Source: Anaeromicropila populeti (GTDB lineage: Bacteria > Bacillota > Clostridia > Lachnospirales > Lachnospiraceae). Taken from it: DNA of 64,000 nucleotides. Both the position numbers and the translations under genes were made by a program. Below the pieces are notes generated by a model. It searched no databases. It was given only the letters and a program-made list of their open reading frames with translations, and was not told the origin of the DNA. The stretch spans positions 1 to 64,000 of the forward strand of contig NZ_FOYZ01000006.1 in NCBI RefSeq assembly GCF_900112775.1, written 5' to 3'. Positions 1 to 64,000 of this stretch are shown here, piece by piece. Every line of letters begins with the position of its first letter. Positions within the stretch are counted from its first letter, which is position 1.

Positions 1-217
1 AACCTCTGGTGTATCGGTTGTCTTACCAAAGGCATGGCCGAGTAGCCAAGTTTGGAAGGGATAAACGCTGAAGGCATCTAAGCGTGAAGCCCCCCTCAAG
101 ATAAGATATCCCTGCCGAAAGGCAATAAGACCCCTTGCAGACTACGAGGTAGATAGGTCAGAGGTGGAAGTGTGGCAACACATGGAGCTGACTGATACTA
201 ATAGGTCGAAGGCTTAA
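1..217 (+). rRNA. 23S ribosomal RNA, 3' end (partial)
   Basis: The first ~217 bases match the conserved 3' end of bacterial 23S rRNA: the stretch around 80-110, the GGTAGATAGGTCAGAGGTGGAAG-like region near 146-170, and the terminal helix ending ACTAATAGGTCGAAGGCTTAA. The gene enters from the left edge. No 5S gene and no tRNA follow; the transcript meets a terminator about 50 nt later. The exact mature 3' end is an estimate. Confidence 0.95.
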
Positions 218-267
218 TCAAAAAGTTTGGATGAATACAGTGTGTAGTTTTGAAGGTATAGGAAAGA

Positions 268-291
268 GGCAGCCGAAAGGCTGTTTTTTTT
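268..291 (+). terminator. rRNA operon terminator
   Basis: Perfect 5-bp stem CAGCC/GGCTG with a GAAA tetraloop (270-283) followed by eight T. It lies directly after the 23S gene and closes the rRNA operon without a 5S gene. Confidence 0.85.
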
Positions 292-390
292 GCGTGTAAT
301 AGGAGTTGAAAAGAAATTTCTAATAAAAAGGCGTTAAAAATAGCAATATAGCCATTTTTAACACCAATAGGAAATTTTAAAATAGTATTA

Positions 391-588
391 TTAGAAAAAA
401 GAATCGTGATCACTAAGCTTTGAAACAAAGTTCTGCATTTCCTTTTTTGAATGAATGTCATGGGTTTTATTGATAATTTGCTGCTGCGACGGTTTATCTA
501 ACCCAGAAAAATAGGACATGGCATCCAGATTCTGTGCTAATGCCATACCAAATCCAATTGGAATATCCTGATCATTTAATATACTCAT
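391..588 (-). CDS. small conserved hypothetical protein (65 aa)
   Basis: A 65-residue soluble protein beginning MSILNDQDIPIGFGMALAQN, with a GGAGGTA ribosome binding site 6-7 nt before the ATG. The composition is that of a real protein: amphipathic helices and a Q/K-rich middle (QQQIINKTHDIHSKKEMQNF). It resembles small uncharacterised Firmicutes proteins with this N-terminus, but I cannot assign a function. It stands alone between the rRNA terminator and the M23 peptidase gene. Confidence 0.75.
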   Translation of the reverse strand: MSILNDQDIPIGFGMALAQNLDAMSYFSGLDKPSQQQIINKTHDIHSKKEMQNFVSKLSDHDSFF

Positions 589-676
589 GCTAGTACCTCC
601 AAATAAGTCATCAAAATAGAATTAATATATACTTTGGATAGTATTTGCACTTATACGATAAAATATAGAAAAAAAT

Positions 677-1792
677 TCAGGATATTTCATCTTTTTTTAA
701 AAAGTCCCAGAGACGAAATAGAAAACGATTTTTCTTTTTTGCAAGATGCTCTTGATAACTGGTAACTGCTGGGTCTTTCATGTTATATACTCGGGTATAT
801 TCTTTAGAATTTTCCATTTGTGCAGTTTCAGATTTGTTTTTACATAAAAATTTAGTTAATGCATAACAATCAATCCATATCTCATTATTGCCTTCTTTTT
901 GAGATTCATTAAAAATAAGTTGTATACCAAAATGCAAATGCGAGGTGTCAATATTGTTTGTGTTTTCTTTGTTACTGTATCCAGTTCTTCCAAGATATCC
1001 AATTACATCACCTGCTGAAACGACACTGCCAATAGTTAAAGATGTATTATAAGGTAAATCCTTTCTTAAGTGTGCATAATAATAATAACGTTTTTTATCA
1101 AAACTTCTGATACCTAAACGCCATCCGCCATACTGGTTCCATCCCATTGCTTCAACATAGCCAGATTCAACAGCAATAATAGGTGTTCCAGTAGAACCCA
1201 TTAAGTCGTGGCCAAGATGCTGTCTCTTAAATCCATAAGACCTGGAAACACCAAAATCATCATAATCATTATAATAATATCCTTTAGCAATTGGAGAAAA
1301 TCCTTTTAGGCCGTATTTTTCAACCCATATTTTGTGTCCTGGTTCAGTTTCAGAATAGGTTTCAACTTCATACTCCCCGACTAATCCACCCAGCACAGCA
1401 TTATATGCTTCCAGATAGTAAGAATAATACTTTAGATTTTCTGTCAGAGAGTCCATTGTAGCATCCTTATTTTTTAGTTCTTCAACAACTTTGCTCATCT
1501 GAGTGCTTGTCGAATTAGAAAATTGACCTCCTGTTTTTGCTGCACAATATGCCAGTAGTTCTATCCAGTTAATATGTACCTCTTCACCATAAGACTCTAC
1601 ATCATAAGTATATGCCAAATCTAAGGCATGATAACTTACTGTAAAATCAACCCATTTTATATAGTTCTTTTGAGGCGAAAAAGTAGGAATTATATTAGCA
1701 TTTGTCTTTGATAAGGTAAGACATAGCACAAGTATTAATAGTACGGCTAACTCAGCAAAAATAGCTTTTTTAGTGAAATATTTTTTATTCAT
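677..1792 (-). CDS. M23-family (LytM-type) peptidoglycan peptidase, membrane anchored
   Basis: Zinc metallopeptidase of the M23/LytM family, which cuts peptide cross-links in peptidoglycan. The conserved metal motifs are visible: HxxxD (HLGHDLMG) and HxH (SHLHFG), with the central AHL after a Tyr-rich strand. An N-terminal hydrophobic segment (about residues 9-28) acts as signal anchor, so the enzyme should face the wall. The middle ~170 residues before the peptidase domain are a family-specific linker. I chose the ATG at 1792 (MNKKYFTKKA) because it has an AGGT-type site upstream; the longer ORF to 1885 would overlap the divergent gene and lacks a site. Monocistronic as far as can be seen. 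Confidence 0.85.
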   Translation of the reverse strand: MNKKYFTKKAIFAELAVLLILVLCLTLSKTNANIIPTFSPQKNYIKWVDFTVSYHALDLAYTYDVESYGEEVHINWIELLAYCAAKTGGQFSNSTSTQMSKVVEELKNKDATMDSLTENLKYYSYYLEAYNAVLGGLVGEYEVETYSETEPGHKIWVEKYGLKGFSPIAKGYYYNDYDDFGVSRSYGFKRQHLGHDLMGSTGTPIIAVESGYVEAMGWNQYGGWRLGIRSFDKKRYYYYAHLRKDLPYNTSLTIGSVVSAGDVIGYLGRTGYSNKENTNNIDTSHLHFGIQLIFNESQKEGNNEIWIDCYALTKFLCKNKSETAQMENSKEYTRVYNMKDPAVTSYQEHLAKKKNRFLFRLWDFLKKDEIS

Positions 1793-1892
1793 ATTGACCT
1801 CGAATATGAAATGTGATACTATTCTATGATAAAAATAGAAATATATTACTAATATTGTTAGTTTGAATAACAGATGGAGAGGCAAATCAAAT

Positions 1893-3059
1893 ATGAATGC
1901 AATGGATAATTATATCATACAATACTTTAATGAATTTAATCAAATTAGTTTTATGGTTAAGTACAAGGGAGAAAAACATATAATTGGAAAAGATAAACCA
2001 AGGTTTACAGTAAACCTTTTGAAAGAAATCCCTAAGAAGGATTTATTAAATAGTACATCATTAGCATTAGGAGAAGCTTATATAAAAGGAGACTTGGTAG
2101 TGGAAGAAAATATATTTCAGGTACTGCCATATTTTTTGAGTCAGATAGATAAATTTTCTTTAAATAAATATTTATTAAAAAAACTTCAATTGAGCTCGCA
2201 TAGTAAGTATCATGAGAAAGCCAATGCATCCTATCACTATGATATTGGAAATGATTTTTTTAAGTTATGGCTAGATGATACTATGAGCTATTCCTGTGGA
2301 TATTTTAGACAAGATAATAACACCTTATATGAGGCACAAATCAATAAAACCCATTATGTCTTAGAGAAACTTTGCCTGCAAGAAGGGATGTCTGTACTAG
2401 ACATTGGTTGTGGCTGTGGTTTTCTATTACTGGAAGCAGCAAAAAAGTATAAGGTAAAAGGATATGGGATTACTTTAAGTAAAGAGCAGTATAAAGAATT
2501 TCAGCAAAAAATCGAAGAAGAAAAGCTGGAGGATATGGTTACGGTCCGATATTTTGATTATCGAGATATTTCACGGTTTGACAAAAAGTTTGATCGTGTT
2601 GTCAGTATTGAAATGCTGGAGCATGTTGGGAGGGAAAACTATGATATATTTATCAAAACCTTATGTAATGTTCTAAAACCAGACGGGCTAGTACTCCTTC
2701 ATTTTATAAGTTCCCTGGAAGAACGTTCAGGCGATCCTTGGATTAGAAAATATATTTTTCCAGGAGGCGTAGTACCAAGCCTGCGGGAAGTTGTCTGGCA
2801 ATTGGGAGAAAACAAATTACAGATACTAGATGTGGAAAACCTAAGACTTCATTACTGTAAAACTTTACGATGCTGGTATGATCAATTTCAAAAAAACCGT
2901 CAGGAGATAGAAGAAAAATTTGGAGAAAGATTTGTACGTACATGGGAGCTGTATTTATGTTCTTGTGAGGCTGCATTTCAAAATGGAATTATTAGTCTGC
3001 ATCAGATTTTATTATGTAATGGAACAGGAAATAAGCTGCCCGCTGTAAGGTGGTATTGA
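1893..3059 (+). CDS. cfa: cyclopropane-fatty-acyl-phospholipid synthase family methyltransferase
   Basis: SAM-dependent enzyme that adds a methylene bridge to unsaturated acyl chains of membrane phospholipids. The family signature is clear: YHYDIGNDFFKLWLD, the SAM-binding loop VLDIGCGCGF, then SIEMLEHVGRENY and a C-terminal LRHY-like region (LRLHYCKTLRCWYDQF). Length of 388 residues from the ATG at 1893 is normal for the family. That start has GGAGAGG about 10 nt upstream; the ATG at 1863 has none. Divergent from the M23 peptidase gene. I cannot see which cyclopropane or methylated fatty acid is formed. Confidence 0.88.
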   Translation: MNAMDNYIIQYFNEFNQISFMVKYKGEKHIIGKDKPRFTVNLLKEIPKKDLLNSTSLALGEAYIKGDLVVEENIFQVLPYFLSQIDKFSLNKYLLKKLQLSSHSKYHEKANASYHYDIGNDFFKLWLDDTMSYSCGYFRQDNNTLYEAQINKTHYVLEKLCLQEGMSVLDIGCGCGFLLLEAAKKYKVKGYGITLSKEQYKEFQQKIEEEKLEDMVTVRYFDYRDISRFDKKFDRVVSIEMLEHVGRENYDIFIKTLCNVLKPDGLVLLHFISSLEERSGDPWIRKYIFPGGVVPSLREVVWQLGENKLQILDVENLRLHYCKTLRCWYDQFQKNRQEIEEKFGERFVRTWELYLCSCEAAFQNGIISLHQILLCNGTGNKLPAVRWY

Positions 3060-3072
3060 GAAGATAAAGGAA

Positions 3073-3101
3073 TTGCATATTCCAATTTTTCCTGCTACAA
3101 T
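3073..3101 (+). promoter_or_regulatory. sigma-A promoter of the histidine phosphatase/maf unit
   Basis: TTGCAT (3073-3078), 17-nt spacer, TACAAT (3096-3101) with an extended -10 TG. A 5-bp inverted repeat GGAAT/ATTCC overlaps the -35. Confidence 0.6.
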
Positions 3102-3127
3102 AAAATAAGAATTAATCAGGAGGGAAT

Positions 3128-3772
3128 ATGCGAATATATTTAATTAGACATGCCAGGCAGGAAAGTATACTATGTAATGATAATACAGGATTAAGCGAAA
3201 TCGGAAAAGAACAGGCAACACTGGTTGGACAGAGATTAAGCTCATATCATATTGATGCATTATATTGTAGTGATCTCATGCGGGCGAAGGAAACGGCACA
3301 TATTATACAAGAACAGATTTGTAAACGGATGAACCAAATACTTTCTATACAAGAACGACGTGGATTAAGGGAGTCTGATTTTGGAGAATTGACGGGACAA
3401 AAAGATGAAGATATTCAGAGCAGATATGGCGAGTTTATGGAATCAAGGTATCATGAGAAGGAAGACTGGGCATATCCAGGCGGTGAAAGTGGTAAACAGG
3501 TTTTTAACAGAGTCAAACCTGTACTGGATGAGATAACGGCAGCAAGCTATAAAAATATTGCAATTGTTACACATGGTGGAACAATACGCGTAATATTAGC
3601 TGAACTGTTGCAGGGCAGTCAGGCAAACCGCCTGCTTTTTGGAAAATATCTTGAGAGAGGTGGCTTTACCGAACTATATTATGATGAGAAAAAGAAGAGA
3701 TTCTATTTAGAACGCTTTAATGATTATGCACATTTAGAGATAAAGAACGATTTATTGATGAGAAAGGAATAG
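3128..3772 (+). CDS. histidine phosphatase family protein (phosphoglycerate mutase-like)
   Basis: Branch-1 histidine phosphatase of 214 residues. The catalytic N-terminal motif is LIRHARQ (phosphohistidine at H8, with A in place of the usual G of RHG), and the second catalytic His is in IVTHGGTIR. Arg residues in LYCSDLMRAKETA complete the pocket. Substrate unknown; relatives act on alpha-ribazole phosphate, phosphoglycerate or other phosphoesters. The AGGAGG site is 5 nt before the ATG. maf starts 4 nt after the stop, so the two genes form one unit. Confidence 0.85.
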   Translation: MRIYLIRHARQESILCNDNTGLSEIGKEQATLVGQRLSSYHIDALYCSDLMRAKETAHIIQEQICKRMNQILSIQERRGLRESDFGELTGQKDEDIQSRYGEFMESRYHEKEDWAYPGGESGKQVFNRVKPVLDEITAASYKNIAIVTHGGTIRVILAELLQGSQANRLLFGKYLERGGFTELYYDEKKKRFYLERFNDYAHLEIKNDLLMRKE

Positions 3773-3776
3773 GAAG

Positions 3777-4388
3777 ATGTTTACACTTATATTAGCGTCT
3801 GGGTCACCAAGACGAAAAGAAATTCTGGAACAATGCAAGATAGAATATAAAGTGATTGTCAGTGAGGTAGAGGAAAAAATCAGTTCATCAGAACCAGCTG
3901 AAGCAGCGAAGGAGCTGGCGTTTCAAAAGGCAGATGATGTTGCAGGAAAACTTGAAACAGAAGGAGAATATATTGTCCTGGGCGCAGACACGATTGTTGT
4001 ATTGGAAGACGATATTTTAGGTAAACCCCTAAATGAAAAAGATGCATTCTTTATGTTAAAGAGAATACAAAATAACACACATGCAGTCTATACAGGTGTA
4101 GCTGTAATGGTAATAAGGGATGGAAAAGTGGTACAGACAATTTCATTTGCTTCTGAAACAAAAGTTTCTGTGTCGGAGTTAACAGAAGATGAAATATCGG
4201 AGTATATATCGACAGGAGAACCAATGGATAAGGCAGGGGCATATGCAATTCAAGGAATATTTGCCAAGTACGTGAAAAAAATTGAGGGTAATTATAATAA
4301 TGTTGTTGGATTGCCAATTTCTGATATTTATGAAATGCTGAAAAGTCAAGGAATCAATCTTGATAAAAGGGAATTTTGCCAGAACTGA
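3777..4388 (+). CDS. maf: Maf-family nucleoside triphosphate pyrophosphatase
   Basis: House-cleaning enzyme that hydrolyses non-canonical or methylated NTPs, linked to septum arrest in Bacillus. The Maf signature LILASGSPRRKEIL opens the protein, followed by VLGADTIVVLEDDILGKP and the YAIQGIFAKYVKKIEGNYNNVVGLP region that binds substrate. The 203 residues match the usual length. Directly behind the histidine phosphatase gene with a GGAAG site in the gap. Confidence 0.93.
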   Translation: MFTLILASGSPRRKEILEQCKIEYKVIVSEVEEKISSSEPAEAAKELAFQKADDVAGKLETEGEYIVLGADTIVVLEDDILGKPLNEKDAFFMLKRIQNNTHAVYTGVAVMVIRDGKVVQTISFASETKVSVSELTEDEISEYISTGEPMDKAGAYAIQGIFAKYVKKIEGNYNNVVGLPISDIYEMLKSQGINLDKREFCQN

Positions 4389-4443
4389 TAAAGTGATTTA
4401 TTGGATAGATATTTAAAAAGAATATGAAATGGGAAGAGTGGTT

Positions 4444-5733
4444 ATGTTAAAAAAGAATTTTAGGGCAGGAGGAAAACTGAAAGGAACCCTTATTATTTTA
4501 TTGTGCATTTTAGGGGGGATTTTCATATATAGAATAATAGGAAAGCAGTATAGTATAATGCTTTCACCTAAGACAGATGTCATACAAGAGACAGAAAGGA
4601 TAGAAAAGACCTTAGCTCCAACTGAAAAAGTGGAAGTGATTTCTACCAAGAAACCAGAGGAAGATCAACATGTGGCGGCCTCAGAGGAACCAAGCGTGAC
4701 AGTAAGTGAGATACCGTCTGAAAGTGAAGGAAGAGAACCAGTTAAAGTAAAAGGCATATACGTATCAGGACCTATGGCAGGTACGGGTGAACCATTTGAT
4801 AAGCTGATTGAATTAGTAGATACAACAGAATTGAATGCAATGGTAATTGATGTGAAAAATGATAATGGTGAAATCACATATAAGATGAACTTGGAACAGG
4901 CAAAAGAAATGGAAGCTACAGTCAGATATATACCTGATATGAAAGAACTGGTTAAGCGTCTTAAGAAAAAGAATATTTATTTAATTGCAAGGGTTGTGGC
5001 TTTTAAGGATCCGATATTTGCAAAGAAAAATCCATCTTTAGCATTACAAGATAAAAATGGAACTCTATTTCAAGATAGAAATGGACTGGAATGGATTAAT
5101 CCCTATAAAAAGAAAGCGTGGGAGTATTTGGCTGATGTAGCTAAAAACGCAGCTGAACTGGGATTTGATGAAATTCAGTTTGATTACATTCGGTTTCCAA
5201 CAGAAAAAGGAATAAACCAGGTCATATTTGGAGAGGAAGCAGAGGGTAAAACAAAGAGAGAGGTGATTACAGAATTTGCAAACTATATGTATGAGACATT
5301 GAATCCATTGGGGGTATTTGTATCAGCAGATGTGTACGGAACTATTATCAATAGTGAAGTGGATAGTAAGTTAGTAGGGCAGAGCTATACGAAGCTGGCA
5401 GCTAAGTTAGATTATATTTGCCCTATGATTTATCCTTCCCACTATGCAAATGGAAGTTACGGAATAGATAATCCAAATGCAGAGCCGTACAAGATGATAC
5501 GCAATGCGTTAGAGCAGTCAACACAGGTTCTTGAGGCTTCTGCGTTTCCAAAACATCAAGCAGTAATCAGGCCATGGCTTCAGGATTTTACCGCAAGTTG
5601 GCTAAAACCACGAATAGAATATAGTGAAGTGGAGGTAAGAGAGCAAATAAAAGCGGTTTATGAGGCTGGCTTTGATGAGTGGATTTTGTGGAATGGTTCT
5701 AATCAATATACAGAAAAAGCTTTAGAAAAATAG
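4444..5733 (+). CDS. putative glycoside hydrolase (DUF4015 / GH13-like fold), membrane anchored
   Basis: N-terminal basic stretch, one hydrophobic segment (about residues 13-30 of the protein from 4444), then a Glu/Pro/Ser-rich linker of ~80 residues, then a ~320-residue TIM-barrel-like domain. Recognisable blocks are KGIYVSGPMAG, LNAMVIDVKNDNGEI, DEIQFDYIRFPTE, VSADVYGT and DYICPMIYPSHY, as in the putative glycosyl hydrolase family formerly DUF4015. It is expected to be extracytoplasmic. The ATG at 4444 has GGGAAGAG upstream and gives a normal signal anchor; 4429 is an alternative. Substrate cannot be inferred. Confidence 0.82.
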   Translation: MLKKNFRAGGKLKGTLIILLCILGGIFIYRIIGKQYSIMLSPKTDVIQETERIEKTLAPTEKVEVISTKKPEEDQHVAASEEPSVTVSEIPSESEGREPVKVKGIYVSGPMAGTGEPFDKLIELVDTTELNAMVIDVKNDNGEITYKMNLEQAKEMEATVRYIPDMKELVKRLKKKNIYLIARVVAFKDPIFAKKNPSLALQDKNGTLFQDRNGLEWINPYKKKAWEYLADVAKNAAELGFDEIQFDYIRFPTEKGINQVIFGEEAEGKTKREVITEFANYMYETLNPLGVFVSADVYGTIINSEVDSKLVGQSYTKLAAKLDYICPMIYPSHYANGSYGIDNPNAEPYKMIRNALEQSTQVLEASAFPKHQAVIRPWLQDFTASWLKPRIEYSEVEVREQIKAVYEAGFDEWILWNGSNQYTEKALEK

Positions 5734-5756
5734 CGGTACCTTATAAAATAGGAATA

Positions 5757-5765
5757 TGATATAAT
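5757..5765 (+). promoter_or_regulatory. extended -10 promoter of the lipoprotein gene
   Basis: TGATATAAT (TG at 5757, TATAAT 5760-5765). No convincing -35, as is usual for extended -10 promoters. Confidence 0.55.
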
Positions 5766-5800
5766 GTAGAAGTATGCTCAAGTGTAAAAGTGTTTGAAAG

Positions 5801-5838
5801 GGAAGGAGGATACTTAACAGATTGTTAAGTAAACAAAT
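5801..5838 (+). promoter_or_regulatory. Shine-Dalgarno separated from the start by an 8-bp hairpin
   Basis: GGAAGGAGGA (5801-5810) is a near-perfect SD but lies 28 nt before the ATG. Between them, ACTTAACA (5812-5819) and TGTTAAGT (5823-5830) form a perfect 8-bp inverted repeat with a 3-nt loop. Folding the hairpin would bring the SD to about 9 nt from the ATG. Confidence 0.55.
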
Positions 5839-6924
5839 ATGAAAAAAAGATTAAGACAGTTATTTTTAATTACTATTATTGCGGTATCTTCGGTCATTTT
5901 GTCAGGCTGCTATGGAGGGCAGACAGTAACAATGATGGTGAATGAAGATGGTACAGGTAAAATGGGGTATGAGGTTTGTATTGATGAAGAAACCTATAAT
6001 GAATTATATGATGGGGAAGCGACAGATGAAAGCCAAATGGAACAAAGTGGATTTACAAAATCTACAAAAATGATTGAGGGTAAAAATTATGTTTGCTTTA
6101 AAAAGCTTATTGAAGTATCTTCTCTGGATGAAATGAAAGAAATTTTAGTATCTCAGTCAGCATTTAGCAAAACATTTATGTCCGAAGAGGAAGTAACGGA
6201 AAGTGATTCAGAGGGATTTTTAGAAAATGTAGAACTTAAAAAAGATTTTTTTAGGGGAGTTTATAAAGCAATTATGACTCCAGAGGAAAAAGAAGAATTT
6301 GACTCTTCAGAATATATGACGGATTATGATATGTTCACTAATATATCATTATCTTTTGCTAAGGAAATAACAGCTACAAATGGTGAGTTAAGTTCAGATA
6401 AGAAAACTGTCACATGGAAAATGGAGTACAATACCTATGACTTTTTGTGCTATGCAACTACTGCAAGTGAGGATATTGAGTCAGTGACTGGAAAGGATGA
6501 AACGGCACCAGTAATCTCAGGAGTTAAGAATAATCAGCTTGCAAGAAAAACAGTATGTATTAAATGTAATGATTATAGTGGTATTAAGAGTGTAACATTA
6601 AACGGAAGCAGCATTGGGAATGAACACTATGTGACAAAAGCGGGAACATACACAGTAACAGCAACAGATAATTATGATAATGCAACATCGGTAACTTTTA
6701 CAATAGACACTACCCGGCCAAAGGTTTCTGGTGTTACAAGTGGAAAGACTTATAAAAAGAACAAAACCATTAAATTTACCGATAAGAGTGGAATAAAATC
6801 AGCTAAGTTAAATGGAAAGACGATTAAATCAGGATATGTTGTGAAAAAATCAGGTACATATACCTTAAAAGTTACAGATAAAGCAGGAAATGTAAAAACA
6901 GTTAAATTTAAAATTAAAAAATAA
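5839..6924 (+). CDS. lipoprotein with C-terminal Ig-like repeats
   Basis: Signal peptide with lipobox LSGC (Cys at residue 24), so a membrane-attached surface lipoprotein of 361 residues. Residues ~25-215 form a domain of the LppM-like kind (TVTMMVNEDGTGKMGYEV opening; not assigned further). Residues ~225-361 hold two bacterial Ig-like repeats, each with the pattern SGIKS..LNG..I...YVVTKAGTYT.TATD (ends DNYDNATSVTF and DKAGNVKTVKF). These usually act as stalks or in cell-surface binding. Followed by a strong terminator, so monocistronic. Confidence 0.8.
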   Translation: MKKRLRQLFLITIIAVSSVILSGCYGGQTVTMMVNEDGTGKMGYEVCIDEETYNELYDGEATDESQMEQSGFTKSTKMIEGKNYVCFKKLIEVSSLDEMKEILVSQSAFSKTFMSEEEVTESDSEGFLENVELKKDFFRGVYKAIMTPEEKEEFDSSEYMTDYDMFTNISLSFAKEITATNGELSSDKKTVTWKMEYNTYDFLCYATTASEDIESVTGKDETAPVISGVKNNQLARKTVCIKCNDYSGIKSVTLNGSSIGNEHYVTKAGTYTVTATDNYDNATSVTFTIDTTRPKVSGVTSGKTYKKNKTIKFTDKSGIKSAKLNGKTIKSGYVVKKSGTYTLKVTDKAGNVKTVKFKIKK

Positions 6925-6938
6925 CTTGTAATTCTAAT

Positions 6939-6966
6939 AAAGGATCAGCGTGTGCTGATCCTTTAT
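6939..6966 (+). terminator. intrinsic terminator after the lipoprotein gene
   Basis: 11-bp perfect stem AAAGGATCAGC (6939-6949) / GCTGATCCTTT (6954-6964) with loop GTGT. Confidence 0.8.
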
Positions 6967-6974
6967 TGGTTGTA

Positions 6975-7003
6975 CTGACAAATAGAGTGATGTGTGATAT
7001 AAT
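6975..7003 (+). promoter_or_regulatory. sigma-A promoter of the PPTase gene
   Basis: CTGACA (6975-6980), 17-nt spacer, TATAAT (6998-7003) with upstream TG. Confidence 0.75.
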
Positions 7004-7036
7004 ATTCAAAAATTTGTTTTTATTCAAGGAGGAAAA

Positions 7037-7738
7037 ATGCTTCAATTATATGCTATTTTAGTGCCACAGCATTTTGACGAAGAGAACTTTAATTATCTGA
7101 AGACATTTGTTTCAGAAAAGAGACAGAATAGAATTGAGAAGTATTATAAGAGAGAAGATAAGCTTCGTTCCCTTCTGGCTGAACTATTATTACGGTATGT
7201 GTTGCAGAAGAATGTAAAAATGAATGGCCAGGAGATTCAGTTTTCTTATAACGAGTGGGGAAAGCCAGAACTATGTGGGCAAGATAGACTCTATTTCAAT
7301 TTATCTCACTCTGGTAACTGGGTTATATGTGGTGTAGGTGATTCAATTCTGGGAGTTGACGTGGAAGAAAGCAGGGAAAAAAATTTAAATCTGGCAGAAA
7401 GATTTTTTGCAGCAGAAGAATATGAGGAGATACTAAGTCATCCGAAGGAGGAGCAGCTGAAACAGTTTTATAAATACTGGACACTGAAGGAAAGTTACAC
7501 AAAAGCGGAAGGAAAAGGACTGTCTATCCCATTAGATTCTTTTTTGTTTCGTTTTTATAATGAAGATATTATGTTAATAACAGATGGAGTAAAAGCAGAT
7601 GAATATTTATTTCAGGTTTACGAAATAGATGAACTACATACTGCGGCAGTCTGTTGGACAGGCAGCAGGGAAGAACTATTTCAGACAAAAATAAACTGTA
7701 TTAGTGTGGATGAAATAATGCAATGGAAATTTAATTAA
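7037..7738 (+). CDS. 4'-phosphopantetheinyl transferase, Sfp type
   Basis: Transfers the 4'-phosphopantetheine arm from CoA to carrier proteins of NRPS/PKS or fatty acid systems. Sfp-type signatures: FNLSHSGNWVICGV, GVDVEESR with the Mg-binding Asp/Glu, and the WTLKESYTKAEGKGL motif. 233 residues is the Sfp size rather than the ~120 of AcpS. AAGGAGG lies 6 nt before the ATG. No NRPS or PKS module is present in the window; the nearest possible partners are the stand-alone condensation-domain protein at 11578 and the PksB-like hydrolase at 25502, neither adjacent. Confidence 0.9.
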   Translation: MLQLYAILVPQHFDEENFNYLKTFVSEKRQNRIEKYYKREDKLRSLLAELLLRYVLQKNVKMNGQEIQFSYNEWGKPELCGQDRLYFNLSHSGNWVICGVGDSILGVDVEESREKNLNLAERFFAAEEYEEILSHPKEEQLKQFYKYWTLKESYTKAEGKGLSIPLDSFLFRFYNEDIMLITDGVKADEYLFQVYEIDELHTAAVCWTGSREELFQTKINCISVDEIMQWKFN

Positions 7739-7821
7739 AAATAAAAATCTGTCCATGAATTTACAATATTTGTATGAGTGCGGTGGTATACTTTTTATAC
7801 AAATATGGAAAGGAGTTTAAT

Positions 7822-8592
7822 ATGGGCAGATCTTTTTTTATTAAAAAAATTAACCTGAAGAGACATCAGATGTGTGTACTTCCTTTATTGCTATTAGGAT
7901 TTTGTATATACTTATTTGATGTACCAATTCATTCACAAGATGAAACTATTAACTTTTATGAGAGCTTTGAAGGAACATTGTCTTCTAAGTCTGAAGAAGG
8001 AAGTTTTTTTCAAATGCATAATCTTGTTGTTGAGGAATCCTATCAGTTTCAAATGAAAATAGAGCTGGAGGGGATAGCAGCAGAAGGCACTTGTGAAATT
8101 CAGGTTAATCTTACAAAAGATGAGGCTCATTCTTTAAGTTTTAACGGGATTACATTATCAGAAAATACACGGGAGTATAGTTGTCAGCCTATTTTACCGA
8201 GAGGCAGCTATTTGATTGAAATTCATCTATTGAATAAAATAAACAAGCCAGTTAACTATAAAGTGAGTTTTTTTTATGAAAAGCAGATAGAAGAAAAAGA
8301 TTACTTTGAGGAAGCGGATGTGTGGTTTACTAATCCAGAATTCAGACTGATTATTCCTGAAACTATAAAAAAAAGCAAAAAGTGCAGATTTGATTTATCG
8401 AGATACTTGAAGATTGATTCGTGGATTACTATCGATTCTGATGAGATATGCTGGAGCAGCAGTAATTCTGATATTTTAAAGATAAGTAGAGCTGGAAAGG
8501 CAACACCGGTGCATCAGGGGAGTGTATACATTTCTGCTGCATTGAGTAATGGAAAGATGGCAAGGTGTAAAATTATAGTTTCTGAAAAATAA
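7822..8592 (+). CDS. secreted/anchored protein with C-terminal BIG2-like domain
   Basis: From the ATG at 7822 (AAAGGAG 7 nt upstream) the protein is 256 residues: a positively charged N-terminus, one hydrophobic segment (MCVLPLLLLGFCIYLF), an extracellular all-beta region, and a C-terminal domain with the BIG2 bacterial Ig-like pattern (WITIDSDEICWSSSNSDILKIS... GSVYISAALSNGKMARCKIIV). Function unknown; likely a surface adhesin or sensor fragment. The longer reading from 7774 has no ribosome site. Confidence 0.7.
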   Translation: MGRSFFIKKINLKRHQMCVLPLLLLGFCIYLFDVPIHSQDETINFYESFEGTLSSKSEEGSFFQMHNLVVEESYQFQMKIELEGIAAEGTCEIQVNLTKDEAHSLSFNGITLSENTREYSCQPILPRGSYLIEIHLLNKINKPVNYKVSFFYEKQIEEKDYFEEADVWFTNPEFRLIIPETIKKSKKCRFDLSRYLKIDSWITIDSDEICWSSSNSDILKISRAGKATPVHQGSVYISAALSNGKMARCKIIVSEK

Positions 8593-8604
8593 GCGCATTT
8601 TATA

Positions 8605-8633
8605 TTGACACGAACACTTGTTCGTGTTATGAT
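8605..8633 (+). promoter_or_regulatory. promoter with embedded LexA (SOS) box
   Basis: TTGACA (8605-8610), 17-nt spacer, TATGAT (8628-8633). The spacer starts with CGAACACTTGTTCG (8611-8624), part of a perfect 8-bp inverted repeat ACACGAAC/GTTCGTGT. This fits the Gram-positive LexA box CGAAC-N4-GTTCG with one deviation in the central bases. Repression by LexA and induction by DNA damage are inferred. Confidence 0.7.
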
Positions 8634-8661
8634 ATATATACAGCAGCGGTGTGCTACATAA

Positions 8662-8694
8662 GATACAGTTACTAAGGGACTAAGTGATTGTATC
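8662..8694 (+). other. 12-bp stem-loop in the 5' leader of the SOS unit
   Basis: GATACAGTTACT (8662-8673) can pair with AGTGATTGTATC (8683-8694) including two G-U pairs, leaving a 9-nt loop. It lies 30 nt after the SOS promoter in a ~170-nt leader and has no T-run, so it is probably not a terminator. Role unknown. Confidence 0.45.
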
Positions 8695-8811
8695 CATCTT
8701 GAAAGGAGTATGTATAATTCTTGAAGGGGGGAATTTTTCTAGTTGTCAATTACATGATGTGTTTGTTATCAAACGTGGATTTATGAGAATTTAAGAAGTG
8801 AGGGAATTTAA

Positions 8812-9225
8812 GTGGATATTTGTGCGGAATTTGATTTTTTTGTGGGGGATAACACAAGTGAGTCAATTAATATTGCAGATACAAATGATAACTTTGGGAA
8901 GATAAGTTTTTCCATTGGAAGTTTAGTGGAGCATATTTGCTCTAAGGATCACAAGTCTGGCAGTTCTGTTATTTTAGAGGGGATTTTTTTAGCAGAAGAC
9001 TGGACAAGTGAATGTCCTTATCGGCAGACTGTGAAAATAAAAGGAATATCGTACTCGAATGGAGTAGAAATTATTGCAAAGGATAATATATCGAAGGAAC
9101 AGGCGCTAGCTTATAAGCACGCTATGATATGTAGTGGTTCTCAAGGAATTGATAGTATCACAGTCAAAGCGTATGGTGATAAACCAATAGTAGATTTGCC
9201 ATTTCAGGCAATTATCAAAAGGTAA
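8812..9225 (+). CDS. phage tail/baseplate-like small protein under SOS control
   Basis: 137 residues, GTG start immediately behind an in-frame stop, with GAGGGA about 8 nt upstream. The C-terminal half (APYxQTVxxxGI...DKPxVDxPxQxxxxR pattern; here CPYRQTVKIKGI and DKPIVDLPFQAIIKR) resembles the C-terminal module that recurs in Firmicutes phage tail-associated proteins; I recall the pattern but could not search. No other phage gene is adjacent. It is the only sizeable gene between the SOS-type promoter at 8605 and the terminator at 9459. Confidence 0.6.
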   Translation: MDICAEFDFFVGDNTSESINIADTNDNFGKISFSIGSLVEHICSKDHKSGSSVILEGIFLAEDWTSECPYRQTVKIKGISYSNGVEIIAKDNISKEQALAYKHAMICSGSQGIDSITVKAYGDKPIVDLPFQAIIKR

Positions 9226-9257
9226 TATACAGTACAGGGATATATGGGAGAATATAT

Positions 9258-9392
9258 GTGTGCAATAACGATTCTTGGAGAAGGAATTTACTTTCAGGGA
9301 AATTAGGAAAGCTACTGAATGATGCAAAGGATAAATTGGTTATGGGAAGTGGTTTTTACAAGGGGGATTCAAAAAGTACGGTTATGCGTTAA
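9258..9392 (+). CDS. possible short ORF downstream of the tail-like gene (44 aa)
   Basis: GTG start with GGGAGA about 7 nt upstream, 44 codons, ending GSGFYKGDSKSTVMR. The composition (KLGKLLNDAKDKLVMGSGFYKG) looks protein-like and the codon use resembles neighbours, but length alone gives little support. It may be a second gene of the SOS unit or a degenerate remnant. The ATG at 9256 opens another frame of only 16 codons. Confidence 0.3.
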   Translation: MCNNDSWRRNLLSGKLGKLLNDAKDKLVMGSGFYKGDSKSTVMR

Positions 9393-9423
9393 AAATATAC
9401 AGGTAAAATTAGGGAAAAGAATA

Positions 9424-9459
9424 AAAAAATAGAACTTTGGGGGAAGTTCTATTTTTTTT
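9424..9459 (+). terminator. intrinsic terminator of the SOS unit
   Basis: Stem AATAGAACTT / AAGTTCTATT with a G-rich loop, then a T-run (9452-9459). Confidence 0.85.
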
Positions 9460-9715
9460 AAATGTTTTTAAGTAAAAGTTTTTTACAAAAATGGCATTAA
9501 ATTCTATAAACATATTATCAAATGTTCTACTTTGTGGTATACTATATACTAAGTTAGATTTTATGTTGGACATGCAATTATAACTAAATTTTAGTTTGAG
9601 GGGGGAATGTTACAGATAGCGGCCTTAGTGTAGACTGAAAGTAAAAAGTGTCATCAACAAAAATTATGAGCGTAAAATAGGCATTGGTCAAAATTTATAA
9701 TGTGGAGGAAAGAAT
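9460..9715. other. intergenic region before the chemoreceptor gene
   Basis: AT-rich, 256 nt, no ORF. It contains TATACT-like -10 elements near 9538-9550 and a 15-nt palindrome AACTAAATTTTAGTT near 9582-9596. No classical sigma-D promoter could be identified with confidence. Confidence 0.4.
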
Positions 9716-11182
9716 ATGGAATTAACAAACAAACAAATTAAATCTTGTAATAAAGTTATGTTTTTTTCAATAATGTTTTTATGTTTCTTTTTTGCGTTAA
9801 ACAATGTTCTTTATATTACTAAAAAAGGGATAATTCACGAAAATATAATTGGATTGGCAGTTACAGCTGCTGTAGTAATAACAACCATCATAATATATAT
9901 GACAGGGCGTGAAAAAAAGAGTACCTTACATATTATTTCATATGTGTATTTAATTAATTATACAGTTGAATTATTTATATTTGATAATATAATGTATTAT
10001 TCATATGGTATTCCAATTCTGATTATTGTAATGCTTTATTTAGATACCAAGTTGTTACACGAGATATCAATCGTAACTATGTTAATCAATATAGCTAAAT
10101 TTATTTATAAAGCATTGACAATTGAAAATTTTGTGAGAGATGATTATGAATATGCTGTATTTATGATACTCATTATTTATGTAGTTTCTTTTAGCGTAAC
10201 AAAGCTGCTTTTATTATTTATGAAGGAATCACATGCAAAAATTGTAGAAGCCGCCGAACAGCAGACAAAATCGGCAAACAAAGTAGTAAGTACAGTGAGT
10301 GAAATAAATATTAAATTCAATGATATTTTAAACGAATTGGTTGAAATAAATCAGCAGGCAGAGAACAATAGCATTTCAATGAAAGCAATTGCAGAAAGCA
10401 CAGAAGAAACGGTAAATGAAATCAGTTATCAGGCAGATATGACTGGAAATATACAGGAGTCTATTGGAAAGACATTAAACAATGTTGAGACGGTGGACCA
10501 AACAACAAGTATGCTTTTAGATATTATTCGAAATGGTGTATTTTTATCAGAGGAACTTACAAAACAGTCACAAACTGTTGATTACAATGCAAACGAAATG
10601 AACAGCACGATACAAAAACTTGCAGAACGAGTAAAAGATGTTTCAGAAATAACAAATGCAATTTTATCTATTTCCAATCAGACAAATTTACTGGCATTAA
10701 ATGCGTCTATTGAAGCAGCACGTGCTGGTGAAGCAGGAAGAGGTTTTGCAGTTGTTGCAGAACAGATAAGAACATTATCTGAGGAAACAAGAAAATCAAC
10801 TCAGCAAATAACAGATATTATTGGTGAACTTAGCAATGCAACTGACAGTACGATGAAAATACTAGATGAATCAGTTAGTAATATTAAGAAGCAGAATTAT
10901 CAGATTGGTGATGTGAATAATAGCTTTACAACAGGTGGAGAAAGCATTAAAACATTAAAGACGCTTACAGATGGTATTTTATCTGATGTTAATAAAATAA
11001 CAGATTCTAATAAAACAATAGTAAATAGTATCAATCAGTTATCAGCGTCCACTGAAGAAATATCCAGTTGCTCACAGGAAAGTTATACTTCCAGTGAAAA
11101 TATAATGGAAAAAATTGATAAATTTACAAAGGATATTAAAAAAATATATAGTGAGCTAGAGAAACTGGTTACTAACTTATAA
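9716..11182 (+). CDS. methyl-accepting chemotaxis protein, polytopic membrane N-terminus
   Basis: 488 residues. The first ~170 contain about six hydrophobic segments and no large extracellular domain, so the sensor is likely the membrane module itself or a ligand within it. No HAMP is evident. The cytoplasmic signalling hairpin tip sits near residues 313-358 ([34 protein letters not shown]), flanked by long coiled coils with Gln/Glu methylation-type sites. It should sit in the receptor array and control CheA. GGAGG is 8 nt upstream of the ATG. Same architecture as the receptors at 28668 and 36533. Confidence 0.92.
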
Positions 11183-11577
11183 TTATAATAAATTTATGAT
11201 AATTATAAAAATTTTAGAAATATATAATTAGTTTAATGATAAAACAAGAAATGAAGTTATCTGTCAATAGTTATTGGATTAGTAGATAAACATAGGTTTA
11301 TATAAATAAACCCCATTCTTTTAAGATAAGTGAACTTAAAGGTATTGTAAAATCATTGAAAATAGGGCAACAAAACGATGGGAAAGGTAAAAACAATGAA
11401 TTTGCAAGTAACAAAAATTAGAAATGTAAAAAATGTAAATATCAAATGATATACGTAAAATATATATAAATTCATAATAAATTTTTATTTTGTTGTATTT
11501 TATTGAATTGGAAAGATATAGTGATATAATGAAATCATAATAGTACAGTGAAAATACAAAAGAAAGAGAGAAATGTT
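11183..11577. other. AT-rich intergenic region
   Basis: 395 nt with no convincing gene. It has a 7-bp hairpin GGTTTAT/ATAAACC (11295-11312) without a T-run, several AATGTAAA-type words, and the promoter at 11503-11530. Confidence 0.45.
11503..11530 (+). promoter_or_regulatory. sigma-A promoter of the condensation-domain gene
   Basis: TTGAAT (11503-11508), 16-nt spacer, TATAAT (11525-11530) with TG at 11522. Confidence 0.7.
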
Positions 11578-12918
11578 ATGATAACAAAAGTAGAATTTGA
11601 AAGAGTTTTTTTGTCTTCCCCTAGTATACACGTAATGTTTGTTGCAACAATTCAAGGATTTCCCTCAGAAAAGCATTTACAAATCGCAATCGAGAATGCA
11701 GTGAATCATTTTGACATGCTTCGGTGTAGAATTGAAACAGATTATAAAGGTGAATGTTATTATGTACCTTGTGAACATGTCAATATTGATATAGAAATGA
11801 GAGAATGGGAAGGTGAAGAAGGCAGTAATCTTCAGACATTAGTGAATGAACAGCAGCGAAAACCTTTTAATTTCAAAAAGGGAGAATTAATTCGGTTTAT
11901 TGTTTTCCAAAACGAGCAGATTACAAAGCTTGTAGTTTGTGCCCATCATTTAGCTGGAGACGGGTTGTCGTATTCCTATTTAATCGAAAAAATAATGACT
12001 AATTTGATGTTGTTAGAAGAAGGAAAAGAGGATGAGGTATACAACATTAAAAAGACATATCCGGTTAAAGTATTAGGGGAAAAGGATTTCCCAAGTGATG
12101 TGAAGATCGGACCATTACATCGTTTTATATTCAAGAACATAAATAAAAAGTGGAATGAAAGACAGAGACACTTTAATTATGATGATTATTTAAATATGTT
12201 CAATAAGTTTTGGGAGGAACGTAAAACTAGAGTAATAACTGCTAAAATCAGAGGAAACAGTTTGGATAAAATTATTCAGTTATCTAAAAAGAATGGTGTT
12301 ACAGTAAATAGTACACTGGCAACTACATTATTGAAAGCATTTGACGATAAAATTACCATTAAGTTTGCAGCTAGTGTGAGAGAAGACGGAGATAAGGGGA
12401 TGGGTAACTACGCAACTGTAATTTCAATTAACCATTGCTATGATAAAAATATTGGCTTTTGGGATAACTGCAAAAAAGTCCATAAGATGATTCATAAGGA
12501 ACTTCGTAGTAATAAAAGTAAATATTTCGGTTTGAAGTTTATTTGTAAGTTTGATGCTTCACTGTTAACCGCAATGTATTTTCATGCATTTTCTGATTAT
12601 ACAAATAAAGTTGCAGAAAAAATAGGAGAATTAATTGGCTACATAAAGCCAAAAAAGGGCTTGTTTATAAGTAACTTAACTAAAGCTAAAATAGCAGATA
12701 AATATGGAAGTTATGAATTAAAGGATCTTACCTTTTATTCACCCCTTGCTCCATCGGTTAATACCATGCTTTCCGTTGCAACCATTGGACATACCATGGT
12801 GTTGACTATGCAATACGATGAGAAACTGGCAGATACACATAACGACATTTTTTATAATGCAATTATGGATTTAGACAATTTGGAAGTAGCTGGTGACTTA
12901 GAATACGATTTATGCTAA
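11578..12918 (+). CDS. stand-alone condensation-domain-like acyltransferase
   Basis: 446 residues of the chloramphenicol-acetyltransferase/condensation superfamily. The catalytic motif HHxxxDG is intact as HHLAGDG (residues ~123-129), preceded by a strand LVVCAHH; a latch region with VSIN/NMLSVATIGHTMVLTMQYD resembles alcohol acetyltransferase and NRPS C domains. It probably joins an acyl group to an alcohol or amine, substrate unknown. I chose 11578 (MITKVEFERV) because AGAAAGAGAG sits 9-12 nt upstream; 11548 is an alternative. Monocistronic with its own promoter and terminator; no carrier protein or adenylation domain nearby. Confidence 0.75.
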   Translation: MITKVEFERVFLSSPSIHVMFVATIQGFPSEKHLQIAIENAVNHFDMLRCRIETDYKGECYYVPCEHVNIDIEMREWEGEEGSNLQTLVNEQQRKPFNFKKGELIRFIVFQNEQITKLVVCAHHLAGDGLSYSYLIEKIMTNLMLLEEGKEDEVYNIKKTYPVKVLGEKDFPSDVKIGPLHRFIFKNINKKWNERQRHFNYDDYLNMFNKFWEERKTRVITAKIRGNSLDKIIQLSKKNGVTVNSTLATTLLKAFDDKITIKFAASVREDGDKGMGNYATVISINHCYDKNIGFWDNCKKVHKMIHKELRSNKSKYFGLKFICKFDASLLTAMYFHAFSDYTNKVAEKIGELIGYIKPKKGLFISNLTKAKIADKYGSYELKDLTFYSPLAPSVNTMLSVATIGHTMVLTMQYDEKLADTHNDIFYNAIMDLDNLEVAGDLEYDLC

Positions 12919-12927
12919 CTTACTTAT

Positions 12928-12960
12928 TAGCAGGCTGTGTTGCAGCCTGCAATTTTTTTC
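12928..12960 (+). terminator. intrinsic terminator
   Basis: Stem GCAGGCTG (12930-12937) / CAGCCTGC (12943-12950), 5-nt loop, seven T. Confidence 0.85.
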
Positions 12961-12990
12961 TTGCCATTATAGCTTGTTGTTTGCTATTAT
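12961..12990 (+). promoter_or_regulatory. putative promoter of the HD-domain gene
   Basis: TTGCCA (12961-12966), 18-nt spacer, TATTAT (12985-12990). Confidence 0.45.
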
Positions 12991-13081
12991 ATAAGGGTAC
13001 CATTGGGAGTGGAATTTTTGAAATAGCTTAAGTGGCTTTGACGACTTATGATGTTGAAGTAACAATGAGTAATGAGGTATT

Positions 13082-13573
13082 ATGAGACAAAACGAATATT
13101 TTATTCAAGTTTTAATGGAATTTGTTGAAAATAAAGATTTTGCATCAATGAGTGAATATACACAGCATGCAAGAGTGAGTTGTTTAGAACATTCAGTATT
13201 TGTTGCTTATGTAAGTTTTCTAATATGGAATGTATTTAGAATGAAGGAGGGGAAACGAAGCCTGATACGTGGAGCTTTGTTGCACGACTTTTTCTTGTAC
13301 GATTGGCATGACAAGAGTCTGGGGCATAAATGGCATGGGTTTTATCATCCATCAGCAGCATTGGCAAATGCCAAAGGACAATTTCCTATTAATTTAGTGG
13401 AAGCTGACATTATAAAAAAGCATATGTTTCCTTTGGTGATATATCCACCAAAATATAGGCAAAGTGCAATTGTATGCATTGCAGATAAAATATGTGCAAT
13501 ATGTGAAATTTCTAGGATATATCCGAACCTATTTTGTATGCCTGAAGATATTACAAAAAAATTAGACTTATGA
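13082..13573 (+). CDS. HD-domain protein
   Basis: 163 residues of the HD metal-dependent phosphohydrolase superfamily. The ligands are visible as LEHSVFVAY (first His), LLHDFFLYDWHD (HD doublet), the HKWHGFYHP loop, and a late IADKICAICE Asp. Substrate unknown; these small HD proteins are common in clostridia. GAGGTATT stands before the ATG. The next gene begins essentially at its stop codon, implying co-translation with the CmpB-like membrane protein. Confidence 0.82.
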   Translation: MRQNEYFIQVLMEFVENKDFASMSEYTQHARVSCLEHSVFVAYVSFLIWNVFRMKEGKRSLIRGALLHDFFLYDWHDKSLGHKWHGFYHPSAALANAKGQFPINLVEADIIKKHMFPLVIYPPKYRQSAIVCIADKICAICEISRIYPNLFCMPEDITKKLDL

Positions 13574-13583
13574 GGTGAAGACA

Positions 13584-14348
13584 GTGGAAAGCATTTGTAT
13601 GTGGTTTTTATGGTTTATAATTTATAGTTTTATGGGATGGCTTTATGAATCGGTATTATGTTCCATTACTGGCGGCAAGCTAACCAATCGTGGATTTTTA
13701 ACGGGACCAATTTGCCCTATTTACGGGTTTGGCGCAGTAGCAGTACTTGTCATGTTTTATCCATTTCCAATGAAGTTTTACTTGCTGTTTCTTTTTAGTG
13801 CAGTGATAACTACAACAATAGAGTATATTACATCGGTTTTGCTTGAAAAAATATTTCATACAAGATGGTGGGACTATACTGAACAGAAGCTGAATATTAA
13901 GGGAAGAGTATGTATTCTTGGAACCATTGTTTTTGGAACCTTTTCTGTATTGTTGGTTAAGATTGTCCATCCGTTTATTATAGAAGTAACTAGTGCAATT
14001 TCCAAGCTGCTCCTTTTTGGCTTGTGCGGTGTTATCGTTGCAGTTGGAACAGTTGATTTTATTGTTACAATTATGTCGTTTGTATCATTGGAAGGAAGAT
14101 TAAAGGAATTAGAGGAGCAGATTCTTGGATTTCTGGATTCACAAAAGAAACGTACAGGTGAATGGAAAGCAACTTTGGTAGAAAAATTCGAGACCAGTGA
14201 GTTTTATACAGAGCGGGTAAAGAAATTACTTGACCATAAAAGCTTTCAGCAGAGTCGATTAATGAAAGCTTTCCCCAAGATGAAATCTATACGATATTAT
14301 CATGCGTTGGAAAAAATCAGAGATAAAGTGAACGGAAGATTGAAATAG
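13584..14348 (+). CDS. CmpB-like putative ABC-transporter membrane protein (DUF1113 type)
   Basis: About 254 residues with five hydrophobic segments in the first two thirds. The family blocks are FIIYSFMGWLYE, LTNRGFLTGPICPIYGFGAV and TTTIEYITSVLLEKIFHTRWWDY. The C-terminal third is a charged coiled-coil-like tail. The molecular role of this family is not known. Start taken at GTG 13584, 6 nt behind GAGGTG, which overlaps the stop of the HD gene; GTG 13575 is possible. Confidence 0.78.
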   Translation: MESICMWFLWFIIYSFMGWLYESVLCSITGGKLTNRGFLTGPICPIYGFGAVAVLVMFYPFPMKFYLLFLFSAVITTTIEYITSVLLEKIFHTRWWDYTEQKLNIKGRVCILGTIVFGTFSVLLVKIVHPFIIEVTSAISKLLLFGLCGVIVAVGTVDFIVTIMSFVSLEGRLKELEEQILGFLDSQKKRTGEWKATLVEKFETSEFYTERVKKLLDHKSFQQSRLMKAFPKMKSIRYYHALEKIRDKVNGRLK

Positions 14349-14361
14349 ATGAATACTAGAA

Positions 14362-14383
14362 AGCACCCCAAAAACAGGGTGCA
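14362..14383. terminator. weak hairpin between convergent genes
   Basis: GCACCC / GGGTGC stem around an A-rich loop. There is no T-run on +; on the minus strand it is followed by a short TTTCT. It may end queF transcription. Confidence 0.4.
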
Positions 14384-14399
14384 GAATGATGCAGTTTAG

Positions 14400-14897
14400 T
14401 TATCTATTATCAATTTTCTCAGGATACATATCATGCTTTGTCAGTCGCTCAAATGCAACTGTTTCCCATATGCTTCCCGGTATTCCATAGTTACAATAAG
14501 GATCAATGGAGATACCGCCTCTAGGAGTGAATTTACCCCAAACTTCAATATATTTTGGCTGCATGAGTTTTATTAAATCTTTCATTATGATATTAACACA
14601 ATCTTCATGAAAATCTCCATGATTACGGAAACTAAACAAATACAGCTTCAATGATTTACTTTCTACCATGCGTTCTCCAGGAACATATGAAATATAAATA
14701 GTTGCAAAATCAGGCTGACCAGTTATAGGACACAAACTGGTGAATTCAGGACAGTTAAATTTTACAAAATAGTCGTTACCAGGATGTTTATTTGGAAAAG
14801 TCTCCAGAACCTCTGGAGCATATTGATCAGAGTATTTAATATTTTGATTTCCGAGAAAAGTAATGCCCTTTAATTCTTCTTTATCTCTGTTATTCAT
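14400..14897 (-). CDS. queF: NADPH-dependent 7-cyano-7-deazaguanine reductase
   Basis: Reduces preQ0 to preQ1, the precursor inserted into tRNA for queuosine. 165 residues, the short unimodular QueF type. The catalytic Cys lies in [12 protein letters not shown], and the conserved [22 protein letters not shown] block binds NADPH and substrate. The start codon overlaps the queT stop (ATGA), with AAGGAGG 10 nt upstream inside queT. Controlled with queT by the preQ1 riboswitch. Confidence 0.95.
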
Positions 14898-15394
14898 ATG
14901 TGCACTTCCTCCTTATGTAATAATGTTTTTTCTATCATACTCACTAATAGAACACTACAAATACCAGGTACTGTCTGACCAATACATAAGCTTAAAGCTA
15001 AACCGAAATAAGGAAGAGCTAGCAAGTAAGATAACCATGTAGGAACAAGTAGTCCTGGAATTAATGTAATGGCAAGAGCCATCCACCATTTGCTAAGCTG
15101 ATATTTTCGAATAAGGGAGGTGGAAAAGGTTGCCAGCATACCTACAAGGCATCCACCCAGCATATCCCATATGCCCAGGCCACCAAACAGCATGTTGGAA
15201 ATGAAATTCGCAAGTCCCAGGGGAATGATAAGAAATGGACAAAGGTAGCCTAAGCCATATAAAGAAGTTGCAATCCTTATCTGGAATGCCCCAAAGGAAA
15301 AGCCCTGCGTTACATATAGGATTACAATGTAAAGAGCTGTAACCATTGCAGAGATAGTGAGTTTTTGAGTTTTTGTCAATTGATTAATGTTCAT
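14894..15394 (-). CDS. queT: queuosine precursor transporter QueT (ECF substrate-binding membrane subunit)
   Basis: S-component-like membrane protein of about 166 residues with 5-6 transmembrane segments, which takes up queuosine precursor. Family blocks: [24 protein letters not shown] and the following [33 protein letters not shown]. Start placed at 15394 (MNINQLTK), preceded by AGGAGGAACCAC. A longer ORF to 15538 is an artefact: it runs through the dispersed repeat, which is open in this frame. Followed by queF with a 4-nt overlap. Confidence 0.92.
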
Positions 15395-15436
15395 GTGGTT
15401 CCTCCTAAATGAGTACCACCCAGTAGTTTTACAATG

Positions 15437-15525
15437 AACAAAGTGTGTGTTCCACACACACTTTGCCGCAACCTGTGGGTGTGGCTGTCCTTTAGCCACA
15501 ATATTCCTTACCCACACGTGTGCAT
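15437..15525. repeat. dispersed palindromic repeat, copy A (89 nt)
   Basis: Same element as 17684-17803, same orientation. It begins with a perfect 12-bp hairpin (CAAAGTGTGTGT, TCC, ACACACACTTTG), then a second fold with GTGGCT/AGCCAC (7-nt loop) nested in GTGGGT/ACCCAC, ending CACACGTGTGCAT. On the minus strand it is free of stop codons in the queT frame. It lies in the 5' leader of queT between the riboswitch terminator and the ribosome site. No transposase is nearby. Confidence 0.85.
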
Positions 15526-15558
15526 AAAAAAATGGCATCTGTTATAAACATAAGCCAT

Positions 15559-15584
15559 CAAAAAACACCATAGTATGTACTATG
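15559..15584 (-). terminator. riboswitch expression platform: intrinsic terminator
   Basis: On the minus strand, a 7-bp stem CATAGTA/TACTATG followed by GTGTTTTTT, placed 8 nt after the aptamer. Expected to stop transcription into queT when preQ1 is bound. Confidence 0.7.
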
Positions 15585-15591
15585 ATATATT

Positions 15592-15632
15592 CCCTAGTTT
15601 TGTTTAACGACAGGATGGTCTCGAACTGTCTA
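15592..15632 (-). promoter_or_regulatory. preQ1 class I riboswitch aptamer
   Basis: On the minus strand: P1 stem GACAG/CTGTC, conserved GTTC after the first arm, a CC pair in the loop (ACCATC), and an A-rich tail ending AAAACTAGGG that forms the H-type pseudoknot. This matches the preQ1-I layout. It lies between a promoter and a terminator in front of queT-queF, exactly the expected target genes. Confidence 0.82.
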
Positions 15633-15645
15633 TTTATTTTTAATA

Positions 15646-15674
15646 ATTATAGCCGATTCACAAAAAAGATGCAA
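15646..15674 (-). promoter_or_regulatory. promoter of the riboswitch-queT-queF unit
   Basis: Minus strand TTGCAT (15669-15674), 17-nt spacer, TATAAT (15646-15651). Confidence 0.78.
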
Positions 15675-15682
15675 GTAAAATT

Positions 15683-16372
15683 CTATTGTGCATCATATAA
15701 AATTGGATCAGTGTAATTGTTTTTTAAAAAAGCTTGAATGCGATCCCGGCAGGTTCCACATTTTCCACATGCCTTTTCATTCCCTTCATAACAGCTCCAA
15801 GTAAGTTCATATGGAACGTGAAGACTGAGTCCAATTTGGACTACATCTGCTTTAGTCATTCCAACAAAGGGGGCAATAAGTTGAAGAGCTTTTCCACTGC
15901 CTTCATAAATAGCAGTTGACATGGCATCATGAAAAGAACTACTGCAATCAGGATATGCATTTCCAGCAGCGTCATCTCTATGAGCACCGTAATAAATATA
16001 GCTGCAATCTTTTGATAAGGCAATACAGGCAGCAGCTGATAAAAAAAGTCCATTGCGAAATGGAACATAAGTAGTAACGGGAGAACCATTACTGTTTTTC
16101 AATTGTTCCTCATAGGACTGTTCTGGAATTTGCTCGTCGGAATGTTGTAATAGAGAACAGTTGCTAAAGGAAAACATTTTTGTTAAATCAATTTCTAACC
16201 CTTCAATTTTGTAATGGGTGAGAACCTGTCTGGCAGCTTCAAGTTCCTTTGTATGCTTTTGACCATAATAAATGGACAAAGGAATTACATGGTCTGCACC
16301 AAACCGTTGGATAGCCAGTGCTAGACAAGTTGTGCTGTCAAGACCACCGCTAAATAAAACCATTGCTTTCAT
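15683..16372 (-). CDS. queC: 7-cyano-7-deazaguanine synthase
   Basis: ATP-dependent conversion of 7-carboxy-7-deazaguanine to preQ0. The N-terminal PP-loop is VLFSGGLDSTT, and the zinc site near the C-terminus is CYEGN..ACGKCGTC. About 229 residues, normal for QueC. The ATG at 16372 (MKAMVLFSGG) has AGAGG upstream; the 16411 start adds 13 non-family residues. It precedes the queT promoter on the same strand, so it is upstream of but separable from the riboswitch unit. queD, queE and folE are not in the window. Confidence 0.95.
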   Translation of the reverse strand: MKAMVLFSGGLDSTTCLALAIQRFGADHVIPLSIYYGQKHTKELEAARQVLTHYKIEGLEIDLTKMFSFSNCSLLQHSDEQIPEQSYEEQLKNSNGSPVTTYVPFRNGLFLSAAACIALSKDCSYIYYGAHRDDAAGNAYPDCSSSFHDAMSTAIYEGSGKALQLIAPFVGMTKADVVQIGLSLHVPYELTWSCYEGNEKACGKCGTCRDRIQAFLKNNYTDPILYDAQ

Positions 16373-16456
16373 TGGAATAACCTCTTTTCTTGTTTGATAT
16401 TTTCTTATCATAGCATACTAATGAAAGGATTAAAATACATGTATGGGATTTTTTAG

Positions 16457-16485
16457 TTGTAGAAATGCCTGCTAAATGATAAAAT
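16457..16485 (+). promoter_or_regulatory. promoter of the alcohol dehydrogenase gene
   Basis: TTGTAG (16457-16462), 17-nt spacer, TAAAAT (16480-16485) with TG extension. Confidence 0.6.
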
Positions 16486-16510
16486 AGCAAGTAGAATAGG
16501 AGGTTGTTCA

Positions 16511-17671
16511 ATGGAAAATTTTATTTTTAATGCGTATACAAAAATTTATTTTGGAAAAGGAATGATAAGTAATTTACCAGAAGCAATAAAGAAGCATGGG
16601 AAAAATGTTCTATTAGTTTATGGTGGGGGAAGCATTAGAAAAAATGGAATTTACGATAAGACAAGGGAATTATTAAGTGACTGCAACATTATTGAATTAC
16701 CTGGAGTTGAACCTAACCCTAAAATTGATACTGTTAGAAAAGGAGTGGAACTTTGCAGAGAACATAATGTGGAGGTAATTCTTGCAATTGGCGGAGGAAG
16801 TACAATTGACTGTTCAAAAGTAATAGGTGCAGGGTTCTATTATGAAGGAGATGCTTGGGAACTGGTTGAGTTTCCAGATAAAATTACAGAAGTCCTGCCT
16901 GTGGTGACTGTATTAACTTTGGCGGCTACTGGTTCAGAAATGAATAAAAATGCAGTAATATCTAATCCAGAGATTAATGAAAAGCTTGGAACGGCTTCTT
17001 CTAATATGATACCACAGGCTTCGATATTAGATCCAGAGTATTTGTATTCACTTCCGGCGATTCAGACAGCAGCAGGAACAGCTGATATTATGTCACATGT
17101 TTTTGAAAGCTATTTTAAGCAAGAGGAAGATACTTTTATTCAAAATAAATTTGCAGAGGGCCTTTTAGAAACTTGCATTAAATATTGTCCGATTGCATTA
17201 AAAGAACCTAATAATTATGAGGCAAGAGCAAACCTAATGTGGGCAAGTACACTTGCATTAAATGGATTAGTTGGTGCGGGGAAGGCAGGAGCATGGACTT
17301 GTCATCCAATGGAGCATGAGTTAAGTGCATTTTATGATATTACACATGGGACTGGGTTGGCAATTTTGACCCCACGGTGGATGAGATATATTTTAAGTGA
17401 AAAAACAGTGGATAAATTTGTAGAGTATGGTAAAAACGTATGGCATCTACCTGAGTTGGAAGACAAGTTTGCATATGCAAACCAGGCAATTGATAAGACG
17501 GAACAATTTTTCAGAGATTGTGGTATTCCTATGAGCTTTTCTGAAATTGGAATTGGGGAAGAATATTTTGATATAATGGCGGAAAAAGCAGTCCGTATTG
17601 GGTATTTAGCATATGCTTATGTTCCGTTGTCTAAGAACGATGTAATAAATATATTCAAAATGTGTATGTAA
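16511..17671 (+). CDS. iron-containing alcohol dehydrogenase (butanol dehydrogenase type)
   Basis: 386 residues of the group III Fe-dependent alcohol dehydrogenases, reducing aldehydes such as butyraldehyde with NAD(P)H. Cofactor loops VYGGGSIRKNG and AIGGGSTIDCSKVIG are intact. Metal ligands are visible as TADIMSHVFESYF (Asp, His) and CHPMEHELSAFYDITHGTG (two His). Blocks such as VEPNPKIDTVRKGVELCRE are typical of BdhA/YqhD-like enzymes. GGAGGTTGTTCA precedes the ATG. Alone, followed by repeat copy B and a terminator. Confidence 0.9.
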   Translation: MENFIFNAYTKIYFGKGMISNLPEAIKKHGKNVLLVYGGGSIRKNGIYDKTRELLSDCNIIELPGVEPNPKIDTVRKGVELCREHNVEVILAIGGGSTIDCSKVIGAGFYYEGDAWELVEFPDKITEVLPVVTVLTLAATGSEMNKNAVISNPEINEKLGTASSNMIPQASILDPEYLYSLPAIQTAAGTADIMSHVFESYFKQEEDTFIQNKFAEGLLETCIKYCPIALKEPNNYEARANLMWASTLALNGLVGAGKAGAWTCHPMEHELSAFYDITHGTGLAILTPRWMRYILSEKTVDKFVEYGKNVWHLPELEDKFAYANQAIDKTEQFFRDCGIPMSFSEIGIGEEYFDIMAEKAVRIGYLAYAYVPLSKNDVINIFKMCM

Positions 17672-17683
17672 AGTGTTATTTAG

Positions 17684-17803
17684 AACAAAGTGTGTGTTCC
17701 ACACACTTGCGATTTTAATCAACTATAAGGAACACACACTTTGCCACAACCTGTGGGTGTGGCTGTCCTTTAGCCACTATATTCCTTACCCACACGTGTG
17801 CAT
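17684..17803. repeat. dispersed palindromic repeat, copy B (120 nt)
   Basis: Nearly identical to copy A (15437-15525) over the first ~23 and last ~70 nt, with about 30 nt more in the apical part. Its outer hairpin is therefore CAAAGTGTGTGTTCC ... GGAACACACACTTTG, a perfect 15-bp inverted repeat around an AT-rich loop. The second fold (GTGGCT/AGCCAC within GTGGGT/ACCCAC) is conserved. Same orientation as copy A, 2.2 kb away. Confidence 0.85.
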
Positions 17804-17807
17804 CATC

Positions 17808-17836
17808 CTGCACCCTGTTTTTTAGGGTGCTTTTTT
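17808..17836 (+). terminator. intrinsic terminator (bidirectional shape)
   Basis: 7-bp stem GCACCCT/AGGGTGC, loop GTTTTTT, then six T. Between the convergent dehydrogenase and GH43 genes. Confidence 0.8.
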
Positions 17837-17850
17837 GCGTGAATAGCAGC

Positions 17851-19182
17851 TTATTTGCTAAATACAAAAGATATCAGTTCAAAGAGCTGTCTGCCCTTAA
17901 ACATTTCGGTAAAATAACCTCCAAAACTGTCTTCAACGACAAAAAATACAGCATGTCTGCCAGTTACATTTCTGACAGTTGTTGTAATGCAGTTGTCATC
18001 TAACCCAATATTGCAGCAGCCAATCTCTTCTCCATTTTCATAGTGATCAATGAAAATATGCAATTTAGACTTACAGCCAGAGCCGATTATACTGGCACTA
18101 AATTCCATGGTTTTACTTGAAAAATCCTCACCAAAGTCAAAATATTTAAATCCAATGATACAGCCACTGGTAATATTGGTAATAATTCTTGTAAATATAT
18201 TTTTTTCTGTAATTATGCATCCGCCTTTCAGTACGCATGCAATATCAGCAGGTGTAATCTGATAAGGTGACAAAGCTTCCTCAAAGCCCAAAGAAGTCAT
18301 CTCTACCTGCGGAATTGTTCCATCAGGCATTATGTCAATCCGTTCCACGCAGCCACGTCTTGACATAATGGTACCGTTTGTCATTCTGTGATAAAAAATA
18401 TACCACTGGCCATTTATTTTGCAGATTGAGCCATGGTTATTCCCACCGGGGTAATCAATACCATTGTCTACAATGGTTCCACCATAAGTAAAAGGTCCTG
18501 TTGGGGATTTACTGGTAGCATATACAAGCCTGCTTCCTGTTTTGGGAGAATAGATAAGGTAGTAAGTATCTCCAACCTTTCTTGGTGAACAGGCTTCAAA
18601 AAATTCGAAAGGTGCTTCTACTGGGATAATATCATCCTGATAGGTTCCATCTATTACTTCATACATATTTTCTGAATTCAATTCAGCCATATAGGAGCTG
18701 AGGTATCCGCAATAGATATACACGCGCCCGTCATCATCTACCAGTACGCCTGGATCAATAAAGGAACCATGACCACAGAATTCTTCATTTTTTCCTTCAG
18801 GAATGTTGTATTGATAGGTTGAAATTAGTTTAAATGGTCCTTCAGGCTTATCGCTGACAGCAACACAGCCCCTTGCCCCTACAATATAGGCATAAAGATA
18901 ATAGCTGTCTCCTTTTTTTACTACATCAGGGGCAAAAAGGCTGTGATCCGTCCAATCTGTATCACTTTTATGATCTCTATCGTCCTGGGTATGAAATATG
19001 TCACCATGGCAGATCCAGTCAGAAAGATTATGAACAGAAGCAGACCATACTTTTAGCTTAAAATCACAAAATTTATCTGAACCAGCACTGTCATGCGAAC
19101 CATAAACATATACTCGGTCACCAAAGACACGGGGTTCTCCATCAGGTATATACTCCCAGTTTGGTAAATATGGATTTGGCAT
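17851..19182 (-). CDS. glycoside hydrolase family 43 enzyme with C-terminal CBM-like domain
   Basis: Five-bladed beta-propeller hydrolase, probably a beta-xylosidase or alpha-L-arabinofuranosidase acting on plant polysaccharide oligomers. The opening PNWEYIPDGEPRVFGDRVYVYGSHD carries the catalytic-base region; FAPDVVKKGDSYYLYAY, DPGVLVDDDGRVYIYCG and FEACSPRKVGDTYYLIYS are GH43 blocks. Residues ~310-443 form a beta-rich module of the CBM6 type. No signal peptide, so it is cytoplasmic. Start at 19182 (MPNPYLPNW) has AGGAGGAAATACT upstream. Divergent AraC regulator suggests sugar-specific control. Confidence 0.88.
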   Translation of the reverse strand: MPNPYLPNWEYIPDGEPRVFGDRVYVYGSHDSAGSDKFCDFKLKVWSASVHNLSDWICHGDIFHTQDDRDHKSDTDWTDHSLFAPDVVKKGDSYYLYAYIVGARGCVAVSDKPEGPFKLISTYQYNIPEGKNEEFCGHGSFIDPGVLVDDDGRVYIYCGYLSSYMAELNSENMYEVIDGTYQDDIIPVEAPFEFFEACSPRKVGDTYYLIYSPKTGSRLVYATSKSPTGPFTYGGTIVDNGIDYPGGNNHGSICKINGQWYIFYHRMTNGTIMSRRGCVERIDIMPDGTIPQVEMTSLGFEEALSPYQITPADIACVLKGGCIITEKNIFTRIITNITSGCIIGFKYFDFGEDFSSKTMEFSASIIGSGCKSKLHIFIDHYENGEEIGCCNIGLDDNCITTTVRNVTGRHAVFFVVEDSFGGYFTEMFKGRQLFELISFVFSK

Positions 19183-19307
19183 AGTATTTCCTCCTAGTTT
19201 TTTTATACTCAATATTGTAATATTATTTTATAGATAGCACAATGTAATATTGTGTTGATCGTACTGCACAAATGTGCAAGAATAGGACAAAACCAGGAGA
19301 GAATGTA
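19183..19307. promoter_or_regulatory. divergent promoter/operator region between GH43 and AraC genes
   Basis: Contains several short inverted repeats: AATATTGTAATATT, CACAAT..ATTGTG and GCACAAATGTGC. These are candidate AraC-regulator or catabolite sites. Individual promoters are not resolved. Confidence 0.4.
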
Positions 19308-20093
19308 ATGGAAATAAAATGTATAGGATATAATCATCCACACGATAGTAAATTTGTGATTAACCGGCCCAATGGAGTGGATAGCTGGTTGTTTCTTCTT
19401 ATTAAAACTCCAGCTGTTTTTATGAAAGATGGACAGAAGATAGTGACAAAGAAAAATTCATTTATCTTGTATAGTAAAGATACTCCACAATATTATCAAA
19501 CCTATGGTGAAATATACATCGATGACTGGTTTCATTTTGTTGCAGACGAGAAGGATGTTCAGTTCTTTCAAGAATTGAACATACCATTTAATACAGTAAC
19601 AGAATTAAGTATAATATCTGATTTATCAGCGTTTATCCGGACTATGACGTATGAGTTTTATTCAAATGAACTCTATAAGCCAGAACTTATGGATTTGTAT
19701 TTAAGAACACTTTTTTACAAATTAAGTCAGAGAGTTAATTCTTGCTGCATCCCAGAGTCTGGAAGTGCTTCTAGACATTATGACTGTATGCAGCATATTA
19801 GAAATGAGATTTTCAATATGCCACAAAAAAGCTGGTCCATTAACGAAATTGCCAGAGAACATTCCATGAGCCGATCAGGGTTCCAGCATATTTACAAAAA
19901 TACATTTGGTGTAAGTGCTACAACAGATATTATTAACAGCAGACTGCAAAGAGTGAAGTTTTTATTGCAGACTACGGACATGACATTGGACAAAATTGCC
20001 GAACAGTGTGGATACAGTAGTGAAAATTATCTTATGCGGCAGTTTAAAGAAAAATTTGGAGTGACACCTGGGCAATTTAGAAAAAACATATAA
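19308..20093 (+). CDS. AraC-family transcriptional regulator
   Basis: 262 residues. The N-terminal ~150 form a ligand-binding (cupin-like) domain; the C-terminal ~100 hold two helix-turn-helix motifs (SINEIAREHSMSRSGFQHIYKN and LDKIAEQCGYSSENYLMRQFKEKFG followed by VTPGQFRK). Divergent from the GH43 gene, so probably its sugar-responsive activator. Start 19308 has AGGAGAGA about 8 nt upstream; 19272 lacks one. Confidence 0.88.
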   Translation: MEIKCIGYNHPHDSKFVINRPNGVDSWLFLLIKTPAVFMKDGQKIVTKKNSFILYSKDTPQYYQTYGEIYIDDWFHFVADEKDVQFFQELNIPFNTVTELSIISDLSAFIRTMTYEFYSNELYKPELMDLYLRTLFYKLSQRVNSCCIPESGSASRHYDCMQHIRNEIFNMPQKSWSINEIAREHSMSRSGFQHIYKNTFGVSATTDIINSRLQRVKFLLQTTDMTLDKIAEQCGYSSENYLMRQFKEKFGVTPGQFRKNI

Positions 20094-20193
20094 GAATGAA
20101 TAACATGAATATTTTTACAGACACAGGAAAGAATAGGGATTAAAGGTAATTATGATTTTTGCCAAAAAAGTTATTGTATCATAAGGAGAGACT

Positions 20194-21039
20194 ATGGCAA
20201 TGAGACAGGATTATTGTTTAAATTTCTGTGAGATGATTCAGAATTTGTATGAGAAGTATGTAAACTTTGATGATGCAATTGAACACTGTTTGAAAGAGGA
20301 AGGCGAAGAAAACTGCCAGCGAATTTATTTTGGTTCCTCCTTTTGTGGACAGCATTTTTTGCATATTACAAACAAAATTGTTAGCAGTCTGGCAGAAGCT
20401 TGTATGAGAAAGGGGATAAAATTGACTTTAGTAATTCCCACCTTTTCAGAAAGAAATCTAGATAGAGGAAAAGATAAAATAAAGGAGTTTGCTGCTTTCT
20501 GTGAGAATTGTTTGGATGAAATGACAGTAAATGATTTTGGAATGCTGGATTTTGTGAGCAAGAATTATCAGGTGAACTTGAATTTGGGGAGGCTGTTTAT
20601 GAAGGATTACCGAGATCCGAGATATGAACAATATTTTCATCAGATTCTGGCTCCCAAAATATTTACAGGTTATTTATTGAATTTGCTGGAACAGTACCCT
20701 ATAACGGGTATGGAGTTTGATCCTACTCATGAAGGCATTGATTTCAGCGCGAAACCAGAAAAAATTCAAATCGGAATACATCTTCCATATTGTTATATGA
20801 CAGTAGGACATATTTGTGAATTTGCCTCCATTCCAGTAGAACTAGAAAAGAAGTTTCGGCCGAATATCCAGTGTCAGAATGAATGTATGAAAAATCTGAT
20901 TCGTTATCATTTTGACGATGAATACAAATGGATGCGGCTTGGAAAGACAATCTACTTTTGGAATAAATCATGTAAAATAGTGGGAACCGATCAGATAAGA
21001 GTTATTTATTTTCCTTATAAATGGGAGGTGGCTCAATGA
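20194..21039 (+). CDS. UbiV-like U32-superfamily partner protein (putative Fe-S)
   Basis: 281 residues, no membrane segment. It does not carry the full U32 signature but has the look of a UbiV-type subunit: an early Cys in FGSSFCGQHF (C51) and a late cluster C208, C227, C231 (CX18CX3C) plus C200, with LGRLFMKDYRDPRY in between. In UbiV one early and three late Cys hold a [4Fe-4S] cluster. It overlaps the next U32 gene by 4 nt (ATGA), so they are translated together and probably form a heterodimer. Substrate unknown. GGAGAG lies 5 nt before the ATG. Confidence 0.6.
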   Translation: MAMRQDYCLNFCEMIQNLYEKYVNFDDAIEHCLKEEGEENCQRIYFGSSFCGQHFLHITNKIVSSLAEACMRKGIKLTLVIPTFSERNLDRGKDKIKEFAAFCENCLDEMTVNDFGMLDFVSKNYQVNLNLGRLFMKDYRDPRYEQYFHQILAPKIFTGYLLNLLEQYPITGMEFDPTHEGIDFSAKPEKIQIGIHLPYCYMTVGHICEFASIPVELEKKFRPNIQCQNECMKNLIRYHFDDEYKWMRLGKTIYFWNKSCKIVGTDQIRVIYFPYKWEVAQ

Positions 21040-21995
21040 AGGTATTAGTACCCCTTAATAACAGGGAACATATTGACGATTATCTGAAAGCAGGTGCAGG
21101 AGAGTTTTATATTGGCTTTTATGATAAGGCATGGGTAGAGCGCTTTGGAGATTATGCAGATATTAATCGGTTAACAGGGTATAAGGAGGATGCAAATCCT
21201 TTTGACTTTGATACAATACTGGAAATAATAGAAGAGGTAAAAAATAAAGGAATTATGATTTACGTAACCTTCAATTCCAGTATGTATTCAGGTGAACAGC
21301 TGGAATTTATCCGCCAATATTTTACCAGGCTTCAAAAAACAAGAGTAGATGGTGTCATTGTTTCTTGCATGGAACTGATGGAATTGGCGAGAGAAACGGG
21401 AGTAGCTGCTGTGGTTAGCACGATAAGTGGAGTATATAATTCAGATATTGTAAAATTCTATAAAGAACGTGGAGCAAAACGAATTATTTTGCCGCGGGAT
21501 CTTTTAGTTGAGGAAATCGGAACAATTTCAGCTGCATTACCAGATATGGAATATGAAGTGTTTATGATGAGAAACGGCTGTTCTTTTTCGGATTCTAATT
21601 GTCTTGGACTTCACCGTCAGGAAATGTGTGCAATTTGCAGCAGCCTCCGTAACAGTAAAAAGGAAGTTCTTACGAATGAGAAAGGATTTCAGCCGCTGCA
21701 TAATACAGAATGGAATAATTTTATCTACAACCATTTTTTTCACCAGGATGCCTGTGGGTTATGTGCGTTATATCAGTTTGTAAAGATGGGAATTGCAGCC
21801 TGTAAAATTGTAGGACGGTCAGATGAGTGGGAAGCAATTTGTCATGATATTGCATTTGTGAAAAAAAATATTGATATAGCAGAAAAATGTGAATCAGAAG
21901 AGGAATTTCTAGAAGAAATGGCTTTTCCAAACAGTCGAAAGGCAATCTGCAAAATGGGTTTATCCTGCTACTATCCAGAAATACGTTTTCAATAA
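21036..21995 (+). CDS. peptidase U32-family protein (UbiU-like)
   Basis: 319 residues from the ATG at 21036, which has GGGAGGTGG upstream and overlaps the preceding stop. U32 features: AGAGEFYIGFYD near the N-terminus, GAKRIILPRDLLVEEI, and the Cys-rich signature with C182, C189, C198, C201 followed by C240 and C243. U32 proteins are mostly not proteases but Fe-S enzymes for O2-independent hydroxylation of tRNA, rRNA or quinone precursors. With its partner it resembles the UbiU-UbiV pair, but this organism is not expected to make ubiquinone, so another substrate is likely. Confidence 0.78.
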   Translation: MKVLVPLNNREHIDDYLKAGAGEFYIGFYDKAWVERFGDYADINRLTGYKEDANPFDFDTILEIIEEVKNKGIMIYVTFNSSMYSGEQLEFIRQYFTRLQKTRVDGVIVSCMELMELARETGVAAVVSTISGVYNSDIVKFYKERGAKRIILPRDLLVEEIGTISAALPDMEYEVFMMRNGCSFSDSNCLGLHRQEMCAICSSLRNSKKEVLTNEKGFQPLHNTEWNNFIYNHFFHQDACGLCALYQFVKMGIAACKIVGRSDEWEAICHDIAFVKKNIDIAEKCESEEEFLEEMAFPNSRKAICKMGLSCYYPEIRFQ

Positions 21996-21999
21996 AAAC

Positions 22000-22040
22000 A
22001 CATATTGCAGAGCACCAGGCTTACTGCAATATGTCCTTTT
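22000..22040 (+). terminator. terminator overlapping the 3' end of the convergent gene
   Basis: 11-bp stem ACATATTGCAG (22000-22010) / CTGCAATATGT (22024-22034) then CCTTTTTT. The 3' arm is made of the last codons of the YhhN gene on the other strand, whose stop codon (22021-22023) lies in the loop. Confidence 0.75.
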
Positions 22041-22731
22041 TTCTAAAACCATTCATTACACTTAATGCGAGAATTCCCTGTCCAGTATAATAAATTAATA
22101 AGTTAAGCGGTACCAGAATAAATGGACTGTTGTTATAATAAAAAACATGTACTAATATCAGATCTGAGATGTAAAACATAATTGCTCCAAGGATAGTTGT
22201 CATAACAGCCCAAGGGAAGGAGTGATAATGTTTTATCAGAGAAACAGCACTTCCTGTCATAAAAGTAATAATTAGTGTATAGGCTACAATCAGTGGATAC
22301 ATGGAACCAAATTCAAAACCGTCAACTACGGTAATGTATGTAATTGTAAAAACTGCAAGTATTGCGAAAACAATGAGCTGAATTTGATTGATTTTAGTAA
22401 AACGGTAAAAACTGATGGAATAAAATATGTGTCCAATTGCAAAACTTGCAACTCCCAAAATAAAAAAAATGGAGTTATTATTAATTGCCAAAAAGAAATC
22501 CCCAAATAGAGCAAAAATGAATCCAAGCAATAAGGTAATAAAATAGTTTTTATCGCAGGGAACAGCAAGATAGCTGATAACGATTAAGCTTACAAATAAA
22601 AGACTGGTAAAGGTTTTTAGAAAAACATAAATTATGCGAGGTTCTACCCCAATATTAAAGATTAAGGTCATCATAGACAGCAAAAGAACAAAAAATAAAA
22701 GGAAGGGTTCCTTTTTTAGTTTTATCATCAT
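22021..22731 (-). CDS. YhhN-family membrane protein (lysoplasmalogenase-like)
   Basis: 236 residues with about eight hydrophobic segments. Family blocks: FALFGDFFLAINNNSIFFILGVASFAIGHIFYS and the late YISDLILV, which carry the conserved Asp residues of the TMEM86/YhhN family. Characterised members hydrolyse the vinyl-ether bond of lysoplasmalogens; plasmalogens are common in anaerobic clostridia, so this function is plausible. Alone, ends in a shared hairpin with the U32 unit. Confidence 0.82.
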   Translation of the reverse strand: MMIKLKKEPFLLFFVLLLSMMTLIFNIGVEPRIIYVFLKTFTSLLFVSLIVISYLAVPCDKNYFITLLLGFIFALFGDFFLAINNNSIFFILGVASFAIGHIFYSISFYRFTKINQIQLIVFAILAVFTITYITVVDGFEFGSMYPLIVAYTLIITFMTGSAVSLIKHYHSFPWAVMTTILGAIMFYISDLILVHVFYYNNSPFILVPLNLLIYYTGQGILALSVMNGFRKKDILQ

Positions 22732-22873
22732 AATATTAATCTCCTATGTGGTATTTTATTTTAAATATAACATATAATTTTGAAATTGTGTAGAGAAAAC
22801 TATTTCTTGTAATAATGCAAATAGTAGGATAAAATATAGAAATAGAAATGAAAAGTACAGAGGGTGAGTTATT

Positions 22874-25453
22874 GTGTTAGGTTTTGTTTTTGATGATGTG
22901 GTGGCAGAATGCCTGGGTAAGGTAAAGGATCCATTAAAGCAGTGTTATTTGGAAGAGAAGGATAAAAGAAGTATTCAGAAAATATTTGATGATTTTTTTG
23001 AAACCTCTTTTATGAGAAATATAAAAGAAGCAGACTATCAAATAGACAGTATCGATTTGGAACCATTGAGAGCAAAGTATGATGGTATCGCTTATAGCCT
23101 ATGGAAATTAACTGCTATTACAGAACCAGGTGTATTACGAGAACAATATAAGAGAATTCAGGAAAAGGCGTATCAGCTTTCAAGAGCTGTGACAGAACCT
23201 CAGAAAAAAGTGGTCGATACAATACTAGATGTTTCTAGAAAATTGATCGAAGCCTTTTTGGTAAAGAAATTTTCACCCAGTGAAGCTTACCTTCTTCAAA
23301 AGATTAATTTATTAGAGGATACAGTTGTAGCTGTAAGTGGAAGGTTATCAGCGGTTGAAAATGCTTGTGCAGAAAAGGAATGCAGCAGGAATGACGAGAA
23401 ATGGGATAACAAGACGGCACAGTTTTATCAGCGGAAGTTTGGTGCCAGTCTTTTTTTGGATAAAAGAGAGGGCATTACTTTAGAGGATGTTTATGTAGAG
23501 CCGATTGCCAGCCCGTTGAATCAACACGGATATCCAGTAAGATATGGAGAAAGAAAAATTTTATCTGTTATAGAAGAGTATTTGAATAAAAAGGATGGTT
23601 TTCTTCTATTCATAGAGGGGGACGCAGGAATTGGGAAAAGTAGTCTGGTTGCAAGGCTTTCCATCCATTACATAGAAAAAGATATTTATTATAAGCCGTT
23701 AAAAGACTTTTTGTCAGTGGAGGAAACCATTGATTTCAAAGAAAATATTTTAAAATCCTTTCATCTGGAGGAAGATGATTGGGGAAAGACACTGATTCTG
23801 GACGGGTTTGATGAAGTTTGCTGCCGGTTAGATCCTGTGCTGTTTGATACCCACTTACAATTTTTTCTAGAGCGTGAGTATAGGATTATCTTGACTACAA
23901 GACCCCGGTATTTGGAAAAAATTAATATTACAGTTCATTATGAAACTTTTGCATTACAGAAATTCAATACGGCTCAAATAGAAGAGTGGTTAAATAAATA
24001 TAAGGCTAAAAGAGGGGAAGCGTTAAGCGAAGAGACAAAACATCAAATTCTACAGACAGCCAGGGAATCCATGGATTTTATGGATATTGTGGGAATCCCA
24101 ATTATGCTTTATATTATAGCCAACCAGAATATTGATGTTTCATCATTGAAATCAATTGGACAGTTGTATGATACGGTATTTGCCAACTTAAAGGAGGACA
24201 AATCACCTTCTAAGAAGCAGCAGCTGGAGGAGGATTATGAGATTGCACAAAGGCTTGCCCTGGCAATGCAGAAGAAGGAAGTTTTGAGAATGTCCAAAGA
24301 GGAAGCACTAGATAATGGGGTAGGACCCTTTGACAGTACTTTTTATGGGTCTGTTTATATTATTGAGGGGCAGGCTGAAATGGAATTTGTACATAAATCA
24401 ATACAGGAATTTTTTGCGGCACAGTGGATATGGAAAACTTTGAAAGCCATTAATAGTAAAGAAAATGGATTAGATCAGTATACCTTGCTCTTAAATGAAT
24501 TATTTTTAAGAGATGAGGTAATAGAGTTTCTAAAGTATTTTTATGATACGGATCAGGAACGAGTTAGAATTGGTGAGTCAGTAGTGAATGTATTTGATGA
24601 TTTCTTAAATGGAAATATGTCTTGTACCAGAAAAGAGTGTTCCAATCACATCAATGCAGTTCAATTTGTTGAAGAAGGAATTACCTGTATTTATGTCAAT
24701 CACCTAATTCTTACAAATCAAATATTTCAGATACCGCCAATCAATAAATTTGCTCCTGGCTATTACGAAAAAATAACTGCGTTTGTAAGAGGAATGCGTT
24801 TGTTTTGGAATGATGAACAGCGTAGAGGATATCTTAGAGTCTTACAGGATATTATTTTTCAGAAGCACCCGTTATCCTATTTGGATTTTCGGGGAAAGCA
24901 GTTTACTAAATGTGATTTTTTTGGTTCAGTGCTTGAGTTGTGTAATTTTCATGAAGCGTATTTTGAACAGTGTACTTTACTAGAGACACATTTACGGGGA
25001 AGTATTTTTGAATATACCAGATTTGTTAATACAGTATGGAAAGCATTACATATTAGGGATATTGTACTAAAGGATAGTGATTTTGATAATTGCAGCTGGG
25101 AAGAAGTGGAAATTCAGTTTGTACGGCTTTGTCGGTGCACAGTCATTAAGGGGACATGGAGTAAGGTGGTTTTAAAGCAGCTTACAGTGGATCAGTTTTC
25201 CTATAGAAATATGACATTAAAAAACTGTAATTTTGAGAGGGTTCATTTTAACAATGTAAAATTTGAAAAGGCTATTTTTGCAAAATGCACTTTTAATAGT
25301 TGTACGTTTAAAAGGTGTACATTTGTTAATTGCCTATTTGAACAGCCTGTGTTTATGGGAGCTTGTATCATGGATCAGTATACACAAAATACCTGTAAAG
25401 CGGCTCTGGGAAAATCAGGAATTAATGGAGGCATTCGATCTGTAAAGAAATAA
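22874..25453 (+). CDS. NACHT NTPase with C-terminal pentapeptide repeats (NLR-like, possible antiphage protein)
   Basis: 859 residues in three parts. Residues 1-~190 form an all-helical N-terminal domain. Residues ~225-520 are a NACHT NTPase: Walker A GDAGIGKSS (249-257), Walker B TLILDGFDE (306-314), sensor LTTRPR (~340-345) and a winged-helix part with VHKSIQEFFAAQW. Residues ~670-845 are pentapeptide-like repeats (LDFRGKQFTKCDFFGSVL..., FNSCTFKRCTFVNCLFEQP) that build a quadrilateral beta-helix, likely the sensor. Bacterial NACHT proteins of this layout include antiphage NLRs; no separate effector is adjacent. GTG start with GAGGGTG about 9 nt upstream. Confidence 0.85.
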   Translation: MLGFVFDDVVAECLGKVKDPLKQCYLEEKDKRSIQKIFDDFFETSFMRNIKEADYQIDSIDLEPLRAKYDGIAYSLWKLTAITEPGVLREQYKRIQEKAYQLSRAVTEPQKKVVDTILDVSRKLIEAFLVKKFSPSEAYLLQKINLLEDTVVAVSGRLSAVENACAEKECSRNDEKWDNKTAQFYQRKFGASLFLDKREGITLEDVYVEPIASPLNQHGYPVRYGERKILSVIEEYLNKKDGFLLFIEGDAGIGKSSLVARLSIHYIEKDIYYKPLKDFLSVEETIDFKENILKSFHLEEDDWGKTLILDGFDEVCCRLDPVLFDTHLQFFLEREYRIILTTRPRYLEKINITVHYETFALQKFNTAQIEEWLNKYKAKRGEALSEETKHQILQTARESMDFMDIVGIPIMLYIIANQNIDVSSLKSIGQLYDTVFANLKEDKSPSKKQQLEEDYEIAQRLALAMQKKEVLRMSKEEALDNGVGPFDSTFYGSVYIIEGQAEMEFVHKSIQEFFAAQWIWKTLKAINSKENGLDQYTLLLNELFLRDEVIEFLKYFYDTDQERVRIGESVVNVFDDFLNGNMSCTRKECSNHINAVQFVEEGITCIYVNHLILTNQIFQIPPINKFAPGYYEKITAFVRGMRLFWNDEQRRGYLRVLQDIIFQKHPLSYLDFRGKQFTKCDFFGSVLELCNFHEAYFEQCTLLETHLRGSIFEYTRFVNTVWKALHIRDIVLKDSDFDNCSWEEVEIQFVRLCRCTVIKGTWSKVVLKQLTVDQFSYRNMTLKNCNFERVHFNNVKFEKAIFAKCTFNSCTFKRCTFVNCLFEQPVFMGACIMDQYTQNTCKAALGKSGINGGIRSVKK

Positions 25454-25456
25454 AGC

Positions 25457-25501
25457 TAAGGAGGAGGGAAGTATTACAAGTGGTAATACAATGAAAAACA
25501 T
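25457..25501 (+). promoter_or_regulatory. SD, hairpin and mini-ORF before the MBL gene
   Basis: AAGGAGGAGGG (25458-25468) lies 33 nt before the ATG at 25502. Between them is a 7-bp hairpin GTATTAC/GTAATAC (25471-25489) and a four-codon ORF (ATG 25491) whose TGA overlaps the main ATG. Either hairpin bridging or translational coupling from the mini-ORF could set initiation. Confidence 0.45.
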
Positions 25502-26170
25502 ATGACATATGAAGTATTTTCAATAAAGGATCAGAGCATAACAAAGAATAATGTTTATCTGATTATGGATAAGAAAACAAGGCATACAGCAATTGTTGAC
25601 ACAGGAGGGACAATGAAGCAGATTCGGGACATAGTGCTGGAAAAGGAACTTGTGTTGACAATGGTTCTGATTACGCATACTCATCCAGATCATATACGTA
25701 ATGTAAATGAAATTGCAGACCAATATAACTGCAATGTGTATGTTTCTGAAAAGGAGGTTCAATACTATCAGTATCAATGCAATAATCTTCAGACTTTTCA
25801 GGACATGGAAGCATTAACACTAGGTGAAACAACTATAACTTGTGTTGTTACACCAGGCCATACTAAAGGCAGTACATGTTTCCTATTGTCAGATAGTTTC
25901 TTTACGGGCGATACTATTTTTATTGAAGGGTGCGGCATATGCAATACGCCAGGCGGTTCTGCTAACGATATGTATCAAAGTGTAACAAAAGTGAAACACC
26001 TTGTGGAGGATTCTGTATTGGTCTATCCTGGACATACTTACAAGAATTATCCTGGGAAAAGTATGCAGTTTGTAAAAGACAATAATATTTATTTTTGTAT
26101 GGAAGAAGAAGAACATTTCGTCAGTTTTCGTATGAGAAGGAACCAAAATGGTTTAATGGATTTTATTTAA
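25502..26170 (+). CDS. metallo-beta-lactamase-fold hydrolase, PksB/BaeB-like
   Basis: 222 residues with all metal motifs: THTHPDH, PGHTKGS, FTGDTIF and YPGH. The block FIEGCGICNTPGGSANDMYQSV and the C-terminal HFVSFRMRRNQ resemble PksB/BaeB-type hydrolases found in trans-AT polyketide clusters, where they hydrolyse thioesters; generic glyoxalase II-like activity is the alternative. It follows the NACHT gene by 48 nt but no functional link is evident. No PKS in the window. Confidence 0.8.
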   Translation: MTYEVFSIKDQSITKNNVYLIMDKKTRHTAIVDTGGTMKQIRDIVLEKELVLTMVLITHTHPDHIRNVNEIADQYNCNVYVSEKEVQYYQYQCNNLQTFQDMEALTLGETTITCVVTPGHTKGSTCFLLSDSFFTGDTIFIEGCGICNTPGGSANDMYQSVTKVKHLVEDSVLVYPGHTYKNYPGKSMQFVKDNNIYFCMEEEEHFVSFRMRRNQNGLMDFI

Positions 26171-26177
26171 GAAAAAA

Positions 26178-26206
26178 TTGACACTTTTCGGCGTGTACTA
26201 TAAAAT
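26178..26206 (+). promoter_or_regulatory. promoter of the PIG-V-like gene
   Basis: TTGACA (26178-26183), 17-nt spacer, TAAAAT (26201-26206). Confidence 0.72.
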
Positions 26207-26278
26207 GGTAACTAATAAATATATGAAATTTTAATAAGGGGGCGGTCATTTTGACTAGTAGAGAGGTGGCCTGTTTAA

Positions 26279-27685
26279 ATGATTAATGTAGTTGCGTTAT
26301 TATTAAGTGGGTTAGTCTATGTTACAGTTGGAATTGTTTTTTTAAAAATATGTGCTCTTTCTGGCTTTGTCAAAGAAAAGGAAGTTCAGCAGCAGAGTGA
26401 GAGTCTGATGGGGCAGGAGCCAGATGAATGGCAGGAAGAAGGTAAAGGGAAGAAAGCAATATCAGCTCTAATCCAATGGGTAAAAGAACTGTTTCGATTA
26501 GAACCGCAGTATCAAAGTGATTCCGAGGTGAAATGGCCTACAGTTGCAAAAGTTTTTAGTTTTGCTTTATTATGGAGAATTTTCCTATTCTTTATTAGTG
26601 TTATTGCCATTAGGTTATTCTATTCGGATAGTTCATTATCTTTGAATTTTTCTAAAGTAATAGAACATTGGAGAAGGTGGGATGCTGGACACTATTTGGG
26701 AATAGCAGAGTTTGGATACAGCGGGTATCTTGAAAACGGAGAGCCACTGTTTTTAGTGTTTTTTCCACTATATTCATATTTGGTTAAATTACTTCACTTA
26801 ATAATACCAGACTTTGAAGTAAGTGCTTTGGTGGTATCCTTCATATCCTATGCTATTGGATGTTGTTATTTTTATCGTCTGGTTTGTTATGATTATGGAG
26901 AAAAAATTGCAAAAAGAGCGGTGATTTATCTTTCTATTTTTCCATTTTCCTTTTTCTTTGGCGGAATGATGACGGAAAGTGTCTTTTTTATGACTTGTGC
27001 AGCTGCTCTATATTATATCCGAAGGCACCAATGGGGAAGAATGGCAGTCTGTGCAGCATTATGTTGTTTGTCACGTATGGCAGGATTATTGGTGGTAATG
27101 GCAGCAGGGATTGAAATGTGTATTTATTATAAACCAGTCGCTTTTATTTGGAGAAAAGAGTGGAAACAATTAGCGGTATTTTTTGTGGATAAAGTGACCT
27201 TTTTGTTTTTAGCGGTTTCTGGTACTGCTGGTTATTTGTTTATTAATAAGCAGGTTACAGGAAATCCCTTTGCATTTGTAAAATATCAAAGAGAACATTG
27301 GTTTCAGGGCAGTACGTATATGAAAAATACACTGGGGCTTATTATGCAGTCTTCTTTTGCTAAAGACGTAGACCATTTAAGCCGTGTGGCTATTTTTCTT
27401 CCTGAATTCATTATTTTTGTTTTTGCTGTAGGATGTATTTTATACGGATTAAAGAAACATTACATTGTATATGTTACCTTTTTGCTTATGTATGTTATGT
27501 TAAATTACTCTCTTTCGTTTTTAATTAGTGGAGGAAGATATATGTCCTGTGCAATTCCTATGTTTGTAATAATGGCTGAATTTTCCAATAAGCATCAGTG
27601 GGCTGACCGATTGATAACCGTTGTAAGTACTTTGCTATTGGGGATTTATTTGACTGGCTTTCTATTTCTAAAAAATATTATGTAA
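26279..27685 (+). CDS. PIG-V-like integral membrane glycosyltransferase
   Basis: 468 residues with an N-terminal anchor, a charged linker of ~60 residues and about nine further transmembrane segments. The family motif HWRRWDAGHYLGIAEFGY carries the conserved WDxxxY-type residues; FFPLYSYLVKLL and FPFSFFFGGMMTESVF are also typical of PIG-V mannosyltransferases using polyprenyl-phosphate sugar donors. Acceptor unknown, probably a cell-surface glycan or lipid. GAGAGGTGG sits 10 nt before the ATG. Confidence 0.8.
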   Translation: MINVVALLLSGLVYVTVGIVFLKICALSGFVKEKEVQQQSESLMGQEPDEWQEEGKGKKAISALIQWVKELFRLEPQYQSDSEVKWPTVAKVFSFALLWRIFLFFISVIAIRLFYSDSSLSLNFSKVIEHWRRWDAGHYLGIAEFGYSGYLENGEPLFLVFFPLYSYLVKLLHLIIPDFEVSALVVSFISYAIGCCYFYRLVCYDYGEKIAKRAVIYLSIFPFSFFFGGMMTESVFFMTCAAALYYIRRHQWGRMAVCAALCCLSRMAGLLVVMAAGIEMCIYYKPVAFIWRKEWKQLAVFFVDKVTFLFLAVSGTAGYLFINKQVTGNPFAFVKYQREHWFQGSTYMKNTLGLIMQSSFAKDVDHLSRVAIFLPEFIIFVFAVGCILYGLKKHYIVYVTFLLMYVMLNYSLSFLISGGRYMSCAIPMFVIMAEFSNKHQWADRLITVVSTLLLGIYLTGFLFLKNIM

Positions 27686-27702
27686 AAAACGTATGGAATA
27701 AC

Positions 27703-27745
27703 TGGCTGTACCCAGGTGGTGACTACCATCTGGGTACAGCCTTTG
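27703..27745. terminator. long hairpin between convergent genes
   Basis: GGCTGTACCCAG..TGGT pairs with ACCA..CTGGGTACAGCC, about 16 bp with one imperfection and loop GACT. T-runs are weak on both strands, so it may act bidirectionally. Confidence 0.65.
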
Positions 27746-27750
27746 TAACA

Positions 27751-28554
27751 CTAATCTTTTGTAACCAAGACTTTATTTAATATCTGGGTTAATACTTCTT
27801 TGTCAACTTTTACAAGGTTCAGACTTGCCTGCTTCGCACTTTCAATGTGTTTAGCTACAAAATCTTCTATGGCAGTGGCAAAAGCAGCATCTTGTTCTGT
27901 CAATTGTTGATTTTCAGCTTCTTGTGCAGCAACTGGTTCAGGTGGTTGTTGGCCAGGAGCACCGCCGCCACCAGGAATCATCGGAATTGGAGGACGGCGT
28001 CTTTTACGATTTATTTCTAAATCAATATTGCCGGCAATACTTCCGCCATGGGCAGTGGCAATGTCATCTACTATAGCTGCGCTTCTTTCAATTTCTGCTT
28101 TTGAGTGGCTGTCTCCGCTGGCTGCTGAAGAGAGAAGTCCTAATGAATATGCTCTGGACGTATCGATGTCAGCGTGAACAGGAACAAATATAATATTGAT
28201 GTCGTTTACGGAAATTTCAGTAATTGGTGAAAGAGGTCCAAAGGATACGTTATTATTGTTATTGTTGTCATCATTGTTGTTGTGAATAATGGTGTTGTCA
28301 TCGTTGTCATTTCGGATTCTTGTGTTAATGTCTGTGTCAGTACGATTTATAGTATTGTTATCATTGCGGATAATGGTATTGTCGTCATTTCCAATGAAAT
28401 TAGTTTCAATATCAGTTCGTCTGCCACCATTAAAGGTATTGTCATTTCCAGGTACAACATTCGAGTCATTTACGAAAGGAGCTGGACGGCAGCAATTTCT
28501 AAGAGGACAGCAGTTTCTTCTACAATTTTGGTTTGGATTAATTTGATTACACAT
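27751..28554 (-). CDS. Asn/Asp-rich low-complexity protein, function unknown
   Basis: 267 residues. N-terminus has Cys pairs (CRRNCCPLRNCC), then ~90 residues of irregular repeats rich in N, D, T, I and R (NDDNTIIRNDNNTI, NDDNTIIHNNNDD, ending in poly-N), then a hydrophobic-strand region (ISVNDINIIFVPVHADIDTS), a basic RKRRRPPIPMIPGG segment and an Ala/Gln-rich helical tail. No signal peptide. The pattern suggests a spore-surface or self-assembling structural protein, but this is inference only. AGGAGG lies 8 nt before the ATG; a CATATATTG element near 28612, with AC 17 nt further upstream, vaguely resembles a sporulation promoter. Confidence 0.7.
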   Translation of the reverse strand: MCNQINPNQNCRRNCCPLRNCCRPAPFVNDSNVVPGNDNTFNGGRRTDIETNFIGNDDNTIIRNDNNTINRTDTDINTRIRNDNDDNTIIHNNNDDNNNNNNVSFGPLSPITEISVNDINIIFVPVHADIDTSRAYSLGLLSSAASGDSHSKAEIERSAAIVDDIATAHGGSIAGNIDLEINRKRRRPPIPMIPGGGGAPGQQPPEPVAAQEAENQQLTEQDAAFATAIEDFVAKHIESAKQASLNLVKVDKEVLTQILNKVLVTKD

Positions 28555-28667
28555 AATAAAGACCTCCTAAATATTTGTGTTGAGATAATTTTTATTATCT
28601 ATAGTACAATATATGTCGGAAGCCATAGAAATGTGTCAAAATATAAAGAAAAAAATAGATATTTATA

Positions 28668-30122
28668 CTATAATTTTTCTTTTAACCTACTGGAAAGTTG
28701 AATGATTTCAAGTAATCTTTCCGAAACCTTTTTTACAGATCCATTTTGCTCTAATACTGCTTCTGAAATATTTTCTATCATAGTTGAATTTTCCTCTGAT
28801 GTAGCAACAACCATTTCTAATTCATTACGTATTTCATTAAAATGTGTTTGTATATTTTCCATAACTAAAAATTCGTTTTGTACTAAAGTATTGCATTCAA
28901 TTGCAGTATTCTGCAAGGATTGAAAAAATTGTACGAGAATTGATACTTTATCTTTTCCGTTCAATACAGAGCCTGCTCCAGAAGATACTTTATCAGATAC
29001 CTCTTTTGTTGTAGTTGTTAATTGATCTAAAATTATTTGTATATTAGTCGAAGCCCGTTTGCTTTGTTCTGCCAAAGAGTGAATTTCATTCGCTACGATG
29101 GCAAATCCTTTCCCGTGCTCGCCAGCTCGAGCAGCTTCTATGGAGGCATTCAAGGAAAGTAAATTTGTTTGTACTGCAATTGCACTGATTTCTTCAAGTA
29201 TGGAATGAATATGGTTCATTTGTTCTAATAAATATTTGGTAGCACTATTAGCTGTTGAAATCGTACTGTCAATATTATTCATTGAAGCTTGAACATCTTG
29301 GATTCCAGATTGCCCCTTAGAAACATTTTTAGTTAATGTAGAAAAGTTATCTGCTAAAGAAGTGGCATGCTGAACATTTATTTTCAACTGATCATCTGCC
29401 TCTGAAAATTTGTCATTTATATTGACAATTGAGGTAGCTGATTCTTCAGCTGCACCAGCCATTTGACTGGAAGATTCATAAACCGAATCAGATCCTAATG
29501 TGATAGCAGCCATAGCTGCTTTAATACCTTCGATTGAATTGTATAATTCATCTGAGATTTGATAGGCAATTTCAGTATTGTTAGTTATCTGCTCTTGTTT
29601 TTCCTGAATTTCATTAAGTACTTTTTTGCTATGGGATACTAAGTTTTCACCTCGCTTTGTAGCTATAAAAAGTAAAATTGCCATACATGTATAAGTAAAA
29701 ATAAGTATTTTTACTGAGGATAAACTTAAACTATCGCCTCCGATATATTTAGGATTAATAAAGGCAGCTATAATACAAGCGGGTACATAGAACAGAGTAT
29801 AAATACAAATAACAGCTGATTTAAAATAAAGAGTTGCCATTGCTAAAACAAAAAATGATACAATAAAAGTCTGTCCATTTCCTCCTTCTATTATAGAGGT
29901 TGCTAATGTTGCCAGACCTAATAAGGTAAGAATTATAGTACCTTTTATAACATCGTTAAAATGTAAAAAATAAATAATGGATACTATTATTGAGGTCATC
30001 AACATAAAGCCAATAATTTCAATGGATGTAGCTGACCTGCCTGCGTTACTGTAGGTTAAAATTGATAGTAATACAGTAGCTATCCATGTTGCGTAAATGT
30101 TTATTTTGTGAATGCGATTCAT
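28668..30122 (-). CDS. methyl-accepting chemotaxis protein, polytopic membrane N-terminus
   Basis: 484 residues. About six hydrophobic segments in the first ~160, no extracellular sensor domain, no clear HAMP. Signalling tip near residues 305-350 ([35 protein letters not shown]), flanked by heptad-rich coiled coils. The tip reads EHGKGF where the receptors at 9716 and 36533 have EAGRGF. GGAGGAAAAACAA precedes the ATG. Monocistronic. Confidence 0.92.
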
Positions 30123-30308
30123 TTGTTTTTCCTCCAGTCATTCTAGCATTCTCTTGAAAGTACAATAGAACTTTCTCAAAATATTTTTATAGGTTAAATA
30201 ACCTTTTTATATATCGACTATTTTCGACATAAAAATAGTGAAAAATTGTACTTCTTTTAAAACAAATATTAGAATGAAGAAATGAATCTGCAATATGTGA
30301 TAAAAATA

Positions 30309-30341
30309 TTAAAAGCAGACGTAAAGATAGTCTGCTTTCAG
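30309..30341 (-). terminator. terminator of the lipoprotein gene
   Basis: 9-bp stem AAAGCAGAC / GTCTGCTTT with a 9-nt loop; on the minus strand it runs into TTTTAATATTTTT. Confidence 0.75.
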
Positions 30342-30353
30342 ATGTTATAGTGA

Positions 30354-31292
30354 TTATTTTACTCTTTTGAAAATATAAGAACTAAGATTTGTAATGTTCA
30401 GCACTTCAAAATCATCTGGGGAGTCGGTTTTGGGTGAAAAACCATAGTCATATTTTGGACTTCCCATTTCATTTTCTTGCCCATCAATAATATATTTTTC
30501 AGGGAAAAGGCAGACATAAAAACCACTGCCTTCAGCAATATTAAGAGAAGCGATCTGAATATCACAGCCGTAGGTACCGTAATGGACATAATTCATATCT
30601 TTGGAACTGTCTTTATACCAATAATAAGTACCGTCTGCATTCAGAACAACGTAACCGCCAGTGCCAGCATCGTATTCTCCTACCAGAGACTTTTTCGCTT
30701 CTTCCTCTGCCAATGCATTATCTGGTACAGCCATAATTGCGGAGTCCATTATCTTCAGTGCTTCTTCCTTTAAATCCTCATAGTTGGAGTCTAGTGCTGT
30801 ATAGGTAATAGAATATGCATAATAATTTTTGCCGTAACAACGCTGAATTACTGTATTTTTATCCTCTCCAGTACCAAATGTATATGTACACTCATACCAT
30901 GTTTCATTATTTACAGTTATTTTTTTTGACTCTTCTAAAAGTTCATAACCTTCAGATGTACTAATAATATCCTGAGATGCACGAATCATATCCAGAGGAT
31001 GCTGATAGGAAGTTTCTTTTGAACAGGTAATTCCAATAAGTGCTTCCCCTTTTGTAAAAGCTAAACTTGCATCTTGACTTTGGCTTTCATCAAAACTCCA
31101 TGACGCATCATAGTAAATTTTCAAATCACCTAAACCAGCTTCTAGCAAATCAGGACTTTGAGTTGTTAAATCTTGGATGGTAGAATTCGGAGTTTCTGTT
31201 CTGGTAGTGTCAGGTGATTTTGCTTTCTCTTTACATCCATACATAAAAAAACTACATAATAAACATAGTAAAAGAAAGATTCGTTTTTTCAT
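30354..31292 (-). CDS. lipoprotein of unknown function
   Basis: About 312 residues with a signal peptide and lipobox (FFMYGC, Cys at residue 20). A Thr/Ser/Pro linker follows, then a domain with ADASWSFDESQSQDASLAFTKGEALIGITC and further a C-terminal domain opening SLVGEYDAGTGGYVVLNADGTYYWYKD. The first resembles PsbP/DUF-type surface domains loosely; I cannot assign it. Start at 31292 has GGAGG 8 nt upstream within three clustered ATGs. Confidence 0.75.
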   Translation of the reverse strand: MKKRIFLLLCLLCSFFMYGCKEKAKSPDTTRTETPNSTIQDLTTQSPDLLEAGLGDLKIYYDASWSFDESQSQDASLAFTKGEALIGITCSKETSYQHPLDMIRASQDIISTSEGYELLEESKKITVNNETWYECTYTFGTGEDKNTVIQRCYGKNYYAYSITYTALDSNYEDLKEEALKIMDSAIMAVPDNALAEEEAKKSLVGEYDAGTGGYVVLNADGTYYWYKDSSKDMNYVHYGTYGCDIQIASLNIAEGSGFYVCLFPEKYIIDGQENEMGSPKYDYGFSPKTDSPDDFEVLNITNLSSYIFKRVK

Positions 31293-31469
31293 TATCATTT
31301 CCTCCATTAATCATATAAAATAGCAGCTAACTAAGAGTATAGTACACTAAGGCAGTTTAGACAACTATTTCGTGTTATAAAATATATTAAAAATTTTTGT
31401 AAAAATATTTGTAAGAACAAGCTACTTACGTTATAATAGATGACATTGAAAAAGAATGGAGACATTAAA

Positions 31470-32258
31470 ATGACAAAATATGCAATTTTTTTTGATATTG
31501 ACGGTACAATTATTGATGAGAATTCAGGAATTATTCCGGCTTCTTGCATAGAAGGAATTAAGCAGGCACAGAAAAATGGGCATATGGTTTTTATTAATAC
31601 AGGAAGACCATTTCCAGCTATTGATACCTGTATAAAAGATATTGGATTTGACGGATATGTTTGTGGCTGCGGTACTTATGTAAAATATAGAGGACAGGAA
31701 TTGCTGCAAAGAACACTTGGAAATGAATTATCACAAAGAATTGTGGTGGACTTATTGGATCATAATATTGATGGGATTTTAGAAGGACACCAGAATATAT
31801 ATTATAGAAATCAGGTAATAAGTGAGGCAGTAGGTAATATAAAGGAAAGGCATCAGTCCATGGATACTGGTTTTTTAAAGGGGTGGGAAGATGAAAAAAT
31901 TTCCTTTGATAAATTGGCAATTTGGACATTACCAGAGAGTAATTTTCAAGGATTTGAGGCAAAATATAAAGACACCTTTGAATTTATTCATCGTGATATC
32001 TGTTTTTATGAATTAGTTCCTCATGGATATAGTAAAGCAACTGGAATTCAGTTTTTAGAAAAACATCTGAATATAGATCATTGTCATACAATAGCAATTG
32101 GTGACAGCACCAATGATATTTCTATGCTTGGGTATGTGGGGATTAGCATTGCCATGGGTAATTCCAATCCTATTCTTTTTGAACAGGTGAATTATGTGAC
32201 AAAAGATATTATGCAGGATGGTGTGTATTGGGGATTAAAACAATTTCAGATCATATAA
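31470..32258 (+). CDS. HAD-family Cof-type phosphatase
   Basis: 262 residues. HAD motif I FFDIDGTIID, motif II INTGR, and motif IV IAIGDSTNDISMLGYVGISIAMGN with a Cof-type C2 cap between. These enzymes dephosphorylate sugar phosphates or cofactors; the substrate cannot be told from sequence. Start at 31470 (MTKYAIFFD) has GGAG about 9 nt upstream. Own unit between a divergent lipoprotein gene and the glnA promoter. Confidence 0.87.
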   Translation: MTKYAIFFDIDGTIIDENSGIIPASCIEGIKQAQKNGHMVFINTGRPFPAIDTCIKDIGFDGYVCGCGTYVKYRGQELLQRTLGNELSQRIVVDLLDHNIDGILEGHQNIYYRNQVISEAVGNIKERHQSMDTGFLKGWEDEKISFDKLAIWTLPESNFQGFEAKYKDTFEFIHRDICFYELVPHGYSKATGIQFLEKHLNIDHCHTIAIGDSTNDISMLGYVGISIAMGNSNPILFEQVNYVTKDIMQDGVYWGLKQFQII

Positions 32259-32277
32259 TTGCAGGTATACAAAAGAA

Positions 32278-32306
32278 TTGACAAAGTTATGTAATGTTGC
32301 TAATAT
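32278..32306 (+). promoter_or_regulatory. glnA promoter
   Basis: TTGACA (32278-32283), 17-nt spacer, TAATAT (32301-32306) with TG extension. Confidence 0.72.
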
Positions 32307-32318
32307 AGTGTTAATTGG

Positions 32319-32361
32319 GCAAAGGTGTCTGGAGGTTTTACGGATCACCGATGCCTTTTTT
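32319..32361 (+). terminator. leader attenuator before glnA, possible ANTAR target
   Basis: AAAGGTGTC (32321-32329) pairs with GATGCCTTT (32350-32358), 9 bp with two G-U pairs, followed by a T-run to 32361. It lies between the promoter and the glnA start (32399), so it would terminate transcription unless prevented. An ANTAR protein is encoded just behind glnA; ANTAR proteins act by stabilising alternative hairpins in such leaders. A 4-bp alternative GGTG/CACC sits inside the loop. Confidence 0.62.
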
Positions 32362-32398
32362 GTGATAATAAATATTTTAATTAAGGGAGAGATAGACT

Positions 32399-33700
32399 AT
32401 GGGTAAGTACACCAAGCAAGACATTATAAGAATGGTAGAAGATGAAGATGTAGAATTTATTAGACTGCAATTTGTTGACATTTGTGGAACGTTAAAAAAT
32501 ATGGCTGTGACAATAAGCCAGCTGGATAAAGTGCTTAACAACCAATGTACCTTTGACGGTGCTGCTGTCATTGGTTTTAAGGATACCTGCAACGGGGAAT
32601 TTTTTCTTTCACCTGATTTAGATACCTTTGCTATATTTCCATGGAGACCACAGCAGGGTAAGGTGGCAAGATTAATCTGTGATATTTTAAATGAAGACGG
32701 AACACCTTTTGAGGGAGATTCCAGATATGCTTTGAAGAGAGTTGTTAAGGAAGCAGAGGAAATGGGATATAGCTTAGATGTTGGCCCTGAGTGTGAGTTT
32801 TTCTTGTTTGATGTAGATCAAAATGGAAATCCAACGATTCAGAGTTCGGAAAAGGGAGGATATTTTGATGTTGGTCCATTGGATCTTGGGGAAAATGTGA
32901 GACGTGAAATGGTACTGTTTTTAGAAGATATGGGATTTGAAATTATTAGTTCCTATCATTCCAACGAAGTTGCCCAACATGAAATAGACTTTAAAAATGG
33001 GGATGCTCTTTCCACAGCAGATAATGTTATGACTTTCAAAATGGTAGTTCGTACTGCTGCAAAGCGTCATGGCTATCATGCTACCTTTATGCCAAAACCA
33101 AAGTATGGTATGAATGGTTCTGGAATGCACTTAACAATGAAATTGTATAAGGATGGAAAAAATATTTTTACAGATTCCAGTAAAGATAATAAAGTTAGTG
33201 AAGAAGCCTATTCATTTATTGCAGGAATTATGAACCATATTGAAGGAATGACATTAATAAATAATCCAATTGTGAATTCTTATAAGCGGTTGGTTCCAGG
33301 ATACAATGCACCAGTATCAGTAACCTGGTCAGAGAAAAACAGAGATTCGCTTATTCGCGTCTGCTCTACGGGAATGGAAGGAACCAGAGTGGAATTAAGA
33401 AGTCCAGATGCCGCATCAAATCCTTATTTGGTAATTGCAGTTTGTCTTGCAGCAGGACTAGAGGGAATAAAAAATCAGATGAAATTAGGAGAAGGCATGG
33501 AAAGTGGTAACGAACATGTCAAAGCACTTCCAACATCACTTGAGGCCGCAATACGAGCATTTGAAGCAGATCCGTTTATTCAGCAGGTTTTAGGAAAACA
33601 TATTGCTGAAAAATATGTGGAGACAAAAAAAGAGGAGTGGAATGAATATTGTAAGCACGTTTCTGATTGGGAAGTGGAACAATATTTGTATAGAATTTAA
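32399..33700 (+). CDS. glnA: glutamine synthetase, type I
   Basis: ATP-dependent synthesis of glutamine from glutamate and ammonium. Blocks: IRLQFVDICGTLKN, GPECEFFLF (metal site), AQHEIDF, KRHGYHATFMPKP, NGSGMHLTMKL and the late YKRLVPGYNAPVSVTWS. 433 residues, the GSI-alpha length without the adenylylation loop of GSI-beta. GGGAGAGA lies 9 nt before the ATG. Upstream attenuator and downstream ANTAR gene (44 nt later) indicate RNA-level nitrogen control. Confidence 0.95.
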   Translation: MGKYTKQDIIRMVEDEDVEFIRLQFVDICGTLKNMAVTISQLDKVLNNQCTFDGAAVIGFKDTCNGEFFLSPDLDTFAIFPWRPQQGKVARLICDILNEDGTPFEGDSRYALKRVVKEAEEMGYSLDVGPECEFFLFDVDQNGNPTIQSSEKGGYFDVGPLDLGENVRREMVLFLEDMGFEIISSYHSNEVAQHEIDFKNGDALSTADNVMTFKMVVRTAAKRHGYHATFMPKPKYGMNGSGMHLTMKLYKDGKNIFTDSSKDNKVSEEAYSFIAGIMNHIEGMTLINNPIVNSYKRLVPGYNAPVSVTWSEKNRDSLIRVCSTGMEGTRVELRSPDAASNPYLVIAVCLAAGLEGIKNQMKLGEGMESGNEHVKALPTSLEAAIRAFEADPFIQQVLGKHIAEKYVETKKEEWNEYCKHVSDWEVEQYLYRI

Positions 33701-33744
33701 AGATCACCTTATGAAATCAAATATGAAGGCGGAGGTGATCGGGT

Positions 33745-34296
33745 GTGTTAAGTATTATTGTGGTTTTTCCTAAAATAGAGGATGCAAAAAATATTAGAAA
33801 TGTTTTAATACGCAGCGGATATGAGGTACAGGCGGTGTGTACAACTGGTGCCCAGGCTATTACTTTAGTAAATGAACTGGATGAAGGAATTGTTTTGTGC
33901 GGTTACCGGTTTAGTGATATGCATTATAGTGAACTGCACAATATTTTACCAAAATCTTTTGAAATGTTATTAGTTGCATCTCCTACAAAATTAGAGGAAT
34001 GTGTAAATAGTGATATTGTATGTTTAGGCATGCCAATTAAAACAAGAGATCTTATTAATACAATTGAGATGATGACACTCAATTATAATAGAAGAAAGAG
34101 GAAAAAGAAAGATACTGGCCGACAGAGGTCTAGTGAAGATCGTGCAACAATAGACAAGGCAAAAGCAATTTTGATGGACCGAAATAACATGTCCGAGGAA
34201 GATGCTCACCGGTACATACAGAAAACAAGTATGGACAGTGGGACAAATATGGTTGAAACGGCAGAAATGATTATTAGCATGATGCGGGAATATTAG
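33745..34296 (+). CDS. ANTAR-domain response regulator (antiterminator)
   Basis: 183 residues: N-terminal receiver-like domain (residues 1-~120) lacking a convincing phospho-acceptor Asp pattern, and a C-terminal ANTAR RNA-binding domain (RATIDKAKAILMDRNNMSEEDAHRYIQKTSM). NasT/AmiR-like proteins bind leader RNA and prevent termination. Placed directly behind glnA, so likely to control the glnA leader terminator in response to nitrogen. GTG start with GGAGGTGATC 8 nt upstream. Confidence 0.86.
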   Translation: MLSIIVVFPKIEDAKNIRNVLIRSGYEVQAVCTTGAQAITLVNELDEGIVLCGYRFSDMHYSELHNILPKSFEMLLVASPTKLEECVNSDIVCLGMPIKTRDLINTIEMMTLNYNRRKRKKKDTGRQRSSEDRATIDKAKAILMDRNNMSEEDAHRYIQKTSMDSGTNMVETAEMIISMMREY

Positions 34297-34377
34297 ATAA
34301 AAATAATCAACTATGGATATTGCATATTAAAATGGAATACGGTACAATGGAGTGAAAAAGGAATAGGGAGGCTGAAT

Positions 34378-35592
34378 ATGGTTAAGATTAATGATAATTT
34401 TTTGAAACTTCCTGGAAGTTATTTGTTTTCAACAATTGGGAAAAAGGTTGCTGCTTTTCAGGAAGCAAATCCGGATAAAAAAATAATTCGTCTTGGTATT
34501 GGGGATGTAACCCAACCTTTAGTTCCTGCAATTATTCAATCACTTCATAAGGCAGTAGATGAGATGGGAAGTGCAGAGACCTTCAAAGGGTATGCGCCGG
34601 ATTTAGGATATGAGTTTTTAAGAACAGCTATTGCAGATGGAGATTATAAAGCTCGTGGCTGTGATATAAATGCAGATGAAATCTTTGTAAGTGACGGTGC
34701 AAAATGTGATTCAGGTAATATTCAGGAGATATTTGGGTTAGACAATAAAATTGCTGTCTGTGATCCTGTATATCCAGTATATGTGGATTCTAATGTAATG
34801 GCTGGAAGAACTGGTACTTATGATGCTGCTTCAGAAAAGTGGAGCGATGTTATTTATATGCCATGTACTATGAAGAATAATTTCGCGCCTGAGCTGCCAA
34901 AGGAAACACCAGATTTAATTTATTTATGTTTTCCAAATAATCCAACTGGTTCAACGATTACTAAGGCTCAGTTACAAGAATGGGTAGACTATGCGAATAA
35001 AACAGGTGCTGTGATTATATATGATGCAGCATATGAAGCGTATATTTCTGAGGAAAATATTCCTCATACCATTTATGAGTGTGAAGGTGCCAGAACTTGT
35101 GCCATTGAATTAAGAAGCTTTTCAAAAAATGCAGGATTTACAGGGGTACGGCTTGGATTTACTGTAATTCCTAAGGAATTAAAAGTAGGTGATGTTTCTT
35201 TACATTCTTTATGGGCAAGACGTCACGGAACAAAATATAATGGTGCGCCTTATATTATACAAAGAGCAGGTGAGGCTGTTTATTCAGAAGCTGGCAAAGC
35301 ACAATTAAAAGAGCAGGTTGCATACTATATGAATAATGCAAAGGTTATATTTAATGGACTGAAAGAAGCAGGATATACAGTTTCTGGTGGTGTGAATGCA
35401 CCATACATCTGGTTGAAAACGCCTGAACAAATGACTTCTTGGGAATTTTTTGATTTCTTATTAGAGAAGGCAAATGTAGTTGGTACCCCAGGGGCTGGAT
35501 TTGGACCAAGTGGAGAAGGCTATTTTAGACTTACTGCATTTGGAAGCTTTGAAAATACAGTAGCTGCCATTGAGAGAATAAAAAATATATAG
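34378..35592 (+). CDS. dapL: LL-diaminopimelate aminotransferase
   Basis: Converts tetrahydrodipicolinate directly to LL-diaminopimelate for lysine and peptidoglycan. PLP-dependent, fold type I, 404 residues. Signature blocks [50 protein letters not shown], and the PLP-lysine in [17 protein letters not shown]. The DapL pathway is typical of clostridia, chlamydiae and plants. GGGAGG 8 nt upstream; strong terminator downstream. Confidence 0.95.
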
Positions 35593-35596
35593 TGAT

Positions 35597-35640
35597 AACC
35601 ACATAGAAACTGGTATGAAAGTTTTTATGTGGTTTTTTTT
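35597..35640 (+). terminator. dapL terminator
   Basis: 14-bp stem AACCACATAGAAAC / GTTTTTATGTGGTT with one G-U pair, 10-nt loop, then a T-run. Confidence 0.88.
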
Positions 35641-35755
35641 GCAGTAAATCAATGGAAAGTAATTATTTTTACTAAAATACCATGGAAAATACAAAGATTA
35701 TCTGCTATAATGAAAAAGGCAAGACAAAAAAATAATTGTTGAGGAGAGATGGAAT

Positions 35756-36493
35756 ATGGTAAATGCAGTCCATTTGGAGGGGCTTACATATATCCGCACA
35801 ATCAAGAATACTGCAAATACAGAAGCAACAACAGATTTTAATAAAACGCTAGAGGAAGCTATGAGTGCAGGTGAAGATAATACTACAGATAGTCAGATTA
35901 CATTATCCAGCGTACAGTCTCCACAATATCTGGATGAATTTTTTCAAAAAGCATCAGATAAGTACGGTGTACCGGTAGAATTAATTAAAGCGGTTGTTAA
36001 GGCAGAGTCAAACTTTAATGCGAATGCAGTAAGCAGTAGTGGTGCACAAGGACTTATGCAACTGATGCCAGCTACCGCGGAAGGACTTGGTGTGGAAGAT
36101 TCCTTCGACCCAGAACAAAATATTATGGGAGGCACAGCATATTTGGCGAAGATGTTAAAGCAGTTTAATGGTAGTGTTAAACTGGCATTAGCGGCATATA
36201 ATGCAGGGCCTGGTAATGTTACAAAATATGACGGCATTCCACCTTTTACGGAGACTCAAAATTATGTGAAAAAGATTTTAGGTTTTCTAGGGGTTTCTGG
36301 TAATTCCAGCGTAGAGGCAGCAACAGCATCCGGCGAGACAGAGCAGAATACATCTACTGCTGAAACAGGCACAGAAGCGGAATTGACAGAGCTAGTTGAA
36401 AAGTTTACCAGTCAGTCCAAGTGGTATAATATCCTGAATGGAACGGACAGTAGCGGCGACTCAGCTTTATCTATTTCAAATATGCTGTTATAA
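35756..36493 (+). CDS. lytic transglycosylase (SLT domain)
   Basis: 245 residues; SLT/goose-lysozyme-like domain at residues ~60-185 with the catalytic Glu in KAVVKAESNFN, then SSGAQGLMQLMPATA and LALAAYNAGPGNV. It cleaves peptidoglycan glycan strands to anhydro-muropeptides. No signal peptide is present, so export may depend on the flagellar apparatus or another route, as seen for some motility-linked SLTs. The C-terminal ~60 residues are Thr/Glu-rich. Lies 39 nt before a chemoreceptor gene, possibly co-transcribed. Confidence 0.87.
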   Translation: MVNAVHLEGLTYIRTIKNTANTEATTDFNKTLEEAMSAGEDNTTDSQITLSSVQSPQYLDEFFQKASDKYGVPVELIKAVVKAESNFNANAVSSSGAQGLMQLMPATAEGLGVEDSFDPEQNIMGGTAYLAKMLKQFNGSVKLALAAYNAGPGNVTKYDGIPPFTETQNYVKKILGFLGVSGNSSVEAATASGETEQNTSTAETGTEAELTELVEKFTSQSKWYNILNGTDSSGDSALSISNMLL

Positions 36494-36532
36494 TGTGTTA
36501 AGTAGTATATAAGCAGGATGGAGGTTTTCAAC

Positions 36533-38044
36533 ATGAGCAGTGGAACTACTACAATGAGGGAAAGGAAATATAACAACATAGAAGAGCGGAATGTCCGGCT
36601 GAATCAATACATTTTTTATGTATTGCTGGCCAGTTACGGAATATTTTCTATATATACTCTTATGCAGCCGGCGCATATGTTTCAGGCTGAAGTTATTTCA
36701 TATGCATTAGTTGCTGTATCAGTTTTATCCGTTATTTTTCATTTTTTAATGCTGCGTAAGCATGCAACCAGCGAATCATTAATGTTTATTTCATATAGTG
36801 TATTTTTAATTTATTATGCTGTTATGCTTACAATAGGACAGAATTCTTTTATACAGTTTTCTGTAGTAGGGGTTCTGATGGTAGGCGTACTGTTTTATAA
36901 AGAAAAGAGAATACTTGTATTTGCAATTATAACACAGTTGCTGAATATCGGGTATCTGGTTCGGATTATAATTGGAACAGCAGATAAAATGATTATATAT
37001 AACGAAAGTGTGAAGTGTATGATTATGCTTCTGCTGTTAACTTTATGTTATTTTTGTACAAAACTGGGGCATGAATTTAACCATGATGCAATTCATGCCC
37101 TTCGTGATGAACATCAGGTTCAGAATGAAATTCTAGAGGATGTATTAAGGATTGCTAAGAAAGTGAAGGAAGGAACGATTACTACAAATGAAATTGTGAT
37201 GGAACTAGAAAATTCCACAAATATTGTGAATAATGCAGTAAGTGAAATTTCTTCAGGAACTCAGATTACAGCTGAAAATATTCAGGAACAGACAGTTATG
37301 ACACAGTCTATTCAGAATTCCATTAATGATACGGTTATGGATTCAAAGAAGATGGTTAAGATTGCAAAAGATGCAAGAAAAGTAATTGACAGCAATCTGA
37401 AGGTAATGGATATATTAAAAGTTCAGTCAGAAGAAATTGGAAAGAAAAATGAGGTGGCAGCTGATTCCATGGTTAAGCTACAGGATAAAGCAGAACAGGT
37501 GAAGAAAATTGCAGCGATTATTTTTGATATCTCCAGTCAGACAAATTTACTGGCCTTAAATGCTTCCATAGAAAGTGCAAGAGCAGGAGAAGCAGGAAGA
37601 GGATTTGCAGTAGTTGCAGATCAGATACGGCAGCTGGCTGAGCAGACTAGAAAGTCTACTGAGAGCATTGCAAAGATTATTGAAGAGTTGTATGATAATG
37701 CAGAAGATGCGTCTCAGACGGTGCAGCACTCTATTGATTCCAGCCAGAAGCAGTCTGAAATGATTGTGGAAGCCTCTAATAGTTTTGAAAAGGTTACTCA
37801 AAATGTAAAAACTCTTATTGAGGATATTAGCAGTATTGATACAATGTTAGTAAATCTTGCGGATGCTAATAATAAAATTGTGGATAATATTAGTCAGTTA
37901 AGTGCCACTAGTGAAGAAATTACGGCAAGTTCAAATGAGGCGGCTGATGTTAGTGAGAATAGTAAGAAAGATGCCGATAAGGCAAAAAGATTATTAGCTG
38001 AAGTAATGGATTCTGTAAAGGGTTTTGATAAATACCTGAATTAA
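36533..38044 (+). CDS. methyl-accepting chemotaxis protein, polytopic membrane N-terminus
   Basis: 503 residues. Five to six hydrophobic segments between residues ~30 and 175, no extracellular domain. Signalling tip near residues 325-370 ([35 protein letters not shown]), with Ser in place of Ala in IESARA. Start 36533 ([10 protein letters not shown]) has GGAGG 9 nt upstream; the earlier ATG at 36518 would contain that site. May share a transcript with the transglycosylase. Confidence 0.92.
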
Positions 38045-38061
38045 TAGAGGAAAACTAATAG

Positions 38062-38109
38062 GAAACCGTCATAAATTGACTGCATTAAGCCAGCTTATGA
38101 CGGTTTCTT
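38062..38109 (+). terminator. probable terminator after the chemoreceptor gene
   Basis: 12-bp stem GAAACCGTCATAA / TTATGACGGTTTC with a 20-nt loop. T-run weak. Confidence 0.55.
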
Positions 38110-38143
38110 AGAATATAAATAACGGCTTTAAAGTAACTGAGTA

Positions 38144-38413
38144 CTATATCTTCATCATTTTCTTAAGGACTTCAAATTTAGCCAGTTCTTCTTGTGACAT
38201 ATCATGTGTTAATATAGTAAACAGCGTATCCCGTTCTTTTGGAGTAAAAGATAAGTTTTGAGATTTTAATTGAGTTTGTGCGGATAAAATCAAGGGAAGG
38301 GCTTGCTGCATCGACTTTCCTTTACTTTGCTTTGAAATATCCATCAAAATCTTTTTTTTTCGCGGATCCATTTTTTGAAATACGGGATCCTCCATCCATT
38401 TTTCTTGTTGCAT
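38144..38413 (-). CDS. small helical protein, function unknown (89 aa)
   Basis: 89 residues, all-helical, Met/Lys/Gln-rich, no membrane segment. AAGGGGGGATTCGT precedes the ATG. It starts 13 nt behind the 157-residue protein on the same strand. The C-terminus (TILTHDMSQEELAKFEVLKKMMK) resembles in layout the C-terminus of its neighbour (LLTQLSPEQKATFDNMNMLFRAM), suggesting that the two are distant paralogues or interacting partners. Confidence 0.72.
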   Translation of the reverse strand: MQQEKWMEDPVFQKMDPRKKKILMDISKQSKGKSMQQALPLILSAQTQLKSQNLSFTPKERDTLFTILTHDMSQEELAKFEVLKKMMKI

Positions 38414-38426
38414 ACGAATCCCCCCT

Positions 38427-38900
38427 TTACATATTCATTGCTCGAAAGAGCATGTTCATGTTATCAAAGGTTGCCTTTTGCTCGGGAGAAAGCTGAGTAA
38501 GTAAAAATTCAATAATTGGGGCAACAGATGCATGCATCCCATTATTAGTGCTGGCTGCTTTCAATTCGGGAGTAGGATTGTTTTGTTTAAAGACCTCATA
38601 TGACTGGTATAAATTTCTAGCTTTTATAAAATTAAGCACGGTATTAATGAGTTCTTTTTCAGAAGTGGTGCATACAGTTTGAATGCTGGTCAGCATTCCT
38701 TCTAAGTTAAATTGTGATTGTCCGATATCGCAAGCTTCTAGTTCTGGTGACTTTCCAATCGTTGCAAATGATTCAGCTAATTCACTGGTTTTTATTGCAA
38801 CTTCCATGGATTGCTTTGTTCTGTTATCTACGTAGGGTAGTGCAGCTTTCAAAATATCGAAAATGTGATTCATAGAATTCTCATTTTTGTTTTTTTCCAT
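38427..38900 (-). CDS. helical protein, function unknown (157 aa)
   Basis: 157 residues, helical, opening MEKNKNENSMNHIFDILKAALPYVD and ending in the LSPEQKATFDNMNMLFRAMNM helix. Resembles small hypothetical proteins of Lachnospiraceae that I cannot name. AGAGG site 7 nt before the ATG. First gene of a two-gene unit with the 89-residue protein. Confidence 0.75.
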   Translation of the reverse strand: MEKNKNENSMNHIFDILKAALPYVDNRTKQSMEVAIKTSELAESFATIGKSPELEACDIGQSQFNLEGMLTSIQTVCTTSEKELINTVLNFIKARNLYQSYEVFKQNNPTPELKAASTNNGMHASVAPIIEFLLTQLSPEQKATFDNMNMLFRAMNM

Positions 38901-38990
38901 ACTAAAACCTCTTTATAGTTTTAGTATAGTATATTTGCCTACTAGAAAAAAAAGTACAAAATAATTGTACAAGTGAATAATTCTAAAAAT

Positions 38991-39470
38991 CTATTGTGGA
39001 TAAACTAGTCTGTCAGTTGAAATATCAAAAAGAACATTTTTTAGATAGTTTGCTGCCAGATATTTTGCCATTGGAAGATTCATGTCCAGATAGTTTCCAC
39101 ATTCAATAGCGGAAGCCCCAGGTACGTCACCATCAAAGTCAGAAATAAAGGAAAATAATTCTTTTAATAATTCAATAATAGCAGAGGATTCATAATCTCC
39201 AGCTAAAATTAGATAAAAACCTGTTCTACAGCCCATAGGTCCAAAGTATATAATTTTAGATGAAAAATCTTTATGGTTCCTTAGAAAAGTAGCAGCAAGG
39301 TGTTCGATTGTATGCATTTCTGCTGTATTCATAACTGGTTCATAATTAGGTCTTGTCATTCTGAGGTCAAAGGTAGTAAGGACTTCCTGACCAACCTTGT
39401 CCTTTCTGGAAACATAAACACCAGGCATTAATTTTAAGTGGTCTATTGAAAAGCTTGTAATTTGTTTCAT
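38991..39470 (-). CDS. luxS: S-ribosylhomocysteine lyase
   Basis: Splits S-ribosylhomocysteine into homocysteine and DPD, the precursor of autoinducer-2. 159 residues with the Fe/Zn site HTIEHLAAT, the catalytic Cys in GPMGCRTGFY and a late metal Cys in ASAIECGNY. Own promoter at 39516-39545. Part of the activated methyl cycle, possibly also signalling. Confidence 0.96.
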   Translation of the reverse strand: MKQITSFSIDHLKLMPGVYVSRKDKVGQEVLTTFDLRMTRPNYEPVMNTAEMHTIEHLAATFLRNHKDFSSKIIYFGPMGCRTGFYLILAGDYESSAIIELLKELFSFISDFDGDVPGASAIECGNYLDMNLPMAKYLAANYLKNVLFDISTDRLVYPQ

Positions 39471-39515
39471 ACTATTATCTACTCCTTATCTCATTCATTT
39501 TATTGTAATCACTAT

Positions 39516-39545
39516 ATTATATCATAAAGAAATATTTACTAACAA
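39516..39545 (-). promoter_or_regulatory. luxS promoter
   Basis: Minus strand TTGTTA (39540-39545), 18-nt spacer, TATAAT (39516-39521) with TG extension. Confidence 0.65.
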
Positions 39546-39598
39546 GATAAAATGTGTTAAACTTATTTAAGAAAGATTCCACATTAGGAGGAAGAAAA

Positions 39599-40603
39599 AT
39601 GTTAAATGATAAGAAAGTGTTATTTAGTGGAATGCAGGCTACTGGCAGTTTGACCTTGGGTAATTATTTGGGAGCTCTTAAAAACTGGGTGTCTTTAAAT
39701 GAAGAATATGAATGTTTTTATGGTGTTATGGATTTACATTCTATAACCGTTAGACAAAACCCTGCTGAATTTAGACAAAAAGCAAGGGCTTTATATATTT
39801 TATATGTAGCAGCCGGATTAGACCCAGAAAAGAATTGCATTTATTATCAATCACATGTGTCAGGACATGCAGAATTGAGCTGGATTCTAAGCTGCTTCAC
39901 CTATATGGGAGAGTTAAACCGTATGACTCAGTTTAAGGACAAGTCAGCAAAGCATGCAGATAACGTTAATGCAGGACTTTTTACCTATCCTGTTTTAATG
40001 GCAGCAGATATTTTATTATACCAGGCAGATGTTGTACCTGTAGGTGTCGACCAAAAGCAGCATCTTGAAATTACAAGAGATATTGCTGAGCGGTTTAATA
40101 GTGTATATGGTAATGTTTTTACAATTCCAGAACCTTATATTGGGAAAAAGGGCGCTAAAGTAATGAGTTTACAAGAGCCAGCCAAGAAAATGTCAAAATC
40201 AGATGAGAACCCCAACGCAAGTGTTTTCTTAATGGATGATCCAGACACGATAATCAGAAAGTTTAAGAGGGCAGTTACGGATTCAGACAGCGAAGTGCGC
40301 TATAGTGAGGAAAAACAAGGCATCAGCAATTTGATGGAAATATATAGTTCTGCAACAGGAAAAAGCTATAATGAGATTGAGAAGGAATTTGATGGAAGAG
40401 GTTACGGTGATTTTAAAGTAGCGGTTGGAGAAGCAGTCGTTTCCATTTTAAAGCCTTTACAGGACAGAGTGGCAGAACTTACAAAGGACAAGGTATATAT
40501 AGACAGTATGATTAAGATGAATGGGGAAAAGGCACAGTACTTTTCCAATAAGACACTTAGGAAAGTCCAGAAGAAGGTTGGATTTACAGAAAAAATAAAG
40601 TAA
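39599..40603 (+). CDS. trpS: tryptophanyl-tRNA synthetase
   Basis: Class I aminoacyl-tRNA synthetase, 334 residues. The HIGH-type region is MQATGSLTLGNYLGAL and the KMSKS loop is intact in AKKMSKSDENPN. Blocks GVMDLHSITV and ADILLYQADVVPVGVDQKQHLE are standard. AGGAGGAAG 6 nt before the ATG at 39599. No T-box leader is visible in the 129-nt gap from luxS. Confidence 0.95.
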   Translation: MLNDKKVLFSGMQATGSLTLGNYLGALKNWVSLNEEYECFYGVMDLHSITVRQNPAEFRQKARALYILYVAAGLDPEKNCIYYQSHVSGHAELSWILSCFTYMGELNRMTQFKDKSAKHADNVNAGLFTYPVLMAADILLYQADVVPVGVDQKQHLEITRDIAERFNSVYGNVFTIPEPYIGKKGAKVMSLQEPAKKMSKSDENPNASVFLMDDPDTIIRKFKRAVTDSDSEVRYSEEKQGISNLMEIYSSATGKSYNEIEKEFDGRGYGDFKVAVGEAVVSILKPLQDRVAELTKDKVYIDSMIKMNGEKAQYFSNKTLRKVQKKVGFTEKIK

Positions 40604-40608
40604 GCAAT

Positions 40609-40651
40609 TAACATCCATGCCATGGTAGTGATAAGGCATGGATGTTTCTAT
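40609..40651 (+). terminator. trpS terminator
   Basis: 11-bp stem ACATCCATGCC (40611-40621) / GGCATGGATGT (40635-40645) followed by TTCTATTT. Confidence 0.78.
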
Positions 40652-40846
40652 TTACTTTGACCGTGTACGCAAGTAAGTTGAAGTGAGGTAAGTCTATATC
40701 AAATAGCTGCAAAGCAACAGCTTTTAATATTTAAAATAGAAGCTAGAAAATCTTGTAAAATTTCTAATAATAACTTAAAAAATGCAGGAAAAAACGTGCA
40801 TTTGTCTAATTTGTTTCCAGCGTATGTAAAAACAATGTAAAAGAAC
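40652..40846. other. intergenic region before the MFS promoter
   Basis: About 195 nt, AT-rich, no gene seen. It contains AATGTAAAA at 40835-40843, the same word found at the two promoters downstream. Confidence 0.4.
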
Positions 40847-40891
40847 TTGAAATAAGGAATCTAATGGTATATAATGTAAAATGCATTTTAC
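40847..40891 (+). promoter_or_regulatory. MFS promoter with 16-bp perfect palindrome over the transcription start
   Basis: TTGAAA (40847-40852), 17-nt spacer, TATAAT (40870-40875), immediately followed by the palindrome GTAAAATGCATTTTAC (40876-40891). The palindrome covers the expected +1 and is a strong operator candidate. Confidence 0.78.
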
Positions 40892-40949
40892 AAAATGTCC
40901 TATTTATTTCATAGGGCTGAAAAATAAAATAGAAAGTGGAAGGATAAAA

Positions 40950-42152
40950 ATGAAAGCTAATATAAGAAATAATTATAGGTTTACGATATATGCCTGCTAT
41001 TTAGGATATATTGTACAGGGAATCATTAATAATGTCAGCCCTATTCTTTTTGTTACATATCAAAATAGATTGGGAATTTCTCTTGATAAGATAGGAATTT
41101 TGATAGCTGTTAACTTTGGAGTTCAGATACTGATTGATATAGTGGCAGCAAAGTATGTAGATAAAATTGGTTATCGACTAAGTATGATATTAGCACATAT
41201 TTTCTCAACAATAGGTTTGATTGGAATTGGAGTTACTCCATTTTTCTTTAATACACCGTTTGCGGGGCTTTTAACTGCAACTATATTAAATGGAATAGGA
41301 GGAGGATTACTGGAAGTATTGGTAAGCCCTATCGTTGAAGCGGCACCATCTGAAAAAAAGGATAAGGTAATGAGCATGCTTCATTCGTTTTATTGCTGGG
41401 GATGTGTAGGGTTTATTGCAATATCTACGATTGCACTTAGGATTATAAGTCAGGAATATTGGTACGTTTTGCCTATTGTTTGGTCTGCGGTTCCTATTCT
41501 GAACTGCATCTTATTTGGATTTGTACCAATTGGTGTACTGGTAGAAGATGGAGAACAAATGTCATTTCATAGTTTGTGCAGGAAAAAGATATTTTGGATA
41601 TTAATAGTATTTATGTTATGTGCAGGAGCATCTGAAATGGGAATGTCTCAATGGGCATCCTATTTTGCCGAAATTGGACTTGGGGTAAATAAGACATTTG
41701 GCGATATATTAGGGCCATGTTTCTTTAGTTTTATGATGGGAATAGCAAGACTTATTTATGGAAAAAGTGATTCTGAAATAAATCTAAATCACTTCATGGC
41801 AGGTAGTTGCGTGCTATGCGTTTGTAGTTATCTTCTTGCAGTTTTTGCTCCGATACCTGTACTTGGGCTTATTGGTTGTGGCTTATGTGGCTTATCAGTA
41901 GGAATTTTATGGCCAGGTACTTTCAGTATTGCCGCCAGAGAGTGTAAGGCAGGTGGAACTACGCTTTTTGCATTGCTGGCTTTAGCAGGAGATATTGGCT
42001 GTATTTCAGGACCAGAATTGGTTAGTATTGTGTCTGGGAAGTTCCCATTCTATGGGCTAAAAGCAGGGTTACTTGCAGCAGTTATTTTCCCAGTAATTTT
42101 ATTAATAGGAATACTGGTATTTGTATTGGAGAGAAAGTTCGTAAAACAATAA
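40950..42152 (+). CDS. major facilitator superfamily transporter
   Basis: About 400 residues, twelve hydrophobic segments, FucP/sugar-type MFS appearance (AAKYVDKIGYRLSMILAHIFSTIGLIGIG after TM2-3). Substrate unknown. The start at 40950 (MKANIRNNYRF) has GTGGAAGG 6-8 nt upstream; the ORF start at 40881 lies on the operator and is not used. Its promoter matches that of the aminotransferase operon at 42189, so it probably moves a substrate or product of that pathway. Confidence 0.85.
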   Translation: MKANIRNNYRFTIYACYLGYIVQGIINNVSPILFVTYQNRLGISLDKIGILIAVNFGVQILIDIVAAKYVDKIGYRLSMILAHIFSTIGLIGIGVTPFFFNTPFAGLLTATILNGIGGGLLEVLVSPIVEAAPSEKKDKVMSMLHSFYCWGCVGFIAISTIALRIISQEYWYVLPIVWSAVPILNCILFGFVPIGVLVEDGEQMSFHSLCRKKIFWILIVFMLCAGASEMGMSQWASYFAEIGLGVNKTFGDILGPCFFSFMMGIARLIYGKSDSEINLNHFMAGSCVLCVCSYLLAVFAPIPVLGLIGCGLCGLSVGILWPGTFSIAARECKAGGTTLFALLALAGDIGCISGPELVSIVSGKFPFYGLKAGLLAAVIFPVILLIGILVFVLERKFVKQ

Positions 42153-42188
42153 TTATTGTAAAAAACAAGTAAAAATATGAAAAATATA

Positions 42189-42229
42189 TTGAAATTCAAA
42201 ATACAATGTAATATAATGTAAAAGTATTG
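42189..42229 (+). promoter_or_regulatory. promoter of the aminotransferase operon, same design as the MFS promoter
   Basis: TTGAAA (42189-42194), 17-nt spacer, TATAAT (42212-42217), then GTAAAAGTATTG. The GTAAAA half-site sits at the same position as in the MFS promoter, and ACAATGTAA also recurs. Confidence 0.72.
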
Positions 42230-42312
42230 AAAAAATGGAAATACAATAAATTAATACAAACTAACGAAAGGTAAATTAGCTTTAAAGAAAATTAAAGAAA
42301 AAAGGTGAAAGT

Positions 42313-43584
42313 ATGAAAATTTTAGAGTACGAGGAGATAGGACAAAACAATTCTTTGGAAAAGTATTCGGGAAAAGGGATTAATTTGTACATCGATGGTA
42401 AAAGGTATATTGATTGTGCATCAGGAACGTTCAATTTATCACTTGGATACTCAACGGAAGAACATATTGAAGCATTGTGCAGCCAATTACATAAGTGCTG
42501 CCATCTTTCTTCAAGTTATACAACAGAAAAATCAAAAGAAATTTTTGAATTAATGAAAGAATATTTACCAGAACAAATAGGCGCTTTTTGGTTTCGTGAT
42601 ATTATAGGTTCAAGTGCTAATGAATGTGCTATTCGAATTGCTCAAAAGGCAACTGGTAAGACTGATGTGATATCTTTGTTTGTTTCACATCACGGACAAA
42701 GTAGCTTAACAACATGTGTGTCTGGTAATGCTTTTCGTCGTAAAAGTTTTTGTTTATCTGGTGTAAATAGTATTAAGATACCAGCTCCAGATTGTTATAA
42801 TTGTTTTTATTCTCAATCTAATGAGTATTGTGATGTTCAATGTGCCAAGCGACTAGAAGATTTTATTGAGTATGCTTCTAGTGGCCAGGTAGCAGCATTT
42901 ATAATGGAGCCTATATTAGGTAATGGAGGGAATATCGTACCTGACACTAGATATTATAAAATAATTAGGGAGATATGTGACAAGTATGGTATTCTTATTA
43001 TTGCAGATGAAGTGCAGACAGGATTTGGAAGAACAGGTTCATTTTTTGCTACTACTGGATATGCAAAAGATTTAAGACCAGATATTATAACTTTTGCTAA
43101 GGGAGCAGGGGGAATTGGAATTCCAGTTGCAGGTGTACTAATGAGAAAAGAGCTTGATGTATTGGAAGCATGGGAACATTCGACCACATCAGGTGCTAAT
43201 CCATTAGCTCTTGTTGCAATAGAAGAAACAATTAAGTATATTAGAAAATACAATATACTGGATAATGTAAATGAACAATCTGTTCTATTAGAGGATGGTT
43301 TGAGATATTTGGCATTAAAATATCCTTTTGTTTATAATGTGAAAGGAAAAGGATTAATGTTCGGATTTGATCTTGCTGAAAGAAAAGATGTAGATGAATT
43401 TATTAGGATAGCATACGAAAATGGTCTCATTGTCAGAGCTAGCCGTTATGTATTCGGAAATACCATTAAGGTAAGACCACCTCTAATTGTGACAGAATCA
43501 GAAATAAATGAGATATTAGAAAAATTAGAACTATCAATGATTCAATTCAGCAAGGAGAAAGAATATGAGAGCATTAAAATATAA
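42313..43584 (+). CDS. class III PLP-dependent aminotransferase
   Basis: 423 residues, fold type I, subgroup of GabT/ornithine-type enzymes. Blocks: YIDCASGTFNLSLGY, SANECAIRIAQKATGK, AAFIMEPILGNGGNIVPD, ILIIADEVQTGFGRTG and the PLP-lysine in ITFAKGAGGIGIPVAG. A Cys-rich stretch (CYNCFYSQSNEYCDVQC) is seen in many of this class. First gene of a four-gene operon; overlaps the dehydrogenase gene by 20 nt. Substrate unknown. Confidence 0.87.
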   Translation: MKILEYEEIGQNNSLEKYSGKGINLYIDGKRYIDCASGTFNLSLGYSTEEHIEALCSQLHKCCHLSSSYTTEKSKEIFELMKEYLPEQIGAFWFRDIIGSSANECAIRIAQKATGKTDVISLFVSHHGQSSLTTCVSGNAFRRKSFCLSGVNSIKIPAPDCYNCFYSQSNEYCDVQCAKRLEDFIEYASSGQVAAFIMEPILGNGGNIVPDTRYYKIIREICDKYGILIIADEVQTGFGRTGSFFATTGYAKDLRPDIITFAKGAGGIGIPVAGVLMRKELDVLEAWEHSTTSGANPLALVAIEETIKYIRKYNILDNVNEQSVLLEDGLRYLALKYPFVYNVKGKGLMFGFDLAERKDVDEFIRIAYENGLIVRASRYVFGNTIKVRPPLIVTESEINEILEKLELSMIQFSKEKEYESIKI

Positions 43585-44614
43585 AGATATGTGGGATGTT
43601 TCAATTGAGGAGGTGGAAGATCTCCATGTGATTAATCCAGATGATGTAATAGTAGAAGTAAAATATTGCGGAATATGCGGAACAGATATTGGTATTGTTT
43701 CAGGAGAATATCCTGTAGCGGTAAAGGGTGTCACGATTGGACATGAAGCAACAGGTATTATTGCTGAAGTTGGTAAGGATGTAAAAAATGTAAAGCCAGG
43801 AGACAGAGTTGTGATTAATCCAACTACATATTGTGGCACTTGCAGAATGTGTAAAACATTAAGAATCAATCATTGTGAAAATAAGTTTGGAACAGAGAGT
43901 GGCGTAAGTTATGATGGGACTTTTGCCCAACGATATCGGACAACATCAGGGTATGTACATAAAATTCCAGATCACATTTCTATGAAGGCAGTTGCATTAA
44001 CAGAACCATTAAGCTGTGTAGTGACAGGATTACGAAAAATTCAGCCTACAACAATGAATTTAAATAGCTATGTATTTGGTGCAGGCACTATGGGAATTCT
44101 TTATACATGGGGTTTGACTTTAAAAGGGATTGTACCTGTAGTTATAGAAAAATCACCTGCACGATTTGAGTATGCTAAAAAATGTCTTCCAGAAGGAGTT
44201 AGGATATATCAGTCCCTTGAGGAAGCTAGAGCTGATTATTTTCAGGATCCAAAAGCGCCTTTGGACATAGTGGTAGACACAACATCTGGACTTTTAGAAG
44301 AATTGTATCCTCAAATGGCATGTGGTGGTACTTATATGAGTATTGGGTTAAAGAAAAAATATGCTAGAATTAATACAATGGAGTTAGCGGATAAAAGTTT
44401 ATCCATTGTAGGTTCTATTGATTCTATGCATGGTTCTTTCTTAGAGGCATTTCATCTTATTACAAAGAATGTAATTCCGACAGAAAAGCTAATTAGTCAT
44501 GTAATTCCATTGTCAGATTTTAAACAGGCATTTTCTATTATTGGCTGTGATATAGAAGCAAAGTCTATGGTTCCAGCCAAGATTGAAAATGCAAAAATCC
44601 TTTTAGAAATATAA
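43565..44614 (+). CDS. zinc-dependent alcohol/polyol dehydrogenase (threonine dehydrogenase-like)
   Basis: 349 residues of the medium-chain dehydrogenase family. Catalytic zinc site: CGICGTDIG and GHEATG; structural zinc Cys cluster CGTCRMC..LRINHC; NAD-binding region VFGAGTMGILY. Probably oxidises a polyol, amino alcohol or sugar whose ketone is the substrate of the aminotransferase. Translationally coupled by a 20-nt overlap. Confidence 0.87.
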   Translation: MRALKYKDMWDVSIEEVEDLHVINPDDVIVEVKYCGICGTDIGIVSGEYPVAVKGVTIGHEATGIIAEVGKDVKNVKPGDRVVINPTTYCGTCRMCKTLRINHCENKFGTESGVSYDGTFAQRYRTTSGYVHKIPDHISMKAVALTEPLSCVVTGLRKIQPTTMNLNSYVFGAGTMGILYTWGLTLKGIVPVVIEKSPARFEYAKKCLPEGVRIYQSLEEARADYFQDPKAPLDIVVDTTSGLLEELYPQMACGGTYMSIGLKKKYARINTMELADKSLSIVGSIDSMHGSFLEAFHLITKNVIPTEKLISHVIPLSDFKQAFSIIGCDIEAKSMVPAKIENAKILLEI

Positions 44615-44643
44615 GTAATTATACTTAAATGAGGAGGTTTGAT

Positions 44644-45324
44644 ATGCTTCAGGGGATAATATTTGATATTGATGGAGTCATTGTAGATAGTGAACCATTG
44701 CATATGAAAGCACTGATCGAAACGCTTAAAAGAGAATTAGATGTGGAATCAGATATAGATGAAAATGAACTGATAGGGTTGAGTCTAGATGATACCATAG
44801 ATAAATTTAATATACCAAAAGTTAAAGAAGAAGTAATTAAAAGGCTTACCATTGAGTATTATTTAGAAAATGTAAGTGCAGATTTAATACGTCCAGATAT
44901 TAAACAATTGTGGCTTTCTTTAATAGAAAAAAATATTAAATTTGGATGTGTGTCATCAGCTGAAATGAGTATTTGTAAAAAAAACATTAGTTTATTAAAC
45001 TTAAATGATAAGATACAAGTTCCTATAGTTGCCTTTGAAAGTGTGGAAAAAACAAAACCACATCCTATGCCATATTTAAAAATGTTAGAAATATTAGGAC
45101 TGAATCCAGACCAAGTGATTGTACTGGAGGATTCTGATACAGGAATACGTTCTGCTTCATTAGCAGGTATTCACAATATTTATGCATGGCCACATCAATT
45201 ATCCTATTCTCAAAATTATGAGCAGGCAAAGATGGTAATTCAAAACTTAAAAGAAATCGACTTTTTTGTAAAAATATTGGAGGAAAGGAATAACTATGTA
45301 TCAAAATATGATTTGGTTCAATGA
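44644..45324 (+). CDS. HAD-family phosphatase, beta-phosphoglucomutase-like
   Basis: About 226 residues. HAD motif I IIFDIDGVIVDSEPLH, motif II CVSSAE, motif III KPHPMPYLKMLEILG and motif IV VIVLEDSDTGIRSASLAGI. DxD with the Glu/Ser-type cap helix points to subfamily I (sugar or polyol phosphate phosphatases, phosphoglucomutases). Start 44644 has GAGGAGG upstream. Overlaps the DUF1349 gene by 29 nt. Confidence 0.86.
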   Translation: MLQGIIFDIDGVIVDSEPLHMKALIETLKRELDVESDIDENELIGLSLDDTIDKFNIPKVKEEVIKRLTIEYYLENVSADLIRPDIKQLWLSLIEKNIKFGCVSSAEMSICKKNISLLNLNDKIQVPIVAFESVEKTKPHPMPYLKMLEILGLNPDQVIVLEDSDTGIRSASLAGIHNIYAWPHQLSYSQNYEQAKMVIQNLKEIDFFVKILEERNNYVSKYDLVQ

Positions 45325-45865
45325 ACCTCCTAAATGGAAGGTGGATAACGGCCTATTAAAGGTGAAAACAGGCAATAAGACAGATTTCTGGGTACAGACA
45401 TTTTATAAATTTGTAAGAGATGATGGGCACTTTTTGTATCAGAATGTCAAAGGTGATTTTACAGTACAGGTTACTTTCACTGGAGACTATAATGATTTAT
45501 ATGATCAGGCAGGGCTTATGCTCAGAGCGGATGATAAAAACTGGGTGAAGACAGGAGTTGAATATACCGATTCTGAAATTCATCTTAGTGCTGTCGTCAC
45601 GAGAGAATACTCAGACTGGTCGGTTTTAAATTTTCCTGATTATTCAGGTGAATTGACAATTAGAATGACAAGGCATGGAGAAGCAATACGTATTCAATAC
45701 TTAGATAATACGGGTAAGTGGAGATTGATGAGATTAGGCTATATAAATATGCCAGAAGAATGTCAGGTAGGGATTATGTGCTGTTCACCTCAAAGAGAAG
45801 GTTTTGAAGTGAGTTTTAAGGATTTTAAAATATCTGATCCGATATCTACAAGGCTGCATGAGTAG
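45296..45865 (+). CDS. DUF1349 (concanavalin-like fold) protein
   Basis: 189 residues matching the DUF1349/YesU type: WFNEPPKWKVDNGLLKVKTGNKTDFWVQT, GDFTVQVTFTGDYNDLYDQAGLMLRADDKNWVKTGVEY, ending FEVSFKDFKI. This jelly-roll fold is found next to carbohydrate genes; no enzymatic role is established. Cytoplasmic. Last gene of the operon, ended by the terminator at 45881. The AGGAGGAAAGGA site lies inside the HAD gene. Confidence 0.83.
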   Translation: MYQNMIWFNEPPKWKVDNGLLKVKTGNKTDFWVQTFYKFVRDDGHFLYQNVKGDFTVQVTFTGDYNDLYDQAGLMLRADDKNWVKTGVEYTDSEIHLSAVVTREYSDWSVLNFPDYSGELTIRMTRHGEAIRIQYLDNTGKWRLMRLGYINMPEECQVGIMCCSPQREGFEVSFKDFKISDPISTRLHE

Positions 45866-45880
45866 AAAAGAGAAAAGTTG

Positions 45881-45926
45881 CACCATAGCTTTCGTATGTA
45901 TTATACGAAGTTATGGTGTGTTTTAA
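45881..45926 (+). terminator. operon terminator containing a loxP-arm-like sequence
   Basis: Imperfect 16-bp stem CACCATAGCTT-CGTAT / ATACGAAGTTATGGTG with one bulge, then GTGTTTTAAT. The 3' arm contains TATACGAAGTTAT. Confidence 0.75.
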
Positions 45927-45977
45927 TAGGTAGCTTTGAATTAAGTGTATTCTTTTGTTAGTTAGTCTATGGGAGGT

Positions 45978-46946
45978 CTATTCATTTGGGAAAATAACAC
46001 CCCACTCTTTTCGAAAGGAATCCATAAGTTCCATGACAAAAATAATATCTTGATGAGGCATTTCATCACATTCTGTTTTTCTCTGTTGAATCGCTTTTAT
46101 ACAAGCTGATACTTCATATTCATATCCTGTTATTTGCACAGGTGCTTCATAACAGGCAATTTCTTTGCGGGCTTGATCAAATACTCTTATACGTTCACAA
46201 TTATTAATATTTTCTGCTAAAAGGAATCCTTTTGTGCCACTTATAATCCCCTGCCGGTCTGTCATTGCCAGCATTGTACTGCTTAATACAGCCATTCTGC
46301 CATCCTGATAGAGCAGTGTCATATTATTTTGGGCATCTACACCTGTATCTGTCAGAAAAGCAGAAGAGGTTATTTTATCAATCTCTTTCCCAAATGCCAT
46401 AAGGGCAAAGTTCAAAGGATATACTCCAAGATCTAGGAGAGCACCTCCAGCTAATTCAGGGTCAATTAAGCGTTGTTTGTGCTGAATGGCATACCCTAAA
46501 TTTGCAGTAAGCATTGTGGCATCTCCAATAATTTTGCTTGCAAGAAGTTCATCTAGAGTTTTTCGTAGTGGCATATATCTGGTCCAGATTGCTTCGGCCA
46601 AAAGAAGATTTTTTGCGCGGGAGATAGAAATCATCTCACGAGCTTCTTTGGCATTTCTTGCAAAAGCCTTTTCACATAGAACATGTTTACCGCTGTTTAA
46701 ACAGAGCTTGACATGTTGGTAGTGATGTGAGTGAGGAGTTGCTACATATACAAATTCTATTTCAGGATCGGATAACATTTCTTCATAGGAACCATAAGCC
46801 TTTTGAAATCCAAATTCTTTAGCAAAAGCATCAGCTTTTGTATAATCTCTTGAAGCGATTCCGTAGTTTGTTACATCATTCATTTTTTGTGTGGTAGCTG
46901 CCATAGTTCGAGCTATAGCACCTGCGCCTAATATTGCCATTTTCAT
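45978..46946 (-). CDS. Gfo/Idh/MocA-family oxidoreductase
   Basis: 322 residues, NAD(P)-dependent sugar or inositol dehydrogenase family. Rossmann loop ILGAGAIART, then YVATPHSHHYQHVKLCLNSGKHVLCEKAFA with the catalytic-type EK followed by AFA instead of the common Pro. C-terminal domain with GGALLDLGVYPLNFAL. Convergent with the aminotransferase operon; a shared sugar pathway is possible but unproven. AAGGAGG 9 nt before the ATG. Confidence 0.87.
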   Translation of the reverse strand: MKMAILGAGAIARTMAATTQKMNDVTNYGIASRDYTKADAFAKEFGFQKAYGSYEEMLSDPEIEFVYVATPHSHHYQHVKLCLNSGKHVLCEKAFARNAKEAREMISISRAKNLLLAEAIWTRYMPLRKTLDELLASKIIGDATMLTANLGYAIQHKQRLIDPELAGGALLDLGVYPLNFALMAFGKEIDKITSSAFLTDTGVDAQNNMTLLYQDGRMAVLSSTMLAMTDRQGIISGTKGFLLAENINNCERIRVFDQARKEIACYEAPVQITGYEYEVSACIKAIQQRKTECDEMPHQDIIFVMELMDSFRKEWGVIFPNE

Positions 46947-47021
46947 TTTATTATGCCTCCTTTTATATGCTAGTTATATTTTATACAGGATTGAATGATA
47001 TAGTCAATGTAGTATATTAAT

Positions 47022-47049
47022 TTGCCAATAGATTTTTATATGATATAAT
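47022..47049 (+). promoter_or_regulatory. yjdF promoter
   Basis: TTGCCA (47022-47027), 16-nt spacer, TATAAT (47044-47049) with TG extension. Confidence 0.7.
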
Positions 47050-47059
47050 AGTAATTGCG

Positions 47060-47165
47060 AAGATAAAAACACAGTTCTGGTTGGTAGTCCAGACGTAATC
47101 ATAAACATTCATGTAGTTAAGGTTATCAGTAACCTGCCTCCGGGTTGTCCGTTCTTTGTTATTTA
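47060..47165 (+). promoter_or_regulatory. yjdF riboswitch-type structured leader
   Basis: About 100 nt between promoter and ribosome site with clear stems: TCTGG/CCAGA, GGTTA/TAACC (47121-47134) and a competing AACC..GGGTT that reuses the second arm. Leaders in front of yjdF (DUF2992) genes are known as the yjdF motif, a riboswitch for azaaromatic compounds. Identification rests on the gene and the hairpin-rich leader; I did not verify the covariance model. Confidence 0.65.
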
Positions 47166-47185
47166 TTTTCAAGGAGGAAATTAGA

Positions 47186-47605
47186 ATGGAAAAAGAAATC
47201 GTAAAGTTGCAGGTATTTTTTGAAGACCCCTTTTGGATTGGTATTTTGGAAAAAGTATCAGATGGTAAATTGAATGTAACGAAAATAACCTTTGGTGCAG
47301 AGCCAAAAGATTATGAAGTTCAAAAGTATCTTATGAAAAACTGGTTTCAGCTTCGATTTAGTCCAGCTATTGAAGCCGAGATGAGTGAAAAGGACCGGTT
47401 GAATCCTAAGCGTTTACAGCGTGACGTGAAGAGGCAGCTTCTGAGTGCCAGAATAGGAACAAAATCTCAGCAGGCTTTAAAATTGCAGCAAGAGCAGAAC
47501 AAGGCAGAAAGAAAGAACCGTATTCATAAAAAAAGTGAAGAAGAAAAAGAGCAGAATTTTGAACGAAGACAGCAAAAGCGAAAGGAAAAGCATAGGGGAA
47601 GATGA
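47186..47605 (+). CDS. yjdF: YjdF-family protein (DUF2992)
   Basis: 139 residues. N-terminal half LQVFFEDPFWIGILEKVSDGKLNVTKITFGAEPKDYEVQKYLMKNW is the DUF2992 signature; C-terminal half is highly charged, Lys/Arg/Gln/Glu-rich, ending RRQQKRKEKHRGR, so probably nucleic-acid associated. Members are controlled by the yjdF riboswitch and are thought to help against toxic aromatic compounds. Start 47186 has AAGGAGG 8 nt upstream. Confidence 0.9.
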   Translation: MEKEIVKLQVFFEDPFWIGILEKVSDGKLNVTKITFGAEPKDYEVQKYLMKNWFQLRFSPAIEAEMSEKDRLNPKRLQRDVKRQLLSARIGTKSQQALKLQQEQNKAERKNRIHKKSEEEKEQNFERRQQKRKEKHRGR

Positions 47606-47660
47606 TGTGAAGACTTTGTAATAATTAGAAACTTTACTCTTTGTGTACTGAAACAAATAA

Positions 47661-47709
47661 AAATCCAAAGAAATAAAGGATTTATTCCTTTTTTTCTTTG
47701 GATTTTTTT
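47661..47709 (+). terminator. yjdF terminator
   Basis: Long A/T-rich stem with core ATCCAAAGAAA / TTTCTTTGGAT, followed by a seven-T run. Confidence 0.8.
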
Positions 47710-47779
47710 ATGAATAATAAGAAAAAAACAATAAATATGTGTTCAATGTTAAATATATATTACAAAACAATATTATATA

Positions 47780-47807
47780 TTGATAATAATGGAAAAAATG
47801 ATATAAT
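47780..47807 (+). promoter_or_regulatory. promoter of the ACSP-repeat peptide locus
   Basis: TTGATA (47780-47785), 16-nt spacer, TATAAT (47802-47807) with TG extension. Leaves a ~200-nt leader. Confidence 0.65.
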
Positions 47808-48011
47808 ATATGTAACATATGAAGAAAAACAAATTATTTATTTTAATTCTATTTATAAGTTGATATTTATTTGGGTATTGAACCAATCGGGTTCATAATG
47901 TGAAAATCTCTTTCGTGTACATATAATAGGAATTTTATTTCTATTGGACATGAAGTGATTTTATAAAAAGTATCAGAACAAAAAAATCAGTTTTAAAAAG
48001 GAGGAAAAATT
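47808..48011 (+). other. leader of the ACSP peptide gene
   Basis: AT-rich, with a small hairpin TGAACC/GGTTCA (about 47879-47896), a second TATAAT at 47922 without a good -35, and AAGGAGG 8 nt before the ATG at 48012. No ORF of its own is supported. Confidence 0.45.
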
Positions 48012-48449
48012 ATGTCAAAAGTAAGTAGTTTAATCGATGTAATTAGCGCATGTAGTCCAGTGAATGCATGCAGCCCAGAAAGCGCATGCAGTCCAGTGAA
48101 TGCATGTAGCCCAGAAAGTGCATGCAGTCCAGTGAATGCATGCAGTCCAGAAAGCGCATGCAGTCCAGAAAGTGCATGCAGCCCAGTGAATGCATGCAGC
48201 CCAGAAAGCGCATGCAGCCCAGTGAATGCATGTAGTCCAGAAAGCGCATGCAGCCCAGTGAATGCATGCAGTCCAGAAAGCGCATGCAGCCCAGTGAATG
48301 CATGCAGTCCAGAAAGCGCATGCAGTCCAGTGAATGCATGTAGCCCAGAAAGTGCATGCAGTCCAGAAAGCGCATGCAGTCCAGTGAGTGCATGTTCACC
48401 AATGGGATTTACAATTCTGGAAACACAAGGATGGGCAGTGGCTGTCTAG
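48012..48449 (+). CDS. ACSPxx-repeat RiPP precursor peptide (20 Cys)
   Basis: 145 residues: a 12-residue leader (MSKVSSLIDVIS), twenty hexapeptides ACSPxx, and a 13-residue tail (FTILETQGWAVAV). The hexapeptides alternate ACSPVN and ACSPES, with ES doubled at units 6-7 and 17-18, and end ACSPVS, ACSPMG. Every Cys is exactly six residues from the next. A radical SAM/SPASM gene starts 18 nt later, so this is very probably a RiPP precursor whose Cys are cross-linked, e.g. by thioether bonds to residues in the xx positions (ranthipeptide-like). Related short-period Cys-repeat peptide families with radical SAM partners are known; I cannot place this unit in one of them. Confidence 0.88.
   Translation: MSKVSSLIDVISACSPVNACSPESACSPVNACSPESACSPVNACSPESACSPESACSPVNACSPESACSPVNACSPESACSPVNACSPESACSPVNACSPESACSPVNACSPESACSPESACSPVSACSPMGFTILETQGWAVAV
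48048..48407 (+). repeat. tandem repeat array coding the ACSPxx units (20 x 18 bp, mostly 36-bp dimers)
   Basis: 360 bp of in-frame 18-bp units, arranged mainly as 36-bp pairs (VN unit plus ES unit). Differences between copies are almost only synonymous (AGC/AGT, TGC/TGT). GCATGC recurs at most Ala-Cys junctions. Confidence 0.95.
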
Positions 48450-48467
48450 CGAAAGGAAAAGAAGTGG

Positions 48468-50180
48468 ATGGAAAAATTACGAGTATTATGGTTGGAAGAT
48501 GGGCAATGTATTCTGTTTAATGCCTTAGATAAAAGGATATCTAAAATTTGTCCTTCATATGTTGGTAAAGCTGCTGAAGAGGCAGCATCAGGTAAAGACC
48601 TGGCTGTTGTAATAGAAGATGTGATTGCTGAAAAGGCATTGCAGGAAAGTACGGAAAAGCTTATTACATATATTGCAGGAAGTAAGATAGAAAAACAAAA
48701 AAGACTGCCTGTTGAAGTTAAGAGGTTTAACCGCACCCTTGTTTTATGTGTAAGCGCTCTGTGCAATTTAAGATGTGTATATTGCTCTGGAAATGCAGGC
48801 AATCGATCGGATAATATGATGAGCTGGGATTTGGCAAAGGACAGCATTGATTATTTTTTCGACCATTGTAGTGAATCTGGACCATACACTTTACAATTTC
48901 ATGGAGCTGGCGAACCAATGACAAATCCAGATATTGTTATGAAGTCGGTAGAATACGCAAGACAACTGGCAAATCAAAGAAATCAGAAACTTCTTACCAG
49001 AATGTCAACCAATGGTATTTTTTCTAGTGATGTGGCAGAATGGATGGCAGAGAATATGAATCATGTAAGCCTGTCATTTGATGGTCCACCTGAGATACAT
49101 AATAAACAGCGTCCTAAGCGGGATGGAAGAGGAAGTTATGATACCGTTGTAAATACTATTAAGATATTAACTAGGACGGGTTCTTTAAGAAGAATGAATA
49201 CTGTGGTTACCAATGAAGGAACTGACAGACTGGAAGAAATTATTCGCCATGTATATGGGATTAGTCAGGTTAAGGAAATTCGTATTCTACCGATGGAATA
49301 TTGTGGACGATGTGAGGTTAGCGGTGTCCAGCCAATCAATCTGGAAAAATATAAGAAGAGCTTTGAAAATATTATTCCAGTGGCACAGTCTTTAGGAGTA
49401 AAGATTATCACGAATCTGGAGCAGTTGAATTACTACACAGAACATTATTGCGGAGCCTGCGGATTTAATATGTGTGTTACCCCTGCTGGCGTAGTAAGTA
49501 CTTGTGTTGAAGCAATGGATGAACGAGAAGAAGGTATTGATGAATTATTTATTGGAAAATATGATAAAGAAATTCACTCGTTTTCCATTGACTGGGACAA
49601 AGTGTTTAAATTGCGAAGCAGAACATATTATAATCTGGATGAGTGCGGTAAATGTGTGTTTCGAACCAATTGTGCTGGTAATTGCCTGATTCGGTCTGGA
49701 AGAAAAAATAAAACAGTTATGTCTGTTGACAAGGATGCTTGTGATATGACAAAGCTTACACTGACAAAGCAGTTAGTTGATATGGCTAAAAGCGGAGAAA
49801 CCTTGGCTGAAAAAAGTGCTAATGGTGAAAAAACTCAGGTGAGTTTTCAGGAATTAGTTGATCTTTCAAGGAAGGTTGCAAAACAATTTGACCAAGTAGA
49901 GCTACGCCCATGGACAATTGAGACAATGCTGTTAGAATTGACCAAGCAAGTAGGAGATTTGACCAAGTATTTTATGACATTTGAAAACTATTACCTTGGA
50001 GACAGAAAACTACATCCTAATTATAGGGCTTCCAAGGATTCTATTGGAAACGAATTGGCAGATATTATGCATGCGGTTATTCGCATAGCAGATTATTACC
50101 AAATAGATTTGGAAGATGCTTTTCAAAAAGCACGTATGGCAGAACTTAATTATTGCAAGCGTGTGGAGCAGAACATATAA
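48468..50180 (+). CDS. radical SAM/SPASM peptide maturase with C-terminal MazG-like domain
   Basis: 570 residues. Residues 1-~80 could be a leader-binding (RRE-like) domain. The radical SAM cluster motif is C99-x3-C103-x2-C106 (CNLRCVYC), with GAGEP at ~146-150. A SPASM domain with auxiliary Fe-S Cys follows (C328, C331, C336, C346, C393, C396, C402, C406, C425). Residues ~455-565 look like a MazG-type all-alpha NTP pyrophosphohydrolase: RPWTIETMLLELTKQVGDL, NELADIMHAVIRIADYY, IDLEDAFQKA. ExxD (E529, D532) is kept, but the first EExxE is K493-Q494-xx-D497, so activity may be lost. It very likely modifies the peptide encoded 18 nt upstream. Confidence 0.9.
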   Translation: MEKLRVLWLEDGQCILFNALDKRISKICPSYVGKAAEEAASGKDLAVVIEDVIAEKALQESTEKLITYIAGSKIEKQKRLPVEVKRFNRTLVLCVSALCNLRCVYCSGNAGNRSDNMMSWDLAKDSIDYFFDHCSESGPYTLQFHGAGEPMTNPDIVMKSVEYARQLANQRNQKLLTRMSTNGIFSSDVAEWMAENMNHVSLSFDGPPEIHNKQRPKRDGRGSYDTVVNTIKILTRTGSLRRMNTVVTNEGTDRLEEIIRHVYGISQVKEIRILPMEYCGRCEVSGVQPINLEKYKKSFENIIPVAQSLGVKIITNLEQLNYYTEHYCGACGFNMCVTPAGVVSTCVEAMDEREEGIDELFIGKYDKEIHSFSIDWDKVFKLRSRTYYNLDECGKCVFRTNCAGNCLIRSGRKNKTVMSVDKDACDMTKLTLTKQLVDMAKSGETLAEKSANGEKTQVSFQELVDLSRKVAKQFDQVELRPWTIETMLLELTKQVGDLTKYFMTFENYYLGDRKLHPNYRASKDSIGNELADIMHAVIRIADYYQIDLEDAFQKARMAELNYCKRVEQNI

Positions 50181-50212
50181 AGTATATGAACAATGAAAAT
50201 AACCAACTTACT

Positions 50213-50237
50213 ATCCCCCTTTAATGGGGGATCTATT
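50213..50237 (+). terminator. weak terminator-like hairpin after the maturase gene
   Basis: 7-bp stem ATCCCCC/GGGGGAT with loop TTTAAT; followed only by CTATTTAT. Confidence 0.5.
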
Positions 50238-50296
50238 TATGTGATAGGAAATTACTCCGCATTTGTTTTCAGACAACTTTAGGAGGAAGGATCAGA

Positions 50297-51463
50297 ATGA
50301 AATATAATTTTGATAAAATAATTGACAGACGTTTTACAGAAAGTACAAAATGGGATGGTATGACAGATTATTTTGGAAGTAACAAACCTTTGCCAATGTG
50401 GATTGCCGATATGGACTTTATGACACCCAAACCTATTATTAAGGCAGTGAAGAGACGATTAAAGCATCCGATTTATGGGTATTCCTTTCCTGGGGAATCA
50501 TGCTATGATGCTATTATAAAAAAAATGGCCAGAGATTTTTCGTGGAAGATAAAGAAGGAATGGATCGTTTTTACCAATGGAGTAGTAGATGGACTGGATA
50601 CAGGAATCAAATCATTGACTGAGCCGGGAGATTCTGTAGTGATTCAGCCTCCAGTGTATTTTCCATTTACAAGCGTAATTAAAAATAATAAGTGTGAGAT
50701 ATTAAATAATGTGCTGCTGAATCAAAATGGCCAGTACACGATGAATTATGATGATTTGAGAAGTAAATTGAGTAAAAAACCAAAAGCAATTATTCTTTGC
50801 AGCCCCCATAATCCTGTTGGAAGGGTATGGAGAGAAGAAGAGTTAAAGGAATTAGGGGAAATGTGTTTTGCAAATAATTGTGTGATGATAGCAGACGAAA
50901 TTCATAATGATATTGTTTTTAAATCAAATCAACATACTGTACTAGCTAGTATTAATACAAGGTTGGAACAGAGTACAATTTCTTTGTTTTCCTCTAGCAA
51001 AATATTTAATACACCAGCTTTTCATACAGCTTTTGCAGTGATTCCAAACCCAGAACTGAGGGAGAAGTATTTACAGGCAAGAATGGGTCAGAACGGAGGG
51101 AACTTATTTGGATATATTGCGCTGGAAGCAGGATATAATTGTGGGGATAAGTATAAGAGAAAAGTTGTAAAGTATATAGAAGCTAATATCGAGTATTTTG
51201 TAAAATACATAAATAAAAATATTCCTCAATTGCAAGTTGTAAAGCCAGAGGGAACTTATTTGGTTTGGGTGGATATGAAAGATTTAAATATATTGCCCGA
51301 GCAGCGAAATAAGTTTCTAATTCAGAATTGCAGGCTTGCATTAGACGAGGGCGGCATTTTTGGAGAAGGAGGAGAGGGGTTTTACCGCTTTAACCTTGCT
51401 TGTCCACGCGTTTATGTGGAAGAAGCACTGTTACGATTAGAAGAGGCTATAAAAAATCTTTAG
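50297..51463 (+). CDS. MalY/PatB-type PLP-dependent C-S lyase / aminotransferase
   Basis: 388 residues, fold type I. Blocks MWIADMDFMTPKPI, YGYSFPGESCYDAI, VVIQPPVYFPF, CSPHNPVGRVW and the PLP-lysine in SLFSSSKIFNTP, then NLACPR near the end. Relatives cleave cystathionine or other Cys S-conjugates (beta-lyase) or act as aminotransferases. It follows the RiPP maturase by 116 nt across a weak hairpin; a role in the peptide pathway is possible but more likely it serves sulfur amino acid metabolism. AGGAGGAAGG 7-8 nt before the ATG. Confidence 0.88.
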   Translation: MKYNFDKIIDRRFTESTKWDGMTDYFGSNKPLPMWIADMDFMTPKPIIKAVKRRLKHPIYGYSFPGESCYDAIIKKMARDFSWKIKKEWIVFTNGVVDGLDTGIKSLTEPGDSVVIQPPVYFPFTSVIKNNKCEILNNVLLNQNGQYTMNYDDLRSKLSKKPKAIILCSPHNPVGRVWREEELKELGEMCFANNCVMIADEIHNDIVFKSNQHTVLASINTRLEQSTISLFSSSKIFNTPAFHTAFAVIPNPELREKYLQARMGQNGGNLFGYIALEAGYNCGDKYKRKVVKYIEANIEYFVKYINKNIPQLQVVKPEGTYLVWVDMKDLNILPEQRNKFLIQNCRLALDEGGIFGEGGEGFYRFNLACPRVYVEEALLRLEEAIKNL

Positions 51464-51546
51464 TTTTGGTATGCTGTTAAGTTTGCTCATTTGTTGCAAA
51501 TGCATTATAATAAGAATAACAGAATATGACAGAAGGGAAACGACAG

Positions 51547-52191
51547 ATGAAGAATATTGATTTGACACATTGTATTACTGAGAATATGACTGTATACCCA
51601 GGAACAGAAAAACCAAAATTAGAAGCAGCAAGCACCTATGAGAGAGATGGTTTTAAGGAAACATTATTAACAATGTTTTCACATACGGGGACACATATGG
51701 ATGCACCAGCACATTTGTTTGAGCAGGGAGCATCCCTTGATTCCTATCCAGCAGATCAATTTGTTGGCAAAGGTTTAGTAATTGATTGCAGACAATATAA
51801 GGAGGGACAGCGGATACCCATGTCCTGTATAAATGCAGTAAGAGAAAATGCAGATTTAGCAGAGTTTATCTTGTTTTATACTGGATGGGACAGTAAATGG
51901 GGGACAGAAGAGTATTTCAGAAATTATCCTTGTATAACCGAAGAGGTTGCAGATTATTTAATTGCAAGCAAGAAAAAAGGAGTTGGATTAGATGTAATTA
52001 GTATCGATCCCATTTCAGATGCAAATCTGACAATTCATCGTAAAATATTTAGTGAATCCAATATGGTTATAATTGAAAATTTAACAAGAGTAGGAGAAAT
52101 TGGAAACGATATATTTACTTTTTGTGCGTTGCCAATGAAATTTAAAAATGCAGACGGGGCACCAGTGCGGGCAATTGCTATAGTAAAGTAA
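51547..52191 (+). CDS. cyclase family protein (kynurenine formamidase-like)
   Basis: About 214 residues of the metal-dependent cyclase/formamidase family. Signature HTGTHMDAPAH, preceded by LTHCITENMTVYPGTEKP, with GVGLDVISIDPISD later. Hydrolyses N-formylkynurenine in KynB, but many clostridial members act on unknown amides or lactones. Start 51547 (MKNIDLTHC) has AGAAGGGA upstream; 51526 does not. Confidence 0.85.
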   Translation: MKNIDLTHCITENMTVYPGTEKPKLEAASTYERDGFKETLLTMFSHTGTHMDAPAHLFEQGASLDSYPADQFVGKGLVIDCRQYKEGQRIPMSCINAVRENADLAEFILFYTGWDSKWGTEEYFRNYPCITEEVADYLIASKKKGVGLDVISIDPISDANLTIHRKIFSESNMVIIENLTRVGEIGNDIFTFCALPMKFKNADGAPVRAIAIVK

Positions 52192-52216
52192 AAAAATAAC
52201 ATATTAATCAAAAATA

Positions 52217-52245
52217 TTGCAAAAACAGACACGATAATATATAAT
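52217..52245 (+). promoter_or_regulatory. promoter of the dCache chemoreceptor gene
   Basis: TTGCAA (52217-52222), 17-nt spacer, TATAAT (52240-52245). Confidence 0.7.
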
Positions 52246-52293
52246 GAAATGGCAGATGTAAAATTAATTTTACTTTATAAGAGGAGAGTTGAC

Positions 52294-54354
52294 ATGAAAT
52301 TCAAAAAAATGAGAACCAAAATGTTAGCATTTATACTGCCAGTTATTGTAGTAGCTTTTCTTGTTTTAACAGCTATTAGTGTAAGTTCAAGTGAAAAAAT
52401 AATTAATGAGAAAATACGAGACTATATGGATTCTGAATTGAATGCAAAGCTTGGAGAAATGGAAAGAAGTTTAGAGGTTGTATCGAATACAGCCATTACC
52501 TTGTCACGGGTAGTGGGGAATACGTATGAAAATATGGAACTTAAAACATATGAAGAAATGCTTTCGCAAATCATAGATGATAATAGTCTTGTATTGGGAA
52601 GTGGTATCTGGTTTGAACCTTATGCATACGATAGTGAACAAGAATACGTAGGACCATATGTTTATAAATACGAGGGCGAAAAAATTGTAACATATGACTA
52701 CAGTAACGAAACATATGATTATTTTAACCAGGAGTATTATTTACTTGCAAAGGGTTCAAAGGAAGCAGTTATTACAGAACCGTATTATGATGCAACATCT
52801 AATATGATTATGTCATCTTGTACGATGCCGATTTTTAATAAGGAAGGAGTATTCCTTGGATGTGTTACCGTGGACATGGCACTGGCAGATATTCAGGAAG
52901 TGGTAAATAATATCAGGATTGCTGGAAATGGAAAAGCCATGCTTGTGGGATCTACAGGCACATATCTGGCTGGTGTGGAAGATGAGATGATTCAGAATGC
53001 CATAAATATTACTTCTGACGAAAATACATCTTTGGCTGATGCAGGAAAGATGGTGGTCGAAAGTGATAAGGGTATTACAAATTATAATCAATCAGGAGAG
53101 AATTACCGGGTTTATTTTGATACACTTCCGATTACAGGTTGGAAACTGATGATTCAGATTCCAGAAAAAGAAATGATTCGACCGGTGAACCAACTAATGA
53201 TTCAGCTTATTATTGTGGCTATTGCTGCAATTATTATTTCTGTGCTAATTGTATTGTATCAGGTAACTTCTATTTCAAAAGGCATAAAAAAAGTAATGTC
53301 ACTTGCTGGTTTACTTGCTCAAGGAGATTTTACAGTAGAGCCAGTAGAAGTGAAAACAAGAGATGAGATTGGACATCTGGGAGAATCCTTAAATGTAATG
53401 TATGGGAATAATAAGCAGGTAATAAAAAATATAGCAGGGCATGCAGCAGAAATGAACACATCTAGTGGCAGATTATATGAATCAGCGACAGAATTAATAC
53501 AACAGTTTAAAAATATTGAAGGTTATATGGGACAAGTTAATGAAGCAATGATGTCAGCAAGTGCGGCAACAGAAGAAGTGAATGCGTCTGTGGAAGAAGT
53601 GAATGCATCAGTATCTGTCCTTACAGTTGAGACTGAGAAAAGTAAGGCAATGTCAGATGAAATACGGCAACGTGCGAAGGATATTGGATTTACAAGTCAG
53701 AAATCATATGAATGTGCTACCCAGATTTCCACTCAGTTTAATGAGAATCTGACAAGGAGTATTGAAAATGCAGAGGTTGTTGAAAATATTGGTGAGATGG
53801 CGGAAGTCATTTCTGGTATTGCAGAACAAATCAACCTATTAGCATTAAATGCATCAATTGAGGCAGCCCGTGCTGGTGAAAATGGAAAGGGTTTTGCAGT
53901 TGTAGCGTCAGAGATAGGAAAGCTTGCCAATGCAACTACAGAAGCGGTAGGAAAGATTCAGGTGACTATAACAGATGTAAAGGAAGCGTTTGGACATTTG
54001 ACAGAAGAAGCTGGCGGATTGCTTGACTTTATCCAGCATACGGTTACGCCAGATTATAATAATCTGGTCAGTATTGCAATGCAGTATAGTAAAGATGCTG
54101 AAACCATTGAGGGGAATGCCGTTACCATATTTGATATGGCAGAAAGTATTAAACAGATAATGAATGAAGTAAGTGAGGCAATACAAAACATTGCAGAATC
54201 TTCACAGGATACAGCAGACAATAGTGCCAATATTATGAAGTCTGTGAATGGCGTGGCAAAAGTAATAGACGATGTTTCACAAATGTCAGAGGCTCAGCAG
54301 AATATTTCAGATAATTTGAACGAAGTAGTAGGAAAATTTAAAATAGAAGAATAA
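52294..54354 (+). CDS. methyl-accepting chemotaxis protein with dCache sensor
   Basis: 686 residues with classical topology: TM1 at residues ~11-30, extracellular double-Cache domain to ~280 ([59 protein letters not shown]), TM2 ~295-318, HAMP ~320-372, then signalling domain with tip near residues 500-545 ([34 protein letters not shown]). dCache domains bind amino acids, amines or purines; the ligand here is unknown. The polyamine transporter lies next door on the other strand. Start 52294 has AGAGGAGAG upstream. Confidence 0.94.
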
Positions 54355-54363
54355 AGAATCAAG

Positions 54364-54393
54364 AAAGCTGCCAAAAATTCTGGCAGCTTTTGT
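54364..54393. terminator. bidirectional terminator
   Basis: 10-bp stem AAAGCTGCCA / TGGCAGCTTT with loop AAAATTC between the convergent chemoreceptor and potD genes. Confidence 0.82.
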
Positions 54394-54398
54394 TTGCT

Positions 54399-55442
54399 TT
54401 ATGATTTGACTTCTTTCCACAGTTCGTTGTATAGTTCATCTGCATCTTCTCCAAGATACTGAAAGGTTTCACAACGTGCAAGAGTAGCATTATCAGGAAA
54501 AGCCACAGTACTGTTTTTAATATTTTCGTCTTCAATTAATGCTTTGGCAGCTTCATTTGGTGTTGAATACGTTATATATTCAAAATTCATAAGAGCAATA
54601 TCAGCACGGCATAAAAAGTTTATAAATTTTTCTGCGTTTTCTTTATGAGCAGCATTTTTTGGAACAACCCAAGAATCAATCCAGAGATTAGAACCTTCTT
54701 TTGGAACTACATACTCTAAATCAGGATTTTCACGCTGTGTAAAAATTGCCTCACCAGAGTAAATAACTCCAAGAGCAGCAGATTCACCAATCATTTTATC
54801 GCGAACTTGATCAACAACATAAGCCTGAACAATTCCGTCTTCTTTTTGTTCAATTAATTTCTCTTTTGCTTCTTCCAGTTCTTCTTTATCGGTTGAATTT
54901 AAGGAATAACCAAGATATTTAAGAGTAATTCCAAATGCATCCCTTACACTGTTCTGCATAAGAACGTTATCCTTATATTTTTTATCCCAGAGAATAGACC
55001 AGCTATCTACTGGTTCTGTAACCATTTTCTTATTGTAGAGAATACCAACTGTACCCCAGCAATAAGGAACAGAATATTTATTATCAGGATCAAATGCTTT
55101 TGAACTTTCCATGTACTGAGAACCAATATTGCTGATATTTGGAATGTTATTAAAATCCAATTCAGCCAGTAAATCCTCTTCAATCATATGTTGAATCATG
55201 TAATCAGATGGACAAACTAAGTCATAAGAACCTGCGCCATTTGCCACTTTAGGAAGCATGTCCTCGTTTGTTTCAAAGTTTTCATAAGAAACGGTCAGGC
55301 CAGTTTCTTTTTCAAATTGCTTAATTACTTCAGGATCCATATATTCACCCCAATTGTAAACATATAGATCGTATTTCTTGCTACAGCCTGAAAGGGCAAA
55401 AGCAGAAATAATCAGTAAAACTACAGAAATAAATTTTTTCAT
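54399..55442 (-). CDS. potD: spermidine/putrescine ABC transporter, substrate-binding lipoprotein
   Basis: About 347 residues; signal peptide with lipobox LSGC (Cys 20), then LYVYNWGEYMDPEVIKQFEKETG, the family opening, and YDLVCPSDYMIQHMI. Residues WGTVGILYNKK and EWIDSW-like (NLWIDSWVVP) line the polyamine pocket in PotD/PotF. Last gene of puuR-like-potABCD. ATG 55442 with GAGGAGGAG upstream. Confidence 0.93.
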   Translation of the reverse strand: MKKFISVVLLIISAFALSGCSKKYDLYVYNWGEYMDPEVIKQFEKETGLTVSYENFETNEDMLPKVANGAGSYDLVCPSDYMIQHMIEEDLLAELDFNNIPNISNIGSQYMESSKAFDPDNKYSVPYCWGTVGILYNKKMVTEPVDSWSILWDKKYKDNVLMQNSVRDAFGITLKYLGYSLNSTDKEELEEAKEKLIEQKEDGIVQAYVVDQVRDKMIGESAALGVIYSGEAIFTQRENPDLEYVVPKEGSNLWIDSWVVPKNAAHKENAEKFINFLCRADIALMNFEYITYSTPNEAAKALIEDENIKNSTVAFPDNATLARCETFQYLGEDADELYNELWKEVKS

Positions 55443-55458
55443 AGGTCTCCTCCTCAAA

Positions 55459-56250
55459 TCATTTTTTAGTAAAATCAGTTGCTTTATCTTTATTGGTCCT
55501 GCGGTTTAGTAATATAAGCAGGATCAGAACTGTAACAAATAAAAGCGAGGATAAAGCATACATTTCAGGTTTGATTCCTTTCCGGACTTCTGTATATATT
55601 TTAGTAGAAAGAGTATCAATACCTGGGCCTTTCGTAAAATGTGTAATTACAAAATCGTCCAGCGACATAGTAAAAGCCAATAAAAAGCCAGATAAAATTC
55701 CTGGAAATATGTCAGGCAGCACTACTTTAAAAAAGGCATATAACTGAGAAGCCCCTAAATCCAATGCGGCTTCATAAGTATTTCGGCTGGTTTGCTTTAA
55801 TTTAGGCATAACACTTAAAATAACATAGGGAATGTTAAAGGTTATGTGTGCAATCAAAACGCTGGAAAAACTCAATGTATAGTGAAGTCCAATAAATAAA
55901 AGCATTAGAGAAATACCAGTTACAATATCTGCATTTAGCATGGGGATATTTGTTATTCCAAGCAAAATGGTTCTAGGCAGACGCTTCATGCTATTGATTG
56001 CAATGGATGCTATTGTACCAATTATCGTTGCAATAAAAGCAGAAAAAAAAGCAATGGTTAATGTGGTATATAAAGCACTTAAAATGGCATCGTTTTCAAA
56101 CAGTGAAGTATACCATTTTGTTGTAAAACCACCCCATCTGGAGATGGATTTTGACTGATTAAAGGATAAGCCAACTAAAGTAATAATCGGAGCATATAAA
56201 AATAGAAGTATAAGTATAATGTAAAATCGCTGGGCAGTTTTCTTTACCAT
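55459..56250 (-). CDS. potC: spermidine/putrescine ABC transporter permease
   Basis: 263 residues with six transmembrane segments and the EAA-type loop AALDLGASQLYAFFKVVLPDIFPGI that docks on the ATPase. Family start YIILILLFLYAPIITLVGLSFNQSK. Overlaps potB by 7 nt and precedes potD by 16 nt. Confidence 0.93.
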   Translation of the reverse strand: MVKKTAQRFYIILILLFLYAPIITLVGLSFNQSKSISRWGGFTTKWYTSLFENDAILSALYTTLTIAFFSAFIATIIGTIASIAINSMKRLPRTILLGITNIPMLNADIVTGISLMLLFIGLHYTLSFSSVLIAHITFNIPYVILSVMPKLKQTSRNTYEAALDLGASQLYAFFKVVLPDIFPGILSGFLLAFTMSLDDFVITHFTKGPGIDTLSTKIYTEVRKGIKPEMYALSSLLFVTVLILLILLNRRTNKDKATDFTKK

Positions 56251-57065
56251 ATATTCCCCTCCGATTCTTTGTCATATTTAGACACAAGTGCCATGCTAAT
56301 TAATATAAAAACCATAAGTACAAGGGACAGCCCTGATCCTGTATGCCAGTTATTTGCATATTTAAATTCCTGTTCAATTACATTTCCGATTAATAAAATT
56401 TTACTTCCTCCCAGAATATCAGAGATAACAAAAGTAGTCAGTGCTGGAACGAATACCATTGTAATTCCACTGATTACACCAGGAAGACTTAGTGGAAATG
56501 TAATACGCAAGAATGTCTGAAATTCGTTTGCTCCCAAATCTCTAGCAGCATCCACTACGCTGGAATCAATTTTTGACAAAGTATTGTAAATAGGAAGTAT
56601 CATAAAAGGCAGAAAATTATAAACCATGCCTAGAATGATAGCTCCAGGTGTATTAATAATATTTATTAATGGCAAATGAAAAAAGGTTAGTACTGTATTA
56701 ATTACCCCATTCTTATCTAAAAGTGTCTGCCATGCAAGGGTTCTAAGTAAAAAGTTCATCCACATTGGCAGGATGAAAATAAAGACCAAAATACTTTTAT
56801 TCTTCATTTTGATTTTAGTCAAAATACTTGCAAGTGGGTAGGCAAGTATAAGACATAGTATGGTACTAAGCGTAGACAATTTTAAGGACAGCCATAAAGC
56901 CTTTAGGTTACTGGGTTCTGCAATGATAGTCAGATTTTCAAAAGTAAACTGTCTGTTCCGGTTTGTTAGTCCATAGTATATAATCATAAAAAGCGGAATA
57001 ATAATAAAGGCAGCCATCCAAAGGACATAAGGAAAAGCGAGATACTTCTTTCTTTTATTATTCAC
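56244..57065 (-). CDS. potB: spermidine/putrescine ABC transporter permease
   Basis: 273 residues, six transmembrane segments, EAA loop [28 protein letters not shown] start ([10 protein letters not shown]) lying inside the 3' end of potA with 8-nt overlap, so coupled translation. Forms the channel with PotC. Confidence 0.92.
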
Positions 57066-58131
57066 TTAGAACCACCGCCTGTTCATCTTCGGATTCTGGT
57101 TTATTCATGATTTGTATGTCAAAAGGATCCACAAAAATACCTACTTCTTTGCCAACTGGAGATAAATCTGTGCTATGAACAAGCCATTCGCGGCCATTTG
57201 CCATTACTTCCATTTCATAGTGAACCCCTTTGAAAATAAGTGATGTAACATGTCCAGTGAGTAAGCCTTGTTCTGGAGGAACAAGGTCGATATCTTCAGG
57301 ACGAATTACTACGTCAACTGGTTTGTTATGGCCAAATCCCTCGTCTACACAAGGAAAATTAGCACCTAAAATATTCACCAGCTTATCTTCCAGCATAATT
57401 GCCGGGATAATATTACTTTCGCCTATAAAATCAGCAACAAAAGCATTCACAGGTTCATTATAAATATCTTCAGGACTCCCAATCTGCTGGATATACCCCT
57501 GATTCATAACAACAATAGTATCAGACATAGTAAGTGCTTCTTCCTGATCATGAGTAACATAAACAAAAGTAATTCCCAGTTCATTTTTTAATCGAATCAA
57601 TTCATACTGCATATCTTGGCGCAGCTTTAAATCTAAAGCACCAAGAGGTTCATCTAATAACAGAACGCGAGGTTCATTTACAATTGCCCGGGCAATGGCA
57701 ATTCGCTGCTGCTGTCCGCCACTTAAGGATTCTGTAGTTCTGTTTTCATAATCATCCAAATTAACAAGCTTTAAAGCATACTTGATTTTATCATTGATAT
57801 ATGCTTTACTCTTCTTTTTTATTTTTAATCCAAAAGCAATGTTCTCTGCTACAGTCATATGATGAAAAAGTGCATACTTTTGAAATACGGTATTCAGATT
57901 ACGTTGGTTAGGAGGAAGAGCGGTTATATCTCTTCCCTCAAAAAGTATTTGTCCCTTATCTGGTGTTTCAAAACCGCCTAAAATGCGAAGAGTTGTAGTT
58001 TTGCCGCAGCCACTTGGACCAAGAAGGGTTAAAAATTTATTTTCATTCAAATATAAATTCATATCATCTAAAATAATATTATTTCCATAGGATTTTGAAA
58101 TGCTGATTAGGTCAATTAATTTATTTGCCAT
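57058..58131 (-). CDS. potA: spermidine/putrescine ABC transporter ATPase
   Basis: 357 residues. Walker [13 protein letters not shown], signature [14 protein letters not shown], Walker [13 protein letters not shown] and switch His in YVTHDQEEA; a C-terminal TOBE domain follows ([18 protein letters not shown]). Second gene of the polyamine uptake operon, 37 nt behind the regulator gene. Confidence 0.94.
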
Positions 58132-58168
58132 GTGTACCTCCTGATTCTACTGTAACTAATAGAACGCA

Positions 58169-58708
58169 TTAAAAACTTGGTGGAGTAGAAACCCAGATTA
58201 ATGATGCGCCGTTTTTCCCAAGTGCTTTCATATAATGCTTTTTATTTGGAGTAAAATAAAAAGCCTCTCCTTTTTTTGCTCTGTAAGTTTTGTTACCAAT
58301 GCAGATTGCAATCATTCCACTTAATACATATCCAAATTCTTCTCCTTCGTGAGGGTTATCTGGGTAAGTAGAACCATCAGGTTCCAGAGTTAGTAAAATT
58401 GGTTCCATCATATGCTTTTGTGCATTTGGAATAATCCATTCAATGGTATTATGTAGTTCGGTGTCTTCCTTTTCAAAAAAATCTGTCTTTTTAAAAACAA
58501 CTTCCTCGTCCGTTGTATTAGAAAAGAACTCTTCAAGGTTTGTGCCAAGGCATTGCAAAATGTCAACTAAAGTGGCAATAGAAGGAGAAGTGAGATCACG
58601 CTCCAGCTGGGAAATAAAGCCTTTAGATAATTCACAGCGATCTGCCAGTTCTTCCTGGGTTAAGCTCTTTTGAATCCGAAGTTCTTTGATTTTATGCCCT
58701 ATTTTCAT
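58169..58708 (-). CDS. XRE-cupin transcriptional regulator (PuuR-like)
   Basis: 179 residues: N-terminal helix-turn-helix (IGHKIKELRIQKSLTQEELADRCELSKGFISQLERD) and C-terminal cupin at ~100-178 (PDNPHEGEEFGYVLSGMIAICIG, KGEAFYFTPNKKHYM). First gene of the pot operon, a common clostridial arrangement, so it probably represses polyamine uptake when intracellular polyamine is high. AGAAAGGTATC precedes the ATG. Confidence 0.88.
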   Translation of the reverse strand: MKIGHKIKELRIQKSLTQEELADRCELSKGFISQLERDLTSPSIATLVDILQCLGTNLEEFFSNTTDEEVVFKKTDFFEKEDTELHNTIEWIIPNAQKHMMEPILLTLEPDGSTYPDNPHEGEEFGYVLSGMIAICIGNKTYRAKKGEAFYFTPNKKHYMKALGKNGASLIWVSTPPSF

Positions 58709-58787
58709 TTTGATACCTTCTTTCTAAAAATAAATCCACTTATATTAACAGTATTGTTTTCCAGTGTATAGAAATAATAAACTTGAA

Positions 58788-58804
58788 CTTTAGTTTTACT
58801 AAAC
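58788..58804. promoter_or_regulatory. inverted repeat upstream of the pot operon, candidate operator
   Basis: TTTAGT (58789-58794), TTT, ACTAAA (58798-58803): perfect 6-bp arms, 80 nt before the regulator start. Candidate autoregulatory site of the XRE-cupin protein. Confidence 0.45.
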
Positions 58805-58883
58805 AAACACTAGATCTTATTATAAACATTTTTTCAAAACTGTCAATTATAAAATGGGAAATGCCAAGCAATTTTGGAACACA

Positions 58884-58922
58884 TAAAAAAAGCACATTCC
58901 GCTGACGCTGAAAATGTGCTTT
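58884..58922 (-). terminator. aroC terminator
   Basis: Minus strand: stem AGCACATT/AATGTGCT with a 14-nt loop, then seven T. Confidence 0.82.
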
Positions 58923-58941
58923 TGGAGCTTTGACATTACTA

Positions 58942-60042
58942 TTATAGGTAAAAATCTCTAATTTTATTCATACTTGATGTCATATTGATAAATAAAAGAT
59001 CAACAAGAGATATGGCAGCCATTGCTTCTACTACTACAACAGCTCTTGGAACAATAATAGGATCATGTCTTCCCTTAATATTTACCTTTATATTTTCGTT
59101 GTTATTATTAATGGTATCCTGAGTTTTAAAAATAGAAGGAGTAGGCTTAAAGGCAACTCGGAAAATAATATCATCTCCATCACTAATGCCGCCTAATACG
59201 CCTCCGGCATGATTCGTTTTCTTATGAATCTTTCCAGAATCATCTGCATAAAAGCTGTCATTATTTTCAGAACCAAACATTTTACTGGCTTCAAAGCCAC
59301 TTCCAAGTTCAAAGCCTTTCACACCACCAATTGAAAATACAGCCTTTGCAAGATTGGCATCCAGCTTATCAAATACAGGTTCCCCTAAGCCAACAGGAAC
59401 ACCAGAAATTTTACACTCGATAATTCCGCCCACAGAGTCCATTTGTTCCATCTGTTGTTGTAGAAATTCTTCTGCTCTTTGTGCGGCCTCTGAGTCAGGC
59501 ATATAAAGTGGGTTATTTAAAATAGTTTCTTTATCAAATTTATCATAGTCAATACAAATAGGACCAATTGATTTTGTGTAGCAGGTGAAGGTAATGCCGA
59601 GTTCAGCTAAAATAGCGTTGGCAATAGCACCAGCAGCAACCCTTCCAATGGTTTCACGTCCAGAAGATCGGCCTCCTCCCCGGTAATCACGAAATCCATA
59701 TTTTTGATCAAAGGTATAATCAGCATGACCAGGACGGTAGCATGATGCTATTTCAGAATAATCATTGGAACGCTGGGATTTATTATAAACGATTAAGGAT
59801 ATAGGAGTTCCTGTTGTTTTACCATCAAAAACACCAGATAAAATTTCTACCAGGTCATCCTCCTTGCGAGGAGTCGAGTACTTAGATGCACCAGGCTTTC
59901 TTCTATTCAAAAATGTCTGAATATAAGACTCATCTATTTTTAAACCAGCAGGACAACCGTCAATTCCAACACCAATCCCTTTTCCATGGGATTCCCCCCA
60001 TGTTGATATTGTGAATATATTTCCGTATACAGAACCAGACAT
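58942..60042 (-). CDS. aroC: chorismate synthase
   Basis: Last step of the shikimate pathway, FMN-dependent. 366 residues from the ATG at 60042. Blocks FTISTWGESHGKGIGVGIDGCPAGL, RSNDYSEIASCYRPGHADYTFDQKYG, RGGGRSSGRETIGRVAAGA and GGVLGGISDGDDI are diagnostic. GAGGTG lies 5 nt before that ATG; the GTG at 60048 is inside the ribosome site. Confidence 0.96.
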   Translation of the reverse strand: MSGSVYGNIFTISTWGESHGKGIGVGIDGCPAGLKIDESYIQTFLNRRKPGASKYSTPRKEDDLVEILSGVFDGKTTGTPISLIVYNKSQRSNDYSEIASCYRPGHADYTFDQKYGFRDYRGGGRSSGRETIGRVAAGAIANAILAELGITFTCYTKSIGPICIDYDKFDKETILNNPLYMPDSEAAQRAEEFLQQQMEQMDSVGGIIECKISGVPVGLGEPVFDKLDANLAKAVFSIGGVKGFELGSGFEASKMFGSENNDSFYADDSGKIHKKTNHAGGVLGGISDGDDIIFRVAFKPTPSIFKTQDTINNNNENIKVNIKGRHDPIIVPRAVVVVEAMAAISLVDLLFINMTSSMNKIRDFYL

Positions 60043-60154
60043 TATCACACCTCTTTCATTTGTTCTAGTTTTTCTGTGTTTTCTGTTTTATTATACCCAA
60101 TAACTTCATATGTTTCAATGCAAAATATAAGAAGTCATGTATAAAGGAAAAGGA

Positions 60155-60181
60155 ACAAATGTAGAAACGTGTCATATATTA
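60155..60181 (+). promoter_or_regulatory. sigma-K-like sporulation promoter
   Basis: AC (60155-60156), 16-nt spacer, CATATATTA (60173-60181), which fits the mother-cell sigma-K pattern AC-N16/17-CATAnnnTA. Short motif, so chance cannot be excluded. Confidence 0.42.
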
Positions 60182-60222
60182 AAGTATAAACCATTTGGAA
60201 TCCTCAATAGGAGGGGCTGAGT

Positions 60223-60360
60223 ATGGGTGAGTACAGTGATTATGACGAATTGATTCTTAATGATGAATTAGTGATAGAAGATAATACAATTTATGAAATG
60301 GACTTAGATTGCTTTGAGTGTCTCAGGAAGGAACGACAAAGAAGAATGAAGGATGATTAA
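60223..60360 (+). CDS. small acidic protein, 45 aa, unknown function
   Basis: 45 codons with GGAGGGGCTGAGT upstream. Acidic N-terminal two thirds (EYSDYDELILNDELVIEDN, then Cys in MDLDCFECLRK) and a basic end RKERQRRMKDD. The CxxC (CFEC) could bind metal. Preceded by a sigma-K-like promoter and followed by a GC-rich hairpin, with a Cys/Gly-rich protein gene converging on it, which hints at a sporulation role. Confidence 0.62.
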   Translation: MGEYSDYDELILNDELVIEDNTIYEMDLDCFECLRKERQRRMKDD

Positions 60361-60366
60361 TTAGAG

Positions 60367-60390
60367 TTGCGGCGCCAGAATGCGCCGCAA
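60367..60390. terminator. GC-rich hairpin between convergent small genes
   Basis: Perfect 9-bp stem TTGCGGCGC / GCGCCGCAA with a 6-nt loop. No T-run on either side. Confidence 0.55.
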
Positions 60391-60431
60391 GATAGCATGA
60401 AATTACTTGATGAAATGTACTTTGCCTGTAA

Positions 60432-60665
60432 TTAACAGCAGCAGCTGCTACCGCCGCCACAGCAGCAAAGGAGAAGAAGAATAATGCAAATACAGCTATT
60501 ACCGCCGTCAAATAATCCACCGCCACCGCAGCCACCGCCGCAGTTACCGCCGCCGAATCCACCACCACAGCAGCAGCAAAGAAGAAGAATAATGCAAAGA
60601 CAACTGTTACCTCCGTCAAATAATCCACTACCGCCACCACAATGTGTTGCTGCTAAATCGCTCAT
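60432..60665 (-). CDS. Cys/Gly-rich small protein with a duplicated unit (spore-type)
   Basis: 77 residues beginning MSDLAATHCGGG and holding two copies of LFDGGNSCxCIILLLxCCCGGG separated by a Gly/Cys linker. Hydrophobic CIILLL cores flanked by Cys and Gly runs. Small proteins with the MSDLAAT start and such composition are frequent in Clostridia and often carry the misleading label chorion-class high-cysteine protein; a spore-coat or envelope role is inferred. AGGAGGACT is 7-8 nt before the ATG. CATATCATA-type motifs lie upstream. Confidence 0.72.
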   Translation of the reverse strand: MSDLAATHCGGGSGLFDGGNSCLCIILLLCCCCGGGFGGGNCGGGCGGGGLFDGGNSCICIILLLLCCCGGGSSCCC

Positions 60666-60899
60666 GTTTTAGTCCTCCTAATTTCTTTTCATTTACATTG
60701 ATATGATATGATTGACTACTTGTCTGATTTCCTACTATTTGTAAAAACCATACAAAAGATTTCGAGTTTTTTATTCATAACTAGACAAAACGAAGAGATT
60801 TTAATTAATTGGGAAAAGTACTTGACTTTGGGATTACAGAAAATTTATAATTATGTAACAAAGAGTAAAATGAGGAGAGCGTGAGAGGAGTGTGATTTT

Positions 60900-61943
60900 A
60901 TGAAGGTTTTATTAATTGGAGGAACTGGAACAATAAGCCAAGCAGTTACTGAGCAGCTTCTAACACAAGAATGTGAACTTTATCTATTGAATCGGGGAAC
61001 CAGGAATCACATGTTACCATTTCCAGTAAAAGAAATAATTGCAGATATTAATCAAGAAGAAGCTCTTGTTTCTGAGAAAATAGAAAACTTGAGTTTTGAT
61101 GTAGTAGTAAATTTTATTGGTTATGAAAAAATACAGGTAGAAAGAGATTATCGGTTATTTCATGATAAAACAAAACAATACATATATATAAGCAGTGCCT
61201 CTGTCTATCAGAAGCCGCTGCTAAATTATATTGTGAATGAAGATACTCCTTTGGGAAATCTATATTGGGAATATGCAAGAAAGAAAATAGTATGTGAGGC
61301 GTATCTAATGGAGCGGTTCCGAAAGGATGGATTTCCAGTGACTATTATCAGGCCCAGTCATACCTATGATGAAAGAAAATTGCCTGTAGCACTTCATGGA
61401 AGAGATGGGGGCTGGCAGACAATAAAGCGAATGCTGGATGGAAAACCAGTTCTGGTACATGGGGATGGAATGAGTCTTTGGACAGTAACCCATAGCAAGG
61501 ATTTGGCCAGAGGCATTATTGGACTAATGGGAAATTCGTCTGCAATTGGAGAGGCTGTGCAGATTACGTCCGATGAATGTTTAACCTGGAATCAGATTTA
61601 TGCAATGATTGCAAAGGCATTAAAGGTTCCATTGCAAACAATACATATTGCTTCACAATCTTTAGTACAGTGCAGTAAGTTTGATTTTAGGGGTTCACTA
61701 ATTGGAGATAAGGCAAATTCAGTTGTATTTGATAATCGGAAATTAAAGCGTCTTGTGCCTGGTTTTAAAGCAGAGATTCCTTTTGAGAAAGGGATCCGAG
61801 AAACAGTTTCTTATATGCTGTCACATGAAGAGTGCCAAACAGAAGATGAGAGGTTTGACAAATGGTGTGATCGGGTGATATTATCACTGGAATCCGCGCT
61901 GATTATGATTGAGAAGAAAAAAATTAATATGAAGGATTTATAG
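60900..61943 (+). CDS. NAD-dependent epimerase/dehydratase (extended SDR family)
   Basis: 347 residues. Rossmann opening LLIGGTGTISQAV, catalytic ISSASVYQKP and YWEYARKKIVCE (YxxxK), then IIRPSHTYD and WTVTHSKDLARG. Atypical extended SDR like those acting on nucleotide sugars or serving as RNA-binding homologues; substrate unknown. The ATG follows GAGAGGAGTG. The last ~40 residues are a charged helix. Confidence 0.84.
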   Translation: MKVLLIGGTGTISQAVTEQLLTQECELYLLNRGTRNHMLPFPVKEIIADINQEEALVSEKIENLSFDVVVNFIGYEKIQVERDYRLFHDKTKQYIYISSASVYQKPLLNYIVNEDTPLGNLYWEYARKKIVCEAYLMERFRKDGFPVTIIRPSHTYDERKLPVALHGRDGGWQTIKRMLDGKPVLVHGDGMSLWTVTHSKDLARGIIGLMGNSSAIGEAVQITSDECLTWNQIYAMIAKALKVPLQTIHIASQSLVQCSKFDFRGSLIGDKANSVVFDNRKLKRLVPGFKAEIPFEKGIRETVSYMLSHEECQTEDERFDKWCDRVILSLESALIMIEKKKINMKDL

Positions 61944-62071
61944 TTTGATAAACTGGTATGATTAAAAAGAGTTGTTTTGGTTCTTATAATCATTCCAGTT
62001 ATTTATTATAATCCAAAATATAATAATTTTGCTAATAGCATTGGAAAATAAATGATAGAGAGGAATAAAAA

Positions 62072-62941
62072 ATGGAAAGATATAGTTTGAACAAACAACT
62101 GGCACAGATGTTAAAGGGGGGAGTCATTATGGATGTAACGACACCTGAGCAGGCAAGAATTGCAGAGCAGGCAGGAGCATGTGCCGTTATGGCACTAGAA
62201 AGGATTCCAGCAGACATTCGTGCAGCAGGAGGTGTTTCACGAATGAGTGATCCTAAAATGATTCGTGGAATACAGGAGGCAGTTACAATACCAGTAATGG
62301 CAAAGGTAAGAATTGGTCATTTTGCAGAGGCACAGATACTAGAAGCAATTGAAATAGATTACATAGATGAAAGTGAAGTGCTTTCTCCAGCAGATGATGT
62401 ATATCATATTAATAAACGAAAGTTTAATGTTCCATTTGTCTGTGGGGCGAAGGATTTGGGAGAAGCATTGAGAAGAATTAATGAAGGTGCTTCTATGATA
62501 CGAACAAAGGGAGAGCCAGGAACAGGAGATATTGTACAAGCAGTCCGTCATATGAGAAAAATGAATGGGGAAATAAAAAGGCTTGTTTCCATGGAAGAGG
62601 ATGAGTTATACCATACTGCAAAGGAGTTACAGGTACCTTATGAGCTTGTACAATATGTACATGAAAATGAGAAGCTTCCCGTTGTGAATTTTGCAGCAGG
62701 AGGAGTTGCAACACCAGCAGATGCTGCACTTATGATGCAGTTAGGTGCGGAAGGAGTATTTGTTGGTTCAGGAATTTTTAAATCCGGTGATCCAGCGAAA
62801 CGAGCTGCTGCTATTGTAAAGGCAGTTACTAATTATAGTGATGCCAAATTGCTTGCTGAATTATCAGAGGATTTGGGAGAGGCGATGGTCGGAATCAATG
62901 AAAATGAAATTCAGCTGTTAATGGCTGAAAGGGGAAATTGA
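62072..62941 (+). CDS. pdxS: pyridoxal 5'-phosphate synthase, lyase subunit
   Basis: Forms PLP from ribose 5-phosphate, glyceraldehyde 3-phosphate and ammonia. 289 residues; blocks [74 protein letters not shown] and [11 protein letters not shown] are diagnostic. pdxT starts 1 nt after its stop. The twelve-mer of PdxS receives ammonia from PdxT. Confidence 0.97.
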
Positions 62942-62942
62942 G

Positions 62943-63503
62943 ATGACAATAGCGGTATTAGCACTACAGGGGGCATTTTTAGAACATGAGCAGATGCTGG
63001 AACGCCTTGAGGTGGATTATTTTGAAATAAGAAAAAAAAGTGATTTAAAAAGGTCCTTTGATGGGCTGATTTTACCTGGAGGGGAAAGTACAGCGATGGG
63101 AAAGCTGTTACAGGAACTGAAGATGATGGATGACCTGAAAGAACAGATTGAACAGGATATGCCAGTATTAGGTACTTGTGCAGGTATGATTTTACTGGCA
63201 AAGGAATTTTCAAATGATGCCAATACGTATTTTGCCACAATGCCTATCTGTGTAAGGAGAAATGCATACGGGAGGCAGCTGGGAAGTTTTGAAACAAGGG
63301 GAACATTCGCTGACAGCACGGATATTCCTATGATATTTATCAGGGCACCTTATATGGAAGCGGTATATGAGGGAACAAGGGCATTATCTGTTGTTAATGA
63401 GAAAATTGTAGCTGCCCAGTATAAAAATCAGGTAGTGACTTCTTTTCATCCAGAGCTTACAGGAGATATTACTGTACATCAGCATTTTCTGAATTTGATT
63501 TAA
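62943..63503 (+). CDS. pdxT: pyridoxal 5'-phosphate synthase, glutaminase subunit
   Basis: Class I glutaminase of 186 residues delivering ammonia to PdxS. Motifs IAVLALQGAFLEHEQML, LPGGESTAMGKLL, the catalytic Cys in VLGTCAGMILLA and the His/Glu in SFHPELTGD. Ribosome site overlaps the end of pdxS. Confidence 0.97.
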   Translation: MTIAVLALQGAFLEHEQMLERLEVDYFEIRKKSDLKRSFDGLILPGGESTAMGKLLQELKMMDDLKEQIEQDMPVLGTCAGMILLAKEFSNDANTYFATMPICVRRNAYGRQLGSFETRGTFADSTDIPMIFIRAPYMEAVYEGTRALSVVNEKIVAAQYKNQVVTSFHPELTGDITVHQHFLNLI

Positions 63504-63505
63504 AA

Positions 63506-63545
63506 GCAGTGGAAAAGGTTGTTTATACATAACCTTTTCCACTAC
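63506..63545 (-). terminator. hairpin shared by convergent pdxT and AraC genes
   Basis: 13-bp perfect stem AGTGGAAAAGGTT (63508-63520) / AACCTTTTCCACT (63531-63543). The AraC stop codon lies in the loop. On the minus strand it runs into GCTTTTAAAT, so it more likely ends the AraC transcript. Confidence 0.68.
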
Positions 63546-63999
63546 GGTATTTTTTAGGTGATACGCCCTTTTCCTTTTTGAAAGCATCTCCAAAATAATT
63601 ACTATCGTTATAACCACATTGCAATGCAATTTCGGTAATACTCAGATTTGTTTCTAATAAAAGCTTCTCGGCCTTTTTAATGCGGATTGAATTAAGATAT
63701 TCTTTAAACCCAAAGCCAGTTATAGTTTTGAATTTTTTTGAAAAATGAGATGGACTCATGTTGTATTTGGCAGCAACAGAGTCTAAAGTAAGTACTTTCT
63801 CATAATTGTGAAAAATGTATTGAGCAGCATTTTCAATTAAGGTATCTGTTGCAGACAAATGCTGGGATGGTGTATTAGTCCTCTTTTGGCAGCGGATTAG
63901 AAAAGTCAGAAGCTCTGTCATATAATTTTGTAAAAGCAAGCTTGAAAATTCATCCAGTGAAAGATATTCCCGTTCTATTTTACTAAACAAATCTTCCAT
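63523..63999 (-). CDS. AraC-family regulator, C-terminal part (cut by the window edge)
   Basis: 158 residues visible, running to the right edge, so the N-terminus may lie outside. The C-terminal ~100 residues hold both AraC helix-turn-helix motifs: LTLDSVAAKYNMSPSHFSKKFKTITGFGFKEYL and ITEIALQCGYNDSNYFGDAFKKEKGVSPKKYR. An ATG occurs at the very edge (63997-63999) but with no view of a ribosome site. Target genes unknown. Confidence 0.85.
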   Translation of the reverse strand: MEDLFSKIEREYLSLDEFSSLLLQNYMTELLTFLIRCQKRTNTPSQHLSATDTLIENAAQYIFHNYEKVLTLDSVAAKYNMSPSHFSKKFKTITGFGFKEYLNSIRIKKAEKLLLETNLSITEIALQCGYNDSNYFGDAFKKEKGVSPKKYRSGKGYV

Positions 64000-64000
64000 G

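Follow-up and report, generated by a model that had tools for sequence, protein, structure and literature searches.

A putative ranthipeptide-type locus with a twenty-fold ACSPxx repeat peptide in Anaeromicropila populeti

Is a peptide built around a single hexapeptide, repeated twenty times with a cysteine in every copy, the substrate of the radical SAM enzyme encoded next to it, and which product might then be formed? This question is raised by a locus in Anaeromicropila populeti (assembly GCF_900112775.1, contig NZ_FOYZ01000006.1), which we analysed within a stretch of 64,000 nucleotides (the window).

The repeat peptide and its gene

The original prediction had read a 12-residue leader, twenty ACSPxx units with Cys at a period of six and a 13-residue tail from this DNA, and the translated ORF agrees with it exactly, with all units being contiguous and 19/19 gaps between the 20 Cys equal to six (Table 1). 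The alternation of VN and ES that had also been proposed is not strict, as the xx pairs are ES in ten units, VN in eight, and VS and MG in one each, arranged as VEVEVEEVEVEVEVEVEE followed by VS and then MG. Glu is therefore found at +3 from Cys (CX2E) in ten units and Asn at +4 (CX3N) in eight, giving 18/20 units with one of the two in a fixed place, and the VS and MG units have neither. No Asp follows within six residues of any Cys and the CX3D motif is absent, so the precursor falls outside the CX3D/CX3E pattern of PapB-type precursors.

Table 1: Features of the locus (positions in the window).
Feature	Position	Strand	Basis or remark
Promoter-like site TTGATA-16-TATAAT, TG ahead of second hexamer	47780..47807	+	11/12 matches
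Ribosome binding site AGGAGG	47999..48004	+	7 nt ahead of precursor ATG
Putative RiPP precursor	48012..48449	+	145 aa, 20 Cys, read from ORF
Putative N-terminal leader MSKVSSLIDVIS, 12 residues	48012..48047	+	leader role presumed
Core, twenty ACSPxx units	48048..48407	+	sequence
C-terminal tail FTILETQGWAVAV, 13 residues	48408..48446	+	sequence
Radical SAM/SPASM peptide maturase	48468..50180	+	570 aa; family scores, motifs, fold match
N-terminal region, residues 1-88, possible leader-binding (RRE) domain	48468..48731	+	low-confidence models
CX3CX2C radical SAM cluster motif (C99, C103, C106)	48762..48785	+	sequence
HGAGEP, GGEP motif with one extra residue	48900..48917	+	shared with six further rows of the nine-row set
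SPASM cysteines C328-X12-G-X4-C346, C393-X2-C396-X5-C402-X3-C406, C425	49449..49742	+	sequence reading
C-terminal helical MazG-like region, residues 440-570	49785..50177	+	similarity; low-confidence model helices
Terminator-like stem-loop	50213..50232	+	3' of second gene

The array is underlain by a 36-nt tandem repeat with 90% matching. Its regularity is above chance for random sequence, yet alone it proves little, since 18-nt tandem repeats yield a period of six in every frame and since a locus from another genome (L139) has, opposite its IF-2-like gene, a frame with 20 Cys at an exact period of six. The window is distinguished by a Cys frame longer than any other across the repeat (150 aa from stop to stop vs 121 on the other strand), by the ribosome binding site, by unique ends and by the adjoining radical SAM gene. 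All 80 Ala, Cys, Ser and Pro codons of the array keep their residue, with 0 amino-acid changes despite silent variation (Cys 15 TGC and 5 TGT; Ser 11 AGT, 8 AGC and 1 TCA), and a formal selection test on these codons is precluded by duplication and conversion. A 119-aa antisense ORF (48043-48402) was rejected as a gene. Kinship of the precursor to DUF1388 (32.8 bits vs a Pfam cut-off of 25.9) was likewise rejected, as the query is a low-complexity repeat.

The radical SAM/SPASM gene starts 18 nt after the precursor stop, just as had been described, and a Cys-rich precursor gene adjoining such a gene is the layout of ranthipeptide loci. The two genes look like one unit, and the sites flanking them are weak: 11 promoter-like sites were found vs 10.4 expected in shuffles, which carries little weight alone, and 3 terminator-like sites vs 1.9. 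The genes for a PatB C-S lyase and a cyclase further downstream were rejected as parts of the unit, the terminator-like site lying in between. An Rfam scan of 47000-51000 gave an azaaromatic riboswitch upstream and nothing else. Neither an exporter nor a protease is encoded within the two-gene unit, and the product may therefore remain in the cell or take general export.

The maturase and its relatives

The second gene product carries CX3CX2C together with the seven-Cys SPASM pattern, its cysteines being assigned by the spacing that we take to be that of the SPASM motif, and it is thus a radical SAM/SPASM protein. It matches PF04055 with 51.6 bits (cut-off 29.5) and does not match the Pfam SPASM model PF13186; C331 and C336 are common to it and the enzyme from Methylocystis. 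Among the best 25 of its 69 NCBIfam matches no cut-off is reached, including those of the families that had been named for it (SCIFF, CXXX). The highest score is that of the SCIFF maturase model TIGR03974 (122.2 bits vs 425), followed by the PapB model NF047865 (119.3 vs 340), both of them models for thioether-forming enzymes, and lower scores include CcpM (114 bits), the Cys-every-fifth CefB model NF038107 (90.7 vs 600), RumMC (80 bits) and the CXXX-repeat model TIGR04115 (74.7 vs 350). For the relatives L134, L135 and L169 the PapB model is the best match, and among the best 25 models of each none reaches its cut-off either.

The best PDB match, by sequence as well as by fold, is 5WGG/5WHY, an entry with a title on thioether bond formation that we take to be CteB; TigE is also among the fold matches. 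The predicted model has a mean pLDDT of 58.7 and is poor outside the core. Residues 1-88 are modelled as three strands and then helices with pLDDT mostly <50, and no sequence match to a PqqD-like/RRE leader-binding domain was found in this region. The C-terminal helical region had been overlooked in the original prediction. It shares 41% identity with a stand-alone 109-aa protein from another genome (G095) and stays under the cut-offs of the Pfam MazG and MazG-like models (16.1/22 and 15.0/27 bits), as does the stand-alone protein.

In the phylogenetic tree the maturase is located outside the SCIFF, PeaB, Nif11 and lachnocin rows and within a starred set of nine rows (96/96), seven of which have the extra residue in the GGEP motif. 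Its direct sister is the enzyme of L003 from the same genome (90/90, not starred), which shows a long branch and a plain GGEP and has nothing Cys-rich immediately beside it. Leaving L003 out, we scored the seven other members for a Cys-rich partner, defined as an ORF <=200 nt away with >=5 Cys in 40 residues, and found one in five of them (L134, L135, L162, L169 and L170). The remaining two (L163 and L164) have a partner peptide of 57 or 59 aa with a CC pair and two Cys, and relatives from Salmonella and Edwardsiella are also paired with peptides of two Cys. As a control, 2/14 other long ORFs of these loci were positive, both adjoining the same Cys-rich ORFs. The Cys-rich partners occur in Chloroflexota, Alpha- and Betaproteobacteria and on virus-labelled contigs, and the nearest relative here, L134 from Methylocystis, combines a radical SAM enzyme with a 19-Cys peptide having several DC pairs. 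The assignment as a peptide maturase is thus borne out by family scores, nearest structure and partners, and the Cys-rich partners of the related enzymes support the precursor as its substrate. A pairing of repeat peptide and maturase is likely.

Searches for second copies

A search for the same pair in related genomes had been proposed as a check, and no second copy of the enzyme appeared in those sampled. In samples of 299 and 295 genomes it was matched in the window genome alone, and a third, 391-genome sample (the three overlap) gave the window genome and two SCIFF-type enzymes; accordingly, no co-conservation of this exact pair was seen in the genomes sampled. Six 8-residue enzyme patterns, which reach close relatives only, matched 3 stretches of genome contigs, none of them a relative, no viral contig, and in the genus only the window genome. 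With tblastn against 133 loci only L001-L006 of the window genome were matched. A search for related loci with the SCIFF-type enzyme of this genome, which has a separate SCIFF-type locus (L004), found nothing.

Searches with the array gave more matches. The ACSP DNA pattern matched at least 117 stretches in one search and 9 in another; judged by eye, these resemble Cys frames that are of low complexity or out of frame. With the array protein, matches were obtained in 82/295 genomes at 1e-3 and a second time in the genome of the window itself (contig C23). The 19 loci L139-L157 from other genomes, which are among these matches, encode no relative of the enzyme; ACSP units occur among them only in L142 (four units, lying opposite a frame of 923 aa), and the loci with a Cys period of six (L139, L141, L142, L143, L152 and L155) all have a longer frame over the same DNA. 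In the open-licence literature, where a missing match does not equal absence in print, no match was obtained for Cys-every-fifth, for MazG with radical SAM and SPASM or for CXXX repeat with radical SAM. ACSP with radical SAM gave an unrelated match only, Cys-rich with repeat and ranthipeptide only a review and a discovery platform, and a hexapeptide repeat was absent among the matches listed.

Proposed product and alternatives

We consider a two-gene ranthipeptide-type RiPP unit, in which the maturase would make thioethers along the array, to be the best reading (probability about 0.58). The maturase might use the short N-terminal part of the precursor for recognition and then work along the array. 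There, a residue shortly after Cys would lose a side-chain hydrogen from carbon to the 5'-deoxyadenosyl radical, candidates being Glu +3 (ten ES units) and Asn +4 (eight VN units). An auxiliary cluster would hold the Cys sulfur until it bonds to the acceptor carbon, each link lowering the mass by 2 Da, and a long chain of small, evenly spaced thioether rings would result. The calculated monoisotopic mass of the peptide is 14095.856 Da unmodified and would be 14055.543 Da with twenty links of 2.016 Da each. PapB takes CXnD substrates with n 0-6 and also Glu (PMC9413430), NxxcA has Asn as an acceptor, and Asp is used six times in freyrasin (both PMC8326336). The 18-nt spacing, the cluster and SPASM cysteines, the best structural match and the Cys-rich partners of most related enzymes speak for this reading. 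Against it count the leader of only 12 residues, the N-terminal region with no sequence match to a leader-binding domain, the model that is poor outside the core, the single occurrence of the enzyme in the genomes sampled, the scores below all cut-offs of the best 25 models, the absent CX3D motif, the VS and MG units, the period-six Cys frames arising from other 18-nt repeats, the sister L003 with nothing Cys-rich immediately beside it and the two-Cys peptides of L163 and L164.

Compared with the known thioether-bridged peptides, to which it appears related, such a product would seem to be new and unusually regular. The exact 20-fold array lends itself to asking how far, and which way, a maturase travels on its substrate, the two unit types in one peptide are an internal control for the acceptor side chain, and a regular thioether chain would serve peptide engineering. 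It is tempting, if doubtful, to go further and propose a ladder of up to 20 rings of two kinds (Cys-Glu and Cys-Asn) made by one enzyme with a fused MazG-like module, which might act as guide, counter or nucleotide sensor; that the enzyme belongs to a maturase group placed in none of the NCBIfam families is an equally tentative part of this proposal. If true, no other thioether RiPP known to us would match the ladder in the number and regularity of its cross-links.

The same enzyme and substrate could also give a sactipeptide-type product with the Cys sulfur joined to backbone alpha carbons, as alpha links are formed on other Cys-rich peptides by their SPASM maturases, e.g. in RumC (PMC8188230 and PMC8326336), and as the CcpM and RumMC models also score on the maturase. 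This is unlikely, since the top models (SCIFF maturase and PapB) and the top fold (CteB) point to non-alpha links (PMC8326336), and the fixed Glu or Asn of most units suits side-chain acceptors. Quite unlikely, too, is another radical SAM chemistry (C-C links, epimerisation or dehydrogenation) with the Cys left free or in disulfides: TVGG repeats with a radical SAM partner lead to cyclopropylglycine (PMC9062424), and the TigE fold match and the two-Cys partners in Salmonella and Edwardsiella would fit, but Cys is the sole strictly periodic thiol in the array and is what the partner peptides of related enzymes mostly have in common.

That the array is a Cys protein with a metal-binding or structural role, needing no maturation and having the radical SAM gene as a chance neighbour, appears improbable. 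Twenty free thiols would bind metals and there is a weak NCBIfam match to the copper-binding bufferin precursor BufA, but at 23.8 bits (cut-off 60) with a low-complexity query we rejected this kinship. The partner of BufA is an MNIO enzyme, whereas the adjoining gene, at the short spacing given above, is a radical SAM maturase and no MNIO match was found in the four neighbouring genes scanned. We also know of no metallothionein with a Pro per unit and Cys every sixth residue. Least probable is a slipped or mis-assembled DNA repeat without function; the tandem repeat, its presence in one genome only and the period-six Cys frames opposite or out of frame with repeat genes elsewhere (e.g. L139) would agree with it, but the frame length, ribosome binding site, unique ends, unchanged codons and the maturase gene directly downstream argue against it.

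The ranthipeptide-type unit can be compared with several known systems. Freyrasin PapA-PapB from Paenibacillus polymyxa also combines multiple Cys motifs per precursor with a radical SAM/SPASM enzyme, and the array unit C-S-x-x-x-A (CSPVNA/CSPESA) resembles the PapB test substrate CSANDA. However, freyrasin has six CX3D motifs vs twenty units without Asp after Cys here, and PapB carries the standard GGEP, in contrast to the extra residue and the C-terminal region of the window maturase. SCIFF (CteA/CteB) is likewise a small unit of peptide and enzyme and provides the best structural match, but has six Cys in ~45 residues vs 20 Cys in 145 aa. By their family names, the CXXX-repeat (TIGR04115) and CefB (NF038107) systems share a periodic Cys target and a radical SAM partner, with periods of 4 and 5 instead of 6. 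With these systems in NCBIfam, and with many long Cys ladders beside radical SAM genes on virus-labelled contigs, the earlier statement that the array is unlike any precursor was too strong. In TvgA/TvgB (PMC9062424), too, a single radical SAM/SPASM enzyme acts repeatedly on a core of repeats, but its TVGG motif lacks Cys and the chemistry is carbon-carbon. The same paper describes Cluster 59 as a recombinase, a radical SAM enzyme and an Asp-Cys repeat peptide. This is again a small unit whose peptide carries Cys repeats, although Asp-Cys is absent from the window peptide. Judged by this description the Methylocystis locus would belong to Cluster 59, and a recombinase gene is found near by on the opposite strand.

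Putative repeat precursor and possible two-gene unit

The putative precursor is composed of MSKVSSLIDVIS, twenty ACSPxx units and FTILETQGWAVAV, and reading of the ORF bore out the exact period noted before, as the gap between its 20 Cys residues is six in 19/19 cases. The proposed alternation of VN and ES is mostly present but not strict, the xx pairs being ES in ten units, VN in eight, and VS and MG in one each. Tandem Repeats Finder gives a 36-nt repeat unit with 90% matching; all Ala, Cys, Ser and Pro codons of the array (80/80) keep their residue, and silent variation is seen in Cys and Ser codons. The G+C content is 53% in the array against 35% in the window, the precursor resembles the neighbouring genes in third-position G+C (0.33), and an AGGAGG lies 5' of the ORF. 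The array length comes from one assembly, and one of the genomes sampled carries the pair of peptide and enzyme genes.

Features of the locus and its surroundings
Feature	Position	Strand	Remark
Azaaromatic (yjdF) riboswitch at DUF2992 gene start	47053-47605		80 bits, gathering score 45
Promoter-like site	47780-47807	+	sequence search
Putative precursor ORF	48012-48449	+	145 codons; sequence
Enzyme ORF	48468-50180	+	570 codons; 18 nt after precursor ORF
MazG-like helical region fused to the radical SAM maturase	49785-50177		
Terminator-like stem	50213-50232	+	sequence search

Whatever its sequence, an 18-nt tandem repeat gives all of its open frames a six-residue period, and one rival reading of the array is a slipped or mis-assembled DNA repeat without function. 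Runs of six or more consecutive six-residue Cys gaps occur in 6 of the 19 other-genome loci fetched by the array search (L139 with 19 gaps, L141, L142, L143, L152 and L155), in each case beneath a longer frame of a different type. In the window, by contrast, no frame across the repeat is longer than the Cys frame, which has 150 aa between stops versus 121 on the opposite strand. Because 18-nt repeats yield this period, we now regard the slipped repeat as marginally less improbable than before and still very unlikely, and have lowered our estimate for a two-gene ranthipeptide-type RiPP unit from 0.60 to about 0.58.

That precursor and enzyme form a two-gene unit is suggested by the promoter-like and terminator-like sites flanking both genes, although shuffled sequence contains sites of these kinds about as often or only a little less often. 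No transporter or protease is found within the unit. On its 5' side an azaaromatic riboswitch precedes a DUF2992 (YjdF) gene, a known arrangement, and the 3' neighbours are a PatB-type lyase and a cyclase.

The enzyme and its relatives

The prediction of a radical SAM/SPASM protein of the peptide-maturase type as the next gene is supported by a match to Pfam Radical_SAM, by a CX3CX2C motif and a SPASM cysteine pattern read in the sequence, the latter with the SPASM spacing, and by the maturase models among its best NCBIfam matches: SCIFF maturase (122 bits, cut-off 425), PapB (119, cut-off 340) and CcpM (114, cut-off 500). No cut-off was reached among the best 25 of 69 families, and the group of the window enzyme could be placed in none of the named families compared. 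The closest PDB sequence is 5WGG (4e-26), which is CteB. A structure model built with seven homologues from virus-labelled contigs (mean pLDDT 58.7, pTM 0.55) is confident only in the barrel, with pLDDT <50 at residues 1-87 and most past 384, and Foldseek ranked 5WHY/5WGG (thioether bond formation) ahead of anSME, ChlB and TigE. Residues 1-88 are modelled at low confidence as three strands and helices, a layout that would suit a leader-binding domain, but gave no sequence match to one. Residues 440-570 are predicted to be helical and share 41% identity with a stand-alone 109-aa protein from another genome (L159, 1480-1809; no radical SAM gene within its 3.3-kb locus), and MazG and MazG-like models stayed below cut-off for both. 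This C-terminal extension is absent from L134, L135, L162, L163 and L164 in the alignment.

As a check on the pair of repeat peptide and enzyme, related genomes were searched, and a second copy of the enzyme was not found in those sampled. Only the window genome gave a match at 1e-60 in 299 family genomes and at 1e-32 in 295 relatives, and 3 of 391 class genomes score at 1e-30, namely the window genome and two with a SCIFF-like peptide adjoining the enzyme; these samples share genomes and cover part of a larger group, and the database has one genome of the genus. The four-row profile A1, which includes the window enzyme, matched in 103 of 219 phylum genomes at 1e-40. Among 30 loci taken from the best matches, the window's included, all 29 others have a plain GGEP motif and 20 adjoin a SCIFF-like peptide. 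Remoter kin were found on plasmids and virus-labelled contigs, and several, like the window enzyme (HGAGEP), carry one additional residue within GGEP (HGGGEP, HGEGEP, LGGGEP, CGGGEP). In a 28-row tree with long branches, the window enzyme groups with such kin in a nine-row set (support 96/96) separate from the SCIFF, PeaB, Nif11, lachnocin and FibroRumin rows. The extra residue is present in 7 of the nine rows, and the L170 enzyme has no GEP motif. The direct sister is the enzyme of another locus of the window genome, own_L003 (90/90, not starred), which has a plain GGEP and mycofactocin maturase as its best NCBIfam model and may be misplaced.

Cysteine-rich partners of the enzyme group

Several members of this group lie beside Cys-rich ORFs. 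A 128-aa ORF with 19 Cys starts 32 nt past the enzyme in Methylocystis (L134), an overlapping ORF in Caballeronia (L135) carries a CSC...CAC...CVC stretch behind an N-terminus that is Tat-like by eye, and in Chlorohelix (L162) a 422-aa protein with a Tat-like start and a Cys-rich end lies 24 nt 5' of the enzyme. L169 has a short, Asp/Asn-rich five-Cys ORF directly 3', and L170 a CTCDLNC...CC stretch within the preceding gene. The peptides of Salmonella L163 and Edwardsiella L164 (57 and 59 aa) end in a CCRGG region and match no NCBIfam family at 1e-5; both loci also carry ABC transporter and S8 peptidase genes. Both lie on plasmids, where a hypothetical gene stands upstream.

When the threshold is set at 5 or more Cys per 40 residues, an ORF within 200 nt of the enzyme qualifies in 5 of these seven members (own_L003 left out), compared with 2 of 14 further long ORFs that served as controls and came from seven of the eight loci (none from L135), both adjoining those same Cys-rich ORFs. 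No Cys-rich ORF lies directly beside own_L003. The partners at 5/7 members are the chief evidence that the group acts on Cys peptides, and thus for the array as the probable substrate of the window enzyme; this pairing is better supported than the bond type, the acceptors and the number of links.

Known systems and possible chemistry

A periodic Cys precursor with a radical SAM partner is an already known kind: the CXXX-repeat and Cys-every-fifth systems of NCBIfam combine the two as well, but the period in the window is six. Asp-Cys repeats are described in PMC9062424, as is a TVGG repeat that receives several modifications. The array locus stays below all cut-offs compared and differs in its period of six, its uninterrupted 20-fold unit, its enzyme group outside the named families compared and the added C-terminal region; we regard it as a novel version of this known kind. 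The window genome also encodes a CcpM enzyme over its cut-off (593.5 versus 500; L002, contig C27), with no Cys-rich small ORF seen directly beside it, and a SCIFF-type enzyme with its own peptide (L004, contig C22), so that the array unit would be a third, separate system.

According to PMC8326336, the acceptors of known enzymes forming non-alpha thioethers bear a functional group: Asp for freyrasin, Asn for NxxcA, Thr for SCIFF, and Asp and Glu for QhpD. According to PMC9413430, PapB accepts Glu as well as CXnD (n = 0-6), with CSANDA as its test motif. In the array, Glu stands at Cys +3 in ten units and Asn at Cys +4 in eight, which gives 18 Cys one fixed candidate acceptor each, and the final two units have neither residue at those places. 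We infer that the Cys sulfur would join Glu or Asn as a thioether, with about 18 to 20 links per peptide at most.

On virus-labelled contigs (loci drawn from L230-L309, e.g. L253, L298, L240, L249, L292, L254 and L309), a radical SAM gene is often found no more than 150 nt away from long, periodic ladders of Cys such as CTCNCNY heptads, CxxC ladders and C.C.SRT arrays with up to 81 Cys. Six Cys per 40 residues occur at 35 of 70 radical SAM loci versus 27 of 163 control long ORFs, some of which likewise adjoin these ladders. A search of the literature on phage radical SAM/SPASM proteins and Cys-rich peptides found no title treating such ladders, and these genes may merit a study of their own.
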